From Labedella phragmitis (lineage in GTDB: Bacteria; Actinomycetota; Actinomycetes; Actinomycetales; Microbacteriaceae): a DNA stretch of 64,000 nucleotides. The notes beneath the pieces were generated by a model. It was given only the letters and a program-made list of their open reading frames with translations. It had not been told where the DNA came from and made no database searches. The stretch lies in NCBI RefSeq assembly GCF_004078635.1, contig NZ_RZNB01000002.1, forward strand, positions 372,001 to 436,000. Reading direction: 5' to 3'. Below, one piece after another: positions 1 through 64,000 of this stretch. The translations under genes were made by a program, and so were the position numbers. Position 1 is the first letter of the stretch; each line of letters starts with the position of its first letter.

Positions 1-385
1 CATGACGGGCGGTCTCGCCCTCATCCTCGGCGGGACGGGACGCAACCTCGGCGCCGGGATGTCCGGCGGCACGGCATACGTCTACGACCTCGACGAGGAA
101 CTCGTGAACACGCAGTCGCTGCAGTCGGGAGAGCTGACACTCCTCCCGCTCGGCTCCGGCGACGTCGAGATCGTGACGGACCTGCTCGAGAAGCACATCG
201 CGGAGACGGGCTCGACCCTCGCGCGACGGCTCCTCGACGACCCCGCGACAATGGAACGATTCGTGAAAGTTCTCCCGCGCGACTACGCGGCCGTCCTGGA
301 GACGCGCCGCAGCGCCGTCGACGAGGGGCTCGACCCCGACGGCGACGTCGTGTGGAGACGGATTCTGGAGGTGACCGGTGGCTGA
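1..385 (+). CDS. gltB: Glutamate synthase large subunit, C-terminal end (partial)
   Basis: The window opens inside this gene, so only about the last 127 residues are visible. They match the C-terminal beta-helix (GXGXG) domain of the NADPH-dependent glutamate synthase large chain: a run of glycines followed by GGTAYVYD, then a helical tail. The whole enzyme makes two glutamates from glutamine and 2-oxoglutarate. This domain is structural, and the amidotransferase and FMN domains lie upstream of the window. The stop codon overlaps the gltD start by 8 nt, so the two subunits are co-transcribed and probably translationally coupled. The identity rests on the tail motif plus the gltD neighbour. 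Confidence 0.93.
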   Translation, partial: MTGGLALILGGTGRNLGAGMSGGTAYVYDLDEELVNTQSLQSGELTLLPLGSGDVEIVTDLLEKHIAETGSTLARRLLDDPATMERFVKVLPRDYAAVLETRRSAVDEGLDPDGDVVWRRILEVTGG

Positions 386-1835
386 TCCCAAGGGTTTCTT
401 GAAGGTCAGGGAACGAGAGCTGCCCCCGCGGCGCCCGGTCCCCGTCCGGATCATGGACTGGAAAGAGGTCTACGAGCAGGGCGACCCGTCGCAAGTGCGT
501 CGCCAGGCCGGCCGCTGCATGGACTGCGGCATCCCGTTCTGCCACCAGGGCTGCCCTCTCGGGAACCTCATCCCCGAGTGGAACGACCTCATGTGGCGCG
601 GCGAGGGCCGCCAGGCCATCGAGCGCCTCCACGCGACGAACAACTTCCCGGAGTTCACGGGTCGGCTGTGCCCGGCGCCGTGCGAATCGGCGTGCGTGCT
701 CGGCATCAACCAGCCGGCCGTGACGATCAAGCAGGTCGAGGTCTCGATCATCGACCAGGCCTTCCAGAACGGCTGGGTCGACTCGCACCCGCCGGAGCGT
801 CTCACGGGTAAGACGGTCGCCGTCGTGGGATCCGGTCCCGCCGGTCTCGCGGCCGCCCAGCAGCTCACGCGCGCCGGCCACACCGTCGCCGTGTATGAGC
901 GCGACGACCGCATCGGCGGACTCCTGCGCTACGGCATCCCGGACTTCAAGATGGAGAAGCGCCACCTCGACCAGCGCCTGCGGCAGATGCAGGACGAGGG
1001 GACGCGATTCCGCGCCGGCGTGAACATCGGCGTCGACATCTCGTGGGCCGACCTCCGCAGCCGGTACGACGCGGTCGTCGTCGCGACGGGCGCACTCGTC
1101 CCGCGCGACCTGCCGATCCCCGGCCGCGACCTCTCCGGCGTGCACTTCGCGATGGAGTACCTCGTCCAAGCGAACAAGGTCGGCGCCGGCGACTCCGTGC
1201 CGTCGCAGATCACGGCGGAGGACAAGCACGTCGTCGTCCTCGGTGGCGGCGACACCGGCGCCGACTGCATCGGGACCGCGCACCGCCAGGGCGCGGCGTC
1301 GGTGACGAACCTCGCGATCGGGCGCCAGCCGGCTTCCGACCGGACCGACGCGCAGCCGTGGCCGATGACGCCGACCCTCTTCGAGGTCGCGAGCGCCCAC
1401 GAAGAGGGCGGTGACCGCGAGTTCCTCGTCTCGACCGTGGAGTTCATCGGCAATGACGCGGGAGAGGTCGTCGCCCTGCGCGTCGCCGAGACCGAGTTCG
1501 TCGACGGTCGCCGCGTCCCGAAGAGCGGCACCGAGCGCGAGATCCCCGCCGACCTCGTCCTCCTCGCCCTCGGGTTCACGGGCCCCGAGTCCGAGGACCT
1601 CTCGTCGCAGCTCGGCGTCCCCTTCGACGGCCGTGGCAACGTCCAGCGCGACGGCGATTACCAGACGTCGGAGCCCGGCGTCTTCGTCGCGGGTGACGCG
1701 GGACGCGGTCAGTCCCTCATCGTGTGGGCGATCGCGGAGGGCCGCGCGGCCGCCTCGGCGGTCGACCGCTACCTCGAGGGCGAGACGAGCCTGCCGTTCC
1801 CGGTGCGACCGACGGACCGTCCCATCAGCCTCTAG
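378..1835 (+). CDS. gltD: Glutamate synthase small (beta) subunit
   Basis: This 485-residue subunit transfers electrons from NADPH through FAD and Fe-S clusters to GltB. Two N-terminal cysteine groups are visible: Cys47, 50, 55 and 59, then Cys98, 102 and 106. They are followed by a dinucleotide-binding loop GSGPAGLAAA (151-160, FAD), a second loop GGGDTGAD near residue 290 (NADPH), and the C-terminal FAD signature GVFVAGDAGRGQS. The length is normal for the family. The GTG start overlaps the gltB stop by 8 nt. Clusters made by the suf operon further along this window would be needed for its activity (inference). Confidence 0.96.
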   Translation: MADPKGFLKVRERELPPRRPVPVRIMDWKEVYEQGDPSQVRRQAGRCMDCGIPFCHQGCPLGNLIPEWNDLMWRGEGRQAIERLHATNNFPEFTGRLCPAPCESACVLGINQPAVTIKQVEVSIIDQAFQNGWVDSHPPERLTGKTVAVVGSGPAGLAAAQQLTRAGHTVAVYERDDRIGGLLRYGIPDFKMEKRHLDQRLRQMQDEGTRFRAGVNIGVDISWADLRSRYDAVVVATGALVPRDLPIPGRDLSGVHFAMEYLVQANKVGAGDSVPSQITAEDKHVVVLGGGDTGADCIGTAHRQGAASVTNLAIGRQPASDRTDAQPWPMTPTLFEVASAHEEGGDREFLVSTVEFIGNDAGEVVALRVAETEFVDGRRVPKSGTEREIPADLVLLALGFTGPESEDLSSQLGVPFDGRGNVQRDGDYQTSEPGVFVAGDAGRGQSLIVWAIAEGRAAASAVDRYLEGETSLPFPVRPTDRPISL

Positions 1836-1838
1836 ACT
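1833..1838 (+). promoter_or_regulatory. Candidate -10 box for pyk
   Basis: TAGACT overlaps the gltD stop codon and lies about 80 nt before the pyk start. No clear -35 is visible. It is plausible as an internal promoter that separates pyk from the gltBD transcript. Confidence 0.35.
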
Positions 1839-1917
1839 TCCCGAGGAGCGGCCGTTCGGCTCTCCGTCCCGCCACCACAGTGCGCCACCGCGCAGAACCA
1901 TGGAGAAGACCTCACCC

Positions 1918-3333
1918 ATGAGACGTGCAAAGATCGTCGCGACCCTCGGTCCGGCGACCTCCAGCTACGAGAACATCCGGGCCATCATCGATGCCGGTGT
2001 CGACGTGGCTCGGATGAACCTCAGCCACGGCAGTTACGACGTCCACGAGGGCGTCTACGCGAACATTCGCAAGGCCGCAGACGACTCCGGGAAGGCCGTC
2101 GCCGTCCTGGTCGACCTCCAGGGGCCGAAGATCCGTCTCGGCAAGTTCGCGGACGGCCCCCACGAGCTCGCCGTCGGCGACATCTTCACGATCACGACCG
2201 AGGACATCCTCGGTACCAAGGACATCTGCGGCACGACCTTCAAGGGCCTGCCCCAGGACGTCGCTCCCGGCGACTTCCTGCTCATCGACGACGGCAAGGT
2301 GCGCGTCAAGGTCGTCGACTCCGACGACACGACCGTCACGACCGAGGTCGTCGTCGCCGGTCCGGTCTCGAACAACAAGGGCATCAACCTTCCGGGTGTC
2401 GCCGTGAACGTCCCGGCCCTGTCCGAGAAGGACGAGGCCGACCTCCGCTGGGGCCTCCGCCTCGGCGCGGACATCATCGCGCTCTCGTTCGTCCGCAATG
2501 CCGACGACATCACCCGCGTCCACGAGATCATGGCGGAGGAGGGCCGGAAGGTGCCCGTCGTCGCGAAGATCGAGAAGCCGCAGGCGGTCGAGAACCTCGA
2601 GGACATCGCCGAGGCGTTCGACGCCATCATGGTCGCCCGTGGCGACCTGGGTGTGGAGCTGCCTCTCGAGGCGGTCCCGATCGTCCAGAAGCGCGCGATC
2701 GAGATCGCGCGTCGACTCGCGAAGCCCGTCATCGTCGCGACCCAGATGCTCGAGTCGATGATCTCGAGCCCCGTTCCGACGCGCGCCGAGACCTCCGACG
2801 TCGCGAATGCCGTGCTCGACGGTGCGGACGCCGTCATGCTCTCCGGCGAGACGAGCGTCGGCAAGTACCCCGTCGTCACCGTTCAGACGATGGCTCGCAT
2901 CGTGTCGTCGACCGAGGAGCACGGCCTCGAGCGCGTACCCGCCCTCGGGACGAAGCCACGCACCCAGGCCGGGGCCATCACGCTCGCGGCGGTCGACATC
3001 GCGAACTTCGTCGAGGCCAAGTACCTCTGCGTGTTCACCGAGTCCGGTGAGTCCGTGCGCCGGATGAGCCGCTTGCGCAGCGCGATTCCGATCCTCGCCT
3101 TCACGCCAGACCCGGCCATCCGCCGTCGGATGGCGCTCAACTGGGGTGTCGAGTCCTTCGTCGTCTCGCGCGTCACGCACACCGATCAGATGGTGGCCCA
3201 GGTCGACGAGGTCCTCTCCGCGACGGGCCGCGCCCAGAACGGCGAGAAGGTCGTCATCATCTCGGGTTCCCCTCCCGGGATCCCCGGGTCGACCAACGAC
3301 GTGCGCGTGCACAACGTCGGAGACGTCCTCTAG
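1918..3333 (+). CDS. pyk: Pyruvate kinase
   Basis: This cytosolic enzyme catalyses the last step of glycolysis, phosphoenolpyruvate plus ADP to pyruvate plus ATP. The 471-residue protein shows the N-terminal RMNLSHG (32-38), the active-site IEKPQ lysine and VARGDLGVELP metal-site segments, the MLESMI..PTRAE signature, and a C-terminal allosteric domain. The ATG at 1918 is preferred because GGAGAA lies 9-10 nt upstream and MRRAKIVATLGPA is the usual family start. An in-frame ATG at 1900 and a long open extension into gltD look artefactual. It follows gltD by 82 nt. Confidence 0.96.
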   Translation: MRRAKIVATLGPATSSYENIRAIIDAGVDVARMNLSHGSYDVHEGVYANIRKAADDSGKAVAVLVDLQGPKIRLGKFADGPHELAVGDIFTITTEDILGTKDICGTTFKGLPQDVAPGDFLLIDDGKVRVKVVDSDDTTVTTEVVVAGPVSNNKGINLPGVAVNVPALSEKDEADLRWGLRLGADIIALSFVRNADDITRVHEIMAEEGRKVPVVAKIEKPQAVENLEDIAEAFDAIMVARGDLGVELPLEAVPIVQKRAIEIARRLAKPVIVATQMLESMISSPVPTRAETSDVANAVLDGADAVMLSGETSVGKYPVVTVQTMARIVSSTEEHGLERVPALGTKPRTQAGAITLAAVDIANFVEAKYLCVFTESGESVRRMSRLRSAIPILAFTPDPAIRRRMALNWGVESFVVSRVTHTDQMVAQVDEVLSATGRAQNGEKVVIISGSPPGIPGSTNDVRVHNVGDVL

Positions 3334-3421
3334 GGCGTCCCATCGCACACGACCGAAGCCGTCGCCCGCACGATCCCGTGCGCGCGGCGGCTTCCGTCGT
3401 CTGCGGGACGGGCCGACGCCG

Positions 3422-4036
3422 GTCGGTCTCGTGGGCTCGACCCTCGCGCTCGCGTACGCGCTCGAACACCGCGGGGCCGTGTCGGAGCTCGTGCTCACCG
3501 CCGTCACCTCCGGGAGCCGAGCCGAGATCGACTGGATCAGCGACGGTGTCGGGGTGCTCTTCCCGGAGGCGCATGAGCGGCTCACAGCGGGCGGAGTCGC
3601 ACGGGAGCGGGTGATCGAGTCGTTCGCTCGGCGACTCCGGGACCCGGACCCCGCCGTCCGGGCCGCGGCGGCCGTCGCGTGGGAGGAGTGGGAGACCACC
3701 CACGTCTCCCTCGATCCGGGCTTCACTCCCGGACCGATGTTCGACGACGACCGGACGCGGGAGAACTTCGCGACCCTCGTGACGCACTACTGGGCGCACG
3801 ACTGCTTCCTTCCGGCGGGGCGCAGCGTGCTCGACCGCGTCGGCGAGCTCGCGACGATCCCGGCGGTGCTCATCCACGGGCGTCACGACGTGAGTAGTCC
3901 CGTCGCCACCGCCTGGCGCCTCCACCGCGCGTGGCCGGCGAGTCGTCTTCACATCGTCGAGACGGAGGGACACGGCGGTCCAAAGGAGATGGAGCTCGCA
4001 CGAGCCGCGATCGACGGCTTCCTCCCGGCTCTGTGA
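3422..4036 (+). pseudogene. Proline iminopeptidase remnant, N-terminal part missing
   Basis: About 200 codons resemble the C-terminal two thirds of alpha/beta-hydrolase prolyl aminopeptidases: GSTLALAYAL, VSELVL, a helical cap, then IHGRHDVSS (acid region) and EGHGG (His region). The first roughly 110 residues, with the oxyanion HGGPG and DQRGCG segments, are absent: pyk ends at 3333 and nothing matching lies between. At the nucleophile elbow the family has GGSWGST, whereas here the frame reads VGLVGST, so the catalytic Ser is replaced by Leu. In-frame GTG codons at 3431 and 3479 could start a short protein, but it could not be a working peptidase of this family. I read it as a deletion-derived pseudogene. 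Confidence 0.7.
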
Positions 4037-4046
4037 GCGGGACCGC

Positions 4047-4550
4047 TCAGTCGACGAGGGCCGGCGACGACGTCTCGCCGCGCTGCCGGTCGTAGTCGTC
4101 GCGCAATCGGCCGGCCATCGCGCGCGTGACACGACCGTCGGGGGAGCGGGTGAGGCGACGCCAGACCAGGTGGAACGTGAGGAGGAGAGGAAGGGCAGCC
4201 GCGGTTCCCCAGAGAAGCTGATGTGCGAGGCCCTCACGCCAGGGGAGCCCGCTCGCCTCGAGCACTCCGATCCCCACGAGGATCGCCACGGCGCGCAGCA
4301 GGAACGCCCAGAGGCCGCGCACGCTCAGGATGAAGGCGCGGTCGAGATCGTCCCCGCTCGCCATCTCGATCTCGTCACCGATCGAGAAACGGTGGGAGCC
4401 CGCGACGATCGCCGCCGGCGACGCGCCCGGCGTGGGAGTGCCGCGCTTCGGATTCTCGGGCTCCGCGTCATCGAGGCGCACCACGTCGCCGTCGATGACG
4501 TACCAGCCATCGGGGATGTCCTCGGGGGAGGAGACGATTCGTGTACCCAC
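4047..4550 (-). CDS. Small two-helix membrane protein of unknown function
   Basis: I do not recognise this 167-residue protein. It has a hydrophilic N-terminal half containing an IPDGWYVIDGDVVRLDD segment, then two hydrophobic helices at about residues 79-99 and 112-130, and a basic Arg-rich tail. This suggests an inner-membrane protein with a cytoplasmic N-terminal domain. The GTG at 4550 was chosen because an AGGAAAG ribosome-binding site sits 8 nt before it; the frame also stays open further upstream. It is convergent with the prolyl aminopeptidase remnant (10 nt between stops) and lies downstream of tRNA-Leu on the same strand. Confidence 0.75.
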   Translation of the reverse strand: MGTRIVSSPEDIPDGWYVIDGDVVRLDDAEPENPKRGTPTPGASPAAIVAGSHRFSIGDEIEMASGDDLDRAFILSVRGLWAFLLRAVAILVGIGVLEASGLPWREGLAHQLLWGTAAALPLLLTFHLVWRRLTRSPDGRVTRAMAGRLRDDYDRQRGETSSPALVD

Positions 4551-4651
4551 CGCGCCATCTTTCCTGATTCCTCGCCCCGTGGAGCGCCCCACAACGGGGC
4601 CGCGACCCGCGCTGGCGGTCGTCGGCGGTGCCGGTTATCGGGTTGCGAGCG

Positions 4652-4733
4652 TGCCGGTGGTGGGATTCGAACCCACACGCCCTCTCGGACAAAGCATTTT
4701 GAGTGCTCCGCGTCTGCCGTTCCGCCACACCGG
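4652..4733 (-). tRNA. tRNA-Leu (anticodon CAA)
   Basis: Read on the minus strand, this is an 82-nt type II tRNA. Acceptor GCCGGTG pairs with CACCGGC, the discriminator is A, and the anticodon loop CTCAAAA gives CAA on a five-pair stem. There is a long variable arm, and the T arm carries GTTCGAATCC. CCA is not encoded. It reads UUG leucine codons. Confidence 0.96.
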
Positions 4734-4759
4734 CTCACAACACCGCGACCACGTTACCG

Positions 4760-4765
4760 TAGGAT
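4760..4765 (+). promoter_or_regulatory. -10 box of the ANTAR regulator, predicted leaderless
   Basis: TAGGAT ends 6 nt before the GTG start at 4772. No ribosome-binding site lies between, which predicts transcription starting at or within 1 nt of the start codon. Confidence 0.5.
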
Positions 4766-4771
4766 TGATCC

Positions 4772-5377
4772 GTGACCGAGCACGAAGCAACCGCATCAGC
4801 ACCACGACGCGTCGTCGTCGCTGAAGACGAGTCCCTCATCCGCCTCGACATCGTCGAGATCCTCCGGGACAACGGATTCGAGGTCGTCGGCGAAGCCGGC
4901 GACGGCGAGACGGCCGTCGCCCTCGCGACGGAGCTGCGTCCCGACCTCGTGGTCATGGACGTGCGCATGCCGCAGCTCGACGGCATCGCGGCCGCACGCC
5001 GCATCACGGAGGCGCAGATCGCGCCCGTCGTGCTGCTTACGGCCTTCAGCCAGAAGGAGCTCGTCGAGCAGGCGGCCGACGCCGGCGCTCTGGCCTACGT
5101 GGTCAAGCCCTTCACGCCCAACGACCTGCTCCCCGCGATCGAGATCGCGCTCAGCCGCTACCAGCAGATCATCACGCTCGAGGCCGAAGTCGCCGACATG
5201 GTCGAGCGCTTCGAGACGCGCAAGCTCGTCGATCGCGCGAAGGGCCTCCTCAACGAGAAGATGGGCCTGTCCGAGCCCGAGGCATTCCGATGGATCCAGA
5301 AGGCGTCGATGGACCGCCGCCTCACGATGCACGACGTCGCCCAGGCCATCATCGAACAGCTCGGCGCCAAGAAGTAG
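4772..5377 (+). CDS. Response regulator with ANTAR RNA-binding domain (PdtaR-like)
   Basis: This 201-residue protein has a receiver domain at about 12-125, with acidic pair Glu18/Asp19, phospho-acceptor Asp63 in VMDVRMP, Thr92 and Lys111. A short coiled-coil then leads to an ANTAR domain at about 136-196, including RAKGLLNEKMGLSEPEAF. ANTAR proteins bind paired RNA hairpins and prevent transcription termination. The best-known relative is mycobacterial PdtaR (Rv1626), which is phosphorylated by the kinase PdtaS. No histidine kinase lies nearby, so it is an orphan here, and its RNA targets cannot be told from this window. A strong terminator follows. Confidence 0.93.
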   Translation: MTEHEATASAPRRVVVAEDESLIRLDIVEILRDNGFEVVGEAGDGETAVALATELRPDLVVMDVRMPQLDGIAAARRITEAQIAPVVLLTAFSQKELVEQAADAGALAYVVKPFTPNDLLPAIEIALSRYQQIITLEAEVADMVERFETRKLVDRAKGLLNEKMGLSEPEAFRWIQKASMDRRLTMHDVAQAIIEQLGAKK

Positions 5378-5392
5378 TCGAGCCAACTCCAC

Positions 5393-5427
5393 GAGGAAGC
5401 CCCCGGCGGATCGCCGGGGGCTTCCTC
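5393..5427. terminator. Bidirectional intrinsic terminator
   Basis: A perfect 16-bp stem (GAGGAAGCCCCCGGCG and its complement) closes on a 3-nt loop. It lies between the convergent ANTAR regulator and thioesterase genes. Confidence 0.85.
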
Positions 5428-5452
5428 GCGTTCGGGGCTCGGTCGTGAACGG

Positions 5453-5863
5453 TCAGCGATCCTTGATGAGATTCGTGATGCGGATCGTCGAGCAGCGCCG
5501 CCCCTGATCGTCGGTCACGGCGATCTCGTGGACGGTGAGCGAGCGGCCGAGGTGGATGGGTGTGCAGACGCCTGTGACGAGGCCGGACGTCGCCGATCGG
5601 GTGTGCGTCGCGTTGATGTCGATCCCGACGGCGAGCCGATCCGCCCCGGCCCAGAGGTTCGCGGCCATCGAGCCGAGCGATTCGCCGAGGACGACGTAGG
5701 CGCCGCCGTGGAGGAGCATCGCCGGTTGAGTGTTGCCCTCGACGGGCATCGTCGCGACGGCCCGGTCGACACCGAACTCCACGAACTCGATCCCCATCTT
5801 CTCGGCGAGGGCACCGGCCCCGCGCTTCGTCACATACTCGAGCGAATCGTCGTTCTCGGCCAT
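5453..5863 (-). CDS. PaaI-family hotdog thioesterase
   Basis: This 136-residue single hotdog-fold protein carries a family-typical NTQPAMLLHGGA segment, followed by LGESLGSMAA on the central helix. Members hydrolyse acyl-CoA thioesters, for example phenylacetyl-CoA derivatives or 1,4-dihydroxy-2-naphthoyl-CoA in menaquinone synthesis. The sequence alone does not fix the substrate, and no menaquinone or phenylacetate genes are nearby. The ATG start is preceded by a GGGAGG-like ribosome-binding site. It is divergent from polA (59 nt) and convergent with the ANTAR regulator. Confidence 0.85.
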   Translation of the reverse strand: MAENDDSLEYVTKRGAGALAEKMGIEFVEFGVDRAVATMPVEGNTQPAMLLHGGAYVVLGESLGSMAANLWAGADRLAVGIDINATHTRSATSGLVTGVCTPIHLGRSLTVHEIAVTDDQGRRCSTIRITNLIKDR

Positions 5864-5910
5864 CGTCGCCTCCCGGTGGGGGCCCGCCGGGCAGCGTCGG
5901 AGGTGGCTTG

Positions 5911-5916
5911 TAGGCT
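5911..5916 (+). promoter_or_regulatory. -10 box of polA, predicted leaderless
   Basis: TAGGCT ends 6 nt before the polA GTG start. No -35 match and no ribosome-binding site are visible. Confidence 0.5.
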
Positions 5917-5922
5917 GGGCGT

Positions 5923-8577
5923 GTGTCGGACAACGAAAAGCCTACCCTCCTCGTCATCGACGGCCACTCTCTCGCATTCCGGGCGTTCTACGCCCTTCCG
6001 GTCGACAGTTTCCAGACGCGTGACGGCCAGCACACGAACGCCATCCACGGCTTCATCGCGATGCTCATCAACCTCCTGAAGGCCGAGAAGCCGACCCACC
6101 TCGCCGTGGCGTTCGACATCTCCCGCTTCAGCTTCCGCACCCGCGAATACCCCGAGTACAAGGGCACGCGCGGTGAGACGCCGTCGGAGTTCATCGGTCA
6201 GGTGCCGCTCCTGCAGGACGCGCTCAAGGCGATGAACATCTCCACGATCTCGATCGAGGACTTCGAAGCGGACGACGTCCTCGCGACGCTCGCGGTCCGC
6301 GGCCGCGAGCAGGGGTATCGGGTGCTCCTCGTCTCGGGCGACCGCGACACGATTCAGCTCGTCAACGACGACGTCACGCTCCTTTACCCCTCACGTCAGG
6401 GTGTCTCCGACCTCACGCGCTACGACCCGGACAAGGTCCGTGATCGTTACGGCATCGAACCACACCAGTACCCGGAGGTCGCGGCGCTCGTGGGCGAGAC
6501 GAGCGACAACCTTCCGGGCGTTCCGAAGGTGGGGGAGAAGACCGCCGTCAAGTGGCTCGGCTTGTACGGCAGCCTCGACGGCATCCTCGAGAACGCCGAC
6601 AAGATCTCCGGCAAGGTCGGCGAGAGCCTGCGCGAGCACAAGGAGAACGCCATCCGCAACAGGCGCCTCAACCGTCTCGTGACCGACGTCGAGGTGGGTG
6701 TCGAGATCGAGGCCCTCGAGAAGCGTCCCATCGACGAGCAGGAGGTGCGCGACGTCTTCGGCCGCCTCGAGTTCCGGACGCTCCTCGAACGCGTGCTCAA
6801 GCTCGAGGGCATGGACGGCGGCGAGCCCGCCGTCACGGCGCGCCGGATCTCGGCGCCGGCTCCCCAGCGACTGCTGGACGAGGAACTGCGCGGCTGGCTC
6901 GCGCGAGCCGGTGCGGCCAACCCCGCGGGACTCGGCCTCCGGATCGAGCTCCTCGACGGTCGCCCGGTCGCCGCAGGCATCGCGAGCGACTCTGAGACCG
7001 TCCTGCTGTCGTGGCAGCCGGGCGGCGCAGACTACGCGCCGTTCGAGGAGTGGCTCGCGAGTGACTCGCCGAAGCTCATGCACGACGCGAAGCCGCAAGT
7101 GAAGGCGCTCGCGCGCGTCGGCGTCGCCTTCGCGGGCCTCGCCTTCGACACGCAGATCGGCGCGTGGCTGCTCGCGCCGGGCGCCAAGGAGGCGAGTCTC
7201 GCCGATCTCACGACGAAGCTCCTCGACGAGGAGCTCCCCGTCGCCGACCCGAATCAGCTCGTGCCGGCGGACGACGCGCCGTCCGTGGCCACCGAGGCGT
7301 GGTTCACCGGTCGCATCGTGTCGCACCTCGAGACGGCTCTCGACGCCGGTTCGCTCGGCGTCATGCGCGACATCGAGATGCCCACGCTGCTCGTCATCGC
7401 GGCGATGGAACTCCGTGGGGTGACGGTCGACCACGTTTCGCTCGCCGATCTCTCCGCGGGCCTCGGTGCGCGCGCCGCCGACCTCGCTCAGCGCGCTTTC
7501 GCCGAAATCGGTCGAGAGGTCAACCTGGGCTCTCCGAAACAGCTGCAGGAGGTCCTCTTCGACCAGCTCGGCATGCCCAAGACCCGGGCGAACAAGACGG
7601 GGTACTCGACGGACGCCGGCGCCCTCGCCGACCTCCAGGCGAGCAACCCGCACCCGTTCCTCGACCTGCTGCTCCAGCACAGAGACGCCACGAAGCTCCG
7701 CCAGATCGTCGAGACGCTCGACGCCTCGATAGCCGACGACGGTCGCATCCACACGCGCTACGTCCAGAGCGGCACGACGACGGGCCGCATCTCGTCGACG
7801 GATCCGAACCTCCAGAACATCCCGATTCGCACGGAGGAGGGGCGCCGCATCCGGCAGTCCTTCCGCGTCGGCGAGGGGTACGACACGCTTCTCACCGCGG
7901 ACTACTCGCAGATCGAGATGCGCATCATGGCTCACCTCTCGGGCGACGAAGGGCTCATCGAGGCGTTCCGGTCGGGGGAGGATCTGCACCGGTTCGTCGG
8001 CTCGCGGATCTTCGGGGTCGACCCCTCCGACGTGACGCCGCTCATGCGCACGAAGGTCAAGGCGATGTCCTACGGCCTCGCCTACGGCTTGAGCGCCTTC
8101 GGGTTGTCGAAGCAGCTGCGCATCGAGCAGTCGGAGGCGAAGGTCCTCATGGCCGACTACTTCGAACGATTCGGGGCGGTGCGCGACTACCTGCGGAACG
8201 TCGTCGTCCAGGCCAAGGTGGACGGATACACGACGACGATCTTCGGTCGTCGGCGCCCATTCCCCGAGCTCTCGAGTGCCAACCGCGTCCTGCGCGACAA
8301 TGCCGAGCGAGCCGCGTTGAACTCGCCGATCCAGGGCTCCGCCGCCGACATCATGAAGTTCGCGATGATCCGCGTCGAGAATGACCTCGTCGAGCAGGGG
8401 CTGCGGTCCCGGATGCTCATGACGGTCCATGACGAGCTCATCTTCGAAGTGGACAGCGCGGAGGCCGACACCGTCGAGGAGATCGTCCGCACGCGCATGG
8501 CCGGCGCGGCCGAGCTGTCCGTTCCCCTCGAGGTGCAGCTCGGTCACGGCCAGAACTGGGACGCGGCGGCCCACTGA
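5923..8577 (+). CDS. polA: DNA polymerase I
   Basis: This 884-residue enzyme handles repair synthesis and RNA-primer removal. The N-terminal ~300 residues form the FEN-like 5' nuclease (AFDISRFSFRTREYPEYKGTR, EADDVLATLA). The middle region (~310-480) corresponds to the 3'-5' exonuclease fold but lacks its acidic catalytic motifs, so proofreading is probably absent, as in many actinobacterial PolA proteins. The C-terminal polymerase domain shows motif A (TADYSQIEMRI), motif B (KVKAMSYGLAYGLS) and motif C (VHDE, about 835-838). It starts at GTG and is transcribed alone, near the uvr genes only in a broad sense. Confidence 0.97.
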   Translation: MSDNEKPTLLVIDGHSLAFRAFYALPVDSFQTRDGQHTNAIHGFIAMLINLLKAEKPTHLAVAFDISRFSFRTREYPEYKGTRGETPSEFIGQVPLLQDALKAMNISTISIEDFEADDVLATLAVRGREQGYRVLLVSGDRDTIQLVNDDVTLLYPSRQGVSDLTRYDPDKVRDRYGIEPHQYPEVAALVGETSDNLPGVPKVGEKTAVKWLGLYGSLDGILENADKISGKVGESLREHKENAIRNRRLNRLVTDVEVGVEIEALEKRPIDEQEVRDVFGRLEFRTLLERVLKLEGMDGGEPAVTARRISAPAPQRLLDEELRGWLARAGAANPAGLGLRIELLDGRPVAAGIASDSETVLLSWQPGGADYAPFEEWLASDSPKLMHDAKPQVKALARVGVAFAGLAFDTQIGAWLLAPGAKEASLADLTTKLLDEELPVADPNQLVPADDAPSVATEAWFTGRIVSHLETALDAGSLGVMRDIEMPTLLVIAAMELRGVTVDHVSLADLSAGLGARAADLAQRAFAEIGREVNLGSPKQLQEVLFDQLGMPKTRANKTGYSTDAGALADLQASNPHPFLDLLLQHRDATKLRQIVETLDASIADDGRIHTRYVQSGTTTGRISSTDPNLQNIPIRTEEGRRIRQSFRVGEGYDTLLTADYSQIEMRIMAHLSGDEGLIEAFRSGEDLHRFVGSRIFGVDPSDVTPLMRTKVKAMSYGLAYGLSAFGLSKQLRIEQSEAKVLMADYFERFGAVRDYLRNVVVQAKVDGYTTTIFGRRRPFPELSSANRVLRDNAERAALNSPIQGSAADIMKFAMIRVENDLVEQGLRSRMLMTVHDELIFEVDSAEADTVEEIVRTRMAGAAELSVPLEVQLGHGQNWDAAAH

Positions 8578-8596
8578 CGCCGGTTTTCCCCCCGGA

Positions 8597-8626
8597 TTGC
8601 CCACTCGTCTGCTCCCGGCATAGGCT
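8597..8626 (+). promoter_or_regulatory. Promoter of the DUF885 gene, predicted leaderless
   Basis: TTGCCC (8597-8602), an 18-nt spacer and TAGGCT (8621-8626). The box ends 7 nt before the ATG at 8634, with no clear ribosome-binding site. Confidence 0.5.
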
Positions 8627-8633
8627 CGCGAGC

Positions 8634-10355
8634 ATGACTGAAAACGCACAGCCGTCCGCGACGGACGGAACCACGCAAGCGGGTCATGAGCCCGTTCGCA
8701 CGCCGACCGCGGTCGATGCCGTCGCCGAGCAGTGGGTCACGACTCTCGCGGAGCTCGACCCCCTCGTCGCGGTGTGGATCGGGGGGATGCCGGACTCGGG
8801 CGGGTACGGCGACTTCTCGCCGGCCGGCCACGAGGCCTACGCCGAGGCGGCGAAGAAGACGATCGCAGCCCTCGATGCGCTCCCGGCCGTCGACGCCGTC
8901 GACGAGGTCACGAAGACCGATCTCCGCGCCTCGCTGGCTCTCGATCTCGAGGAGTTCGACGCCGGCCTCCACCTCCGCGACGTCAACGTCATCGCCTCCC
9001 CGGCCCAGGGCATCCGTGAGGTCTTCGACCTCATGCCGTCGTCGTCGGTCGACGATTGGGAGACCGTCTCGACGCGTCTCGGCAACGTCTCGGGCGCGGT
9101 CGACGGCTACATCGAGTCGCTCCGGGAGGGAATCCGGCGCGGGGTCGTCCCCGCAAAGCGGCAAGTCCGCGAGGTCTTCGAGCAGGCCAAGAAGCTCGCC
9201 GACGGCGACGGCTTCTTCTCGAGCCTCGCGGCCAACGCCACGCCCGAGGCCGGTCAGCTTCCCGCCTCACTCGCCAACGAGTTGACGCGTCGAGCCGGCG
9301 AAGCCGCCGTGGCGTACCAGGAGCTCGCGGACTTCTTCGCGCGCGAACTCGAGCCGGTGGCTTCGGAGAAGGACGCCGTCGGGCGCGAGATCTACGCGAT
9401 CCAGTCGCGCAAGTTCCTCGGGGCGACGATCGACCTCGATGAGACGTACGAGTGGGGCGTCGAGGAGCTCGCGAGGATGGTCGCCGAGCAGGAGTCCATC
9501 GCCGATCTCATCAAGCCCGGAGCCGGCGTGCTCGAGGCCATCGAGTTCCTCGACGGGGACCCGAGCCGCAAGCTCCAGGGTACTGACGCGCTCCGGACCT
9601 GGATGCAGGAGACGAGCGATCGCGCGGTGGACGAACTGTCGCGCTCACACTTCGACATCCCGGACCCGGTCAAGCGCCTCGAGTGCATGATCGCTCCGAC
9701 CCAGGAGGGCGGGATCTACTACACGAGCCCGTCCGACGACTTCTCGCGGCCCGGGCGGATGTGGTGGTCCGTGCCCGAGGGCGTCACGGAGTTCGACACG
9801 TGGCGCGAGCTCACGACGGTCTATCACGAAGGTGTCCCCGGCCACCACCTCCAGCTCGGCCAGGCCGTCTACAACCGCGCGATGCTCAACACGTGGCGCC
9901 GCCAACTCGCGGGCACGTCCGGGCACGCCGAGGGCTGGGCGCTCTACGCCGAACGCCTCATGCAGGAGCTCGGCTACCTCGACGATCCGGCGGACCGTCT
10001 CGGCATGCTCGACGGACAGCGGATGCGCGCCGCACGCGTCGTCCTCGACATCGGAGTGCACCTCGAGAAGCAGCTGCCCGACGGATCGGGGCCGTGGACG
10101 GCCGAGTACGCCTTCGACTTCATGGGTCGCAACGTCAACATGAACGACGGCTTCGTGCGCTTCGAGGTCAACCGTTACCTCGGTTGGCCGGGGCAGGCCC
10201 CCTCCTACAAGGTCGGCCAGCGCATCTGGGAGCAGATCCGCGACGAGTCACGAGCGCGAGAGGGAGCGGCCTTCGACATGAAGGCGTTCCACAAGCGCGC
10301 CCTCGACCTCGGTGGTGTCGGCCTCGACACCCTGCGGACGGCTCTGCTCGGTTGA
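8634..10355 (+). CDS. DUF885-family putative metallopeptidase
   Basis: This 573-residue protein matches the DUF885 family. A long helical N-terminal region is followed by the family core, with a zinc-site-like HEGVPGHHLQ at 398-407 (HExxxxHH rather than classic HExxH), then EGWALYAERLM and a C-terminal helical end. No signal peptide or membrane segment is seen, so it is probably cytoplasmic. Family members are thought to be metallopeptidases, but substrates are mostly unknown. It stands alone between polA and rpsA. Confidence 0.8.
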   Translation: MTENAQPSATDGTTQAGHEPVRTPTAVDAVAEQWVTTLAELDPLVAVWIGGMPDSGGYGDFSPAGHEAYAEAAKKTIAALDALPAVDAVDEVTKTDLRASLALDLEEFDAGLHLRDVNVIASPAQGIREVFDLMPSSSVDDWETVSTRLGNVSGAVDGYIESLREGIRRGVVPAKRQVREVFEQAKKLADGDGFFSSLAANATPEAGQLPASLANELTRRAGEAAVAYQELADFFARELEPVASEKDAVGREIYAIQSRKFLGATIDLDETYEWGVEELARMVAEQESIADLIKPGAGVLEAIEFLDGDPSRKLQGTDALRTWMQETSDRAVDELSRSHFDIPDPVKRLECMIAPTQEGGIYYTSPSDDFSRPGRMWWSVPEGVTEFDTWRELTTVYHEGVPGHHLQLGQAVYNRAMLNTWRRQLAGTSGHAEGWALYAERLMQELGYLDDPADRLGMLDGQRMRAARVVLDIGVHLEKQLPDGSGPWTAEYAFDFMGRNVNMNDGFVRFEVNRYLGWPGQAPSYKVGQRIWEQIRDESRAREGAAFDMKAFHKRALDLGGVGLDTLRTALLG

Positions 10356-10361
10356 GACGGT

Positions 10362-10401
10362 CGGGTGTGACGGGTCCGGCCGATGGCGCTCGTCACACCC
10401 G
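10362..10401 (+). terminator. Inverted repeat after the DUF885 gene
   Basis: A perfect 11-bp stem (CGGGTGTGACG and CGTCACACCCG) has an 18-nt loop and no T-tract. It is probably a terminator or 3' stabiliser. It ends about 20 nt before the rpsA -35 box, so an operator role is also possible. Confidence 0.45.
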
Positions 10402-10422
10402 GAAATCCGCCGTCCGCGGCGC

Positions 10423-10452
10423 TTGGAACCCGGTCGGGGAAAAGCTATGATG
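10423..10452 (+). promoter_or_regulatory. rpsA promoter
   Basis: TTGGAA (10423-10428), 18-nt spacer, TATGAT (10447-10452). This is the closest match to the primary sigma consensus in the window. It gives a leader of about 95 nt before rpsA. Confidence 0.7.
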
Positions 10453-10552
10453 GAATGTCGCACTCGCGACGCCTATCCGCCTGCCCTGCACACCGAACAC
10501 CCTGGTTCACGTGCGGGGCCCGATATCCATCCAATACTGGAGCACCCACTAC

Positions 10553-12004
10553 ATGACAACCGCAACGACCGAAAAGGCAACCAAGCAGGTCGCTATCAAC
10601 GACATCGGCTCTGCTGAAGACTTCCTTGCCGCGGTCGAGAAGACTCTGAAGTTCTTCAACGACGGTGACCTCATCGAAGGCACTGTTGTGAAGATCGACC
10701 GCGACGAGGTCCTCCTCGACGTGGGATACAAGACCGAGGGTGTCATCCCCTCGCGCGAACTTTCGATCAAGCACGACGTCGACCCCTCCGAGGTCGTCAA
10801 CGTCGGCGACACCGTCGAAGCCCTCGTCCTCCAGAAGGAGGACAAGGAAGGCCGCCTCATCCTCTCCAAGAAGCGCGCGCAGTACGAGCGTGCCTGGGGA
10901 GACGTCGAGAAGATCAAGGACGCCGACGGTGTCGTCACCGGCTCGGTCATCGAGGTCGTCAAGGGCGGCCTCATCGTCGACATCGGCCTTCGTGGCTTCC
11001 TTCCGGCTTCGCTCATCGAGCTCCGCCGCGTCCGCGACCTCACGCCGTACCTCGGCCAGGAGATCGAGGCGAAGATCCTCGAGCTCGACAAGAACCGCAA
11101 CAACGTCGTCCTGTCCCGCCGCGCCCTGCTCGAGCAGACGCAGTCGGAGAGCCGCACGACCTTCCTCAACAACCTCCAGAAGGGCCAGGTCCGCAAGGGC
11201 GTCGTCTCCTCGATCGTCAACTTCGGTGCGTTCGTGGACCTCGGCGGCGTCGACGGTCTCGTCCACGTCTCGGAGCTCAGCTGGAAGCACATCGAGCACG
11301 CGTCCGAGGTCGTCGAGGTCGGCCAGGAGGTCACCGTCGAGATCCTCGAGGTGGACCTCGACCGCGAGCGCGTCTCCCTGTCGCTCAAGGCGACGCAGGA
11401 GGACCCGTGGCAGGTCTTCGCCCGTACCCACGCGATCGGTCAGGTCGCCCCGGGTAAGGTCACGAAGCTCGTCCCGTTCGGTGCGTTCGTCCGGGTGGCG
11501 GACGGCATCGAGGGCCTCGTCCACATCTCCGAGCTCTCGGGCAAGCACGTCGAGCTCGCGGAGCAGGTCGTGTCGGTCGGCGAAGAGGTCTTCGTCAAGG
11601 TCATCGACATCGACCTCGAGCGTCGTCGGATCTCGCTCTCGCTCAAGCAGGCGAACGAGGGCGTCGACCCCGAGGGCACCGAGTTCGACCCGGCGCTCTA
11701 CGGAATGCTCACGGAGTACGACGAGCAGGGGAACTACAAGTACCCCGAGGGCTTCGACCCCGAGACGAACGAGTGGAAGGAAGGCTTCGAGGCCCAGCGC
11801 GAGAAGTGGGAGCAGGACTACGCTGCAGCCCAGGCTCGCTGGGAGGCCCACAAGCGCCAGGTCGCCACGGCCGCTTCCGAGGAGGCCTCGAACGAGGGCG
11901 CCTCGACCGGATCGTCGTTCTCGAGCGAGTCGACCGGAGCCGGCACGCTCGCCGACGACGAGTCGCTCGCCGCTCTCCGCGAGAAGCTCTCCAGCAACTC
12001 CTGA
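10553..12004 (+). CDS. rpsA: 30S ribosomal protein S1
   Basis: This 483-residue protein binds mRNA and helps place it on the 30S subunit. Four S1 (OB-fold) repeats are visible, at about residues 38-105, 122-188, 208-277 and 293-364. The last two are the most conserved (FGAFVDLGGVDGLVHVSEL and FGAFVRVADGIEGLVHISEL). An acidic, Ser/Glu-rich tail follows; four repeats rather than six is usual in Actinobacteria. The ATG at 10553 has GGAG about 11 nt upstream and gives the standard MTTATTEK start. The long leader and strong promoter fit a heavily expressed, possibly autoregulated gene. Confidence 0.97.
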   Translation: MTTATTEKATKQVAINDIGSAEDFLAAVEKTLKFFNDGDLIEGTVVKIDRDEVLLDVGYKTEGVIPSRELSIKHDVDPSEVVNVGDTVEALVLQKEDKEGRLILSKKRAQYERAWGDVEKIKDADGVVTGSVIEVVKGGLIVDIGLRGFLPASLIELRRVRDLTPYLGQEIEAKILELDKNRNNVVLSRRALLEQTQSESRTTFLNNLQKGQVRKGVVSSIVNFGAFVDLGGVDGLVHVSELSWKHIEHASEVVEVGQEVTVEILEVDLDRERVSLSLKATQEDPWQVFARTHAIGQVAPGKVTKLVPFGAFVRVADGIEGLVHISELSGKHVELAEQVVSVGEEVFVKVIDIDLERRRISLSLKQANEGVDPEGTEFDPALYGMLTEYDEQGNYKYPEGFDPETNEWKEGFEAQREKWEQDYAAAQARWEAHKRQVATAASEEASNEGASTGSSFSSESTGAGTLADDESLAALREKLSSNS

Positions 12005-12076
12005 GCACGGACGATTCCTCCTGAGAACGTCGGGACCCCGCCGCATTTGGCGCGGCTCCCGGTGATTTGAGCAACA

Positions 12077-12114
12077 CGAACGGTGCGGTACCCCGAGGGG
12101 TGCCGCACCGTTCG
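12077..12114 (+). terminator. rpsA terminator
   Basis: An 18-bp stem with one G-T pair (CGAACGGTGCGGTACCCC and its partner) and a very tight loop, 72 nt after the rpsA stop. Confidence 0.8.
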
Positions 12115-12255
12115 ACGTTGTGCGGCGATGTCGAGCTCCGACCGCCGTCATCTCGCCGAAGATCGACGGCGTCGTGGGCGTGTCGCACGAGCCGGTCGGG
12201 TTACCTGCTGATGCTAAGGTGAGCCTGTACCGCCGTCCCACACCCAGAGGTCTCC

Positions 12256-12951
12256 GTGCTCACCACTCGAACCAACGAGAAGGACCAGAACCTAGTGAAT
12301 GTCGATCCATTGCGACGGTTCCTCGCGCTCGATTACGCGGAGTCCGCGGATCTCCGGAACAGCCCGCAGCAGGAGCGAAGCCGGCTGAGTCTCGAGAACA
12401 TCCTCCGCGTCTGCGGCGAGATCATCGACGAGACGGGTCACGCCGGCGTCACGACGGCCGAGGTCGCCAAGCGCGCGGAGATGGCGATCGGAACGGTCTA
12501 CCGCTTCTTCCCCGATCGTGTCGCGCTCATGCTCGGCGTGTACGACTACATGATCAAGCGCTACGTGGAGATGTGCATCGAGGCACTCGACGCGGCAGAG
12601 CCGACGTCCTGGAAGGAGACGTTCGAGATCCTCACGGACACGAATGTCGTCGCGCGCCGGACCGTGCCCGGTTATCGCGCCACGCAGTACCGCGTGCTCG
12701 CGGACGAGGAGAGCCAGGAGAAGTACAACCTCCGGTCGACCTCGTACATCGACGCCGTCGTCGGGCAGCTCGCGCAGTTCGGTCTCCCCGAAGACGCCGA
12801 GTGGAACGCCCGTGTCGCCGTTGCGATCGAGCTGTCCCGCGCCCTCCAGCGGCTCGCGTTCGACGCGGAGCCGGATGGTGACGAGTGGCTCCTCGACGAG
12901 GCACGCAACGTGGCGATCACGTACCTCGAGACGCAGCTCGCGGCCCGCTGA
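12256..12951 (+). CDS. TetR-family transcriptional regulator
   Basis: This protein of about 231 residues has an N-terminal helix-turn-helix, with GVTTAEVAKRAEMAIGTVYRFFPDR as the recognition part, and a divergent helical ligand-binding domain. Two GTG starts are possible. The one at 12256 has AGAGG 5 nt upstream. The one at 12295 has GAGAAGGA 10 nt upstream and would give 218 residues. A possible -10, TAAGGT, lies 30-40 nt before the first. The gene ends 3 nt before coaE, so regulator and coaE may share a transcript. The ligand is unknown, and no obvious efflux or catabolic target is adjacent. Confidence 0.88.
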   Translation: MLTTRTNEKDQNLVNVDPLRRFLALDYAESADLRNSPQQERSRLSLENILRVCGEIIDETGHAGVTTAEVAKRAEMAIGTVYRFFPDRVALMLGVYDYMIKRYVEMCIEALDAAEPTSWKETFEILTDTNVVARRTVPGYRATQYRVLADEESQEKYNLRSTSYIDAVVGQLAQFGLPEDAEWNARVAVAIELSRALQRLAFDAEPDGDEWLLDEARNVAITYLETQLAAR

Positions 12952-12954
12952 CCC

Positions 12955-13560
12955 ATGAGGGTCATCGCCCTCACCGGGGGCATCGCCTCCGGGAAGTCGA
13001 CCATCTCGCGTCGGCTCGCGGAACTCGGCGCGTCCGTCGTCGACGCCGACGTCCTCTCACGGGAGGCGGTCGAACCGGGCTCTCCCGGACTGCAGGCGAT
13101 CGCCGAGCGCTTCGGGCCGTCCGTCCTCACGGCGGATGGGGCTCTCGACCGCCCAGCGCTCGGAGCGATCGTGTTCTCCGACGACGCGGCACGCGCCGCG
13201 CTCAACGCGATCGTGCACCCGGAGGTGCGTCGGCTCGCGGCGGCTCGGCTCGCCGAGATCGGACGATCCGAGCCTGACGCGATCGCGATCTACGACGTGC
13301 CGTTGCTCGTCGAGACGGGAGTGGACCACTCGTTCGACCTCGTGGTCGTCGCGGACGCCGACGCCGCGACGCGAGTGGAGAGACTCGTGACGTTGCGCGG
13401 GCTCGAGAGGGTCGAGGCGGAGCGCCGTGTCGCCGCTCAGGCGAGCGACGAGGCGCGGCGTGCGATCGCCGACGTGCTGATCGACACGACGGGCGCCATG
13501 GCGGAGACGATCGCGCAGGTCGACGCGCTCTGGGACGACGTGCGATCGGGCCGACGGTGA
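12955..13560 (+). CDS. coaE: Dephospho-CoA kinase
   Basis: This enzyme catalyses the final step of coenzyme A synthesis, phosphorylation of the 3'-OH of dephospho-CoA by ATP. The 201-residue protein has the P-loop GGIASGKST (8-16), the DAD acidic segment, a HP motif (VHPEVRR) and the family-typical DVPLLVETG lid region. The length is normal for a single-domain CoaE; some actinobacterial versions carry an extra C-terminal domain that is absent here. It starts 3 nt after the TetR gene and overlaps pcp by 4 nt (GTGA). Confidence 0.95.
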   Translation: MRVIALTGGIASGKSTISRRLAELGASVVDADVLSREAVEPGSPGLQAIAERFGPSVLTADGALDRPALGAIVFSDDAARAALNAIVHPEVRRLAAARLAEIGRSEPDAIAIYDVPLLVETGVDHSFDLVVVADADAATRVERLVTLRGLERVEAERRVAAQASDEARRAIADVLIDTTGAMAETIAQVDALWDDVRSGRR

Positions 13561-14168
13561 CCGTCGTCCTCGTGACCGGTTTCGAGCCGTTCGGTGGTTC
13601 AGCGGTCAACGCCTCCGAGGAGGCGGTCAGGCTGCTTCCTCGTCGAATCGGCGAGGTCGACGTGGTGACGGCGATCCTCCCGTGCGTGTTCGGCGATGCT
13701 CCCCGCGAACTCGAGGCGCTCGTCGGCGAGCACCGCCCCGACATCGTGATCGCCGTGGGTGAGGCCGGGAGTCGATCGACCGTGGACCTCGAGCGGGTCG
13801 CGATCAACATCGATGACGCCCGGATTCCCGACAACGCCGGGAACCGGCCGATCGACTCGTCGGTCGTCGACGGCGCACCCTCGGCCTACTTCTCAACGCT
13901 GCCCGTGAAGGCGTGCACGGCAGCGGCGGAGGGCGCCGGCGTGGCGACCTCGGTCTCCAATTCGGCCGGCACGTTCGTGTGCAACCACGTCTTCTTCGCC
14001 CTCATGCATCTGATCTCTGATGCCCCGGATGTCAGGGGCGGTTTCGTCCACGTTCCCACGGTGGATGCGCTCCCCACGGTCGAGGCGGTCAGAGGTCTCA
14101 CCGCCATTCTCGAGGCGGCCGCACACACCGCGGTGGACCGTCACGAGAGCCGCGGCACGGAGCAGTAG
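13557..14168 (+). CDS. pcp: Pyroglutamyl-peptidase I
   Basis: This 203-residue cytosolic cysteine peptidase removes N-terminal pyroglutamate from peptides. The triad is visible as Glu79 (in DLERVAIN), Cys142 (in GTFVCNHVFF) and His165 (in GFVHVP). The N-terminal TGFEPFGG signature is also present. The GTG start overlaps the coaE stop by 4 nt, which implies translational coupling, though no functional link between the two is known to me. Confidence 0.93.
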   Translation: MTVVLVTGFEPFGGSAVNASEEAVRLLPRRIGEVDVVTAILPCVFGDAPRELEALVGEHRPDIVIAVGEAGSRSTVDLERVAINIDDARIPDNAGNRPIDSSVVDGAPSAYFSTLPVKACTAAAEGAGVATSVSNSAGTFVCNHVFFALMHLISDAPDVRGGFVHVPTVDALPTVEAVRGLTAILEAAAHTAVDRHESRGTEQ

Positions 14169-14198
14169 CCGACCGGACCCCGTGTCGGTGGCAGGATT

Positions 14199-14204
14199 TA
14201 GAAT
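14199..14204 (+). promoter_or_regulatory. -10 box of uvrB, predicted leaderless
   Basis: TAGAAT ends 6 nt before the uvrB ATG. A GGAG lies within the gap, so a leadered reading remains possible. I see no SOS-type palindrome beside it. Confidence 0.45.
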
Positions 14205-14210
14205 CGGAGT

Positions 14211-16274
14211 ATGCAACCGACACGCTCCGTGAACCCCTTCGAGGTCGTCAGCGAGTACAAGCCGAGCGGCGACCAGCCCGCGGCCATCGCCGAACTCGCA
14301 GGACGCATCAACGCGGGCGAGACCGACGTCGTGCTTCTCGGGGCCACGGGTACCGGAAAGTCCGCGACGACCGCGTGGCTCATCGAGGCCACGCAGCGCC
14401 CGACGCTCGTCCTCGCCCACAACAAGACCCTCGCGGCCCAGCTCGCGAACGAGTTCCGCGAGCTGCTCCCGAACAACTCCGTCGAGTACTTCGTGTCCTA
14501 TTACGACTACTACCAGCCGGAAGCGTACGTCCCCCAGACGGACACCTTCATCGAGAAGGACTCGTCGATCAACTCGGAGGTCGAGCGGCTCCGGCACTCC
14601 ACCACCAACTCGCTGCTGTCGCGGCGCGACGTCGTCGTCGTGTCGACGGTGTCATGCATCTACGGCCTCGGGGCGGCGGAGGAGTACCTCGAGGCGATGG
14701 TGGCCCTCCACGTCGGCGACTCGATCGGCCGCGACCGGCTCATCCGTTCGTTCATCGGCATGCAGTACAACCGCAACGACGTCGATTTCTCCCGCGGCAA
14801 CTTCCGGGTGCGCGGCGACACCATCGAGATCATCCCCGTCTACGAAGAGCTCGCCATCCGCATCGAGATGTTCGGCGACGAGATCGAGGCCCTCTACGCC
14901 CTGCACCCGCTCACGGGAGACGTCGTCAAGAAGCTCGACGCCGTCTCGATCTTCCCCGCCACGCACTATGCGGCGAGCCCCGCCACGATGCAGCGTGCCA
15001 TCGGGACGATCCAGATCGAACTCGAGGAGCGCCTGGCCGAACTCGAGAAGCAGGGCAAGCTCCTCGAGGCGCAGCGGCTGCGCATGCGCACGAACTTCGA
15101 TCTCGAGATGATGCAGCAGATCGGATTCTGCTCCGGCATCGAGAACTACTCGCGTCACATCGACGGTCGCGCACCCGGCCAGGCGCCGAACTGCCTGCTC
15201 GACTACTTCCCGGACGATTTCCTCGTCGTCATCGACGAATCCCACGTCACGGTTCCGCAGATCGGCGCGATGTTCGAGGGAGACGCGTCGCGCAAGCGCA
15301 CGCTCGTCGAGCATGGTTTCCGGCTCCCGAGCGCGATGGACAACCGTCCCCTCACGTGGGACGAGTTCAAGTCGCGTGTGGGCCAGACCGTGTACCTCTC
15401 GGCGACTCCCGGACGCTACGAGATGGGCATCGCGGACGGCGTGGTCGAACAGATCATCCGCCCGACCGGTCTCGTCGATCCTCGGATCGTGGTCAAGCCG
15501 TCGAAAGGCCAGATCGACGACCTCCTCGAGCAGATCGTCGCTCGAGCGGAACGAGACGAGCGCGTCCTCGTCACAACCCTCACGAAGAAGATGGCGGAGG
15601 AACTCACCGACTTCCTCACGGAAGCGGGCGTCCGGGTCCGGTACCTCCACTCGGACGTCGATACGCTCCGCCGCGTGGAGCTGCTCTCCGAGCTCCGGGC
15701 CGGCGTCTACGACGTCCTCGTCGGCATCAACCTGCTGCGTGAGGGTCTCGACCTTCCCGAGGTGTCGCTCGTGGCGATCCTCGACGCCGATAAGGAGGGC
15801 TTTCTGCGCTCGTCGACCTCGCTCATCCAGACGATCGGCCGTGCCGCTCGAAACGTCTCGGGAGAAGTCCACATGTATGCGGACGTCGTCACCGACTCGA
15901 TGAAGCGCGCGATCGAGGAGACCGATCGTCGCCGCGATCGCCAGCTGGCGTACAACGCCGAGCACGGAATCGATCCCACACCGCTGCGGAAGAAGATCGC
16001 CGACATCACGGGCATGCTCGCGCGCGAAGGCGAGGACACGGCACGAATGCTCGCGGGTCGAGAGGGCAAGAAGAAGAGCCCGACGCCCAACCTGCGCCGT
16101 GAGGGCCTCGCAGCAGAGGGCGCCAACAACCTCGAGGCGATCATCGCCGACCTCAACGGTCAGATGCTCGCGGCGGCGGCCGAGCTCAAATTCGAGCTCG
16201 CAGGGCGCCTGCGCGACGAGGTCGCGGAGCTCAAGCGTGAGCTGCGGCAGATGGAGAAGGCGGGGCACGCGTAG
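14211..16274 (+). CDS. uvrB: Excinuclease ABC subunit B
   Basis: UvrB is the damage-verifying helicase-like subunit of nucleotide excision repair. The 687-residue protein contains Walker A GATGTGKS (44-51), the beta-hairpin [12 protein letters not shown] that grips DNA, the DESH box, helicase motifs V and VI ([20 protein letters not shown]) and a C-terminal UVR coiled-coil (near 645-680) that contacts UvrC. All the expected domains are present at normal length. It leads the run uvrB-uvrA-uvrC, and uvrA has its own promoter. Confidence 0.97.
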
Positions 16275-16368
16275 TCGTTCCAGCGCCGTCCGTGGCGGGA
16301 ACGCAACAGCAGTGCCCGCCGCGTGACGGTCTGCCGGGCGCGCTGTTCGCGGACGGCGAGAGCTCGGC

Positions 16369-16399
16369 GGGACCCAGTGTCAGTGGGTCCCCGTAGACT
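16369..16399 (+). promoter_or_regulatory. uvrA promoter with overlapping palindrome
   Basis: TAGACT (16394-16399) ends 6 nt before the uvrA GTG. A perfect inverted repeat, GGGACCCA-7 nt-TGGGTCCC (16369-16391), fills the -35 and spacer zone. It could be an operator, or a uvrB terminator placed on the next promoter. Confidence 0.5.
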
Positions 16400-16405
16400 T
16401 TTGAG

Positions 16406-19297
16406 GTGTCGATTTCCCCAGTAGAACAGAGCGCGCAGCTCAGCGTCCGTGGTGCCCGTGTCCACAATCTCCAGAACGTCGATCTCGACATTCCGCGCGA
16501 TTCCCTCGTCGTGTTCACGGGGCTCTCCGGATCGGGCAAGTCGTCGCTCGCCTTCGACACGATCTTCGCCGAGGGCCAGCGCCGCTATGTGGAGTCGCTC
16601 TCCGCCTACGCTCGCCAGTTCCTGGGCCAGGTGGACCGCCCCGACGTCGACTTCATCGAGGGACTGAGCCCCGCGGTCTCGATCGACCAGAAGTCGACGA
16701 ACCGCAATCCGCGGTCCACTGTCGGAACGATCACCGAGGTCTACGACTACATGCGACTGTTGTGGGCGCGCATCGGCGTTCCGCACTGTCCGGTGTGCGG
16801 CGAGCCCATTCAGCGGCAGACCGTCCAGCAGATCGCCGACCAGCTCATGAACCTCGAGGCCGGCACCCGCTACATGGTGATGAGCCCCGTCGTCTCGCAG
16901 AAGAAGGGCGAGTTCGTCGACCTCTTCCAGGAACTGTCGGCGAAGGGCTACGCGCGCGCCGTGGTCGACGGCGAGACGGTCCAGCTGAGCGACCCTCCCA
17001 CCCTCAAGAAGTCCTACAAGCACGACATCTCCGTGGTGGTCGACCGTCTCGTCGCGGGCCCCGACGCGCTCACGCGCCTCACGGACTCGCTCGAGACGGC
17101 TCTCTCGCTCACCGACGGCGTCGTCCAGATCAACTTCGTCGACGAGCAGGGCCCGGAAGCCACGACGACGTTCTCCGAGAAGCTCTCCTGCCCCAACAAC
17201 CACCCGATCCAGCTCACGGAGATCGAGCCACGCACGTTCTCGTTCAACGCGCCGTTCGGCGCATGCCCCGAATGCTCGGGACTCGGCACGAAGATGGCCG
17301 TCGACGACGAGCTCCTGCTCGGCGACGTATCCCTGAGCATCGACGAGGGCGTCATCGTCCCATGGACCACACAGGGCAAGGGGCTCTACCAGTACTACGA
17401 AAAGCTCCTCGAGGGCCTCGCTCGCGACCTCGATTTCTCCCTCAGTACCCCGTGGAAGGACCTGCCGAAGCGCGTCCAGGAAGCCGTGCTCCGGGGTGAG
17501 AACTTCAAGGTCAAGGTCAAGTGGCGCAACCGCTACGGCCGTGAGATGAGCTACTCGTCGGGCTTCGAAGGCGTCATGCCGTACATCGAGCGGCAGTATC
17601 TCCAGGCCGAGACGGACGTGCAGCGCAGCCGCTGGGCCGAATACCTCCGCGAGGTCAACTGCCCCGTCTGCCAGGGCAAGCGGCTCAAGCCCGAGGTTCT
17701 CGCCGTGCTCGTCCACGGGGAGAACATCGCCGACGTCTCGCTCCTCAGCCTCGAGGACGCGCGGGCCTTCATGGACAGGCTCGAACTCACCGACCGCGAG
17801 GCCAAAATCGCCGCCCAGGTGCTGCGAGAGATCAAGGTCCGCCTCGACTTCCTCAACGAGGTCGGCCTCGGCTATCTCGACCTGGCCCGTTCGGCGGGGT
17901 CGCTCTCGGGCGGCGAGGCGCAGCGCATTCGGCTCGCGACGCAGATCGGTTCGGGGCTCACGGGCGTCCTCTACGTGCTCGACGAGCCGAGCATCGGTCT
18001 CCACCAGCGCGACAACCGGCGCCTCATCGAGACTCTCGTCAAGCTGCGCGACCTGGGCAACACGCTCATCGTCGTCGAGCACGACGAGGACACCATCCGC
18101 ACCGCCGACTGGATCGTCGACATCGGACCGGGTGCCGGCGTCAACGGCGGCACCGTCGTGCACTCGGGCGACTACGACTCGCTTGTGAAGGAGCACGCGT
18201 CGCTCACGGGAGACTACCTGTCCGGCCGCAAGTCCATCGAGACGCCCGAGCGCCGCCGCCCGATCGACCCCGCTCGCATGATCTCGGTCGTCGGTGCGTC
18301 GGCCAACAACCTCCGCAACGTCACGGTCGACTTCCCGCTCGGCGTGTTCACGGCCGTCACGGGAGTGAGCGGCTCGGGCAAGTCGTCGCTCGTCAACGAC
18401 GTCCTCTACCGCGTCCTCGCGAACAAGCTCAACGGCGCCCGCAAGGTCCCGGCCAAGCACACACGCGTCACCGGTCTCGAACAGCTCGACAAGGTCATCC
18501 ACGTCGATCAGGCGCCCATCGGTCGCACTCCGCGCTCGAATCCCGCGACCTACACGGGCGTCTTCGACCGCATCCGAACGCTCTTCTCCGAGACGGTCGA
18601 GGCCAAGACCCGCGGTTACCAGCCGGGTCGGTTCAGCTTCAACGTCAAGGGCGGGCGCTGCGAGGCCTGCTCGGGCGACGGCACGATCAAGATCGAGATG
18701 AACTTCCTGCCCGACGTCTACGTCGCGTGCGAGGTCTGCGGCGGCGCGCGCTACAACCGTGACACCCTCACTGTCCACTACAAGGGCAAGAACATCGCCG
18801 AGGTCCTCGACATGCCGATCGCCGAGGCTGCGGAGTTCTTCGAGCCCATCTCGTCGATCCACCGCTTCCTCAAGACCCTCGTGGATGTCGGGCTCGGGTA
18901 TGTCCGTCTCGGTCAGAGCGCGACGACCCTGTCCGGTGGAGAGGCGCAGCGCGTCAAGCTCGCCACGGAGCTCCAGCGCCGTACGAACGGCCGCAGCGTC
19001 TACGTCCTCGACGAGCCAACGACGGGCCTGCACTTCGAGGACGTGCGGAAGCTCCTGCTCGTCCTCGGCAGCCTCGTCGACAAGGGCAACACGGTCATCG
19101 TGATCGAGCACAACCTCGACGTCATCAAATCGGCGGACTGGCTCATCGACATGGGTCCGGAGGGCGGTGCCGGGGGAGGACGCGTGCTCGCCACGGGAAC
19201 ACCCGAGAAGCTCGCGACGGTCAAGAAGAGCCACACGGGACTGTTCCTCAAGGAGATCTTCGACGCCGAGCGGGAACTGACCCGCAAGGCCGGTTGA
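16406..19297 (+). CDS. uvrA: Excinuclease ABC subunit A
   Basis: This 963-residue ABC-type ATPase dimer recognises distorted DNA and loads UvrB. It shows two Walker A loops (GLSGSGKSS near 38, GVSGSGKSS near 655) and two ABC signatures ([20 protein letters not shown]). The zinc-binding cysteine pairs CPVCGEP, CPECSG and CEACSG/CEVCGG are present. Both ATPase halves and the insertion domains are complete. The GTG start follows the -10 box closely. uvrC starts 2 nt after the stop, so uvrA and uvrC share an mRNA. Confidence 0.97.
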
Positions 19298-19299
19298 GG

Positions 19300-21207
19300 A
19301 TGGCGGATCCACGGTCCTATCGGCCGAAGGCCGGTGAGATCCCGACGCAGCCCGGCGTCTACCGGTTCACGGGCGATGGCGGACGCGTGCTCTATGTCGG
19401 GAAGGCGAAGAACCTCCGCGCAAGGCTCTCCAACTACTTCGCACCGCTGCACACTCTGCACGAGCGCACGCGGAGGATGGTCACGTCCGCGACGGGCGTG
19501 ATGTGGACGGTCGTCGGCTCGGACATCGAGGCGCTCCAGTTGGAGTACACCTGGATCAAAGAGTTCGACCCGCCCTTCAACGTCAAGTTCCGCGATGACA
19601 AGACGTACCCGTTCATGGCGATCACTCTCGGCGATGAAGCACCACGCGTCATGGTGACGCGGAACACGAAGATCCGAGGCGCCAAGTACTTCGGCCCGTA
19701 CCCGAAGATCTGGGCAGTGCACGACACGATCGACCTCATGATCAAGGCGTTCCCCATCCGCACGTGCTCGGACTCGAGCTACAAGAGGGCGATGCAGTCG
19801 GGGCGGCCGTGCTTCCCCGGTCAGATCGGACGATGCGGAGGACCGTGCTCCGGCCGAGTCACGATCGAGGAGCACCGCGCGATCGTCGACGACTTCGTCG
19901 CGTTCATGTCCGGACACGACCGTCGGTTCACGACCGACGCGACCAAGAAGATGAAGGCCGCGGCCGAACGCCAGGACTACGAAGCAGCGGCGCGCTACCG
20001 GGATCGGCTCCTCGCTCTCGAGGCCGTCCTCGAGAAGAGCGCCGTCGTACTCGCGGACCGCGTCGACGCCGACCTCTTCGGCTTCGAACACGACGAGCTC
20101 TCGGCGGCCGTCCAGCAGTTCATCGTGCGAGGCGGTCGCGTCCGGGGTGTCCGCTCGTGGACGGTCGACAAGGAGCTCGACATCGAGACGCCGGAACTCG
20201 TCGAGCGCACCCTCTTGCGCGTCTACGCCGACGCCGGCAGCGAGTCGATCCCGAAGGAGATCTACGTTCCGGCCGTGCCTGACGATCTCGTCGAACTCGA
20301 GGCGTTCCTCAGTGAGCGGCGAGGCCGCGGCAAGGTCAAGGTCCAGGTCGCGAAGCGCGGTGAGAAAGTCGCTCTCATGGAGACGGCCGTGGTCAACGCG
20401 AAGCACTCGCTCCAGCTCTACAAGACGCGGAGGAGTGGCGATTTCGTCGCGAGATCGTCGGCTCTGGGTGACATCAAGGACGCGCTCGGCATGGACGAAG
20501 CCCCGCTCCGTATCGAGTGCTACGACGTCTCGCACCTGTCGGGCACCAACATCGTCGCCTCCATGGTCGTGTTCGAGGACGGACTTCCTCGGAAGGACCA
20601 GTACCGACGGTTTTCGATCGCCTCGTCGACCGACGACACCGACTCGATCCATCAGGTGCTCACCCGTCGCCTCGCCTACCTGCGGGGTGCTCCCGATCCG
20701 GACGCGCCCGAGGCGCCGGCGGATCCTCTCGCCGACGGTGAGGTCGAAGCCGTCGCGAAGCCGAAGAAGTTCGCCTACCCGCCTCAGCTCCTGCTCGTCG
20801 ACGGCGGCGCACCGCAGGTCGCCGCCGCGCAACGCGCACTCGAGGAGTCCGGCGTCGAGGGCATCACCCTCGCGGGCATCGCCAAGCGGCTCGAGGAGAT
20901 CTGGGTGCCAGACAGCGACTTCCCCGTGATCCTGCCGCGGGGGAGCGAGGCGCTCTTCCTCATCCAGCGCGTGCGTGACGAGGCCCACCGGTTCGCGATC
21001 AGCTATCAGCGCCAGCGTCGGCGGCGCGACATCTCGTCGGTGCTCGGCGAGATCCCCGGGCTCGGGCCGTCGCGTGTGAAGCAGCTCCTCACGGCGTTCG
21101 GGTCCGTCTCGCGGTTGAAAGCGGCGACCACGGACCAGATCGCCGAGGTCAAGGGCATCGGTCCGCAGCTCGCGTCGGCCGTCCACGACCGGCTGAGGAA
21201 TGACTAG
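19300..21207 (+). CDS. uvrC: Excinuclease ABC subunit C
   Basis: UvrC makes the dual incisions. The 635-residue protein has an N-terminal GIY-YIG nuclease (PGVYRF... LYVGKAKNL, residues 18-39) for the 3' cut and a UVR motif near 205-240. An RNase H-like domain ([12 protein letters not shown], Asp and His ligands) makes the 5' cut, and a C-terminal helix-hairpin-helix pair spans about 580-630. The ATG at 19300 is preferred to the TTG two codons upstream because it gives the usual MADP start. It is directly behind uvrA. A Gly/Ala/Pro-rich insert of about 20 residues lies near 465-485. Confidence 0.96.
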
Positions 21208-21210
21208 GCT
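21205..21210 (+). promoter_or_regulatory. Candidate -10 box for rapZ
   Basis: TAGGCT overlaps the uvrC stop and lies 40 nt before the rapZ ATG. It would give a leader of about 34 nt that carries the GAAGGAACGAGG region. Confidence 0.4.
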
Positions 21211-21250
21211 GGGTGACGTTCAGACCTGAGCTGAAGGAACGAGGTGACGG

Positions 21251-22129
21251 ATGGTCGAGGAGCCTCCGACGCCGCAGCAGGTACTGATCGTCACGGGCAT
21301 GTCTGGCGCCGGCCGATCCACCGCTGCGAACGTCCTCGAGGACCTCGACTGGTACGTCGTCGACAACCTGCCGCCACAGATGCTGCGCCCCCTCACGGAT
21401 CTCGCGGAGCGGGCCGAGGGTGCGATCCCACGAGTGGCCGCCGTCGTCGACGTCCGTGGTCGTGACTTCTTCGCCGCCCTGCAGGACATCGTGCAGAGCA
21501 TGCGTGGGGGAGCGCACGTGCGCATCCTCTTCCTCGACGCCTCGGACGCCGTGCTCGTCCGGCGCTTCGAGGCCGTTCGGCGTCCGCACCCCCTGCAGGG
21601 ATCCGGAACGGTCGTCGACGGGATCCGGATCGAACGCGGGCGACTCGCGGCCATCCGCGAGTCGAGCGACATCGTCGTCGACACCTCGGACCTCAACATC
21701 CATCAGCTCGCGACGAAGATCCGCGACCTGTTCTCGGAGGAGGGAGCGCCGTCGCTCCACCTCACGATCATGAGCTTCGGCTTCAAATACGGCTTGCCGC
21801 CCGACGCGGACATGGTCGCGGACGCGCGGTTCCTGCCGAACCCCTTCTGGGTGCCGGAGCTCAAGGCGCTCACGGGTCTCGACGAACCGGTGAGCGAGTA
21901 CGTCCTGAGCCGCGACGGCGCGACGGAGTTCCTCGATCACTACCTCGAGGCACTCGTCCCCGTTCTCGACGGCTACCAGAGGGAGAACAAGCGGCATGCG
22001 GTCCTCGCCCTCGGCTGCACGGGCGGCAAGCACCGTTCCGTCGCGATGACGGAGTACCTCGCGAGTAAGCTCTCGGAGCTCGAGGGAGTCGCGGTGACGC
22101 TCAACCACCGTGACCTCGGGCGGGAATGA
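21251..22129 (+). CDS. rapZ: RapZ-family nucleotide-binding protein
   Basis: This 292-residue protein has a P-loop TGMSGAGRST (15-24), a DVR-containing middle segment, and a C-terminal domain with SFGFKYG and the GCTGGKHRSV anion-binding loop. In E. coli RapZ guides RNase E to the small RNA GlmZ and so controls glucosamine-6-phosphate synthesis. The role of actinobacterial RapZ is unclear, since GlmZ and RNase E pairing are not known there. The uvrC-rapZ-whiA order is widely conserved in Actinobacteria, but the yvcK gene usually found between rapZ and whiA is missing here. Confidence 0.92.
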   Translation: MVEEPPTPQQVLIVTGMSGAGRSTAANVLEDLDWYVVDNLPPQMLRPLTDLAERAEGAIPRVAAVVDVRGRDFFAALQDIVQSMRGGAHVRILFLDASDAVLVRRFEAVRRPHPLQGSGTVVDGIRIERGRLAAIRESSDIVVDTSDLNIHQLATKIRDLFSEEGAPSLHLTIMSFGFKYGLPPDADMVADARFLPNPFWVPELKALTGLDEPVSEYVLSRDGATEFLDHYLEALVPVLDGYQRENKRHAVLALGCTGGKHRSVAMTEYLASKLSELEGVAVTLNHRDLGRE

Positions 22130-22174
22130 CGGTCGCTCGAAGCGACCACACGAACACGGAACGAAGGACGAAGA

Positions 22175-23155
22175 TTGGCCCTCACGACGGACGTCAAAGC
22201 GGAACTCACCCGCGTGCGCGAATCGCGCACCTCGGTGCGCGCCGCGGAACTCGCGTCGATCCTGCGATTCAGCGGCGGACTCCATGTCATCTCGGGTCGT
22301 ATCGCGATCGAGTCGGAACTCGAGACGCCGGAACTGGCGACGCGAGTGCGGCGTGACCTCGTCGAGCTCTACGGGATGCGCAGCGAGGGGTCCGTCGTGT
22401 CGCCGTCCGGATCGCGACGCACGCCCTACTACCTCGTGCGTGTGATCGAAGGGGGCGAGACGCTCGCACGCCAGACCGGTCTTCTCGATGCGCGCCGTCG
22501 GCCCGTACGGGGCCTCCCGAACCGACTCACGACGGGGTCGCGCGACGAGATCGCCGCCGTCTGGCGCGGTGCGTTCCTCGCCGCCGGTTCCCTCACCGAC
22601 CCCGGCCGTTCGTCGGCTCTCGAGGTGACGTGTCCCGGCAACGAGTCGGCGATGGCGCTCGTCGGAGCGGCCGGACGCCTCGGCGTCACGGCCAAGGCAC
22701 GTGAGGTGCGTGGGGTCAACCGCGTCGTGATCCGCGACGGCGAGGCGATCAGCACGATGCTCTCGCTCATGGGTGCAGCGGAGACCGTCGCGTCCTGGGA
22801 GGCGATGCGGCAGCGCCGTGAGGTCCGTGCCACGGCGAACCGCCTCGTCAACTTCGACGACGCGAACCTGCGCCGCTCGGCGCAAGCCGCCGTCGCCGCG
22901 TGCGCGCGCGTCGAGCGCGCGATGGAGATCCTGGCAGACGACGTGCCCGAGCACCTCGCCTACGCCGGTCGCCTCCGGCTCGCCCACCGCGACGCGAGCC
23001 TCGACGAGCTCGGCCACCATGCGGACCCGCCGATGACGAAGGACGCCATCGCCGGTCGCATCCGGCGGCTCCTCGCCATGGCGGACAAGAAAGCGTCCGA
23101 TCTCGGCCTTCCTGGCACGTCGGCGAACCTGCCGGCGGACCTCGACGACCTGTGA
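22175..23155 (+). CDS. whiA: DNA-binding regulator WhiA
   Basis: This 326-residue protein has a degenerate LAGLIDADG homing-endonuclease-like N-terminal domain and a C-terminal helix-turn-helix ([28 protein letters not shown], about 272-299). In Streptomyces WhiA works with WhiB to start sporulation septation. In non-sporulating Actinobacteria and Firmicutes it affects cell division and growth. The start is TTG at 22175, chosen because of AAGGACG upstream and the standard [10 protein letters not shown] beginning. It lies 45 nt after rapZ. Confidence 0.93.
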
Positions 23156-23208
23156 CCGGTCGGTCGTCGCGGGAGTTTCAACCCGGCAGCGGCGACCACA
23201 CGCGCGAG

Positions 23209-23214
23209 TAGACT
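23209..23214 (+). promoter_or_regulatory. Candidate -10 box for sodA
   Basis: TAGACT lies 61 nt before the sodA ATG, giving a leader of about 55 nt that ends in a strong AAAGAGGAG ribosome-binding site. Confidence 0.45.
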
Positions 23215-23275
23215 CGACTCGTCGCTCAAAGGCCCTCCGCCGACTCGGGTGAAGGGCGGGAAAGAGGAGATATCG

Positions 23276-25052
<1,777 letters not shown>

Positions 25053-25059
25053 GCTCCTC

Positions 25060-26274
25060 GTGACTCTGCGCACCCTCGACTCTCTGGGATCGCTCGCAGG
25101 CAAGCGCGTCATCGTCCGTTGTGACCTCAACGTTCCTGTGAAGGACGGGCTCATCACGGACGATGGCCGTGTGCGGGCATCCCTCGCCACGATCAACGCG
25201 ATCGTCAACCAGGGAGCTCGCGTCGTCGTGATCTCCCACCTCGGGCGACCCGACGGCGAGCCGGACGAGAAGTACACGCTCGCTCCCGTCGCCCAGAGGC
25301 TGAGCGAACTTCTCGGGAAGCCCGTCGCCTTCGCTATCGACACGGTGGGGGACTCCGCCGCCGAAGCCGTCGCCGGTCTCGGTGACGGCGACGTCGCCCT
25401 GCTCGAGAACCTCCGGTTCAACGCCGCCGAGACGAGCAAGGACGCGGACGAGCGCCGCGCGTTCGCCGAGCGTCTCGCCGCGTTCGGAGACGTCTTCGTC
25501 TCGGACGGCTTCGGTGTCGTCCACCGCAAGCAGGCGAGCGTGTTCGAGCTCGCATCGGCCCTGCCGAGCGCCGCCGGGCTGCTCATCGCCGCCGAGCTCG
25601 AGGTCCTCGATCGTCTGACCGAGAACCCCGAGCGTCCCTACACCGTCGTGCTCGGCGGATCGAAGGTGTCCGACAAGCTCGGGGTCATCGGCCACCTGCT
25701 GCCCCGCGTCGACTCACTGCTCGTCGGCGGCGGCATGCTGTTCACGTTCCTGGCTGCGCTCGGCCACCCGGTGGGGTCGAGCCTCCTCGAGACCGATCAG
25801 ATCGACACGGTCAAGGGCTACTTGGCCGAGGCGAAGGAACGGGGCGTCGAGATCGTGCTCCCGACGGACGTCGTCGTCGCGGAGAAGTTCGCGGCAGACG
25901 CCGCTCACGAGGTCACGGCGGCCGATGCGATCGAGTCGACGTCCTTCGGCTCGTCCGGACTCGGCCTCGACATCGGTCCCGACACGGCGGCGGCGTTCGC
26001 GGAGCGCATCGCCGCATCGAAGACGGTGTTCTGGAACGGGCCCATGGGCGTCTTCGAGCTCGAGCCGTTCGCGGCCGGAACGAAGGCGGTCGCTCAGGCG
26101 CTCACCGAGGTCGACGGGCTCGGTGTCGTCGGGGGAGGCGACTCCGCTGCGGCCGTTCGCTCCCTGGGCTTCTCCGACGACCAGTTCGGTCACATTTCGA
26201 CAGGCGGTGGCGCGAGCCTCGAATTCCTCGAGGGCAAGCGTCTCCCGGGACTGGAGGTCCTCGGATGGCAGTGA
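25060..26274 (+). CDS. pgk: Phosphoglycerate kinase
   Basis: This 404-residue enzyme transfers phosphate from 1,3-bisphosphoglycerate to ADP. It has the N-terminal substrate loop VRCDLNVPV, HLGRPDG, the inter-domain ENLRFN segment, the nucleotide-site GGSKVSDKLGVI and WNGPMGVFE, and the glycine-rich GGGDSAAAV. The length is standard. The GTG start lies 7 nt after gap, and its 3' end overlaps tpiA by 10 nt, so the three enzymes are translated from one message. Confidence 0.96.
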   Translation: MTLRTLDSLGSLAGKRVIVRCDLNVPVKDGLITDDGRVRASLATINAIVNQGARVVVISHLGRPDGEPDEKYTLAPVAQRLSELLGKPVAFAIDTVGDSAAEAVAGLGDGDVALLENLRFNAAETSKDADERRAFAERLAAFGDVFVSDGFGVVHRKQASVFELASALPSAAGLLIAAELEVLDRLTENPERPYTVVLGGSKVSDKLGVIGHLLPRVDSLLVGGGMLFTFLAALGHPVGSSLLETDQIDTVKGYLAEAKERGVEIVLPTDVVVAEKFAADAAHEVTAADAIESTSFGSSGLGLDIGPDTAAAFAERIAASKTVFWNGPMGVFELEPFAAGTKAVAQALTEVDGLGVVGGGDSAAAVRSLGFSDDQFGHISTGGGASLEFLEGKRLPGLEVLGWQ

Positions 26275-27053
26275 ACAGGGTCCCGCTCCTCGCGGGCAAT
26301 TGGAAGATGAACCTGGACCACCTCCAGGCCATCGCCTTCGTGCAGAAGCTCGCCTGGACGCTCAAGGACGCCTCACACGACTTCGACGCTGCGGAGGTCG
26401 CGGTGTTCCCGCCGTTCACCGACCTCCGCTCCGTGCAGACGCTCGTCGCCGCAGACAAGCTCTCGATCGCCTTCGGCGCCCAGGACCTGTCGATGCACGA
26501 CTCGGGCGCCTACACGGGTGAGATCTCGGGGGCTTTCCTCGCGCAGCTCGACTGCACGTACGTCATCATCGGGCACTCCGAGCGTCGTACGCTCCACGCG
26601 GAGGACGACACCGTCGTGGCGGCGAAGACCGCTGCGGCGGTCAAGCACGGGCTCGTGCCGGTCGTGTGTGTCGGCGAGACGGCCGAGGATCTCGAGAAGC
26701 ACGGCCCGAGCGCGGTTCCCGTCGCTCAGCTCCGGACGGCACTCGAGGGACTCGACGCCGGTGCCGACATCGTCGTGGCCTACGAGCCCGTCTGGGCGAT
26801 CGGTTCCGGTCAGGCGGCCACGCCGGATCAGGCCGAGCAGGTCGCGGCCGCCCTGCGTGACGTCGTCCGTGAGATCCTCGGCGACGAGGCGGCGACCCGC
26901 ACCCGGATCCTCTACGGCGGCTCCGTGAAGTCCTCGAACATCGCGGGCTTCATGCGCGAGCCGAACGTCGACGGTGCGCTCATCGGCGGCGCGAGCCTCG
27001 ATGTGAACGAGTTCTCGAGCATCGTCCGGTTCCAGAAGCACGTCGGCGTCTGA
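26265..27053 (+). CDS. tpiA: Triosephosphate isomerase
   Basis: This 262-residue TIM-barrel enzyme interconverts dihydroxyacetone phosphate and glyceraldehyde-3-phosphate. The catalytic residues sit in AGNWKMN (Asn12, Lys14), IIGHSERR (His) and VVAYEPVWAIGSG (Glu). The phosphate loop YGGSVKSSN is present. The ATG overlaps the pgk stop by 10 nt, completing the gap-pgk-tpiA unit. Confidence 0.96.
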   Translation: MAVNRVPLLAGNWKMNLDHLQAIAFVQKLAWTLKDASHDFDAAEVAVFPPFTDLRSVQTLVAADKLSIAFGAQDLSMHDSGAYTGEISGAFLAQLDCTYVIIGHSERRTLHAEDDTVVAAKTAAAVKHGLVPVVCVGETAEDLEKHGPSAVPVAQLRTALEGLDAGADIVVAYEPVWAIGSGQAATPDQAEQVAAALRDVVREILGDEAATRTRILYGGSVKSSNIAGFMREPNVDGALIGGASLDVNEFSSIVRFQKHVGV

Positions 27054-27061
27054 TCACGGGG

Positions 27062-27084
27062 GCCGTCCGGTTATACTTGACGGC
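27062..27084 (+). promoter_or_regulatory. secG promoter with flanking inverted repeat
   Basis: The -10 box TATACT (27072-27077) sits inside an inverted repeat GCCGTC-11 nt-GACGGC. No clear -35 is seen. The layout would suit an operator, but the repeat is short and GC-rich and may be chance. Confidence 0.4.
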
Positions 27085-27123
27085 GGCCCTCGGATCACCG
27101 CGCCCGTCGAAGAAAGGTCCTCC

Positions 27124-27375
27124 GTGGATATTCTGCAAGTCGTCCTCCAGGTCGTGCTGGGCATCACCAGCCTCCTGCTGACCTTCCTGATCCTGCTTCA
27201 CAAGGGTCGCGGGGGCGGGCTCTCCGACATGTTCGGCGGAGGCATGGGCTCGAACCTCGGCGCTTCCGGAGTCGCGGAGCGCAACCTGAACCGCATCACG
27301 GTCGTGCTCGGCCTCGTGTGGTTCGCAAGCATCGTCGTCCTCGGGCTTCTCACGAAGTTCGCGACGGCCGTCTAG
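27124..27375 (+). CDS. secG: Preprotein translocase subunit SecG
   Basis: This 83-residue subunit of the SecYEG channel stimulates protein export. It shows the expected two membrane helices, at about residues 3-24 and 57-78, separated by a Gly-rich loop (KGRGGGLSDMFGGGMGS) that is the family signature. The GTG start is preceded by GAAAGG. It follows tpiA, as in many Actinobacteria, and is 9 nt upstream of rbpA. Confidence 0.95.
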   Translation: MDILQVVLQVVLGITSLLLTFLILLHKGRGGGLSDMFGGGMGSNLGASGVAERNLNRITVVLGLVWFASIVVLGLLTKFATAV

Positions 27376-27384
27376 GAGGAACGA

Positions 27385-27744
27385 ATGGCTGCAGGAGGAA
27401 GTGCCATCAGGGGTTCGCGCGTCGGCGCGGGACCCATGGGTGAGCAGGACCACGGCTACCACGCCGATCGCATCGCGATCTCGTACTGGGACGCCCTCGG
27501 CAACGAGACCGTGAAGTACTTCGCGGCGAACCTGCCGGACGAGGAGATCCCCGACGTCATCGACAGCCCCTCATCGGGCCTGCCCGCCGGACGGGACCGC
27601 AACAACCCGCCGGAGGTCACGAAACTCGAGCCGTACAAGACCCACCTCGCGTACGTGAAGGAACGGCGCACCGAGGAGGAGGCCGAGCAGCTCCTCGACG
27701 ACGCTCTTCGTCAGCTCCGCGAGCGCCGCGGCACCTCCGCGTGA
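27385..27744 (+). CDS. rbpA: RNA polymerase-binding protein RbpA
   Basis: This 119-residue actinobacterial transcription factor binds RNA polymerase and the primary sigma factor and stabilises the open complex. The N-terminal tail (GSAIRGSRVGAG), a core around residues 28-75, the basic linker and the C-terminal sigma-interacting helix (RRTEEEAEQLLDDALRQLRERR) are all recognisable. There is no cysteine in the protein, so the zinc site of some Streptomyces and other RbpA proteins is absent here. A strong AGGAGGA ribosome-binding site precedes the ATG. It is probably co-transcribed with secG. Confidence 0.92.
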   Translation: MAAGGSAIRGSRVGAGPMGEQDHGYHADRIAISYWDALGNETVKYFAANLPDEEIPDVIDSPSSGLPAGRDRNNPPEVTKLEPYKTHLAYVKERRTEEEAEQLLDDALRQLRERRGTSA

Positions 27745-27770
27745 CGACCCGCATCGCCTGACGCCTTACC

Positions 27771-27813
27771 ACGAAGAAGGCCCCGACCGCTTCCCGGTCG
27801 GGGCCTTCTTCGT
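27771..27813. terminator. Bidirectional terminator between rbpA and pgl
   Basis: A 19-bp perfect stem with a 5-nt loop carries TTCTTCGT on the plus side and the same on the minus side. It serves both convergent operons. Confidence 0.9.
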
Positions 27814-27823
27814 TGCTCTCGAC

Positions 27824-28594
27824 TCAGTAGTCGCGGGCGATGAGGTGCTCCGGCACCTCGGAGGCGGCGGCGTTGTCCACGAAGAACACGGTGCGCTTGC
27901 GGCCTTTGACACCGGCGATCGGGACTTCAGTGTATGCGGCGCCGGCCAGAGCGAGTCCGAGGACGGAGGCCTTGTCGGCCCCCGACATCTCGACCCAGAT
28001 GCGCTGGGACGAGTTGAGCACGTGCCGTGTGAGCGACAGCCGCTCTGGAGGCGGTTTCGGTGCGTTGCGGACGGCGACGACGCACGCGTCGCGCTCCGAG
28101 ACCTCGGCGCTGTCGGGAAAGAGCGAGGCCGTGTGTCCGTCCGGGCCGACGCCGAGGAACGTGATGTCGAAGACCGGCAGCGAAGAGTCGCCTTCGGCGT
28201 GTGCCGCGAGATCGTCCGAATATGCGGACGCGGCTTCATCGAGCGTCAAGCCCTCGTCGGAGGCGGCGAATGCATGGACGCACTCCGCCGGCTGGTCGAT
28301 GTGATCGAGGAGCGCGCGACGCGCCTTCGTGTCGTTGCGATCGTCATGACCCGCCGGCGCCCATCGCTCGTCACACCACCAGAAGTGGACACGGCTCCAA
28401 TCGACGCCGTCGCGCGCCGGCGAGGCGTTGATGGCCTCGAGGACGCGGACGCCGACGCGACCGCCCTCGAGGACGACGTTGATGCGCTCGCGCTCATCGA
28501 GCAGGTCGATCACCTTTGTGAGGAACCGAGCCGTGATCGAAGCCGCGAGGGCCTCAGCGTCCGCGTGGACGAGTACGCGCCGTTCGTTGCTCAT
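27824..28594 (-). CDS. pgl: 6-Phosphogluconolactonase
   Basis: This 256-residue member of the NagB/DevB fold hydrolyses 6-phosphogluconolactone, the second step of the oxidative pentose phosphate pathway. It shows LEGGRVGVRVLE near the N-terminus, the WWCDERWAP substrate segment and the GVGPDGHTASLFP signature. It is the last gene of the tkt operon; its ATG overlaps the opcA stop by 4 nt. The product removes the lactone made by Zwf from the same transcript. Confidence 0.95.
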   Translation of the reverse strand: MSNERRVLVHADAEALAASITARFLTKVIDLLDERERINVVLEGGRVGVRVLEAINASPARDGVDWSRVHFWWCDERWAPAGHDDRNDTKARRALLDHIDQPAECVHAFAASDEGLTLDEAASAYSDDLAAHAEGDSSLPVFDITFLGVGPDGHTASLFPDSAEVSERDACVVAVRNAPKPPPERLSLTRHVLNSSQRIWVEMSGADKASVLGLALAGAAYTEVPIAGVKGRKRTVFFVDNAAASEVPEHLIARDY

Positions 28595-29549
28595 TCTCCG
28601 GAGCGTCCCTTCACCGGGGTCGTCTGCGCGAGGAACTGCGGGAGACCCCTCGTCATGACCTCACCGAAGAGAACGTCGGGGTCGAGTCTGCGGAGTTCTT
28701 CCGCGAGGCAGTCGCGCAGTGTGCGTCGCGGAAGCGCGATGTCGTGCGTCGGCTGGTTGGGCTGCTGGAGCGACGCGATGGTCGACTCGGGCCGCTCGAG
28801 CGAGATCTCGCCGCTCGCTCGCGTCAGTGTGACGCCGTGGATGCCGCCGATGCCGGACCGTCCCGTGGTCAACTCGTGCTCGACCGGGACGTCGAGTGCG
28901 AGTTGCAACCAGGTCGCGAGCAGGATGGTCGACGGAGAATCGGACGCGCCCGACACCGAGACGGCCGTGACCTGCTCGTACGGCGGCTGGTCGAGCACGG
29001 CGGCGAGCTGCGCCCGCCAGAGCGTCAGTCGCGTCCACGCGAAGTCCGTGTCGCCGGGCTTGTAGTGCTCGGCGAGACGGAGCAGCGCGGCCTCCGGGTC
29101 CTCGTCGGTCGACGAGTCCGTGATGCGACGCTGGGCGATGGCGCCGATCGGGGAGTTGGCGACGTCCTGCGGCGGCTTGCTCGGCCACCACGCGACGACG
29201 GGCGCATCCGGCAGGAGCAGCCCCGTCACGAGGCTCTCTTCGTTGCTCGCAGCGTCACCGTGGGCGCGGAGGATGATGACCTCGCTCGCTCCGGCATCGC
29301 CGCCCACCCGGATCTCCGCGTCGAGCCGCGGGTCCGCCGACGAGGCGTCGACGCGACACACGACGATGACGCGCATGGGGTGCTCGCGCGACGCGTCGTT
29401 CGCGGCCTCGATGGCTTCCTCCTCCTCGCCGTCAGACGAGACGATCACGAGGGTGAGGACGCGGCCGAGGGCGACGGCGCCGCCGTCCTCCCGCAGCGTC
29501 ACGAGGGTCTTGGACACCGCGCTGATGGTGGTGTCGGGAAGGTCGACGA

Positions 29550-29553
<4 letters not shown>
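28591..29553 (-). CDS. opcA: Glucose-6-phosphate dehydrogenase assembly protein OpcA
   Basis: This 320-residue protein promotes oligomerisation and activity of Zwf in cyanobacteria and Actinobacteria. It has the N-terminal IVDLPDTT start, the PDAPVVAWWP segment characteristic of OpcA, and a C-terminal region ending in the mixed helix/strand PQFLAQ. The GTG at 29553 was chosen over longer frames because it overlaps the zwf stop (GTGA) and gives the family-typical beginning. The 3' end overlaps pgl by 4 nt. The zwf-opcA-pgl order suits stepwise assembly of the oxidative branch. Confidence 0.94.
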
Positions 29554-31091
<1,538 letters not shown>

Positions 31092-31120
31092 TCAGGTTCT
31101 TTCGCTGGAGAGCGCGAGGC

Positions 31121-32734
31121 TCAGTTTGCGGCTTCGAAGAGCGCGGTGATGTCGTCGGCGGAGCCGCTCAACGTGAGCGTCAGCACGGGACGGCCGTGGT
31201 CGGCGAGCACGCTCGCGTCACCCGCGGCCTGGGCCCGGATGAGCTGGCCGAGCGTGAACGGGCGACCGGGCACCTCGATGTCTGAGTCCGACTGCTCCGC
31301 GATCTGGAGGAAGACGCCCGTCGCGGGCCCGCCCTTGTGGTATTGACCGGTGGAGTGGAGGAAGCGGGGGCCCCAGCCGAACGTGACCGGTCGCCCGGCG
31401 CGCGCTGCGAGAAGGTCGCGGATGCCGTCGAGCTGCGGCGTCGCGACCCGATCGACGTAGGCCTGGATGGAGACGTAGCCGTCCTCGCCGAGCTGCGCGA
31501 GGAGGGCGTCGATCGCTCCACGGATGGTGGACTGGCCGTCGGCGAGACCACCTGTCGCACGCACCTCGATGCCGCCCTCGACGAACGCCGGGGGAGTGGG
31601 CTCCGGCGTGCTGTCGAGGAGGCCGCGCGTCGCGACCTTGGCCGACTCGACGTCTGGCTGGTCGAACGGGTTGATCCCGAGAAGGCGTCCGGCCACCGCC
31701 GTCGCGTACTCCCACACCATCATCTGGGCGCCGAGTGTGCCGCTCACGTGGATCTCGCCGTCGTGACGGTCGTCCGAGAACAGGTGACCGTGCTCGTCGG
31801 CGTCGTCGACGATCCGGACGACCTGCACATCCGGGTAGCCTGCCGTGATCTCGGTCGCGAGGGGCTCGAGCACGACGGGCAGGATGCCCGTGCCGAGCTT
31901 GCCGGTCGACTCCGCGATGAGTTGTTCCGCCCAGTCGGGGAAACCGACGATGTGGGTCCCGTCGGCGACGATCGCGAGCTTGTCCCGACGGGGGGACGTC
32001 GCCGCGATGGCCGCACCGAGGACGAGACCCGGGTTGCTCTCGTCATCGACGGAGAGTTCCACGAGAATGGCCTCAGCCTCATCGAGGAGTTCCGCGATGT
32101 CCACGCCCGCGAGTCCGCTGGGAACGAGACCGAAGGCGGTGAGCGCGGAGTAGCGCCCGCCGACGTTGGGGTCGGCGTTGAAGACGCGATATCCCGCCTC
32201 GCGAGCCGACGCCTCGAGCGGCGAGCCGGGGTCGGTCACGACGATGATGCGCTCGGCGGGGTCGATGCCCGCGCCGCGGAAGGCGTCTTCGTAGATGCGA
32301 CGCTGGCTGTCGGTCTCGACCGTCGACCCCGACTTCGAGGAGACCACGATCGCCGTCTCCTCGAGGCGGTCGGCGAGCGCCGCCGCGACCTGGCCGGGAG
32401 CCGTGGAGTCGAGCACGGTGAGCTCTGCCCCGACGGTCCGCGTGATGACTTCGGGCGCGAGCGACGAACCGCCCATGCCGGCGAGCACGATGTGCGTCAC
32501 GCCGCGAGAGCGCAGGTCGTCGCGGAGGGCGGTGATCTCATCGACGAGCGGACGGGAGATGCTCGGCGCCTCGACCCAGCCGAGGCGCTTCGAGGCCTCC
32601 TCGACGGCGTCGGGGCCCCACAGGTCGGGGTTCTGGCCGGTGATGCCCGACGCGACGAGATCGGAGACGAGTGTGGGCACTGCGGTCGCGACGGCCTCGG
32701 CCGCCGCGCCGCTCACCCGGATCGCGAAGCTCAC
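31121..32734 (-). CDS. pgi: Glucose-6-phosphate isomerase
   Basis: This 537-residue enzyme interconverts glucose-6-phosphate and fructose-6-phosphate. It shows two SIS-type sugar-phosphate domains: [11 protein letters not shown] and SKSGSTVET in the first, VADGTH and the [23 protein letters not shown] region in the second, with [12 protein letters not shown] near the C-terminus. This is the actinobacterial type of Pgi that sits inside the pentose phosphate operon, rather than the longer E. coli-like form. The ATG overlaps the tal stop by 4 nt. Confidence 0.92.
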
Positions 32735-33840
32735 TTCGCACTCTCCAGCGCGGAGGTGACGGTGTCGAGAAGCTCGTTCCAGCTCACGACGAACTTCTCG
32801 ACACCCTCTTTCTCGAGGAGCGCGGTGACCTCGTCGTAGGAGATGCCGAGGTCGGCGAGCGCGTCGAGGACGCTGTTCGCCTCGTCGTACGCACCGGTGA
32901 CGGTGTCTCCCGTGACCTCGGCGTGGTCGAAGGTGGCGTCGAGCGTCTTCTCCGGCATCGTGTTGACGACGCCCTCGGCGACGAGCCCCGTGACGTACAG
33001 CGTGTCGGGGAGGTTCGGGTCCTTCACGCCCGTCGACGCCCAGAGGGGACGCTGCGGGTTCGCGCCGGCGTCCGTGAGCGTCTTGGCACGCTCCGAGCCG
33101 AACGCCTGCTCGTACACCTGGTAGGCGAGTCGAGCGTTCGCGAGTCCGGCCTTGCTCTTGAGTGCGAGGGCTTCCTCGGTACCGATGGCGGTGAGGCGCT
33201 TGTCGATCTCGCTGTCGACGCGGGAGACGAAGAAGGACGCGACCGAGTGGATCGTCGACAGGTCGATTCCGGCCGCGCGGGCCTTCTCGAGGCCCGTGAG
33301 GTAGGCGTTGATGACCTCGCGGTAGCGCTGGAGGCTGAAGATCAGCGTGACGTTGACGCTGATGCCGGCGCCGATCGTCTCGGCGATGGCCTCAAGACCC
33401 TCGACGGTCGCCGGGATCTTGATCATGACGTTCGGGCGGTCGATCTTCGCCCAGAGGCGCTGGGCCTCGGCGATCGTCCCGGCAGCGTCGTGAGCGAGGC
33501 CGGGCTCGACCTCGATGGAGACGCGGCCGTCGAAACCGGCCGACTTCTCGTAGACGTCGCTGAAGATGTTCGCGGCGTCACGGACGTCGTCCGTCGTGAT
33601 CTCGAACACGGCGTCGGTCACGTTCGTGCCCTGCGCGGCGAGTTCGCCGACCTGCTTGGCGTAGGACTCGCTCTGCGAGAGCGCACCGGCGAAGATCGTC
33701 GGGTTGGTGGTGACACCGACGACGTTCTTCTCGGCGATGAGCCGCTCGAGGTTGCCGGAGCCGATGCGCTGGCGGGACAGGTCGTCGAGCCAGATGCTGA
33801 CACCGGCGGCGGAGAGTGCGGTTGTGGGGTTGTCGCTCAT
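32731..33840 (-). CDS. tal: Transaldolase
   Basis: This 369-residue enzyme transfers a dihydroxyacetone unit between sugar phosphates in the non-oxidative pentose phosphate branch. An N-terminal GVTTNPTIF motif and the Schiff-base lysine in VMIKIPAT (about residue 140) are present. It is of the longer TalAB type typical of Actinobacteria. It starts 30 nt after tkt and overlaps pgi by 4 nt. Confidence 0.95.
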
Positions 33841-33870
33841 GAGATGTACCCGTTCTTTCTTCCTGCCCGG

Positions 33871-35961
33871 TCAGCGACCGAGCGACTCCTTCGCGGCGGC
33901 GACGGCTGCTTCCGTCGTCATCCCGAACTTCTTGTAGAGCGTCTTGTAGTCGGCGGAGGCGCCGAAGTGCTCGATGGAGACGCTGCGGCCGGCGTCGCCG
34001 ACGATGCCTCTCCAGGACAACGCGAGACCGGCCTCGATCGATACCCGGGCCGTGATGGACGACGGCAGCACCGACTCACGGTACGCCTCGTCCTGCTCGG
34101 CGAACCACTCGAGGGACGGAACCGACACGACGCGAGCGCCGATGCCCTCCTCCGCGAGCGCCTTGCGCGCGTCGACGGCGATCTGCAGCTCGGAGCCCGT
34201 GGCGAGCAGGATGACGTCGGTCGATCCGGTGTTGGACTCGGCGAAGACGTATGCACCCTTCGACACGTTCGCGGCGGACGCGAAGGTGTCGCCGGAGGCC
34301 TCGCCGTCACCGCGCTCGAAGACGGGGATGTTCTGGCGCGTGAGGGCGATTCCAGCCGGGCCGCCGCGGCGCTTGAGGATCTCGAGCCAGGCGTGGGAGA
34401 CCTCATTGGCGTCACCGGGACGGACGACCGCGAGGTTCGGGATGGCACGGAGGGTCGAGAGCTGCTCGATCGGCTGGTGCGTCGGGCCGTCCTCGCCGAG
34501 GGCGACCGAGTCGTGCGTCCACACGAAGATCGAGGGGATCTGCATGAGGGCGGCGATCCGGACGGCCGGACGCATGTAGTCGCTGAAGATGAGGAACGTG
34601 CCGCCGAAGGCCCGAGTGGGGCCGTGGAGGACGATGCCGTTGAGGATCGCCGCCATGGCGTGCTCGCGGATACCGAAGTGGAGTACGCGGCCGTACGGGT
34701 CGCCCGTCCACATCTCGGTCGAGCGGCTCGCGGGGATGAAGGAGGTCGCGCCCCCGATCGTCGTGTTGTTGGACTCGGCGAGGTCGGCGGAACCGCCCCA
34801 CAGCTCCGGAACGACCTCGCCGAGGGCGGTGAGGACCTTGCCGGACGCCGCGCGCGTCGAGACGGTCGTGCCGGCCTCGAAGACGGGCAGGACGTCTTCG
34901 ACGCCCTCGGGCAGCTCGCCCGTGAGGAGCCGGTCGAGCAGCTGCTTGCGCTCGGGGTTCGACTCGGCCCACGCGTCGAAGGACTTCTGCCAGTCCGCGC
35001 GCTCCGCCTCGCCGCGCTCGACCGCGCCGCGCGTGCGCTCGAGAACCTCGGGGGCGACCTCGAAGGTCTGCTCCGGGTCGAAGCCCAGTACCTTCTTGAC
35101 GCCCGCGAGCTCCTCGCCGCCGAGGGCTGAACCGTGGATCTTGCCGGTGTTCTGCTTGGTCGGGCTCGGCCAGCCGATGATGGTCTTGAGCACGATGAGC
35201 GACGGCTTCGTGGTCTCGGCTTTCGCGGCCTCGATCGCGTCGAAGAGCTCCTGGACGTCCTCGACGTAGTCGCCGGTCTTCTTCCAGTCGACCGTCTGGA
35301 CGTGCCAGTGGTAGGCCTCGTAGCGGGCGGCGACGTCCTCGGTGAAGGCGACGTCGGTGTCGTCCTCGATCGAGATCTGGTTCGCATCGTAGATGACGAC
35401 GAGGTTGCCGAGCTGCTGGTGTCCCGCGAGGGACGATGCCTCGCTCGTGATGCCCTCTTCGAGGTCGCCGTCGCTCGCGATGACGTAGACGAAGTGGTCG
35501 AACGGGCTCTCACCGGCCGGCGTCTCGGGGTCGAACAGGCCGCGCTCGTAGCGGGAGGCGTAGGCGAAGCCGACGGAGGAGGCGAGGCCCTGACCGAGTG
35601 GTCCCGTCGTGATCTCGACGCCGTCCGTGTGGCCGTATTCGGGGTGGCCGGGCGTCTTCGAGCCCCAGGTGCGGAGGGCCTTGAGGTCATCGAGCTCGAG
35701 TCCGTAGCCACCGAGGTAGAGCTGGACGTACTGCGTCAGCGAGCTGTGGCCGGCCGACAGGATGAAACGGTCACGGCCGAGCCAGTCCTGATCGCGCGGA
35801 TCGCGGCGCATGACCTTCTGGAACAGCAGGTAGGCGGCGGGCGCCAGGCTCATCGCCGTTCCGGGGTGGCCGTTACCGACCTTCTCCACCGCGTCGGCGG
35901 CGAGGATGCGGGCCGTGTCGACCGCCTTCTCGTCGATTGAGTCCCATTCGAGAACTGCCAC
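33871..35961 (-). CDS. tkt: Transketolase
   Basis: This 696-residue thiamine-diphosphate enzyme transfers two-carbon units between sugar phosphates. It shows KVGNGHPGTAMSLAP near the N-terminus, the cofactor motif GDGDLEEGI (about 157-165), and HDSVALGEDGPTHQP with the proton-relay histidine region. The GTG at 35961 is preferred because GGAAGGA lies 9 nt before it; an upstream in-frame ATG would add six residues and lose that site. It is the first gene of tkt-tal-pgi-zwf-opcA-pgl. Confidence 0.96.
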   Translation of the reverse strand: MAVLEWDSIDEKAVDTARILAADAVEKVGNGHPGTAMSLAPAAYLLFQKVMRRDPRDQDWLGRDRFILSAGHSSLTQYVQLYLGGYGLELDDLKALRTWGSKTPGHPEYGHTDGVEITTGPLGQGLASSVGFAYASRYERGLFDPETPAGESPFDHFVYVIASDGDLEEGITSEASSLAGHQQLGNLVVIYDANQISIEDDTDVAFTEDVAARYEAYHWHVQTVDWKKTGDYVEDVQELFDAIEAAKAETTKPSLIVLKTIIGWPSPTKQNTGKIHGSALGGEELAGVKKVLGFDPEQTFEVAPEVLERTRGAVERGEAERADWQKSFDAWAESNPERKQLLDRLLTGELPEGVEDVLPVFEAGTTVSTRAASGKVLTALGEVVPELWGGSADLAESNNTTIGGATSFIPASRSTEMWTGDPYGRVLHFGIREHAMAAILNGIVLHGPTRAFGGTFLIFSDYMRPAVRIAALMQIPSIFVWTHDSVALGEDGPTHQPIEQLSTLRAIPNLAVVRPGDANEVSHAWLEILKRRGGPAGIALTRQNIPVFERGDGEASGDTFASAANVSKGAYVFAESNTGSTDVILLATGSELQIAVDARKALAEEGIGARVVSVPSLEWFAEQDEAYRESVLPSSITARVSIEAGLALSWRGIVGDAGRSVSIEHFGASADYKTLYKKFGMTTEAAVAAAKESLGR

Positions 35962-36103
35962 GTGACTGATCCTTCCCAATTCGGACCAGCGAACCGCGTT
36001 CGCCGGTCAGGCAATGGCGCGCTCGCGGCGCCGCCGTCGTCATCGGGACGCGCCACAGCTTCGACGAGCGAAAGTGGGAGGTGCCCGACGCGGGGCGTTC
36101 CCC

Positions 36104-36109
36104 AGTATA
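36104..36109 (-). promoter_or_regulatory. Candidate -10 box of the tkt operon
   Basis: TATACT on the minus strand gives a leader of about 135 nt before tkt. No convincing -35. It lies in the 265-nt divergent spacer between tkt and ctaB. Confidence 0.5.
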
Positions 36110-36189
36110 GGGACGCGTACGGTCCCCGGTCGCGATGTTGCGTAGCCCGATCGTGAGGAGTAATGGAGTCCTACGGCTTCGACATCGCG

Positions 36190-36195
36190 TAGAAT
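36190..36195 (+). promoter_or_regulatory. Candidate -10 box of ctaB
   Basis: TAGAAT lies 31 nt before the ctaB ATG. The short leader carries GAGGAGCG just before the start. Confidence 0.5.
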
Positions 36196-36226
36196 CGCCC
36201 ACGGACGAAAACGGGTTAGAGGAGCG

Positions 36227-37147
36227 ATGAAGGCAGCCGTAGAAGAACGTGTCGGAACCGAGCAGATCGGATTCCGCCGGAAGGCGAAGGCCTACGTCGC
36301 TCTCACCAAGCCCCGTGTCATGGAGCTCCTCCTCGTCACGACGATCCCGGTGATGATCCTCGCCGAGGGCGGGCTGCCGCACTGGTGGCTCATCGTGGCG
36401 ACGGTCCTGGGGGGTGCGATGAGCGCCGGCTCCGCCGCCTCGTTCAACATGTACATCGACCGCGACATCGACAAGGTCATGAAGCGGACGAAGAATCGTC
36501 CGCTCGTGACGGGGGAGCTGTCGCCGCGCGAGGCCCTCGTGTTCGCCTGGACGCTCGCCGTCGTCTCGACGGTCTGGCTCCTCGTCACGACCAATCTCCT
36601 CGCTGCTTCGCTCTCCGTCGCCGCGATCGCTTTCTACGTCTTCGTCTACACGCTGTGGCTCAAGCGGCGCACCTCTCAGAACATCATCTGGGGCGGCATC
36701 TCCGGTTGCTTCCCTGTGCTCATCGGGTGGGCCGCCGTCACGAACTCGCTCGGCTGGGCTCCCCTCATCCTCTTCGGTGTCGTCTTCCTCTGGACGCCTC
36801 CACACTACTGGCCGCTGTCGATGAAGTACCGCGACGACTACAAGTCGGTCGGTGTCCCGATGCTCGGCGTCGTGCGCGGCCGCGCACAAGTGGGCCTGCA
36901 GGTCATCCTGTACACGTGGGCGACGGTCGCGTGCTCGCTCCTGCTCATCCCCGCTGCGGGAATGGGTGTCGTGTACACCGTCACGGCGATCGCGGTCGGC
37001 ATCTGGTTCATCTACGAGACCCACCGCCTGTACAACCTCGCGATCCGCCATGAGGCCGTCTCGCCCATGCGCGTGTTCCACGGCTCGATCAGCTACCTCA
37101 CGGTGCTGTTCCTCGCGATCGCGATCGACCCGCTCCTGCCCTTCTAG
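36227..37147 (+). CDS. ctaB: Protoheme IX farnesyltransferase (heme O synthase)
   Basis: This 306-residue integral membrane prenyltransferase converts heme B to heme O for cytochrome oxidase. It has about eight to nine hydrophobic helices and the two Asp-rich motifs of the UbiA superfamily: [20 protein letters not shown] (about 83-102) and [16 protein letters not shown] (about 202-217). A ribosome-binding site GAGGAG precedes the ATG. It is divergent from tkt and convergent with ctaA, which acts on its product. Confidence 0.96.
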
Positions 37148-37286
37148 CGACGCGCCTCAGCGGACGACGTTGGGCGGCGTCCGCCATCGCCCGTGTGCAA
37201 CACGCCCGACCGAGCGCGACACGAGCCGCCCAGACGCGCTGTGATCGGGAGCGTCGACGTCGTCCGAGCCGACCGCGGATCGGCGG

Positions 37287-38258
37287 TCAGCCGGCGGCGC
37301 TCCCGGAGACGGGCTGGCGCTCCGCCTCGCCGACCGTCGTGGGCACCGGGCTCTTGAGGGAGAGGACGACCGTCGTCATCGCCGCCGTCAGGAGGCACGC
37401 GAGGACCATGTGGATCCCGACGAGGATCTCCGGCAGCCCGAGTCGCGCCTGGGTGACGCCGACGATGATCTGGACGATCTCGACCGCGAGCAGCCAGAGG
37501 ACGAAGGTCCGTGTCCGCGGCCGCGGCGGGAAGCGGACGGCGCCGACGACGAGGACGACGGTGAGCGCGAGTGTCGCGTAGGCGGGCCAACTGTGGACGT
37601 GCTGGAGCAGTTCGGGGTCGAGTCCGTTGCGCTTCGCGCCGCCGTCGCCGGCGTGCGGGCCGGAACCCGTCGTCAGGATGCCCACGATGACCGTGACGGC
37701 CACGAAGAACGACGTCAGGTGGGTCACCCCGGCGTACCAAACGGGAGCGACTCGGGCCCGCTCGCCGGGCGCCTCGTAGACGCGGTAGACGAGGACGGCC
37801 GCGAGGACGACGAGGACGACGCTGAGCACGAAGTGCAGGCCGACGACGTAGGGGTTCAGGCCCGTGAGCACGGTGATGCCGCCGACGATGGCCTGCAGGA
37901 AGACGCTCGCCGCGGGGATGATCGTGAGGACGAGGAGGTCGCGGCGCTGGGCGCGGTACTTGATCACGTACAGCACGGCGAGGATCGCGATGATCTCGAC
38001 GACGAAGAAGAGTGTCCGGTTGCCGAATTCGATGATGCCGTGGATGCCCATCTCGGGAGTCGTCACGAACGAGTCGGCGGTGCATCGCGGCCACGTCGGG
38101 CACCCGAGACCGGCACCCGTCAGGCGCACGGCTCCTCCGGTGCCGACGATGACGGTCTGCGCGACGAAGTTCGCCCACGCGATGAATCGGACCCGACGAT
38201 CGATCCCGGTTGGCAGCCAGTGCCAGAATCGCTGCAGTGTTCGCGTGGCGGCGCTCAT
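37287..38258 (-). CDS. ctaA: Heme A synthase
   Basis: This 323-residue membrane protein oxidises heme O to heme A. It has about eight transmembrane helices and the expected heme-ligand histidines: HGIIEFGNR, HFVLSV, HVHSW and GIHMVLA. A cysteine pair, GCPTWPRC, lies in the first outer loop, as in the actinobacterial/Bacillus type. It is convergent with ctaB across 139 nt. The spacer to the suf operon (332 nt) separates it from sufB. Confidence 0.95.
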   Translation of the reverse strand: MSAATRTLQRFWHWLPTGIDRRVRFIAWANFVAQTVIVGTGGAVRLTGAGLGCPTWPRCTADSFVTTPEMGIHGIIEFGNRTLFFVVEIIAILAVLYVIKYRAQRRDLLVLTIIPAASVFLQAIVGGITVLTGLNPYVVGLHFVLSVVLVVLAAVLVYRVYEAPGERARVAPVWYAGVTHLTSFFVAVTVIVGILTTGSGPHAGDGGAKRNGLDPELLQHVHSWPAYATLALTVVLVVGAVRFPPRPRTRTFVLWLLAVEIVQIIVGVTQARLGLPEILVGIHMVLACLLTAAMTTVVLSLKSPVPTTVGEAERQPVSGSAAG

Positions 38259-38590
38259 CTCGACTTCTTCCTCGGCTCTTTTTGCTGAAAGCCAGCCCGG
38301 ACATCGCCCCGTTCGGATGCGTCACCCTGTAGAATCAGGGGGTTGAGGCCGGGACCGGATCGGCTGGTGTTCGCGGAGAGGGCTCTCTCGAACGGCGACG
38401 GTCCGATCGGTGCTTCCACACTCATTCTACGGAGACGACGGCGTCTCTCGAACCATGCCCCGCACGGATCGGCCCCCGGGAACGGGGGTCCGGAGTCGGG
38501 GCGACCGCGCTCATCGCGCGGCCATGCTTGGCGGCTCGGGAATGCGTGATCGCACGCGCCTGTTGCCGACTAGAGGAGAGAAAGGTAGCC
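38259..38590. other. Intergenic region between ctaA and sufB
   Basis: No convincing gene is seen in these 332 nt. Two TAGAAT boxes face each other: plus strand 38330-38335 (toward suf, leader about 250 nt) and minus strand 38424-38429 (toward ctaA, leader about 160 nt, with TTCGAG 17 nt upstream). Transcripts from both would overlap by about 85 nt. A short GC-rich inverted repeat (CCCCCGGGAACGGGGG region, near 38473) lies downstream of them. No sufR-like repressor gene is present. Confidence 0.45.
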
Positions 38591-40009
38591 ATGTCTGACG
38601 TCCTGATCGATCGCCCAGAGCTCGAGAGCCTCGGCGTGTACGAATTCGGCTGGTCCGACTCGGACGTCGCGGGAGCTTCCGCGCGTCGTGGAGTGTCGCC
38701 CGAGGTTGTCGCAGACATCTCGCGGCTCAAGGACGAACCGGAGTGGATGCTGAAACGGCGCATGCGCGGTCTCGACCTCTTCGGTCGCAAGCCCATGCCG
38801 ACGTGGGGCGCCGATCTCTCCGACATCGACTTCGACAACATCAAATACTTCGTACGGTCGACCGAGCGCCAGGCGGCGACGTGGGAGGAACTCCCCGACG
38901 ACATCAAGAACACCTACGAGCGGCTCGGCATCCCCGAGGCCGAGCGTCAGCGTCTCGTCGCCGGTGTCGCCGCCCAGTACGAGTCCGAAGTGGTCTACCA
39001 CCAGATCAACGAGGAACTCGAGCGTCAGGGCGTCATCTTCATGGACACGGACACGGCTCTCAAGGAGCACCCCGAGTTCTTCGAGGAGTACTTCGGCACG
39101 GTCATCCCGGCCGGCGACAACAAGTTCGCCGCGCTCAACACGGCCGTCTGGTCGGGAGGTTCGTTCGTCTACGTGCCGCCCGGCGTTCACGTCGAGATCC
39201 CGCTTCAGGCTTACTTCCGCATCAACACGGAGAACATGGGCCAGTTCGAGCGGACGCTCATCATCGCCGACGAGGGCAGCTACGTCCACTACATCGAGGG
39301 CTGCACGGCCCCGATCTACAAGTCGGACTCGCTCCACTCGGCCGTCGTCGAGATCATCGCGAAAAAGAATGCCCGCGTGCGGTACACGACGATCCAGAAC
39401 TGGTCGAACAACGTCTACAACCTCGTCACGAAGCGTGCGATCGCCCAGGAGGGCGCGACGATGGAGTGGATCGACGGCAACATCGGATCCAAGGTCACGA
39501 TGAAGTACCCGTCCATCTACCTCACCGGTGAACACGCCAAGGGCGAGACGCTTTCGGTCGCTTTCGCGGGTCCCGGTCAGCATCAGGACGCCGGCGCCAA
39601 GATGATCCACATGGCTCCGTACACGCAGTCGTCGATCGTCTCGAAGTCGATCGCCCGCGGTGGTGGTCGTGCAGGCTACCGTGGCGAGGTCCGCGTCGAC
39701 GCGAACGCCCACCACTCGGCCAACACGGTGCGGTGCGACGCTCTGCTCGTCGACACGATCTCGCGCAGCGACACCTACCCGGCGATCGACATCCGCGTGG
39801 ACGACGTCCAGCTCGGTCACGAGGCGACCGTGTCGCGTGTGAGCGAGGAGCAGCTCTTCTACCTCATGTCGCGCGGTATGCCGGAGGACGAGGCCATGGC
39901 CATGATCGTCCGCGGTTTCATCGAGCCCATCGCTCGAGAGCTGCCCATGGAGTACGCGCTCGAACTCAACAAGCTCATCGAGATGGGCATGGAAGGATCC
40001 GTCGGCTAG
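38591..40009 (+). CDS. sufB: Fe-S cluster assembly protein SufB
   Basis: This 472-residue scaffold subunit of the SufBCD complex receives sulfur and helps build Fe-S clusters. The beta-helix core, the [13 protein letters not shown] segment, conserved cysteines (for instance EGCTAPIY and NTVRCDAL) and the C-terminal [24 protein letters not shown] signature are visible. There is no intein. The ATG at 38591 has AGGAGAGAAAGG upstream; the frame is open for 21 more codons but without a good start. sufD begins 1 nt inside its stop codon. Confidence 0.96.
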
Positions 40010-41232
40010 TGACGACAGCAGTGCCGGCTGGGGCTCCCAGCCAAACCCTCGAGACCACCGGTCAACACGGCTTCCGCGCGCACAGCGACGGTGCCGGCGC
40101 ATTCGTGCCGGTCCAGACGCGCTCGGAGCGTTTCACCTCCACGAACGTCGACGACTTCGACGCCGTGACCGGACGTGAGCAGTCGTGGAAGCTCACCCCG
40201 GTCGCACGCGTCGCCGACCTCATCGACGGTGACCTGGACGGCTCGGCGTATCGCGTCGACGCCGACCAGGTCGACGGCGTATCCGTCACGTGGGGAGCCG
40301 TCGATGCCGTCGAGCGCGGCCGCGCCGGCATCCCCGAGGAGCGCGCAGCGGCCAACGCCTGGACGCAGACGCGGGAGGTGCTGCGCGTCGAGGTGTCGGG
40401 TGAGGAGATGAAGCGCGCGAACATCCGCCGGACCGCCCTCGGAACGACGGCTCGTGCCGCTCACACGGTCATCAACGCGGCTCCCTTCAGCCGTGGCCTC
40501 GTCATCCTCGACAGCGCAGGCCAGGCCAAGCTCACGGAGAACGTGGAGATCGTCGTCGGTGACGGCGCTGATCTCACCGTCGTGAGCGTGCAGGGCTGGG
40601 ACGACGACGCTCTGCACCTCGCTGCACACTTCGCGACGGTGGGTCGCGACGCGAAGCTGAAGCACGTGGTCGTGTCGCTCGGCGGCTCGGTCGTCCGCGT
40701 GAATCCCTCGACGCACCTCGGTGCGGAGGGTGGCGACGTCGAGGCCCTCGGCCTCTACTTCTCCGACGCGGGTCAGCACCTCGAGCAGCAGGTGTACGTC
40801 AACCACGATGCCCCGCACACGCGGAGCCGGGTCACCTACAAGGGTGCGCTCCAGGGCGAGGGCGCCCGATCCGTCTGGATCGGCGACGTCCTCATCGGCC
40901 AGAAGGCCACGGGCACCGACAGCTACGAGCAGAACCGCAACCTCGTCCTCACGGACGGCACGCGCGCCGACTCCATCCCGAACCTCGAGATCGAGACGGG
41001 CGACATCGCCGGTGCCGGGCACGCGAGTGCCACCGGGCGCTTCGACGACGAGCAGCTCTTCTACCTCCAGGCTCGCGGCATCGGCGAGGAGGAGGCGCGC
41101 CGCCTCGTCGTGCGCGGATTCCTCACCGAGGTCGTACAGCAGATCGGCGACCCGGAGCTGCAGGAGCGCCTGGACCGCGCGATCGAGGCGGAGCTCGCGG
41201 GTACCGACCTGCTCTCCGCGAGCGAGCGCTGA
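40009..41232 (+). CDS. sufD: Fe-S cluster assembly protein SufD
   Basis: This 407-residue protein is a SufB paralogue that pairs with it on the scaffold and is needed for iron entry. It has the beta-helix core (VYVNHDAPHTRSRVTYKG), an essential-looking His in NHDAPHT and the C-terminal FYLQARGIGEEEARRLVVRGF motif. The GTG start shares one nucleotide with the sufB stop, so translation is coupled. The next gene, a Rieske ferredoxin, starts 2 nt after the stop. Confidence 0.95.
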   Translation: MTTAVPAGAPSQTLETTGQHGFRAHSDGAGAFVPVQTRSERFTSTNVDDFDAVTGREQSWKLTPVARVADLIDGDLDGSAYRVDADQVDGVSVTWGAVDAVERGRAGIPEERAAANAWTQTREVLRVEVSGEEMKRANIRRTALGTTARAAHTVINAAPFSRGLVILDSAGQAKLTENVEIVVGDGADLTVVSVQGWDDDALHLAAHFATVGRDAKLKHVVVSLGGSVVRVNPSTHLGAEGGDVEALGLYFSDAGQHLEQQVYVNHDAPHTRSRVTYKGALQGEGARSVWIGDVLIGQKATGTDSYEQNRNLVLTDGTRADSIPNLEIETGDIAGAGHASATGRFDDEQLFYLQARGIGEEEARRLVVRGFLTEVVQQIGDPELQERLDRAIEAELAGTDLLSASER

Positions 41233-41234
41233 TC

Positions 41235-41558
41235 GTGCAGGAGAAGGTCTGTCCGGTCGCCGAACTGGCCCCGAACCAAGCACGCCGCGTCGTCGTCGGG
41301 GGAGCGCCCATCGCGCTCGTACTCGACGGAGACGGCGCAGTCCACGCGATCGGCGACACGTGCACCCACGGCGACATCTCCCTCTCCGAGGGGTTCGTCG
41401 AGGACTCGGCCCTCGAGTGCTGGGCGCACGGCTCGAAGTTCGAGCTCACGACCGGCAAGCCCCTGACGCTGCCGGCCTACGAACCCGTTCCCGTCTACGA
41501 GGTCGAACTCCGTGACGGCGACATCTACATCGACCCGACCGTAACGAAAGTGATCTAG
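41235..41558 (+). CDS. Rieske-type [2Fe-2S] ferredoxin in the suf operon
   Basis: This 107-residue single Rieske domain carries the ligands CTHG (Cys-X-His) and CWAHG (Cys-X2-His). It resembles ferredoxin components of aromatic-ring dioxygenases, but no oxygenase is nearby. Its place between sufD and sufC recurs in Actinobacteria and suggests electron transfer during cluster assembly or repair (inference; I know of no direct assay). GTG start. sufC follows after 4 nt. Confidence 0.93.
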   Translation: MQEKVCPVAELAPNQARRVVVGGAPIALVLDGDGAVHAIGDTCTHGDISLSEGFVEDSALECWAHGSKFELTTGKPLTLPAYEPVPVYEVELRDGDIYIDPTVTKVI

Positions 41559-41562
41559 CGAC

Positions 41563-42327
41563 ATGGCTGTACTCGAAATCCGCGACCTGCACGTGAGCGT
41601 GGAGACCGACCAGGGAACGAAGCCCATCCTGAAGGGCGTCGACCTCACGATCCGCGAGGGCGAGACCCACGCGATCATGGGGCCGAACGGTTCCGGCAAG
41701 TCGACTCTCGCCTACACGATCGCCGGCCACCCCAAGTACACCGTCGAGTCGGGCACCATTACCCTCGACGGTGAGGACGTGCTCGCGATGAGCGTCGATG
41801 AGCGCGCTCGTGCCGGACTCTTCCTCGCGATGCAGTACCCCGTCGAGATCCCGGGCGTGACCGTGACGAACTTCCTCCGCACGGCCAAGACGGCCGTCGA
41901 CGGTGAGGCTCCCGCGGTTCGCAGCTGGATCAAGGACGTGCGCGAGTCGATGTCGAACCTCCGCATGGACTCCTCGTTCGCCGAGCGCAACGTCAACGAG
42001 GGCTTCTCGGGCGGCGAGAAGAAGCGCCACGAGATCCTGCAGCTCGAACTCCTCAAGCCGACGTTCGCCGTGCTCGACGAGACCGACTCCGGCCTCGACG
42101 TCGACGCGCTCAAGATCGTGTCGGAGGGCGTCAACCGTGCGAAGGAGAACACCGGACTCGGCGTCCTCCTCATCACCCACTACACGCGCATCCTGCGGTA
42201 CATCAAGCCGGACTTCGTCCACGTGTTCGTCGCGGGCAAGGTCGCGGAGCAGGGTGGACCCGAGCTCGCCGATCGCCTGGAAGACGAGGGATACGATCGC
42301 TATCTCTCCGACGCTCCCGTAGCATAA
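41563..42327 (+). CDS. sufC: Fe-S cluster assembly ATPase SufC
   Basis: This 254-residue ABC-type ATPase binds SufB and SufD and drives the conformational changes of the scaffold. Walker A GPNGSGKST (about 38-46), the ABC signature SGGEKKR, Walker B followed by DETDSGLD, and the switch HYTR are present. The Q-loop region (AMQYPVEIPGV) is typical of SufC. It lies 4 nt after the Rieske gene and 4 nt before sufT. Confidence 0.97.
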   Translation: MAVLEIRDLHVSVETDQGTKPILKGVDLTIREGETHAIMGPNGSGKSTLAYTIAGHPKYTVESGTITLDGEDVLAMSVDERARAGLFLAMQYPVEIPGVTVTNFLRTAKTAVDGEAPAVRSWIKDVRESMSNLRMDSSFAERNVNEGFSGGEKKRHEILQLELLKPTFAVLDETDSGLDVDALKIVSEGVNRAKENTGLGVLLITHYTRILRYIKPDFVHVFVAGKVAEQGGPELADRLEDEGYDRYLSDAPVA

Positions 42328-42331
42328 CGAC

Positions 42332-42661
42332 ATGGTAACGACGCTCGCTCCCGACAAGTTCGACCAGGTCGAGGAAGCTCTCAAGGACGTCATGGATCCC
42401 GAGTTGGGGATCAACGTCGTCGACCTCGGTCTCATCTACGACCTGGGATGGGACGAGGAGAACGACGCCCTCGTCATCCACATGACGCTCACCTCGGCGG
42501 GCTGCCCGCTCACCGACGTGCTCGAGGAGCAGACGGCCGAGGCGCTCGACGGCGTCGTGGACGCCTTCCGCATCAACTGGGTCTGGATGCCGCCGTGGGG
42601 CCCGGAGCGGATCACCGATGACGGCCGCGACATGATGCGAGCTCTCGGCTTCGCCATCTGA
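42332..42661 (+). CDS. sufT: SufT-like metal-sulfur cluster assembly factor (MIP18/DUF59 domain)
   Basis: This 109-residue protein of the MIP18/PaaD family has the DPELGINVVDLGLIYD signature and a conserved cysteine in TSAGCPLTD that is thought to hold a cluster or metal. SufT proteins help mature [4Fe-4S] enzymes when iron demand is high. It is the last gene of the suf operon, and a hairpin terminator begins 10 nt after the stop. sufS and sufU, often found here, are absent. Confidence 0.92.
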   Translation: MVTTLAPDKFDQVEEALKDVMDPELGINVVDLGLIYDLGWDEENDALVIHMTLTSAGCPLTDVLEEQTAEALDGVVDAFRINWVWMPPWGPERITDDGRDMMRALGFAI

Positions 42662-42670
42662 CGACCGAGG

Positions 42671-42699
42671 AAGCCGACCGGAACACTCCGGTCGGCTTT
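42671..42699 (+). terminator. suf operon terminator
   Basis: A 12-bp perfect stem (AAGCCGACCGGA and its complement), a 4-nt loop and a short T-run. Confidence 0.8.
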
Positions 42700-42718
42700 C
42701 GCGTATCCGGAGGAGACC

Positions 42719-43879
42719 ATGAACGAGTTGCCCGCGGCGCCGCTCCATGTCTTGCGCTCGCGCACGAGCGAGAAGTGGCGCGAGTACCCCTCCGACGTCA
42801 TCCCCATGTTCGTGGCCGAGGCGGACTTCCCCCTCGCCGAACCGATCGCCGCGGCTCTCCACTCGGCGGTGGAGCGCGGCGACACCGGCTATGTCGCGTC
42901 GCACACGGAGCTCCCTCGGGCCTTCGCCGGATTCGCGGAGCGGCGGTGGGGCTGGTCCCTCGATACCGCTCACATCCAGACGACGGCCGACGTGAGCATG
43001 GGCATCGTCGAGATCCTCCGGCGCATCGACGTCGGGACGGGCCTCGTGATCACGCCGCCCGTGTATCCGCCGTTCTACATGCTCGCGGCCGAGGCGGGCG
43101 TTCCCGTCGTGGACGTCGCCCTCACACCGGAGGGAACCCTCGACCTCGGGGCGATCGAAGCGGCGCTCCACAGGGGAGCGCGGGCCGTCCTGCTCTGCAA
43201 TCCGCACAACCCGTTCGGTCACCCTCACGACGCCGCGTCGCTCTCCGCGCTCGCGACGCTCGCCGACGCCGCGGGTGCGATCGTCGTGAGCGATGAGATC
43301 CACGCGCCGCTCACGCACTCCGACGCGCGCTTCACCCCGTGGCTCTCGGTCTCGGATGCCGCACGCCGGATCGGTTTCGCCCTGCACTCGGCGAGCAAGG
43401 CGTGGAACATCGCGGGACTCAAATGCGCCATGATGATCGCCGACGATCCCGACCGCACCGCCTTCCTGCGGTCGCTCCCCGACGAGGTCGCCTGGAGGAC
43501 AGGCCAGTTCGGCGTGATCGCGAGCATCGCGGCCTACGACGACGGCGAGGAGTGGCTCGATCGTGCGGTCCTGACCATCGAGCGCAATCGCCGCACCCTC
43601 GTCTCCCGGCTGGCCGACGAAGTCCCCGACGCACGGGTGCACGAGCCGCACGCCGGATACCTCGCCTGGGTCGACCTCGGTGCGCTCGGCTGGGACGCCG
43701 ACCCCGCCGACGTGATCCTCGAACGTGCGAAGGTCGCGCTCCGCACGGGCGCCGACTTCGGACCGGGTGGTGCGGGACACGTCCGCGTCAATCTCGCGTG
43801 CGATCCCGCCCTGCTCGAGGAAGCCATCGTCCGCATCGTCACGGTCGCGCGGGGCGATCGCGTCACTTCCACGTCGTAG
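42719..43879 (+). CDS. MalY/PatB-family PLP-dependent C-S lyase (cystathionine beta-lyase type)
   Basis: This 386-residue fold-type I PLP enzyme has the MalY/PatB arrangement: a VIPMFVAEADFPLAEPI N-terminal segment, CNPHNPFGH, the conserved DEIHAPL, the PLP lysine in SASKAWNIAGLK (about 233) and an Arg near the C-terminus (HVRVNLAC). Relatives cleave cystathionine or other cysteine thioethers. The location just behind the suf operon, with its own CCGGAGGAG site but a terminator in between, hints at sulfur metabolism without proving it. The substrate is not assigned. Confidence 0.85.
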   Translation: MNELPAAPLHVLRSRTSEKWREYPSDVIPMFVAEADFPLAEPIAAALHSAVERGDTGYVASHTELPRAFAGFAERRWGWSLDTAHIQTTADVSMGIVEILRRIDVGTGLVITPPVYPPFYMLAAEAGVPVVDVALTPEGTLDLGAIEAALHRGARAVLLCNPHNPFGHPHDAASLSALATLADAAGAIVVSDEIHAPLTHSDARFTPWLSVSDAARRIGFALHSASKAWNIAGLKCAMMIADDPDRTAFLRSLPDEVAWRTGQFGVIASIAAYDDGEEWLDRAVLTIERNRRTLVSRLADEVPDARVHEPHAGYLAWVDLGALGWDADPADVILERAKVALRTGADFGPGGAGHVRVNLACDPALLEEAIVRIVTVARGDRVTSTS

Positions 43880-43882
43880 ACT
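43877..43882 (+). promoter_or_regulatory. Candidate -10 box of the ABC-F gene
   Basis: TAGACT overlaps the stop of the MalY-type gene. It would give a leader of about 70 nt that begins near a GGGGG/CCCCC hairpin. No clear -35. Confidence 0.35.
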
Positions 43883-43959
43883 GGGGGGCTGACCCCCTCT
43901 TCTCCACCACACCGTCCAGTGCGGCGCCGACGTGCGCCCGGGCGAGAAACGGATACACC

Positions 43960-45558
43960 GTGCTGAGCGTTCACGACCTCGAGATCCGCGTGGGAGCGCG
44001 CGTACTCATGGAGGGCGTCGACTTCCGGGTGTCGGACGGCGACAAGATCGGTCTCGTTGGGCGCAACGGTGCCGGGAAGACGACGCTCACGAAGGTCCTC
44101 TCCGGTGAACTGATGCCGAACTCCGGCTCGGTCGAGCTGAGCGGGGAGCTCGGCTACCTCCCTCAGGATCCGCGCTCCGGAGACCCGGAGGAACTCGCCC
44201 GCACGCGCATCCTCAACGCCCGCGGCCTCGGCGACATCGTGCTCGGGATGCAGGAGTCGACGATCGACATGGCCTCGTCCGACACGGCTGTCAGTAACGC
44301 CGCCATGAAGCGCTACGGCAACCTCGAAGAACGCTTCCACATGCTCGGGGGCTACTCGGCAGAGGCCGAGGCGGCGTCGATCGCGAGCAACCTGAACCTG
44401 CCGGACCGCATCCTCGATCAGCAGCTGAAGACGCTGTCGGGCGGCCAGCGTCGCCGCATCGAGCTCGCCAGGATCCTCTTCTCGGACGCTCGCACCATGA
44501 TCCTCGACGAGCCGACCAACCACCTGGATGCCGACTCGGTCGTCTGGTTGCGCGAGTTCCTCAAGAACTACACGGGTGGATTCATCGTCATCAGCCACGA
44601 CGTCGAGCTCGTGGGGGAGACGGTCAACCGCGTCTTCTACCTCGACGCGAACCGCCAGGTCATCGACACCTACAACATGAACTGGAAGAACTACCAGAAG
44701 CAGCGCCAGGCCGACGAGGAGCGCCGCAAGAAGGAGCGCGCCAACGTCGAGAAGAAGGCGACGACCCTGCAGCTGCAGGCCGCCCGGTTCGGCGCGAAGG
44801 CCTCGAAGGCCGCAGCGGCGCACCAGATGGTCGCTCGCGCCGAGAAGATGCTCGCCGGCCTCGACGACGTCCGTGCCGTCGATCGGGTCGCCAAGCTGCG
44901 GTTCCCGCAGCCCGCTCCCTGCGGTCGGACCCCGCTCATGGCGTCGAACCTGTCCCGCTCGTACGGATCGCTCGAGATCTTCACGGCCGTCGATCTCGCG
45001 ATCGACCGGGGCTCGAAGGTCGTCATCCTGGGTTTCAACGGCGCCGGCAAGACGACGCTCCTCCGCATCCTCGCGGGTGTCGACAAGCCCGACACGGGGC
45101 AGGTCGAGCCGGGCCACGGGTTGCGCATCGGGTACTACGCGCAGGAGCACGAGACGCTCGACGTCAAGCGTTCGGTGCTCGAGAACATGGTGTCGGCGTC
45201 CCCGAACATCACGGAGACCGAGGCCCGCAAGGTGCTCGGATCGTTCCTCTTCACGGGAGACGACTCGATGAAGCCGGCCGGCGTCCTCTCCGGCGGGGAG
45301 AAGACACGGCTCGCCCTCGCGATGATCGTCGTGTCCGGGGCGAACGTCCTCCTCCTCGACGAGCCCACGAACAACCTCGATCCCGCGAGCCGCGACGAGA
45401 TCCTCGACGCCCTCGCGCACTACGAGGGCGCGGTCGTGCTCGTGAGTCACGACGAGGGCGCCGTCGAGGCCCTCAACCCCGAGCGCGTCCTCATCCTCCC
45501 CGACGGCGTCGAGGACCACTGGAACAAGGACTACGCGGAGCTCATCAGCCTCGCCTGA
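43960..45558 (+). CDS. ABC-F family ATPase
   Basis: This 532-residue protein has two ABC domains and no membrane segment. Walker A loops are GRNGAGKTT (about 36-44) and GFNGAGKTT (about 360-368). Signatures are LSGGQRRR and LSGGEKTR, each followed by LDEPTNHLD and LDEPTNNLD. A charged helical linker of about 80 residues (KKERANVEKK) lies between, like the tRNA-interaction linker of ABC-F proteins. Such proteins act on ribosomes, as translation factors or by protecting against ribosome-targeting antibiotics. Which applies here cannot be decided. The GTG at 43960 gives the usual MLSVHDLEI start. Confidence 0.9.
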   Translation: MLSVHDLEIRVGARVLMEGVDFRVSDGDKIGLVGRNGAGKTTLTKVLSGELMPNSGSVELSGELGYLPQDPRSGDPEELARTRILNARGLGDIVLGMQESTIDMASSDTAVSNAAMKRYGNLEERFHMLGGYSAEAEAASIASNLNLPDRILDQQLKTLSGGQRRRIELARILFSDARTMILDEPTNHLDADSVVWLREFLKNYTGGFIVISHDVELVGETVNRVFYLDANRQVIDTYNMNWKNYQKQRQADEERRKKERANVEKKATTLQLQAARFGAKASKAAAAHQMVARAEKMLAGLDDVRAVDRVAKLRFPQPAPCGRTPLMASNLSRSYGSLEIFTAVDLAIDRGSKVVILGFNGAGKTTLLRILAGVDKPDTGQVEPGHGLRIGYYAQEHETLDVKRSVLENMVSASPNITETEARKVLGSFLFTGDDSMKPAGVLSGGEKTRLALAMIVVSGANVLLLDEPTNNLDPASRDEILDALAHYEGAVVLVSHDEGAVEALNPERVLILPDGVEDHWNKDYAELISLA

Positions 45559-45584
45559 TCCGGACGGGCGGGCTCGTCGGTCCC

Positions 45585-46436
45585 TCAGGGGCGGGGGGCA
45601 CCCGCATCGAGCAACTCGTCTTCGATGTCCGCGTCCGTGCGCTTCTGCTTGCGCTTCGCTTCGCGCTCCTCGGCTCGCCGACGCTCGTCCGGGTCGTCGG
45701 CGTTGAGCGCTCGGTACTCCTGGCGCACGGCGTAGCCGAGGAAGACGAAGCCGAGGATGCCGAAGATGAGCCACTGGAACGCGTAGGAGAGGTGAGCACC
45801 CTCATCGGGGACCGGGCGTTCGACGGACGCGGGGCGCGGTTCGGCGGGAGCGGGTGTCTCGTCCGCGAGAACCCCGTATGCGCCCGTGTAGGTCGGCTCA
45901 CCGATGCGTTCGGCGAGATCGGGGAGGTGGATGGTCGCGATCTGGCCTTCGCCGGCTCCACGGTTCGCGACGGTCGGTTCTCCCGGGCGTAATCGGACCG
46001 TGACGGTGACATCTCCCGTCGGCGCGTCGGGCACGACGTCGGGGAGGTCCTGCTCGCTCCCCGTCGGGAGCCACCCGCGGTCGACGATGAAGACAATTCC
46101 GTCGTCCGTGCGGAAGGGCACGAGGACGTCGAAGCCCGGCTGACCGCCGCGCGGACGATTGCGGACGAGGGTCTGCTCGTCAGTGAGATAAGTGCCCTCG
46201 AGGAGCACCGGTCGCCACTCGTCGTCGGGGTCGAACGTGTCGAGTGCAGGCAGCACGTCGGCCACGTCGACGGGTTGGGCGTCGAAGTTGCGGTCGACGA
46301 GGTCGATCTCCGCGGTCTTCTCCGCACGGCGGGCGAGCTGCCAGTTGGACAGCAGCACACACACCACGGCGAAGACGATCGCGACGGCGAGGTAGCCGAA
46401 CCACCGCCGGCTGATGGCGAAACGCCACTTGTTCAC
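45585..46436 (-). CDS. SURF1-family cytochrome oxidase assembly protein
   Basis: This 283-residue membrane protein has an N-terminal helix (about 12-34), an extracytoplasmic domain with WRPVLLEGTY, PGFDVLVPFR and VDRGWLPTG (all SURF1 hallmarks), and a second helix near the C-terminus (LSYAFQWLIFGILGFVFL), followed by a charged cytoplasmic tail. SURF1 proteins help insert heme A into cytochrome oxidase, which fits ctaA and ctaB in this window. The GTG start overlaps the upstream small gene by 4 nt. It is convergent with the ABC-F gene. Confidence 0.93.
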   Translation of the reverse strand: MNKWRFAISRRWFGYLAVAIVFAVVCVLLSNWQLARRAEKTAEIDLVDRNFDAQPVDVADVLPALDTFDPDDEWRPVLLEGTYLTDEQTLVRNRPRGGQPGFDVLVPFRTDDGIVFIVDRGWLPTGSEQDLPDVVPDAPTGDVTVTVRLRPGEPTVANRGAGEGQIATIHLPDLAERIGEPTYTGAYGVLADETPAPAEPRPASVERPVPDEGAHLSYAFQWLIFGILGFVFLGYAVRQEYRALNADDPDERRRAEEREAKRKQKRTDADIEDELLDAGAPRP

Positions 46437-46657
46437 GGTGTCGTCTCCTCCTCGAGCGGACGCACCGCGACGGGGAAGTCGCGAGCGGAGAGGAACTCGC
46501 TCAAGTAGGCGACGTGCTCTTCGCATGCGAGCCAGATCTTCGTGCGCTCGGGCCCGTGGATGCGCGGGTTGCGCCACTCCACGCGCGATGTCGCGGTCTC
46601 GGAGCACCCCGCTCGAGAGCACGTGTGCCGATCGGGCACGGAGCCGAGGCCGATCAC
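46433..46657 (-). CDS. Conserved small Cys/His protein, coupled to SURF1
   Basis: This 74-residue soluble protein shows a possible metal site: Cys13-X4-Cys18 and Cys45-X2-His48, in HTCSRAGC and WLACEEH. The middle RVEWRNPRIHGPER segment is typical of a small actinobacterial family. In my recollection it is often called 'acetone carboxylase' in databases without support. Function is unknown. GTGA overlaps at both ends (with the DUF3099 gene and SURF1) show translational coupling and suggest a role with SURF1. The start is GTG. Confidence 0.82.
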   Translation of the reverse strand: MIGLGSVPDRHTCSRAGCSETATSRVEWRNPRIHGPERTKIWLACEEHVAYLSEFLSARDFPVAVRPLEEETTP

Positions 46658-46968
46658 CGTCCGTCTCCGGCGGACCGATCCGCCGCGGGCGGCGGCTCGA
46701 CGAACCCTCGATCGATCGCGAGGGATTCCCGCGGCCCCGGTGCCTCGACCCGGCCGGCGCGGTTGTCACCGACGTTCGCGAGGACCACGGCGATGTAGGG
46801 AAGGACGATCGCCCCGAGAGCGAAGACCCACATCCACCAACCGGGAACCACGAAGACGAGCAGGATGCACGCCATCCGAACGCTCATGGCGATCGAGTAC
46901 TTGCGCATCCTGCTGCGGCGTTCCTCGTCGGGAGACGCCGGGAGAGAGGTGATGGAGGGTTGTTTCAT
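46654..46968 (-). CDS. DUF3099-family membrane protein
   Basis: This 104-residue protein with two membrane helices (about 27-45 and 48-66) matches the DUF3099 family: an N-terminal SLPASPDEERRSRMRKY segment, then VPGWWMW between the helices and an acidic/Pro-rich tail. Function is unknown. It heads a three-gene unit ending in SURF1, overlapping the next gene by 4 nt. The ATG at 46968 is preferred. A GTG two codons upstream is possible, but the TAGGCT at 46979-46984 would place the transcript start inside it. Confidence 0.82.
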   Translation of the reverse strand: MKQPSITSLPASPDEERRSRMRKYSIAMSVRMACILLVFVVPGWWMWVFALGAIVLPYIAVVLANVGDNRAGRVEAPGPRESLAIDRGFVEPPPAADRSAGDGR

Positions 46969-46978
46969 CGTCACGAAC

Positions 46979-47001
46979 AGCCTACGTCCATCTCCTAGGC
47001 T
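46979..47001. promoter_or_regulatory. Divergent -10 boxes for the SURF1 cluster and the reductase gene
   Basis: TAGGCT occurs on the minus strand at 46979-46984 (DUF3099 gene) and on the plus strand at 46996-47001 (reductase, leader about 95 nt). The two are only 11 nt apart. Confidence 0.45.
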
Positions 47002-47100
47002 GTAAGGCGGCCGGGGCGACCTTCACGGCCCCCTCGCATTCTCCGGCCGGGTACCCGGCCGCCGAAGCCCGCACTCGCACGACCGCTCGGATTGGATCTC

Positions 47101-47811
47101 ATGACTACAGCACGCACCGTTCTCATCACCGGAGGGAACCGGGGCATCGGCTACTCCATCGCGGAGGAATTCATCGTCGCCGGGCATCGCGTCGCGGTGA
47201 CCGCCCGCTCGGGTTCCGGACCGGAGGGCGCGCTCACGGTCCGGGCCGACGTCACCGACACGGCTTCCGTGGATGCTGCGTTCTCCGAGGTCGAGCGCGA
47301 GCTCGGACCGGTCGAGGTCCTCGTCTCGAACGCGGGCATCACCGCGGACACCCTCATCATGCGGATGGCCGACGACGACTTCGACCGTGTCGTCGACACG
47401 AACCTCGGCGGATCGTTCCGCGTCGTCAAGCGCGCGTCGAAGGGCATGCTCAAGGCCCGCTTCGGTCGCATCGTGCTCATCTCGAGCGTCGTCGGCCTCT
47501 ACGGTTCGCCCGGCCAGGTCAACTATGCGTCGTCGAAGGCCGGCCTCGTCGGGATGGCTCGATCGATCACGCGCGAGCTCGGTGCGCGAGGGATCACCGC
47601 GAACGTCGTCGCCCCGGGCTTCATCGAGACCGACATGACCGACGCCTTGCCAGAGGAGCAGCGGGCCGAGTACCTCAAGTCGATCCCGGCCGGCCGCTAC
47701 GCGACGGCGTCGGAGGTCGCGAAGGTGGTGACGTGGCTCGCAGGTGACGACGCCGGATACATCTCGGGCGCCGTCATCCCCGTCGACGGCGGCCTCGGCA
47801 TGGGGCACTGA
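47101..47811 (+). CDS. FabG-like short-chain dehydrogenase/reductase
   Basis: This 236-residue SDR has the NAD(P) loop TGGNRGIG (10-17), SNAG, the catalytic Ser in LISSVVG, and Tyr142 and Lys146 in YASSK. The overall sequence is close to 3-oxoacyl-ACP reductase FabG. No fatty-acid synthesis genes or inhA are adjacent. It could be FabG itself or a paralogue with another carbonyl substrate. The ATG at 47101 is preferred over a TTG three codons upstream. It is convergent with serB, with a palindrome between. Confidence 0.85.
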   Translation: MTTARTVLITGGNRGIGYSIAEEFIVAGHRVAVTARSGSGPEGALTVRADVTDTASVDAAFSEVERELGPVEVLVSNAGITADTLIMRMADDDFDRVVDTNLGGSFRVVKRASKGMLKARFGRIVLISSVVGLYGSPGQVNYASSKAGLVGMARSITRELGARGITANVVAPGFIETDMTDALPEEQRAEYLKSIPAGRYATASEVAKVVTWLAGDDAGYISGAVIPVDGGLGMGH

Positions 47812-47825
47812 CCCCCTGCACATCA

Positions 47826-47867
47826 ATTTGGCGATGGTGCACGCAGTTACGCGCACCATCGCCAAAT
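47826..47867. terminator. A/T-rich palindrome between fabG-like gene and serB
   Basis: A perfect 15-bp inverted repeat, ATTTGGCGATGGTGC and GCACCATCGCCAAAT, with a 12-nt loop. Its position between two converging genes fits a bidirectional terminator, though neither side has a proper T-run beyond ATTT. Confidence 0.6.
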
Positions 47868-47875
47868 CAACCACC

Positions 47876-48556
47876 TCACGGGCGGAGGCGGGGGAGTCCG
47901 AGCAGGGGGAGCACCGAGGTAAGGTCCCGCTCGCGTAGGACCACGTCGGCTGCGGCCCGCACGGCGGGCTTCGCGTCGAACGCGACGCCGAGTCCCGCCG
48001 CGGACATCATCCGCAGATCGTTGGCGCCGTCACCGATCGCGACCGTGCGCTCGAGCGGGATGTCCCAGTCGGCGGCCCACTCCCGCAGGGTCTCGGCCTT
48101 CGCCTCGGCGTCGATGATCGGGCCGTCGACCTCGCCCGTGAGAATGGAGTCGGTGACCATGAGGCGGTTCGCCCTCCACCCGTCGAGGCCGAGCCGGGTC
48201 GCGAGGGGGTCGAGCAGTTCGTGGAACCCGCCGGAGACGACGCAGACGACGCCGCCCGCGCCGTGCACCCCGTCGATCAGCTCGGGCACACCGGTCGTGA
48301 CGACGATGCGCGGAGCGACGGCGTCGAAGACCGCGCTATCGAGGCCGCGGAGGGTCGCGACGCGCTCGACGAGGCTCGCGGAGAAGTCGAGTTCGCCCCT
48401 CATCGCCCGCTCGGTCACCCGCGCGACGTGTTCGAGTGTTCCCGCTTCTGCGGCGAGCAGTTCGATCGCCTCGTTCTCGATGAGCGTCGAGTCGACGTCG
48501 AGGACCACGAGGAATCGCGGCGCCGAGGAGCCTCCGCCGGTCGAGCGTTCACTCAC
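47876..48556 (-). CDS. serB: Phosphoserine phosphatase
   Basis: This 226-residue HAD-family enzyme catalyses the last step of serine synthesis. The nucleophile motif is [10 protein letters not shown] (Asp20, Asp22). VSGGF (motif II) and GDGANDLRM (motif IV) are present, with a helical cap between. It lacks the N-terminal ACT domains of some longer SerB proteins. The GTG start overlaps the glgC stop by 4 nt, so serB is the second gene of a glgC-serB unit. Confidence 0.93.
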
Positions 48557-49797
48557 GGGACGACCCTGACCCCCTTGCCGACGACGGTGAGCCCGGAGTC
48601 GGTGACGGTGAAGCCGCGAGCACGGTCGCGATCGTGATCGACGCCGACCTGCGCGCCGGACTCGACGACGACCTCTTTGTCGAGGATCGCGCGCTGAACG
48701 ACGGCGTCCGGCCGGATGGTCACCCGGTCGAAGAGCACCGAGTCGACGACTTTCGACCCCGACTCGACGAGAGCCCAGGAACCGAGCACGCTGCGCTCGA
48801 TGTGAGCGCCCGAGATGAGCGACCCGAGTGACACGATCGAGTCGATCGTCTCGCCCAGATTGCCGCGCGCATCGCGCACGAACTTCGCGGGGGGCGAGTT
48901 GAGCTGCTGCGAGAAGATCGGCCAGTGGGCGTTGTAGAGGTTGAAGATCGGGAGCGTCGAGATGAGGTCCTGGTGGGCCTCGAAGAAACTGTCGATCGTT
49001 CCGACGTCCCGCCAGTAGGCGCGATCGCGGTCCGTCGATCCGGGGACGTCGTTGCGCTTGAAGTCGTAGACGCCCGCTTGACCCTTGTTCACGAAGTAGG
49101 GCACGATGTCGCCGCCCATGTCGTGGTTCGAGGTCGTCGACTCGCCGTCGACCGTGACGGCCTCGATGAGGGCGTCGGCGTCGAAGACGTAATTGCCCAT
49201 CGAGGCGAAGACCTCGTGCGGCGCGTCCGCGAGGCCCGTCGCATTGATCGGCTTCTCGAGGAACTCCCGGATCGCAGTCGGGTCGTCCGGCTGCACGTCG
49301 ATGACGCCGAACTGGTCGCTCAGTTCGATCGGTTGCCGGATGGCGGCGACCGTCGCGGGCTTCCCCGAGGCGATGTGGGCCTCGATCATGTCGTTGAAGT
49401 CCATGCGGTAGACGTGATCGGCGCCGACCACGACGACGATGTCGGGCTTCTCGTCGCGGATCAGGTTGAGGCTCTGGAGGATCGCGTCGGCGGACCCAGA
49501 GAACCACCGCTTCCCGAGGCGCTGCTGCGCCGGGACGGAGGCGACGTACGAGTTGAGCAGACCGGAGAGCCGCCAGGTCTGGGAGACGTGGCGGTCGAGG
49601 CTGTGCGACTTGTACTGCGTCAGGACCACGATCTGGGTCAGTCCCGAGTTGATCAGGTTCGACAGGGCGAAATCGATGAGCCGGTACTGACCGGCGAAAG
49701 GCACCGCGGGCTTCGCCCGGTCGGCCGTGAGGGGCATGAGACGCTTGCCCTCACCGCCGGCGAGGACGATTCCGAAGACCTTCTTCGTTGCAGGCAT
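48553..49797 (-). CDS. glgC: Glucose-1-phosphate adenylyltransferase
   Basis: This 414-residue enzyme makes ADP-glucose from ATP and glucose-1-phosphate. The N-terminal [13 protein letters not shown] nucleotide loop, AKPAVPF, the catalytic [10 protein letters not shown] segment, FLEKP and a C-terminal left-handed beta-helix are present. It has the usual bacterial length. It is divergent from glgA across 45 nt, the same pairing as in mycobacteria. Its product is the donor for GlgA. Confidence 0.96.
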
Positions 49798-49803
49798 GCC
49801 CCC

Positions 49804-49809
49804 ACCCTA
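49804..49809 (-). promoter_or_regulatory. -10 box of glgC, predicted leaderless
   Basis: TAGGGT on the minus strand ends 6 nt before the glgC ATG. It lies 21 nt from the glgA box, so each box falls in the other's -35 zone. Confidence 0.5.
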
Positions 49810-49830
49810 GAGGAGGAGTTGGAGGTGTAC

Positions 49831-49836
49831 TACCGT
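49831..49836 (+). promoter_or_regulatory. -10 box of glgA, predicted leaderless
   Basis: TACCGT ends 6 nt before the glgA ATG. A GGAG within that gap leaves a leadered reading open. Confidence 0.4.
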
Positions 49837-49842
49837 CGGAGA

Positions 49843-51027
49843 ATGCGAGTCGACCTGCTGACACGGGAGTATCCACCGGAGATCTATGGGGGAGCGGGGG
49901 TGCACGTCACCGAGCTCGTCAAAGCCCTCCGAGCCGACATCGACGTCTCGGTGCGGTGCTTCGGCGCGGATCGCGACGCTCCCGACACCTTCGCCTACCG
50001 AGTCCCCACGGAGCTCGCGTCGGCGAACGCCGCGATCGGGACGCTCGGCGCGGACCTCCAGATGGCACAGGACTGTGCCGGCGCGGATCTCGTGCACTCG
50101 CACACCTGGTACGCGAACGGCGCCGGTCACGTGGCGAGCCTGCTGCACGGCGTCCCTCACGTCGTCACGGCGCACAGCCTCGAGCCTTTGCGGCCGTGGA
50201 AGGCCGAGCAGCTCGGTGGCGGTTACCGCGTGTCCAGCTGGATCGAGAAGACGGCCTTCGAGTCGGCCGCCGCGGTGGTCGCCGTGAGCGGCGGCATGCG
50301 CGCTGACATCCTGCGGAGCTATCCGGGGCTTGATCCGGCGAAAGTCGAGGTGATATACAACGGCATCGACCTCGACGAGTGGCGTCCCGTCGACGACCCC
50401 GACTTCGTTCGCGCGGCCGGAATCGATCCCGACAAGCCGTCCATCGTCTTCGTCGGGCGCATCACGCGGCAGAAGGGACTCCCGTACCTGCTCAAAGCCG
50501 CGAAGTCGCTTCCGGACGACGTTCAGCTCGTGCTGTGCGCCGGCGCGCCCGATACTCCGGAGATCCTCGCGGAGGTCGAAGCAGGCGTGCGGGAACTGCA
50601 GCACTCGCGCGCCGGCGTCGTCTGGATCGACCGCATGCTCGCGCGTCGCGAGCTCTGCGCGATCCTCACGAGCGCGACGGCGTTCGTCTGTCCCTCGGTC
50701 TACGAGCCGCTCGGAATCGTCAACCTCGAGGCCATGGCGTGCGGCGCCCCCGTCGTGGGGTCGGCCACCGGCGGCATTCCCGAGGTCGTCGCGGACGGCG
50801 AGACGGGGCTCCTCGTCCCGATCGAGCAGGTCACCGACGGGACGGGTACACCCGTCGACGCCAATCGCTTCGTGGCGGATCTCGCGGACGCGATGACACG
50901 GATCGTCTCGGATCCGCGAGCGGCGCAGATGGGTGCTGCAGGACGCAAGCGGGCGGAGGAGATGTTCAGTTGGCAGCGCATCGCGGACGACACGCGCGCC
51001 CTCTACGCTTCGGTCTTGGGGCGTTGA
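49843..51027 (+). CDS. glgA: GlgA/GlgM-type glycosyltransferase (ADP-glucose dependent)
   Basis: This 394-residue GT-B enzyme of family GT4 has an N-terminal acceptor half (REYPPEIYGGAGVHV, HSHTWYANGAG) and a C-terminal donor half (VFVGRITRQKG, PSVYEPLGIVNLEAMACG). This is the short actinobacterial type, not the E. coli GlgA. The mycobacterial homologue (Rv1212c, GlgM) makes maltose-1-phosphate from ADP-glucose and glucose-1-phosphate, so this gene may do the same rather than elongate glycogen. It is divergent from glgC. Confidence 0.9.
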   Translation: MRVDLLTREYPPEIYGGAGVHVTELVKALRADIDVSVRCFGADRDAPDTFAYRVPTELASANAAIGTLGADLQMAQDCAGADLVHSHTWYANGAGHVASLLHGVPHVVTAHSLEPLRPWKAEQLGGGYRVSSWIEKTAFESAAAVVAVSGGMRADILRSYPGLDPAKVEVIYNGIDLDEWRPVDDPDFVRAAGIDPDKPSIVFVGRITRQKGLPYLLKAAKSLPDDVQLVLCAGAPDTPEILAEVEAGVRELQHSRAGVVWIDRMLARRELCAILTSATAFVCPSVYEPLGIVNLEAMACGAPVVGSATGGIPEVVADGETGLLVPIEQVTDGTGTPVDANRFVADLADAMTRIVSDPRAAQMGAAGRKRAEEMFSWQRIADDTRALYASVLGR

Positions 51028-51055
51028 TCGGGCGCTATCGTGCCCGTGCGGCCGA

Positions 51056-51061
51056 TAGGCT
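51056..51061 (+). promoter_or_regulatory. -10 box of the ABC ATPase, predicted leaderless
   Basis: TAGGCT ends 7 nt before the ATG at 51069. Confidence 0.5.
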
Positions 51062-51068
51062 AGAGACC

Positions 51069-51851
51069 ATGTCGTCGGTTCTCGATCTCTCAGCTGTGTC
51101 CGTCGTCCGTAATGGCAACGCCATCCTCCACGACGTGGACTGGACCGTCACCGACGATCAGCGATGGGTCATCCTCGGCCCCAATGGTGCGGGGAAGACG
51201 ACGCTTCTGCAGCTCGCGTCGAGCTTCATGTTCCCGACCTCGGGGACGGTCGAACTGCTCGGCAACCGGCTCGGGCGCGTGGACGTGTTCGAGATGCGCT
51301 CACGCGTCGGCTTCGCGTCCACCGCGATGTCCCGTCGGATCCCGGCGACCGAGAAGGTCATCGACGTCGTGCTGACAGCGGCCTACGCCGTCACGGGGCG
51401 ATGGAACGAGTCCTACGAGGACATCGATCTCAAGCGCGCTCACCGCGTCCTCGCCGAGTGGCGACTCGACGGTCTCGCAGACCGGCGCTTCGGTTCGCTG
51501 AGCGACGGCGAGCAGAAGCGTGTTCAGATCGCCCGCAGCGTCATGACCGATCCGGAGCTCCTCCTCCTCGACGAGCCAGCAGCGAGCCTCGACCTCGGCG
51601 CCCGCGAAGAGCTCGTCGGCCTCCTGAGCGGCTTCGCGCAGGCCGACGACTCACCGGCGATCGTCATGGTCACGCACCACGTCGAGGAGATCCCGCCGGG
51701 ATTCACACACGCACTCCTCATCGCTCGCGGCGGCATCGTTGCGAGCGGCCCGATCGCCGAGGCGCTCACCTCCGAGAGCCTCACCGCGACGTTCGATCTC
51801 CCCATCGAGCTCGACGAGCGCGACGGCCGCTTCTCCGCTCGCGCGGTCTGA
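51069..51851 (+). CDS. Stand-alone ABC transporter ATPase
   Basis: This 260-residue single ABC domain has Walker A GPNGAGKTT (about 38-46), signature SLSDGEQKR (Asp replaces the usual Gly), Walker B LLLLDEPAASLD and an H-loop in THHVEEIP. The closest look-alikes are YlmA/ModF-type ATPases. No permease or binding protein is adjacent, so the transport partner, if any, is elsewhere or it acts alone. It follows glgA by 41 nt with its own -10 box. The substrate is unknown. Confidence 0.88.
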   Translation: MSSVLDLSAVSVVRNGNAILHDVDWTVTDDQRWVILGPNGAGKTTLLQLASSFMFPTSGTVELLGNRLGRVDVFEMRSRVGFASTAMSRRIPATEKVIDVVLTAAYAVTGRWNESYEDIDLKRAHRVLAEWRLDGLADRRFGSLSDGEQKRVQIARSVMTDPELLLLDEPAASLDLGAREELVGLLSGFAQADDSPAIVMVTHHVEEIPPGFTHALLIARGGIVASGPIAEALTSESLTATFDLPIELDERDGRFSARAV

Positions 51852-51890
51852 TCGGCGCGTCGCGCCTCCCATAACGGCGCGGGATTCTGG

Positions 51891-51896
51891 TAAACT
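51891..51896 (+). promoter_or_regulatory. Candidate -10 box of rpmE2
   Basis: TAAACT with a TGG extension upstream. It gives a leader of about 135 nt. I see no palindromic A/T-rich Zur-type operator near it. Confidence 0.45.
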
Positions 51897-52037
51897 CGAC
51901 AGTCGGCTCGCACGCCCGCGTGGTTTCGCGTCGTGCCCTGCGGGTCGAACAGACATCCGACACCGATTCGATCGTCGGCGAGCGTCGTTCTCCACGACCG
52001 GCACTCGACCCCAACAACGTATGAACAAGGACCTCCG

Positions 52038-52289
52038 ATGAAGACTGACATCCACCCGACGTACAACGCCGTCGTGTTCCGCGACCTCGCCTCGGGCGCG
52101 TCGTTCCTCACGCGTTCGACGGTGTCGAGCGACAAGACGGTCGAGTGGGAAGACGGCAACACGTACCCCGTGATCGACGTCGAGATCTCGTCCGAGTCGC
52201 ACCCGTTCTACACGGGCAAGCAGCGCATCATGGACTCGGCCGGTCGTGTCGAGAAGTTCAACCAGCGCTTCAAGAGCTTCGGCAAGTAG
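52038..52289 (+). CDS. rpmE2: 50S ribosomal protein L31 type B
   Basis: This 83-residue L31 has the type B pattern: MKTDIHP start, DLASG, FYTGKQ and [10 protein letters not shown] end. The CXXC zinc pair of type A L31 is absent. Zinc-free paralogues often replace the zinc form when zinc is scarce, under Zur control, but many Actinobacteria carry only this form. The start codon ATG overlaps the stop of a six-codon open frame (MNKDLR, ATG at 52021), forming an ATGA junction. AAGGAC lies upstream. A terminator follows. Confidence 0.95.
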
Positions 52290-52320
52290 TCATCGCGCGG
52301 CGATCGCCGCGAGCATCGAG

Positions 52321-52350
52321 ACGGTCGGTTCCTCCGGGAGCCGGCCGTTT
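52321..52350 (+). terminator. rpmE2 terminator
   Basis: A 12-bp stem with two G-T pairs (ACGGTCGGTTCC and partner), a 4-nt loop and TTT after. Confidence 0.7.
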
Positions 52351-52413
52351 CGTCGTCTGCGAGCATCCTCGTGGGGCGCGGGAACGCGGGCGGGCCGGTT
52401 CGCAGGTGGGGCC

Positions 52414-53115
52414 TCAGCGGACGGGCCAGAGCCCCGAGGTCACGAACTCCGGGTCCTTCGTGCGCCGCATGTAGTCCTGGAAGCTCTCGGCCTGCGAACG
52501 GCACCAGTCGACCTGGAGACCATGGAGGTGGTGCGGGGCGACGTCGAGGGCCTCGGCGTAGACGCGCGCGATCGCCTGGGCGACCCGTCCGGCCGCGATC
52601 GCGTCCGAGCTCGCCTCGTGGGCCGAGAGGAGATCGACACCGTAGTAACCCGCGGCCGCTGCGAGGGTGCGCTTGCCGCGACGGTACCGGTCGACGGCCT
52701 TGTCGATCACGAGCGGATCGATGATGGGAGCCGGTTCGTGGATGGGCTCGTGACCGTGCCGCCGGGCTTCCGCAGCGAGCAGGGACAGGTCGTACGGCGC
52801 GTTGTAGACGACGACGGGGATGCCGGCATCGAAGAGGGCGTTGAGTTCGTCGATGATCTCGGCCACCACCTCGGCAGCCGGGCGACCCTCTGCCTGTGCG
52901 CGTTCCGTGCTGATGCCGTGCACCGCCGTGGCCTGCTCGGGGATCGGTACTCCCGGATCGGCGAGCCAATCGCGACTGCGGACGACGCGTCCGTCGGCGT
53001 CGAGGAGACCGACGTGGGCGCTGACGATACGCGCCGTGCTGGTGTCGAGTCCCGTCGTCTCGAGGTCGAAGACCCCGAGCGTCGACCACCAGGGCGTTGC
53101 TGTTCCGATGTCCAC
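52414..53115 (-). CDS. DEDDh 3'-5' exonuclease (DNA polymerase III epsilon-like)
   Basis: This 233-residue nuclease shows Exo I with Asp17 and Glu19 (GVFDLETTGLD), Exo II in VVVYNAPYDLSLL, and Exo III in SAHEASSDAIAA (the His-X4-Asp of DEDDh). It could proofread as a DnaQ-type subunit or act as a free exonuclease. It is not fused to other domains, and no polymerase gene is adjacent. The start is GTG, next to TATCGT. It is convergent with rpmE2. Confidence 0.9.
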   Translation of the reverse strand: MDIGTATPWWSTLGVFDLETTGLDTSTARIVSAHVGLLDADGRVVRSRDWLADPGVPIPEQATAVHGISTERAQAEGRPAAEVVAEIIDELNALFDAGIPVVVYNAPYDLSLLAAEARRHGHEPIHEPAPIIDPLVIDKAVDRYRRGKRTLAAAAGYYGVDLLSAHEASSDAIAAGRVAQAIARVYAEALDVAPHHLHGLQVDWCRSQAESFQDYMRRTKDPEFVTSGLWPVR

Positions 53116-53121
53116 GTTGTC

Positions 53122-53127
53122 ACGATA
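53122..53127 (-). promoter_or_regulatory. -10 box of the exonuclease gene, predicted leaderless
   Basis: TATCGT on the minus strand ends 6 nt before the GTG at 53115. Confidence 0.5.
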
Positions 53128-53217
53128 GACGCGACCACCGACGACGACCCGTCACTCGGTGGGCGAGTCGGCCGCCGGGACGGTGAGGCTCCTCGTGCCC
53201 CCTAAACTGGAGGTCTC

Positions 53218-54111
53218 ATGGTCGCGACTTCCCCCTACGAGGCGCTCCTGCGCCGCGTCCCCGTCCGAGAGCACGCGACGCCGGTGCTGGGCACCTCCAC
53301 GGCGTGGTGGGAGTACGGACCGAGCGACGCCGCGGTCACTCTCGTCCTCGTGCACGGGTTCCGCGGCGACCATCATGGACTCGAGCCCGTCGTGGCCCAC
53401 CTGCGCGGCTATCGGCTGATCGCCCCCGACCTACCCGGTTTCGGCACGTCCGAGCCCCTCGTCGACGGACATGACATCGAGGGCTACTCGCGCTGGTTGC
53501 GAGCGTTCGTGGAGACCGTCGCCCCCGGCGGCCGGGCCGTCGTGCTGGGGCACTCCTTCGGCTCGATCGTGGCCGCGACGGCTGTCGCGGACGGTCTCGA
53601 GACGCCGTCGCTCATCCTCGTGAACCCGATCGCCGCGCCGGCCCTCGCCGGACCGCGCGGTGTCCTGACCCGACTCGCGGTCTTCTACTACTGGGTGGCC
53701 GCTGCGCTTCCCGAGCGTCTCGGCTTCGCGCTCCTGCGCAATCGGCTCATCGTGCGCGTCATGAGCGAGGCCATGGCCAAGACGCGGGAGCGGTCCCTCA
53801 GGGCTTGGATCCACGCGCAGCACCAGTTGTACTTCTCCGGTTTCGCGTCCCGCCGTGTCGTGCTCGAGGCGTTCAGGGCCTCGGTCTCGAACGACGTGAG
53901 CATGGTGGCCGGAAGGATCAGGGTGCCGACGCTCCTCGTCGCGGCCGAGCGCGACGACATCACGCCCGTGACCGCCCAGCATCGGTTGACGACGCTCTTC
54001 GCCGACGCCGAACTCGAGATCATCCCGTCGGTCGGGCATCTCATCCACTACGAGGTCCCCGAGGCGGCGGCCGGATACATCGAGTCGTTCCTGACGCGGA
54101 GACCGGCGTGA
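53218..54111 (+). CDS. Alpha/beta hydrolase
   Basis: This 297-residue protein has the fold's landmarks: VHGFRG (oxyanion), DLPGFGTSEP, the nucleophile elbow GHSFGS (Ser113), an Asp in AAERDDITP and the catalytic His in VGHLIHYE. The helical cap covers about 135-210. The substrate cannot be read from sequence; lipase, esterase and haloperoxidase-like relatives share this pattern. A GGAGG ribosome-binding site and TAAACT (53203-53208) precede the ATG. The next gene overlaps by 4 nt. Confidence 0.88.
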   Translation: MVATSPYEALLRRVPVREHATPVLGTSTAWWEYGPSDAAVTLVLVHGFRGDHHGLEPVVAHLRGYRLIAPDLPGFGTSEPLVDGHDIEGYSRWLRAFVETVAPGGRAVVLGHSFGSIVAATAVADGLETPSLILVNPIAAPALAGPRGVLTRLAVFYYWVAAALPERLGFALLRNRLIVRVMSEAMAKTRERSLRAWIHAQHQLYFSGFASRRVVLEAFRASVSNDVSMVAGRIRVPTLLVAAERDDITPVTAQHRLTTLFADAELEIIPSVGHLIHYEVPEAAAGYIESFLTRRPA

Positions 54112-54704
54112 GGATCCTCGTCGACTGTCGCTGGGCGACCGACGATCCCGACGACCGATTGTCGACGGCCACGCGGGGCATCGTCGCCGCTCTCGCACGG
54201 CGGCGGCCCGTCACGATGATCATCTCCGACCACCGACAGCTAGCCCTCCTCCCGGACGCTCCCTGGCAGCTCCTCCGCAGCCCGGACGACCCTCGTGAGC
54301 TTTTGACGGCGCTCGGGCTCAACACGGTCGATCCCGACGTCGTCTTCTCGCCCGCGCCGATGTGGGGGAGCGCGGGCCGTCGCTACGCCCTCGTGACGGG
54401 CGTCGGAGCCGATGCCCGTCGGAGTCTGTCCCGTCGGCGGACGTCGGGTCCGGCCATCGGGGTACTCACCTGGCTACGGATGATCCCGTTGCTCTCACGG
54501 CTGCTCATCGCCCGCGCCGACGCGATCGTCACGACCTCGTCGTCGTCGCAACGGGAGGCGATCGGCGCGAGCCGGACGCGTCAGCCCGTCGTCGCTCTCG
54601 GGGCGCTCGATGTCGACTCGACCGACCCCGGCGCGTGGGCTGAGGCGGCGGAGCGGCTCCTCGAAGTGTTCGCGGCCTTCGCGACGCGACGGCGAGTGTC
54701 CTGA
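54108..54704 (+). CDS. Short glycosyltransferase-like protein, probably internally deleted
   Basis: This 198-residue protein resembles the N-terminal half of GT4 glycosyltransferases: MRILVDCRW start, TRGIVAAL, TMIISDHRQLALLPD, DVVFSP and ARADAIVTTS. In the family this is followed by a donor-binding domain of about 180 residues, including the E-X7-E motif. Here only about 40 residues remain, ending with an AWAEAAERLLEVF helix that resembles the far C-terminus of such enzymes. Activity is unlikely. The GTG start overlaps the hydrolase stop (GTGA), so expression may persist. Confidence 0.55.
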   Translation: MRILVDCRWATDDPDDRLSTATRGIVAALARRRPVTMIISDHRQLALLPDAPWQLLRSPDDPRELLTALGLNTVDPDVVFSPAPMWGSAGRRYALVTGVGADARRSLSRRRTSGPAIGVLTWLRMIPLLSRLLIARADAIVTTSSSSQREAIGASRTRQPVVALGALDVDSTDPGAWAEAAERLLEVFAAFATRRRVS

Positions 54705-54711
54705 CCGACGG

Positions 54712-55563
54712 TCAGGACAGGAGCCCGTCGGCGATCGCACTGAGGGTCTCGGATGCTCCGGCGTCGATCCTGACCGTCGCGCGGGAATCGCCCTTCGTGA
54801 CCCCTCGGTTCACGATGACGACGGGCTTGCGGGCGCGCCGCGCCTGCTCGAGCAGGCGGATGCCCGAGTTCACGACGAGTGACGAGCCCGCGATCACGAG
54901 GACGTCGGCGCTCGAGACGAGTTGTGTGGCCTCCTCGAACTTGTCGCGAGGGATGAACTCCCCGAAGAACACGATGTCGGGCTTCAGTATCCCGCCGCAC
55001 ACCGTGCACGCAGGGATGTCGAACGAATCGATGCCCGACACGATGGCGTCGCCGTCGGGACCGAGCTCCTCGTCCTCTGCGAGGTCGAAGCCGGGGTTCT
55101 GCTCGACCATGCGCTCGGCGATGCTCTCACGACTGAACATCTGGCCGCACGTGAGGCACCGCACCTGTTCCATGGAACCGTGCAGGTCGACGACGCGTCG
55201 GGACCCCGCGCGGACGTGGAGACCGTCGACGTTCTGAGTCACGACGCCGACCGACAGATCGGCGGCCTCGAGGCGGGCGATAGCGCGGTGGCCGTCGTTC
55301 GGCGTGACGGAGGCGAAGCGCCGCCAGCCGCGATGCGATCCCGCCCAATACCGTCGCCGGAACGCCTCGTCGAGGAGGAACTGGCCGACGTTCATCGGTG
55401 TGCGCTTGGGCGCGCCCTCCCCGCGGTAGTCGGGGATCCCGGAGTCGGTGCTGACACCGGCTCCCGTCAGGAAGACCGACACGCGGCCGTCGAGCAGTTC
55501 GATCGCTCGTTCGACGCCTGCGATGGACGTGTCGTCCGTGGATGATTCGACGAGTGCCGACAT
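54712..55563 (-). CDS. Sirtuin (NAD-dependent protein deacylase)
   Basis: This 283-residue SIR2-family enzyme has the NAD loop TGAGVSTDSGIPDYRG (33-48), TQNVDGLH, the catalytic His in VDLHGSMEQ, and two zinc cysteine pairs CLTCG and CTVCGG. It removes acyl groups from lysine using NAD. The class cannot be set by eye. The ATG at 55563 has GGGAGG upstream; longer frames are open but lack such a site. It is convergent with the glycosyltransferase-like gene and divergent from the methyltransferase. Confidence 0.93.
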   Translation of the reverse strand: MSALVESSTDDTSIAGVERAIELLDGRVSVFLTGAGVSTDSGIPDYRGEGAPKRTPMNVGQFLLDEAFRRRYWAGSHRGWRRFASVTPNDGHRAIARLEAADLSVGVVTQNVDGLHVRAGSRRVVDLHGSMEQVRCLTCGQMFSRESIAERMVEQNPGFDLAEDEELGPDGDAIVSGIDSFDIPACTVCGGILKPDIVFFGEFIPRDKFEEATQLVSSADVLVIAGSSLVVNSGIRLLEQARRARKPVVIVNRGVTKGDSRATVRIDAGASETLSAIADGLLS

Positions 55564-55663
55564 GGAACCTCCCGACTCTCGAACCTGACACGATGGTAAA
55601 CGCATCGTCTTACGGTTTTGTTTCCGACGTCTGTCGCGGGGTGCAGCGACGGAGAGGTTCTGC

Positions 55664-56554
55664 ATGCTCGTCGAACGGATCTCCCGTGACCGACTCGACG
55701 GACTCGTCGACTACTCGCGGCTCACGGACGTGACGTTGCGCAAGAAGACCGAACCAGCCGGCGGCCTGTACATCGCCGAATCGACGAAGGTCATCCGCCG
55801 TGCTCTCGCGGCCGGTCATCGTCCGCGCAGCGTGCTCCTGCAGGAGAAGTGGTTGCCCGACGTCGAGCCGCTCCTCGAGGGCTTCCCGGAGGTCCCCGTC
55901 TACGTCGGGGAGCCGGACGTGCTCGAGGCCCTCACGGGTTTCCACCTGCATCGAGGCGCCCTCGCCGCGATGCACCGCCCGCCGCTCCGATCGGTCGAGG
56001 AGGTCATCGACGGTGCTCGGCGTGTCGTGATCCTCGAGGACATCGTCGACCACACCAACGTCGGCGCCATCTTCCGATCGGTGGCCGGCCTCGGCGCCGA
56101 CGCCGTGCTCGTGAGCGAGCGGTGCGCCGACCCGCTCTACCGACGGAGCGTGCGGGTCAGCATGGGAACGGTGCTCCAGGTCCCGTGGACGCGGCTCCCG
56201 GACTGGACGACGTCGCGCCGCATTCTCGACGACGCCGGATTCCATGTCGCCGCCCTCGCACTGTCCGATCGTGCGATCGGCCTCGACGAGTTCGAGAACG
56301 ACCCGCCGGAGCGGCTCGCGATCGCACTCGGGACGGAAGGCGACGGGCTCAGTCGAGCAGCCCTCGACGCGGCCGACACGGTCTTGACGATCCCCATGCT
56401 CCACGGTGTCGATTCGCTCAACGTCGCCTCGGCGAGCGCCGTGGCGCTGTGGTCGCTCCGCGTGCGCGCCGACGACGGACGGGCGTCCCGGGTCAGTCCT
56501 CGCGGAGGTCCGCCGGTTGCACCAGCGGACCGGCGATCGGCCGCTTCGCGCTGA
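55664..56554 (+). CDS. SPOUT-family RNA methyltransferase (TrmH/SpoU)
   Basis: This 296-residue protein has an N-terminal substrate-binding domain and a C-terminal knotted SPOUT domain, with NVGAIFRS (motif 1), LGTEGDGLS (motif 2) and IPMLHGVDSLNVASASAVAL (motif 3). These enzymes add 2'-O-methyl groups to tRNA or rRNA. The particular target is unknown. An Arg/Pro/Ala-rich tail of about 25 residues follows motif 3 and overlaps the 3' end of the convergent SGNH gene by 62 nt. Confidence 0.88.
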   Translation: MLVERISRDRLDGLVDYSRLTDVTLRKKTEPAGGLYIAESTKVIRRALAAGHRPRSVLLQEKWLPDVEPLLEGFPEVPVYVGEPDVLEALTGFHLHRGALAAMHRPPLRSVEEVIDGARRVVILEDIVDHTNVGAIFRSVAGLGADAVLVSERCADPLYRRSVRVSMGTVLQVPWTRLPDWTTSRRILDDAGFHVAALALSDRAIGLDEFENDPPERLAIALGTEGDGLSRAALDAADTVLTIPMLHGVDSLNVASASAVALWSLRVRADDGRASRVSPRGGPPVAPADRRSAASR

Positions 56555-57305
56555 TCGTGTCGCCAGAGGACTGGTGGCGGATGCGCCGGACGACCCACGG
56601 GACGAGGTACTCCCTGGCCCACTGCATGTCGTCGCTCCGCACGTCGCGCCGCGTCCTCTCGGGGAAGGGCTCGGGCTTGAGCGGTTCGAGCGAGTTCTCG
56701 ACCCCGAGGGCGTCGAGCACCATGCGCGCGACCGTGTGGTGGCCGATCGCGTTGAGGTGCAGCCGGTCGGGCGCCCACATGCGCTGGTCCTGGATCTCGG
56801 TGAGAGCCCACTGATCGGCGACGATGCAGTCGTACTTCGCCGCGACGCTGCGGATGTTCTCGTTGTAGATGGCGACCTTGCCGCGGATGCTGCGGAAGAC
56901 GGGCGAGAAGCCGACGTCGACCCCGGTGAAGACGACGATCGTCGGACGGTCGGCGGCGAGTCGTTCGATCGCCGTCTCGAACTTGGCGGCGATCTCGTCG
57001 GGGTCCGTGCCGGGGCGGATGACGTCGTTGCCGCCGGCCGAGATGGAGATGAGATCCGGGCGCAACTGCACCGCCGGTTCGATCTGCTCGTCCATGATCT
57101 GCTGGATGAGCTTCCCGCGCACCGCGAGGTTCGCGTAGGCGAACGCCGGGTTCCCCGCCGCGAGCACCTCAGCGACTCGGTCCGCCCAGCCGCGGTGACC
57201 GCCGGGCGCATTGGGCTCCGGGTCTCCGATGCCCTCCGTGAACGAGTCGCCGAGCGCCACGTACCGCGACCAGGGGTGCAGTCGTTCGTCTTCCGTCTCC
57301 GCCAC
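56493..57305 (-). CDS. SGNH/GDSL-family hydrolase
   Basis: This 270-residue protein has block I ALGDSFTEG (Ser21), block III SAGGNDVI, and block V DRLHLNAIGHH with the Asp-His pair. No signal peptide is seen, so it is probably cytoplasmic. Substrates of this family range from lipids to acylated sugars; nothing here decides. A good AGGAGG site precedes the ATG. It is divergent from the helicase gene, and its last 62 nt overlap the methyltransferase. Confidence 0.88.
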   Translation of the reverse strand: MAETEDERLHPWSRYVALGDSFTEGIGDPEPNAPGGHRGWADRVAEVLAAGNPAFAYANLAVRGKLIQQIMDEQIEPAVQLRPDLISISAGGNDVIRPGTDPDEIAAKFETAIERLAADRPTIVVFTGVDVGFSPVFRSIRGKVAIYNENIRSVAAKYDCIVADQWALTEIQDQRMWAPDRLHLNAIGHHTVARMVLDALGVENSLEPLKPEPFPERTRRDVRSDDMQWAREYLVPWVVRRIRHQSSGDTISAKRPIAGPLVQPADLRED

Positions 57306-57354
57306 GCGAACCTCCTCTGTGGACGTCCTCCCAGCGTAGCGAGGTCGTCACCGG

Positions 57355-59214
57355 GTGTCGGAAGAGTCGTCTAAGGTACTGCGAGTGGATGCGGACAGGG
57401 TGACGGAGGGCGGGGAGTCGGGCCCTCGCATCGGAACCGCCGCAGCAGAGCACCTCTCGCCTGCATTCCCCGAGCGCGCGGCATGGGGAACCGTCAGCAA
57501 GCTCCGCGCGTGGCAGGCCGAGGCGATCGACGCGTACTTCGCGTCGGAGCCGCGTGACTTCCTCGCGGCGGCGACGCCGGGCGCCGGCAAGACGACGTTC
57601 GCCTTGCGGCTCGCGGCGGAGCTGCTGTCGCGGCGCACCGTCGATCGCGTGACGGTCGTCGCGCCGACGGAGCACCTCAAGAAGCAGTGGGCCGAGGCGG
57701 CGCACCGCGCGGGCATCCGCCTCGATCCCGAGTTCAGCAACCGGGCGGGCGCCGTCGGTCGTCACTTCCACGGTGTCGTCGTCACCTACGCCCAAGTCGC
57801 CATGCGCGCGTCGCTCCATCAGGACCTGACGGCCTCCTCACGCACCCTCGTGATCCTCGACGAGGTCCATCACGGCGGCGACGCCTTGAGCTGGGGCGAC
57901 GCGATCCGCGAGGCCTTCTCACCGGCCGTCCGGCGTCTGTCGCTGACGGGAACGCCGTTCCGGTCGGACACCGCGCCCATCCCGTTCGTGACCTACCTCC
58001 CCGATCGGGAGGGAATCCGCACGTCGGTGACGGATTACGACTACGGCTACGGACGCGCTCTCGCCGATGGCGTCGTCCGTCCCGTCATCTTCATGGTCTA
58101 CGCGGGCCACATGCGCTGGCGCACGAGCACGGGCGACGAGATGGAGGCCCGCCTCGGCGAGGGGAACACGAAGGACATCACCTCGCAAGCGTGGCGAACG
58201 GCGCTCGATCCCGCCGGGGAATGGATCCCGTCCGTCCTGCGCGCCGCCGATCGTCGCCTCACGGAGGTCCGGCACGGGATCCCCGACGCCGGCGGGCTCG
58301 TGATCGCGACCGACCATTTCGCGGCGAAGGCCTACGCGACCATCCTCGAGAACATCACGGGGGAGGCCCCGACCGTCGTGCTCTCGGACGACGCGGAGGC
58401 GAGCTCGAAGATCGACTCCTTCTCGAGCGGGACGACCCGCTGGCTCGTGGCCGTGCGGATGGTGAGCGAGGGCGTCGACGTGCCACGGCTCGCAGTGGGC
58501 GTCTACGCGACATCGGCGTCGACGCCGTTGTTCTTCGCCCAGGCGATCGGTCGATTCGTGCGCGCGCGCCGTCGTGGAGAGACCGCGAGCGTGTTCCTCC
58601 CCAACGTGCCGCAGCTCATGACCCTCGCGTCGGAGCTCGAGCGGGCCAGGGACCACGCCCTCGATCGTCGCCAGGACCCGGACGCCGAAGGCGACCTCTG
58701 GAATCCCGAGGACGCCATGGTCGACGCCGCCAACAGATCGGACAAGGCGTCGGACTCGCTCACGGGGGAGTTCAGCTTCGAGGCGATCGGCTCCGACGCG
58801 ACGTTCGACCGCGTCGTGTTCGACGGCGACGAGTTCGGGTCCTACGCGGTGCCGGGCACGGAGGAGGAGCTCGACTTCATCGGGATCCCCGGCCTCCTCG
58901 AACCGGAGCAGGTCCACGAACTCCTCACGCAGCGCCACCAGCGGCAGGCGAGGCGCATCGATGGGAAGCGGAGACAGCAGCCCCGGCCCCCGGAGGCGGA
59001 GCAGCCGCCGCCGGCGCTCTATCGCACGCTCAAGGAGCAGCGGAGTCTCCTCAACAGCCTCGTCGGCCTGTATGCGAAGAACACGAACGAGCCGCACGGC
59101 CTCATCCACGCGGAGCTGCGGCGGGTATGCGGTGGTCCGGCCGTCGCCCAAGCGAGTGTCACGCAGCTCCAGGCCCGCATCGACTACCTCCGGAAGCGCC
59201 TCGGCAGTCACTGA
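57355..59214 (+). CDS. DEAD/DEAH-box helicase with uncharacterised C-terminal region
   Basis: This protein of up to 619 residues has helicase motifs I (ATPGAGKTT), Ia, II (LDEVHHGG), III (LTGTPFRSD), V (VRMVSEGVDVPR) and VI (QAIGRFVRARR). After about residue 420 comes a region of about 190 residues that I do not recognise, ending in a helical LYRTLKEQRSLLNSLVGLYAKN... segment. The first GTG (57355) is not well supported. The GTG at 57385, preceded 7 nt earlier by TAAGGT, is the likelier leaderless start. A role in DNA or RNA repair is possible but unproven. Confidence 0.85.
   Translation: MSEESSKVLRVDADRVTEGGESGPRIGTAAAEHLSPAFPERAAWGTVSKLRAWQAEAIDAYFASEPRDFLAAATPGAGKTTFALRLAAELLSRRTVDRVTVVAPTEHLKKQWAEAAHRAGIRLDPEFSNRAGAVGRHFHGVVVTYAQVAMRASLHQDLTASSRTLVILDEVHHGGDALSWGDAIREAFSPAVRRLSLTGTPFRSDTAPIPFVTYLPDREGIRTSVTDYDYGYGRALADGVVRPVIFMVYAGHMRWRTSTGDEMEARLGEGNTKDITSQAWRTALDPAGEWIPSVLRAADRRLTEVRHGIPDAGGLVIATDHFAAKAYATILENITGEAPTVVLSDDAEASSKIDSFSSGTTRWLVAVRMVSEGVDVPRLAVGVYATSASTPLFFAQAIGRFVRARRRGETASVFLPNVPQLMTLASELERARDHALDRRQDPDAEGDLWNPEDAMVDAANRSDKASDSLTGEFSFEAIGSDATFDRVVFDGDEFGSYAVPGTEEELDFIGIPGLLEPEQVHELLTQRHQRQARRIDGKRRQQPRPPEAEQPPPALYRTLKEQRSLLNSLVGLYAKNTNEPHGLIHAELRRVCGGPAVAQASVTQLQARIDYLRKRLGSH
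57372..57377 (+). promoter_or_regulatory. -10 box of the helicase gene, predicted leaderless
   Basis: TAAGGT ends 7 nt before the GTG at 57385. It lies inside the frame opened by the earlier GTG at 57355, which favours the later start. Confidence 0.45.
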
Positions 59215-59384
59215 CCCGCCGGATCCGGTGCCCAGCCCGCCCTTCGACAAGCTCAGGGACCTACCCCGCACGCCGCGGAAGACGGCGATGTTCCCGGTCT
59301 TGGTCGAACCCGACCATCGGACGCGTATCCAGTACCTGCCGTCGGGCAACTGCTCCACGGTCTGCCGCGGCGCTAGAAAGCACA
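59215..59384. other. Helicase to tRNA-Leu spacer, no clear gene
   Basis: This short stretch holds the REP-like motif and a minus-strand frame of about 45 codons (ATG near 59358, peptide beginning MEQLPDGRYWIRVRW) that runs through the motif. It has gene-like G/C third positions but no ribosome-binding site I trust. It may be a gene remnant or chance. Confidence 0.3.
59240..59258. repeat. REP-like motif
   Basis: CCCTTCGACAAGCTCAGGG is an imperfect palindrome. From memory it is a motif often repeated in intergenic DNA of Microbacteriaceae and other high-GC bacteria. It occurs once in this window. Confidence 0.55.
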
Positions 59385-59414
59385 GAAGGCCCGGATCTTC
59401 CGATCCGGGCCTTC
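59385..59414 (-). terminator. Terminator of the tRNA-Leu transcript
   Basis: A 13-bp perfect stem (GAAGGCCCGGATC and complement) with a TTCC loop; the minus-strand exit is T-rich (TTCTGTGCTTTCT). Confidence 0.8.
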
Positions 59415-59423
59415 CAACTCACG

Positions 59424-59510
59424 TGCGCGAGGGGGGACTTGAACCCCCACGCCCATTAATAGGGCACTAGCACCTCAAGCTAGCGCGTCTGCCAATTCCG
59501 CCACCCGCGC
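59424..59510 (-). tRNA. tRNA-Leu (anticodon GAG)
   Basis: Read on the minus strand, this is an 87-nt type II tRNA. Acceptor GCGCGGG pairs with CTCGCGC (one G-T), discriminator A, and anticodon loop TTGAGGT gives GAG on a five-pair CTAGC/GCTAG stem. It has a long variable arm, and the T arm carries GTTCAAGTCC. It decodes CUC and CUU leucine codons. Confidence 0.96.
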
Positions 59511-59573
59511 GAGTTGTTCCGGCTCTCTATTCGAGCGCCGAGAAACGACGATAGCACGAAAATCGGACGGTGT

Positions 59574-59603
59574 TTTCACACGCCGCGAACCAGCGGGTAG
59601 CGT
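59574..59603 (+). promoter_or_regulatory. Promoter of the M20 peptidase gene, predicted leaderless
   Basis: TTTCAC, an 18-nt spacer and TAGCGT (59598-59603), which ends 6 nt before the ATG at 59610. Confidence 0.5.
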
Positions 59604-59609
59604 TGTCGC

Positions 59610-60938
59610 ATGCCCGCTTCCTCCGAGCCCCTGTCGACCGCCCAGCTCGAAAGCGACGAGACCGTTCGTGTCGCACGGGACCTCATCCGCTTCGACACCA
59701 CGAACTACGGGGAGGGGAAGGCGAAGCCCGAGACGGAGGCGGCCGAGTACGTCGCGGCGTACCTCCGCGATCTCGGGCTCGAGCCGGAGCTGATCGATTC
59801 GGAGCCCGGCCGGACGAGCGTCGTTGCGCGCGTGACGGGGAGCGACGCCGCGAAGCCGGCGCTCGTCGTGCACGGTCACCTCGACGTCGTCCCCGCCGAT
59901 CCTCGTAACTGGTCGGTCGACCCCTTCGCCGGGGAGATCCGCGACGGAATGCTGTGGGGCCGCGGGGCGGTCGACATGAAGAACATGGACGCGATGATCC
60001 TCACCGCGGTCGGCGACCTGCTGCGCGGCGGTCGCCGTCCCGAGCGCGATCTCGTGCTCGCGTTCTTCGCCGACGAGGAGAACGGCGGCGTCTACGGCTC
60101 GCAGCACATCGTGAAGACCCGCCAGGAGCTCTTCGACGGGGCGACGGAGGCGATCAGCGAGGTCGGGGGTTATTCGATCACGCTCGGCGGCAAGCGCGCG
60201 TACCTCATGCAGACCGCGGAGAAGTCTCTCGTCTGGATCCGCCTGCGTGCCCGCGGTGTCGCGGCGCATGGTTCCCGGGTCATCGAGGACAACGCGGTGA
60301 CGAAGCTCGCCGTCGCCGTCGCCGCCATCGGCCGGACCGAGTGGCCGATCCGGCTCACGGAGACGACATCCGCGCTCATCGGCGAGCTCGCCGGGATCCT
60401 CGGTGTCGACCCGGAGACGACGGGTCCGGACGAGATCGCGATCGCCACGGGTACCGCTTCGGGGTTCATCCGCGCGTCCCTCCGCACGACGAGCAACCCC
60501 ACCCTGCTCGACGCCGGTTACAAGCACAACGTCATCCCCGATGAGGCGACGGCCCTCGTCGACATCCGCACGTTGCCGGGCGAGGAGGACGATGTCCTCG
60601 ACACGGTTCGGAGCATCGTCGGCGAGGACGTCGAGATCGAGATCGTGCAGCAGGACATCGGTCTCGAGACGCCGTTCGCGGGGCCGCTCATCGATGCGGC
60701 CGTCGCGACGCTGCGCGAGCACGACCCGGAGGCGTCCGTGCTGCCGTATATGCTCTCCGGGGGGACCGACAACAAGGCGCTCTCGCGGCTCGGGATCACC
60801 GGCTACGGGTTCGCTCCGCTCCGCCTTCCGGAGGACGTCGACTTCCCGGCGATGTTCCATGGCGTCGACGAGCGGGTCCCGCTCGAATCGCTCGTCTTCG
60901 GTCGCCGCGTCCTCGAGGACCTGTTCACCACGTACTGA
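59610..60938 (+). CDS. M20-family metallopeptidase
   Basis: This 442-residue di-zinc amidohydrolase has metal ligands visible in HGHLDVVP (His90, Asp92), GRGAVDMKN (Asp122), FADEENGG (Glu156/157) and a C-terminal His in MFHGVDE. The dimerisation domain lies between about 195 and 310. Members include dipeptidases, succinyl-diaminopimelate desuccinylase and acylases; the overall look is of the generic dipeptidase group. No diaminopimelate genes are adjacent. uppP starts 19 nt downstream and may be co-transcribed. Confidence 0.9.
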
Positions 60939-60957
60939 CCGTCAGGAGAGCCCAGCA

Positions 60958-61812
60958 GTGGACTTCGTCAACGCGATCATCCTCGGGCTCGTCCAGGGCC
61001 TCACCGAGTTCCTCCCGATCTCGTCGAGCGCGCACTTGCGCATCGTCGGCGAGTTCCTCGGAACGGGGGAGGACCCGGGTGCGCGGTTCACCGCGATCAC
61101 ACAGATCGGCACCGAGCTCGCCGTCGTGATCTTCTTCTGGCGCGACATCGTCCGCATCATCAGCGCCTGGTTCGGTTCGTTCTCGGGCCGCGTCCCGCGC
61201 AACGATCCGGACGCGCGCATGGGGTGGCTCATCATCATCGGCTCGCTCCCGATCGTGATCCTCGGTCTCCTGTTCCAGGACCAGATCGAGACGACGTTCC
61301 GATCGCTGTGGTTCATCGCGGGAACACTCATCGGTTTCGGCATCCTGCTCGGCGTCGCGGACTACGTCGGCGCGAAGCGTCGCGAACTGCCGGAGATCAC
61401 CTACCCGCACGGCGTCGTGTACGGGTTCGCCCAGGCTCTCGCGCTGATTCCCGGTGTCTCGCGCTCGGGCGGCACGATCACGGCCGGACTCTTCCTCGGC
61501 TACAAGCGCGAGGCGGCCGCGCGCTACGCGTTCCTGCTCGCGATCCCGGCGGTCTTCGGCAGCGGGCTCTACCAGGTCGCGAAGTCGATCGTCGACCCGT
61601 GCGTCGAGGGGGCGACCGGGTGCCTTCCCGAGGTCTACGGTCCACTCGAGACGCTCGTCGCGACCGTCGTCGCGTTCGGCGTCGCCCTCGTCGTCATCAC
61701 GTACTTCATGCAGTACATCTCGAGGCGTTCCTTCCTTCCGTTCGTCGTCTACCGCATCCTGCTCGGCGTCGTACTCGTCGTGCTCCTCGCGACGAACACC
61801 ATCCAGCCCTGA
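60958..61812 (+). CDS. uppP: Undecaprenyl-diphosphatase
   Basis: This 284-residue integral membrane enzyme (BacA family) dephosphorylates undecaprenyl diphosphate to recycle the cell-wall lipid carrier. It confers some bacitracin resistance when over-expressed. The two active-site motifs are present: [11 protein letters not shown] (17-27) and PGVSRSGGT (about 165-173), with about seven hydrophobic helices. The GTG start has CAGGAGAG upstream. It lies between the M20 gene and mshC, matching the order of uppP near mshC in other Actinobacteria. Confidence 0.96.
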
Positions 61813-61862
61813 GACGCGGTCGGCGAGGCGTCCGCCCGGTCAGGGAGCCGCTCGCGCTCGCT

Positions 61863-61868
61863 TAGGCT
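61863..61868 (+). promoter_or_regulatory. -10 box of mshC, predicted leaderless
   Basis: TAGGCT ends 6 nt before the mshC ATG. A GGAGGG fills the gap, so a leadered reading is also possible. Confidence 0.45.
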
Positions 61869-61874
61869 GGAGGG

Positions 61875-63137
61875 ATGCAGGCCTGGTCCCGTCCCGTCGT
61901 CCCCTCCGTCCCGGGGTCGCCGTGCGCTCCCTTGCTGCACGACACGGCGAGCGGTGGTCTCGTGTCGGTGCACACGGGTGAGCGCGCTCGGCTCTACGTG
62001 TGCGGCATCACTCCGTACGACGCGACGCATATCGGACACGCCTCCACGTATCTCGCATTCGATACCCTGCAGCGGATGTGGCTCGACGCGGGGATCAGCG
62101 TGCACTACGCGCAGAACATCACGGACGTCGACGATCCGCTCCTCGAGCGCGCGACCGAACGCGGTATGGATTGGCGGGCTCTCGCCGACGATCAGATCCA
62201 GCTCTTCCGCGACGACATGACCGCGCTCCGTGTGCTCCCTCCCGATGATTACGTGGCGGTGACGGAGGTCGTCGAGCCCATCGCGGACGCCGTCGTCCGT
62301 CTGCTCGACGCCGGGGTCGCCTACCGGGTGGACACTCCCGATTCGGCAATGGGAGACGACGTGTACTTCGACATCGCCGCGGCCGAGGCTCAGGGCGTCT
62401 GGTCGCTCGGGCAGGAGAGCAACTACGACCGCGAGCTCATGGAGCGGCTGAGCGCCGAACGCGGCGGGGATCCGGACAGGGCAGGCAAGAAGGACCCGCT
62501 CGATCCGCTCCTCTGGCGCGCTGCCCGCGAGGGCGAACCGCGTTGGGAGACGGCTGCGGGGGCCGGTCGTCCCGGCTGGCACATCGAATGCTCCGTCATC
62601 GCCCTGGATCGCCTCGGCACCGACTTCACCGTCCAGGGCGGTGGCTCCGACCTGATCTTCCCCCACCACGAGATGAGTGCCGGTCACGCGGCGGCACTGT
62701 CCGGTCACCCGCTCGCGGCGGTCTTCAGCCATGCCGGCATGGTCGCGTACGCGGGCGAGAAGATGTCGAAGTCGCTCGGCAACCTCGTCCTGGTGTCGGA
62801 GCTGCGGGAACGGGGCGTCGATCCCCGCGCCGTCCGCCTCGCGATCCTGGAGCACCACTACCGCTCGGACTGGGAGTGGACCGACGCGCGTCTCGACGCG
62901 TCGATCGTGCGCTTGGCCGAGTGGCGCGAGGCATTCGGCGCGGACGACGCGGCCCGCTCGAGCGCGCTCTCGGCAACCGTCGTGCTCGAGCGCGTCCGCG
63001 ACGCCCTCCGCAACGACCTCGACACGCCCGCCGCGATCGCGGTCCTCGATGAGGCCGCGGCATCGGGGGTGGACGACCGGCGACTCCTCAGGAACGCGAT
63101 CGACGCCCTCCTCGGCATCGATCTCGCAGCGGACTAG
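61875..63137 (+). CDS. mshC: Cysteine:GlcN-inositol ligase (mycothiol synthesis)
   Basis: This 420-residue enzyme, related to cysteinyl-tRNA synthetase, joins cysteine to glucosaminyl-inositol, the third step of mycothiol synthesis. The N-terminal Cys43 and THIGHA (51-56), a zinc-site His pair in FPHHEMS, and KMSKS (296-300) are present. The shorter length and missing anticodon domain separate it from true CysS (inference from the family). It marks the organism as a mycothiol-using actinobacterium. It is convergent with the PAC2 gene. Confidence 0.94.
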   Translation: MQAWSRPVVPSVPGSPCAPLLHDTASGGLVSVHTGERARLYVCGITPYDATHIGHASTYLAFDTLQRMWLDAGISVHYAQNITDVDDPLLERATERGMDWRALADDQIQLFRDDMTALRVLPPDDYVAVTEVVEPIADAVVRLLDAGVAYRVDTPDSAMGDDVYFDIAAAEAQGVWSLGQESNYDRELMERLSAERGGDPDRAGKKDPLDPLLWRAAREGEPRWETAAGAGRPGWHIECSVIALDRLGTDFTVQGGGSDLIFPHHEMSAGHAAALSGHPLAAVFSHAGMVAYAGEKMSKSLGNLVLVSELRERGVDPRAVRLAILEHHYRSDWEWTDARLDASIVRLAEWREAFGADDAARSSALSATVVLERVRDALRNDLDTPAAIAVLDEAAASGVDDRRLLRNAIDALLGIDLAAD

Positions 63138-63174
63138 TCGGTCGCCCCCGGTCGCTGCGGCGGCCTGACCGGCG

Positions 63175-64000
63175 TCAAGACTTGCCCCACGGCTCGTCGC
63201 CGCTCCGGCCATCGGGCTTGTCGCCACGACGGCGCAAGTAGCGCTCGAACTCCTGGGCGATCGCCTCGCCGCTCGCGTCCGGGGACTCTACCGTGTCACG
63301 GGCCTGTTCGAGCTGCTGGATGTAGGTCGCCATCTCGTCGTCCTCCTCGGCGAGGGCGTCGATGCCCTGCTCCCACTCGGCCGAGTCGGAGATGAGCTCG
63401 CCGCGATCGATCTCGATGCCGACGAGCTCCTCGAGCTTGTCGACGAGGGCGAGAACCGCCTTCGGCGACGGCGCGTTGTGCACGTAGTGGGGGACGGACG
63501 CCCAGACAGAGACGGTCGGCAGACCGAGTGCCTCTGCGGCGTCGGAGATCACGGTGAGGATGCCGACCGGTCCCTCGTAGGTCGACCGCTCGACGGCGAG
63601 CGCCCGGCGGACGTCGGGATTCTCGCTCGTCGTGAAGATGGAGATGGGGCGTGTGTGCGGGACGTCAGCGAGCATCGCGCCGAGCAGCACGACGGCGGTG
63701 ACGTCGACGGCGAGGGCGGCGTCGAGCACCTCGGCCGTGAAGTTCTTCCAGCTGCGCGACGGCTCGATCCCGAGGAGGAGATAGACGGACGGTCCCTCAC
63801 CGGCGTCGACGGCCGGTCCGTAGAGCGTCGATCCGGGCCACCGGAGCACCCGGCGTCCGTCGTCGTTCGCGGCGATCGTCGGTCTCGTGAACTGGTAGTC
63901 GTAGTAGTCCTCGGGGTCGACCGACGCGAGGGGCACGAGTTCGAGCTGCTCCCGGAGCAACCGGACGGCACCCGTCGCCGCGTCGCCGGCGTCGTTCCAG
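63175..64000 (-). CDS. PAC2-family protein (partial)
   Basis: The gene runs off the right edge; its N-terminus lies beyond the window, and at least 275 residues are seen. The frame reads WNDAGDAAT at the edge, the usual PAC2 start region, then YYDYQFTRP, GIEPSRSWKNF and LLGAMLADVPHTRP. PAC2 proteins resemble proteasome-assembly chaperones. In Actinobacteria the gene is a frequent neighbour of mshC, but its function is not established. The C-terminus has an acidic coiled-coil segment. Its stop lies 37 nt from mshC. Confidence 0.88.
   Translation of the reverse strand, partial: WNDAGDAATGAVRLLREQLELVPLASVDPEDYYDYQFTRPTIAANDDGRRVLRWPGSTLYGPAVDAGEGPSVYLLLGIEPSRSWKNFTAEVLDAALAVDVTAVVLLGAMLADVPHTRPISIFTTSENPDVRRALAVERSTYEGPVGILTVISDAAEALGLPTVSVWASVPHYVHNAPSPKAVLALVDKLEELVGIEIDRGELISDSAEWEQGIDALAEEDDEMATYIQQLEQARDTVESPDASGEAIAQEFERYLRRRGDKPDGRSGDEPWGKS

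Follow-up and report, generated by a model that had tools for sequence, protein, structure and literature searches.

Between a DUF3099 gene and SURF1, the 64,000-nucleotide stretch of Labedella phragmitis DNA analyzed here (the window) carries a short gene for a cysteine- and histidine-containing protein, called mini below. The initial annotation proposed that mini is a small metal-binding partner in oxidase assembly. Taken further, this would make it an accessory of SURF1 that works from the cytosol when heme A is inserted or cytochrome aa3 is assembled. The question raised by this locus is whether the contact between the two genes reflects such a partnership or mainly an inherited gene order.

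A conserved reading frame between DUF3099 and SURF1

The mini reading frame is real, with the GTG start and the length given in Table 1, and lies on the minus strand, which the initial annotation had left unstated. Cys13-x4-Cys18 and Cys45-x2-His48 are present as claimed, and so is the overlap of 4 nt with the gene on either side. When the reverse complement is read, the nucleotides shared by DUF3099 and mini, and those shared by mini and SURF1, are in both cases GTGA. Translational coupling of the DUF3099 gene, mini and SURF1 is plausible on this sequence evidence. The placement of ctaA and ctaB at about 8 kb was likewise borne out. Each SURF1-positive genome listed from the window's order, that of L. 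phragmitis included, has two SURF1 matches, and mini adjoins one of them.

Table 1. Features of the window discussed in the text, numbered from its first nucleotide.
Feature	Position	Strand	Remarks
mini-protein (mini)	46433..46657	-	GTG start, 74 residues plus stop; predicted single zinc site C13, C18, C45, H48
SURF1	45585..46436	-	next gene downstream of mini; PF02104 E 1.4e-40, NF050123 E 6.5e-82
DUF3099 gene	46654..46974	-	previous gene, upstream of mini; PF11298 E 3.7e-23
fabG-like short-chain dehydrogenase	47092..47811	+	divergent neighbor, in conserved block; PF13561 E 3.3e-54
ctaA (COX15/CtaA family)	37287..38258	-	outside block; PF02628 E 9e-22; 7.3 kb from SURF1
ctaB (heme o synthase)	36227..37147	+	outside block; NF003349 E 3.7e-135; 8.4 kb from SURF1

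Relatives of mini were found to be encoded at 73 loci in one scan of the genome collection. The fabG-like gene was present at 69 of these by tblastn. A start codon allowing the 4-nt overlap with SURF1 was found at 54 of the 73 loci and one allowing the overlap with DUF3099 at 60, both counts being upper bounds because the starts were picked to fit. All record titles name genera that we take to belong to the window's class, with the exception of one MAG labeled Acidobacteria. The block is present in this MAG, its mini being 61 percent identical to that of the window, and the MAG is probably misbinned. The L. phragmitis genome has one match, and nearly all carriers among the searched genomes have a single copy of mini.

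The possibility was considered that so short a frame, with a GTG start and without a family model, is spurious or non-functional. That view is practically eliminated by the class-wide conservation of the protein and by the invariant motif held in frame, which lie far beyond chance. The alignment of 34 members has 16 invariant columns (C13, S14, C18, A22, W28, N30, P31, H34, R38, K40, W42, C45, H48, L52, L56 and R59), 15 of which are kept in a 60-row alignment of the core, R38 being nearly invariant there. About 15 invariant residues are packed into a stretch of 47. S14 and W28, neither of which was demanded by the search pattern, are invariant in 132 distinct cores; the invariance of the ligands in the same cores is circular because they are part of that pattern. 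The four Cys/His residues noted initially thus stand, but further invariant residues had been missed, above all W28, N30, P31, H34, K40 and W42. At four loci of the window's order, mini is extended at its N terminus, and a short run rich in leucine, such as MDLLGSLGG or EFDLRSRL, precedes the first Cys; the window protein has no such extension.

Searches with 34 members at E up to 1 identified no Pfam, NCBIfam or PHROGs model covering mini. The best PHROGs match (phrog_2857, five of the 34 members, E 0.0059), an NCBIfam match to one member (E 0.0088) and the Pfam family DUF1441 (five of the 34, E 0.018) were taken as noise. No copy was detected in the 'phages' collection at E up to 1, and none of the 13 stretches of viral_contigs that matched the mini pattern was confirmed. 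A literature search found no paper on DUF3099, on DUF7455 or on SCO1820, presumably the tag of the Streptomyces homologue, and the titles of the best matches did not name the mini family. A conserved protein, class-restricted in the samples and without a family model, represents a clear annotation gap.

Gene order around mini

The linkage to SURF1 was evaluated in an order sample of 149 genomes, 100 of which have mini. SURF1 lay within 400 nt on the same strand in 84 of the 100 carriers and at 1.1-1.25 kb in another 10; five had no near SURF1 among the matches listed and one had none. Outside the order, SURF1 was within 400 nt in 0 of the 58 class carriers with a listed SURF1 position, and the smallest gap among the positions listed was 1,100 nt. 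Gaps between listed positions are 2-20 kb in f23, a large family; in families f21 and f36 mini and the listed SURF1 copy are either on different contigs or separated by 0.8 to 2.7 Mb. Since many genomes have a second, unlisted SURF1, stretches of 7.5-18 kb around mini were fetched and checked by tblastn. The choice of these 22 stretches, all outside the order, favored unlinked cases; 16 of them showed no SURF1, including all four from f21, both from f36 and all three from f24. The survey of gene neighborhoods proposed with the initial annotation thus revealed a linkage that is tight within the window's order, but not stable across the family.

Outside the order the genes are often arranged as DUF3099, mini, moaA on the reverse strand, and SURF1. 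In the cases where mini and SURF1 are 1.1-1.25 kb apart and a moaA position is listed, moaA lies between them on the opposite strand. The same block with mini was seen in genome G022 and at a Nocardioides and a Marmoricola locus, and without mini in genome G051. The simplest reading is that this block is old and that direct contact of mini with SURF1 arose where moaA no longer stood between them, as in most of the window's order, leaving DUF3099, mini and SURF1 as one overlapping string; the direction of the change is our inference. In the five genomes of the window's own family with a listed moaA position, moaA is at least 61 kb from mini or on another contig.

Where positions are listed, 48 of 75 genomes have moaA no more than 2.5 kb from mini, and 35 of 80 have SURF1 that close. 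One alternative is that mini, which is convergent with moaA, is a factor tied to molybdenum cofactor synthesis. The frequent proximity of moaA favors this role, and moaA is 2-18 kb from mini in 8 of the 12 f21 carriers, where SURF1 is elsewhere or absent; a MobA-like gene was also near mini at one checked locus. However, moaA is more than 25 kb away or on another contig in 20 of the 75 genomes, is not beside mini in most of the window's order and, being on the opposite strand, does not form one operon with mini. MoaA was detected in 100 of 101 mini carriers of the class sample described below (Fisher p 5.3e-7, kinship ignored), but its presence in 223 of the 256 genomes means that this co-occurrence says little. 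A role in molybdenum cofactor synthesis is accordingly very unlikely.

Two further arrangements were observed. Most sampled members of family f10 are without mini; in two that have it, the gene is far from the usual block. It is flanked in one by PAP2 and YkuD genes, and the same two gene clusters are present in the other; shared flanks away from the block suggest transfer or relocation. A dodecin-like gene, named by eye and forming one blastp cluster, recurs near mini at seven loci, often where SURF1 is elsewhere.

Distribution across genomes and plasmids

A class sample, in which the same 256 genomes were used for each gene and the MoaA cut-off was E 1e-60, contained mini in 101 genomes, SURF1 in 216, DUF3099 in 246 and a COX1-family gene in 254. 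Mini was present in 96 of the 216 genomes with SURF1 and in 5 of the 40 without it (Fisher p 8.4e-5, kinship ignored). SURF1 occurred without mini in 120 of the 216 genomes, and in 22 of the 121 SURF1-bearing genomes of the order sample. In a phylum sample, 13 of 197 genomes had mini, all 13 in the window's class; five listed genomes without mini are of the same class, and the other 179, 164 of them beyond the shown part of the listing, are of other classes if the listing follows kinship, as its shown part does. Phyla beyond Actinomycetota were covered solely by the pattern scan that gave the 73 loci. On the samples seen so far, the family is restricted to the window's class.

With a COX1-family gene in 254 of 256 genomes, the class sample could not discriminate, and the order sample was used instead. 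A COX1-family (PF00115) protein was present in 100 of the 100 mini carriers, and mini in 0 of the 26 genomes without one (Fisher p 7.5e-16, kinship ignored). The 20 listed of these 26 genomes belong to families f42, f43 and f50, plus one of f48. Confinement to so few family labels points to a small number of concordant losses. The 22 order genomes that have COX1 and SURF1 but not mini comprise all ten of f45, 10 of the 11 of f7 and two of f48. In genome G290, which has a weak PF00115 match, no SURF1, COX2, COX3 or mini was found.

Six carriers are without detected SURF1. Five are in the class sample and are 91 to 100 percent complete, so that some of these absences may be assembly gaps. One of the five, G060, has mini and COX3, while COX1, COX2, SURF1 and DUF3099 were not found; at 91 percent completeness and 350 contigs it is weak evidence. 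The sixth, G293 of the order sample, is the one complete genome seen with mini but without the aa3 set (2.0 Mb, 100 percent complete). Its mini is intact, has all invariant residues and adjoins fabG. Searches of the genome found no SURF1, COX2, COX3 or aa3-type COX1, and the 19 kb surrounding mini showed no DUF3099. The sole PF00115 protein of G293 carries a cytochrome-c-like domain of NorB (PF22085). A genus mate, G352, has mini, SURF1, COX1, COX2 and COX3. The tie of mini to the oxidase thus holds for the COX1 family as a whole within the order sample, but a strict co-occurrence with the aa3 oxidase is broken by G293.

Plasmids were also searched, and a mini match was found in 4 of 72,556 records. 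Mini and SURF1 overlap on the plasmid of Kocuria rosea strain 13, where CopC and CcdA genes lie next to them, and a Microbacterium plasmid carries the usual block with mini. On the K. rosea RP1 plasmid an intact mini is followed by a 42-residue protein that resembles, by eye, the start of SURF1; 2.4 kb upstream of mini there is also a full-length SURF1. On a Citricoccus plasmid mini has lost C13 and C45, and the adjoining SURF1 is annotated at 301 residues. The plasmid evidence on the link between mini and SURF1 cuts both ways. At the Kocuria and Citricoccus plasmid loci, SURF1 occurs with annotated cytochrome c oxidase assembly, CopC, CopD or CcdA genes, possibly as mobile islands for copper handling and oxidase assembly.

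Predicted fold and proposed role

AlphaFold modeled the full protein with a pLDDT of 86.3 and its 60-residue core with a pLDDT of 96.9. The core model has strands at residues 15-19, 31-35 and 54-58 and a helix at 40-49 (core numbering), in the order Cys knuckle, beta hairpin, helix and beta strand. C36 and H39 of the core, which are C45 and H48 of the full-length protein, lie directly before the helix. By eye, the 74 residues show neither a signal peptide nor a membrane segment. The protein is likely to have a structural zinc site, which would fit both the sequence and the predicted model. Cys13 and Cys18 in the knuckle, together with Cys45 and His48, would hold a single zinc ion pinning the hairpin and helix core, and the invariant W28-x-N30-P31-x2-H34 loop and R38-x-K40-x-W42 strand may form a face that binds a partner, either protein or RNA.

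How such a protein relates to SURF1 can be judged from the distribution and gene-order data. Surf1 is required for the bc1-aa3 supercomplex of C. glutamicum, and its exact role is called unclear, in the accessible part of PMC9145763; the words zinc and hypothetical are absent from that part. This requirement argues for the accessory role proposed initially, as do the adjacency within the window's order, the confinement of mini to COX1-family-bearing genomes of the order sample, the association with SURF1 at class level and the overlapping pair on the strain 13 plasmid. However, the two genes abut in none of the 58 listed cases elsewhere, carriers occur without detected SURF1, many genomes keep SURF1 and COX1 without mini, and on two plasmids one partner is decayed while the other is intact: a mini short of two ligands beside a full-length SURF1 in Citricoccus, and a truncated SURF1 start behind an intact mini in K. 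rosea RP1. Carriers with SURF1 elsewhere or not detected, and G293, in which no aa3 oxidase was found, contradict the initial proposal in part. The data point only weakly to SURF1 as the partner, and a dedicated SURF1 accessory is an unlikely, if still credible, identity for mini.

The explanation we favor, to which we would give about an even chance of being right, is that mini is a cytosolic adaptor stabilized by zinc, with a broader role and linked to SURF1 mainly by inherited synteny. If the contact is mainly inherited gene order, mini would be neither an obligatory nor a SURF1-specific factor of oxidase assembly. Members that are aerobic and bear the oxidase tend to retain mini. The pattern of occurrence fits a link with aerobic life rather than one with SURF1 alone. 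Some observations run against synteny as the whole account: the exclusive occurrence with COX1 in the order sample, the SURF1 association in the class sample and the regularity of the 4-nt overlaps seem to go beyond synteny, and the strain 13 plasmid has the overlapping pair beside CopC and CcdA. A related proposal is that mini, as a cytosolic zinc protein not described before, serves aerobic respiration generally and not SURF1 alone, for instance by attending to subunits of heme-copper oxidase or NorB type while they are nascent or free of cofactor. It is suggested by the PF00115 protein in every order carrier, that of G293 being of NorB type, but G290 has a weak PF00115 match without mini and 22 oxidase-bearing order genomes do without the gene; so general a respiratory function is decidedly unlikely. 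With its partner identified, the proposed adaptor could contribute a further step to actinobacterial physiology, possibly one close to the role of Surf1. For surveys of gene order, the lesson is that a change of neighbor can make an operon look functional even though the contact is derived.

Resemblance to known small proteins was sought by structure and profile comparison. Foldseek searches of the PDB with two mini models yielded no match that reached E 0.001, and second looks with VIA (best Z 4.8 and 5.2, both phycobilisome chains) were not informative. CHORD (PF04968) was rejected: it matched residues 12-58 of mini with 14.1 bits against a cut-off of 24.6 bits and only 2 of the 34 members at E up to 1, and the PDB match to RAR1 (E 0.92 with the single sequence) was gone with the family profile. 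The best match among viral models, p76 of Myxococcus phage Mx8 (E 4.6e-3), is Cys-rich with a different ligand set; Pfam gave no hit for it at E up to 1, and its matches in the phage collection were confined to the two Mx8 records.

Another candidate was DUF7455 (PF24254), a family without known function, and mini might be a divergent relative. Five DUF7455 proteins were among the best 39 rows of the Foldseek search against viral models (E 0.079 to 0.82). When the family was aligned with mini by hhalign, using a DUF7455 alignment of 14 rows from phage and plasmid records, C13/C18 and C45/H48 fell on the DUF7455 cysteines and second histidine in one of two comparisons, a register without statistical support. 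The hhalign probability was 0.2 percent in both comparisons (E 0.33 and 0.39), and DUF7455 was absent from the families matched by the 34 mini members at E up to 1, while five real DUF7455 proteins scored E 2.1e-9 to 2.9e-24 with the same Pfam library. The W-x-N-P-x2-H and R-x-K-x-W motifs are also missing from the DUF7455 set. A divergent kinship is improbable; mini may resemble DUF7455 but cannot be filed there.

Other actinobacteria-specific proteins have been described, according to the accessible part of PMC2714318. Compared with SURF1 and other cytochrome oxidase assembly factors, mini shares the genomic neighborhood in the window's order, but it has no apparent membrane segment, is not always kept with SURF1 and persists in a genome, G293, in which no aa3 oxidase was found. 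Like DUF7455, it is a small protein with a Cys-Cys pair followed by Cys-x2-His, an arrangement found there in actinobacteria and actinophages, but the first pair is Cys-x4-Cys in mini and Cys-x2-Cys in most DUF7455 rows. The element order of treble-clef zinc fingers is knuckle, hairpin and helix. Mini is a candidate for this fold class: the elements of its models would fit that order, with two of its putative ligands at the start of the helix, although no solved structure stands out at the Foldseek threshold.
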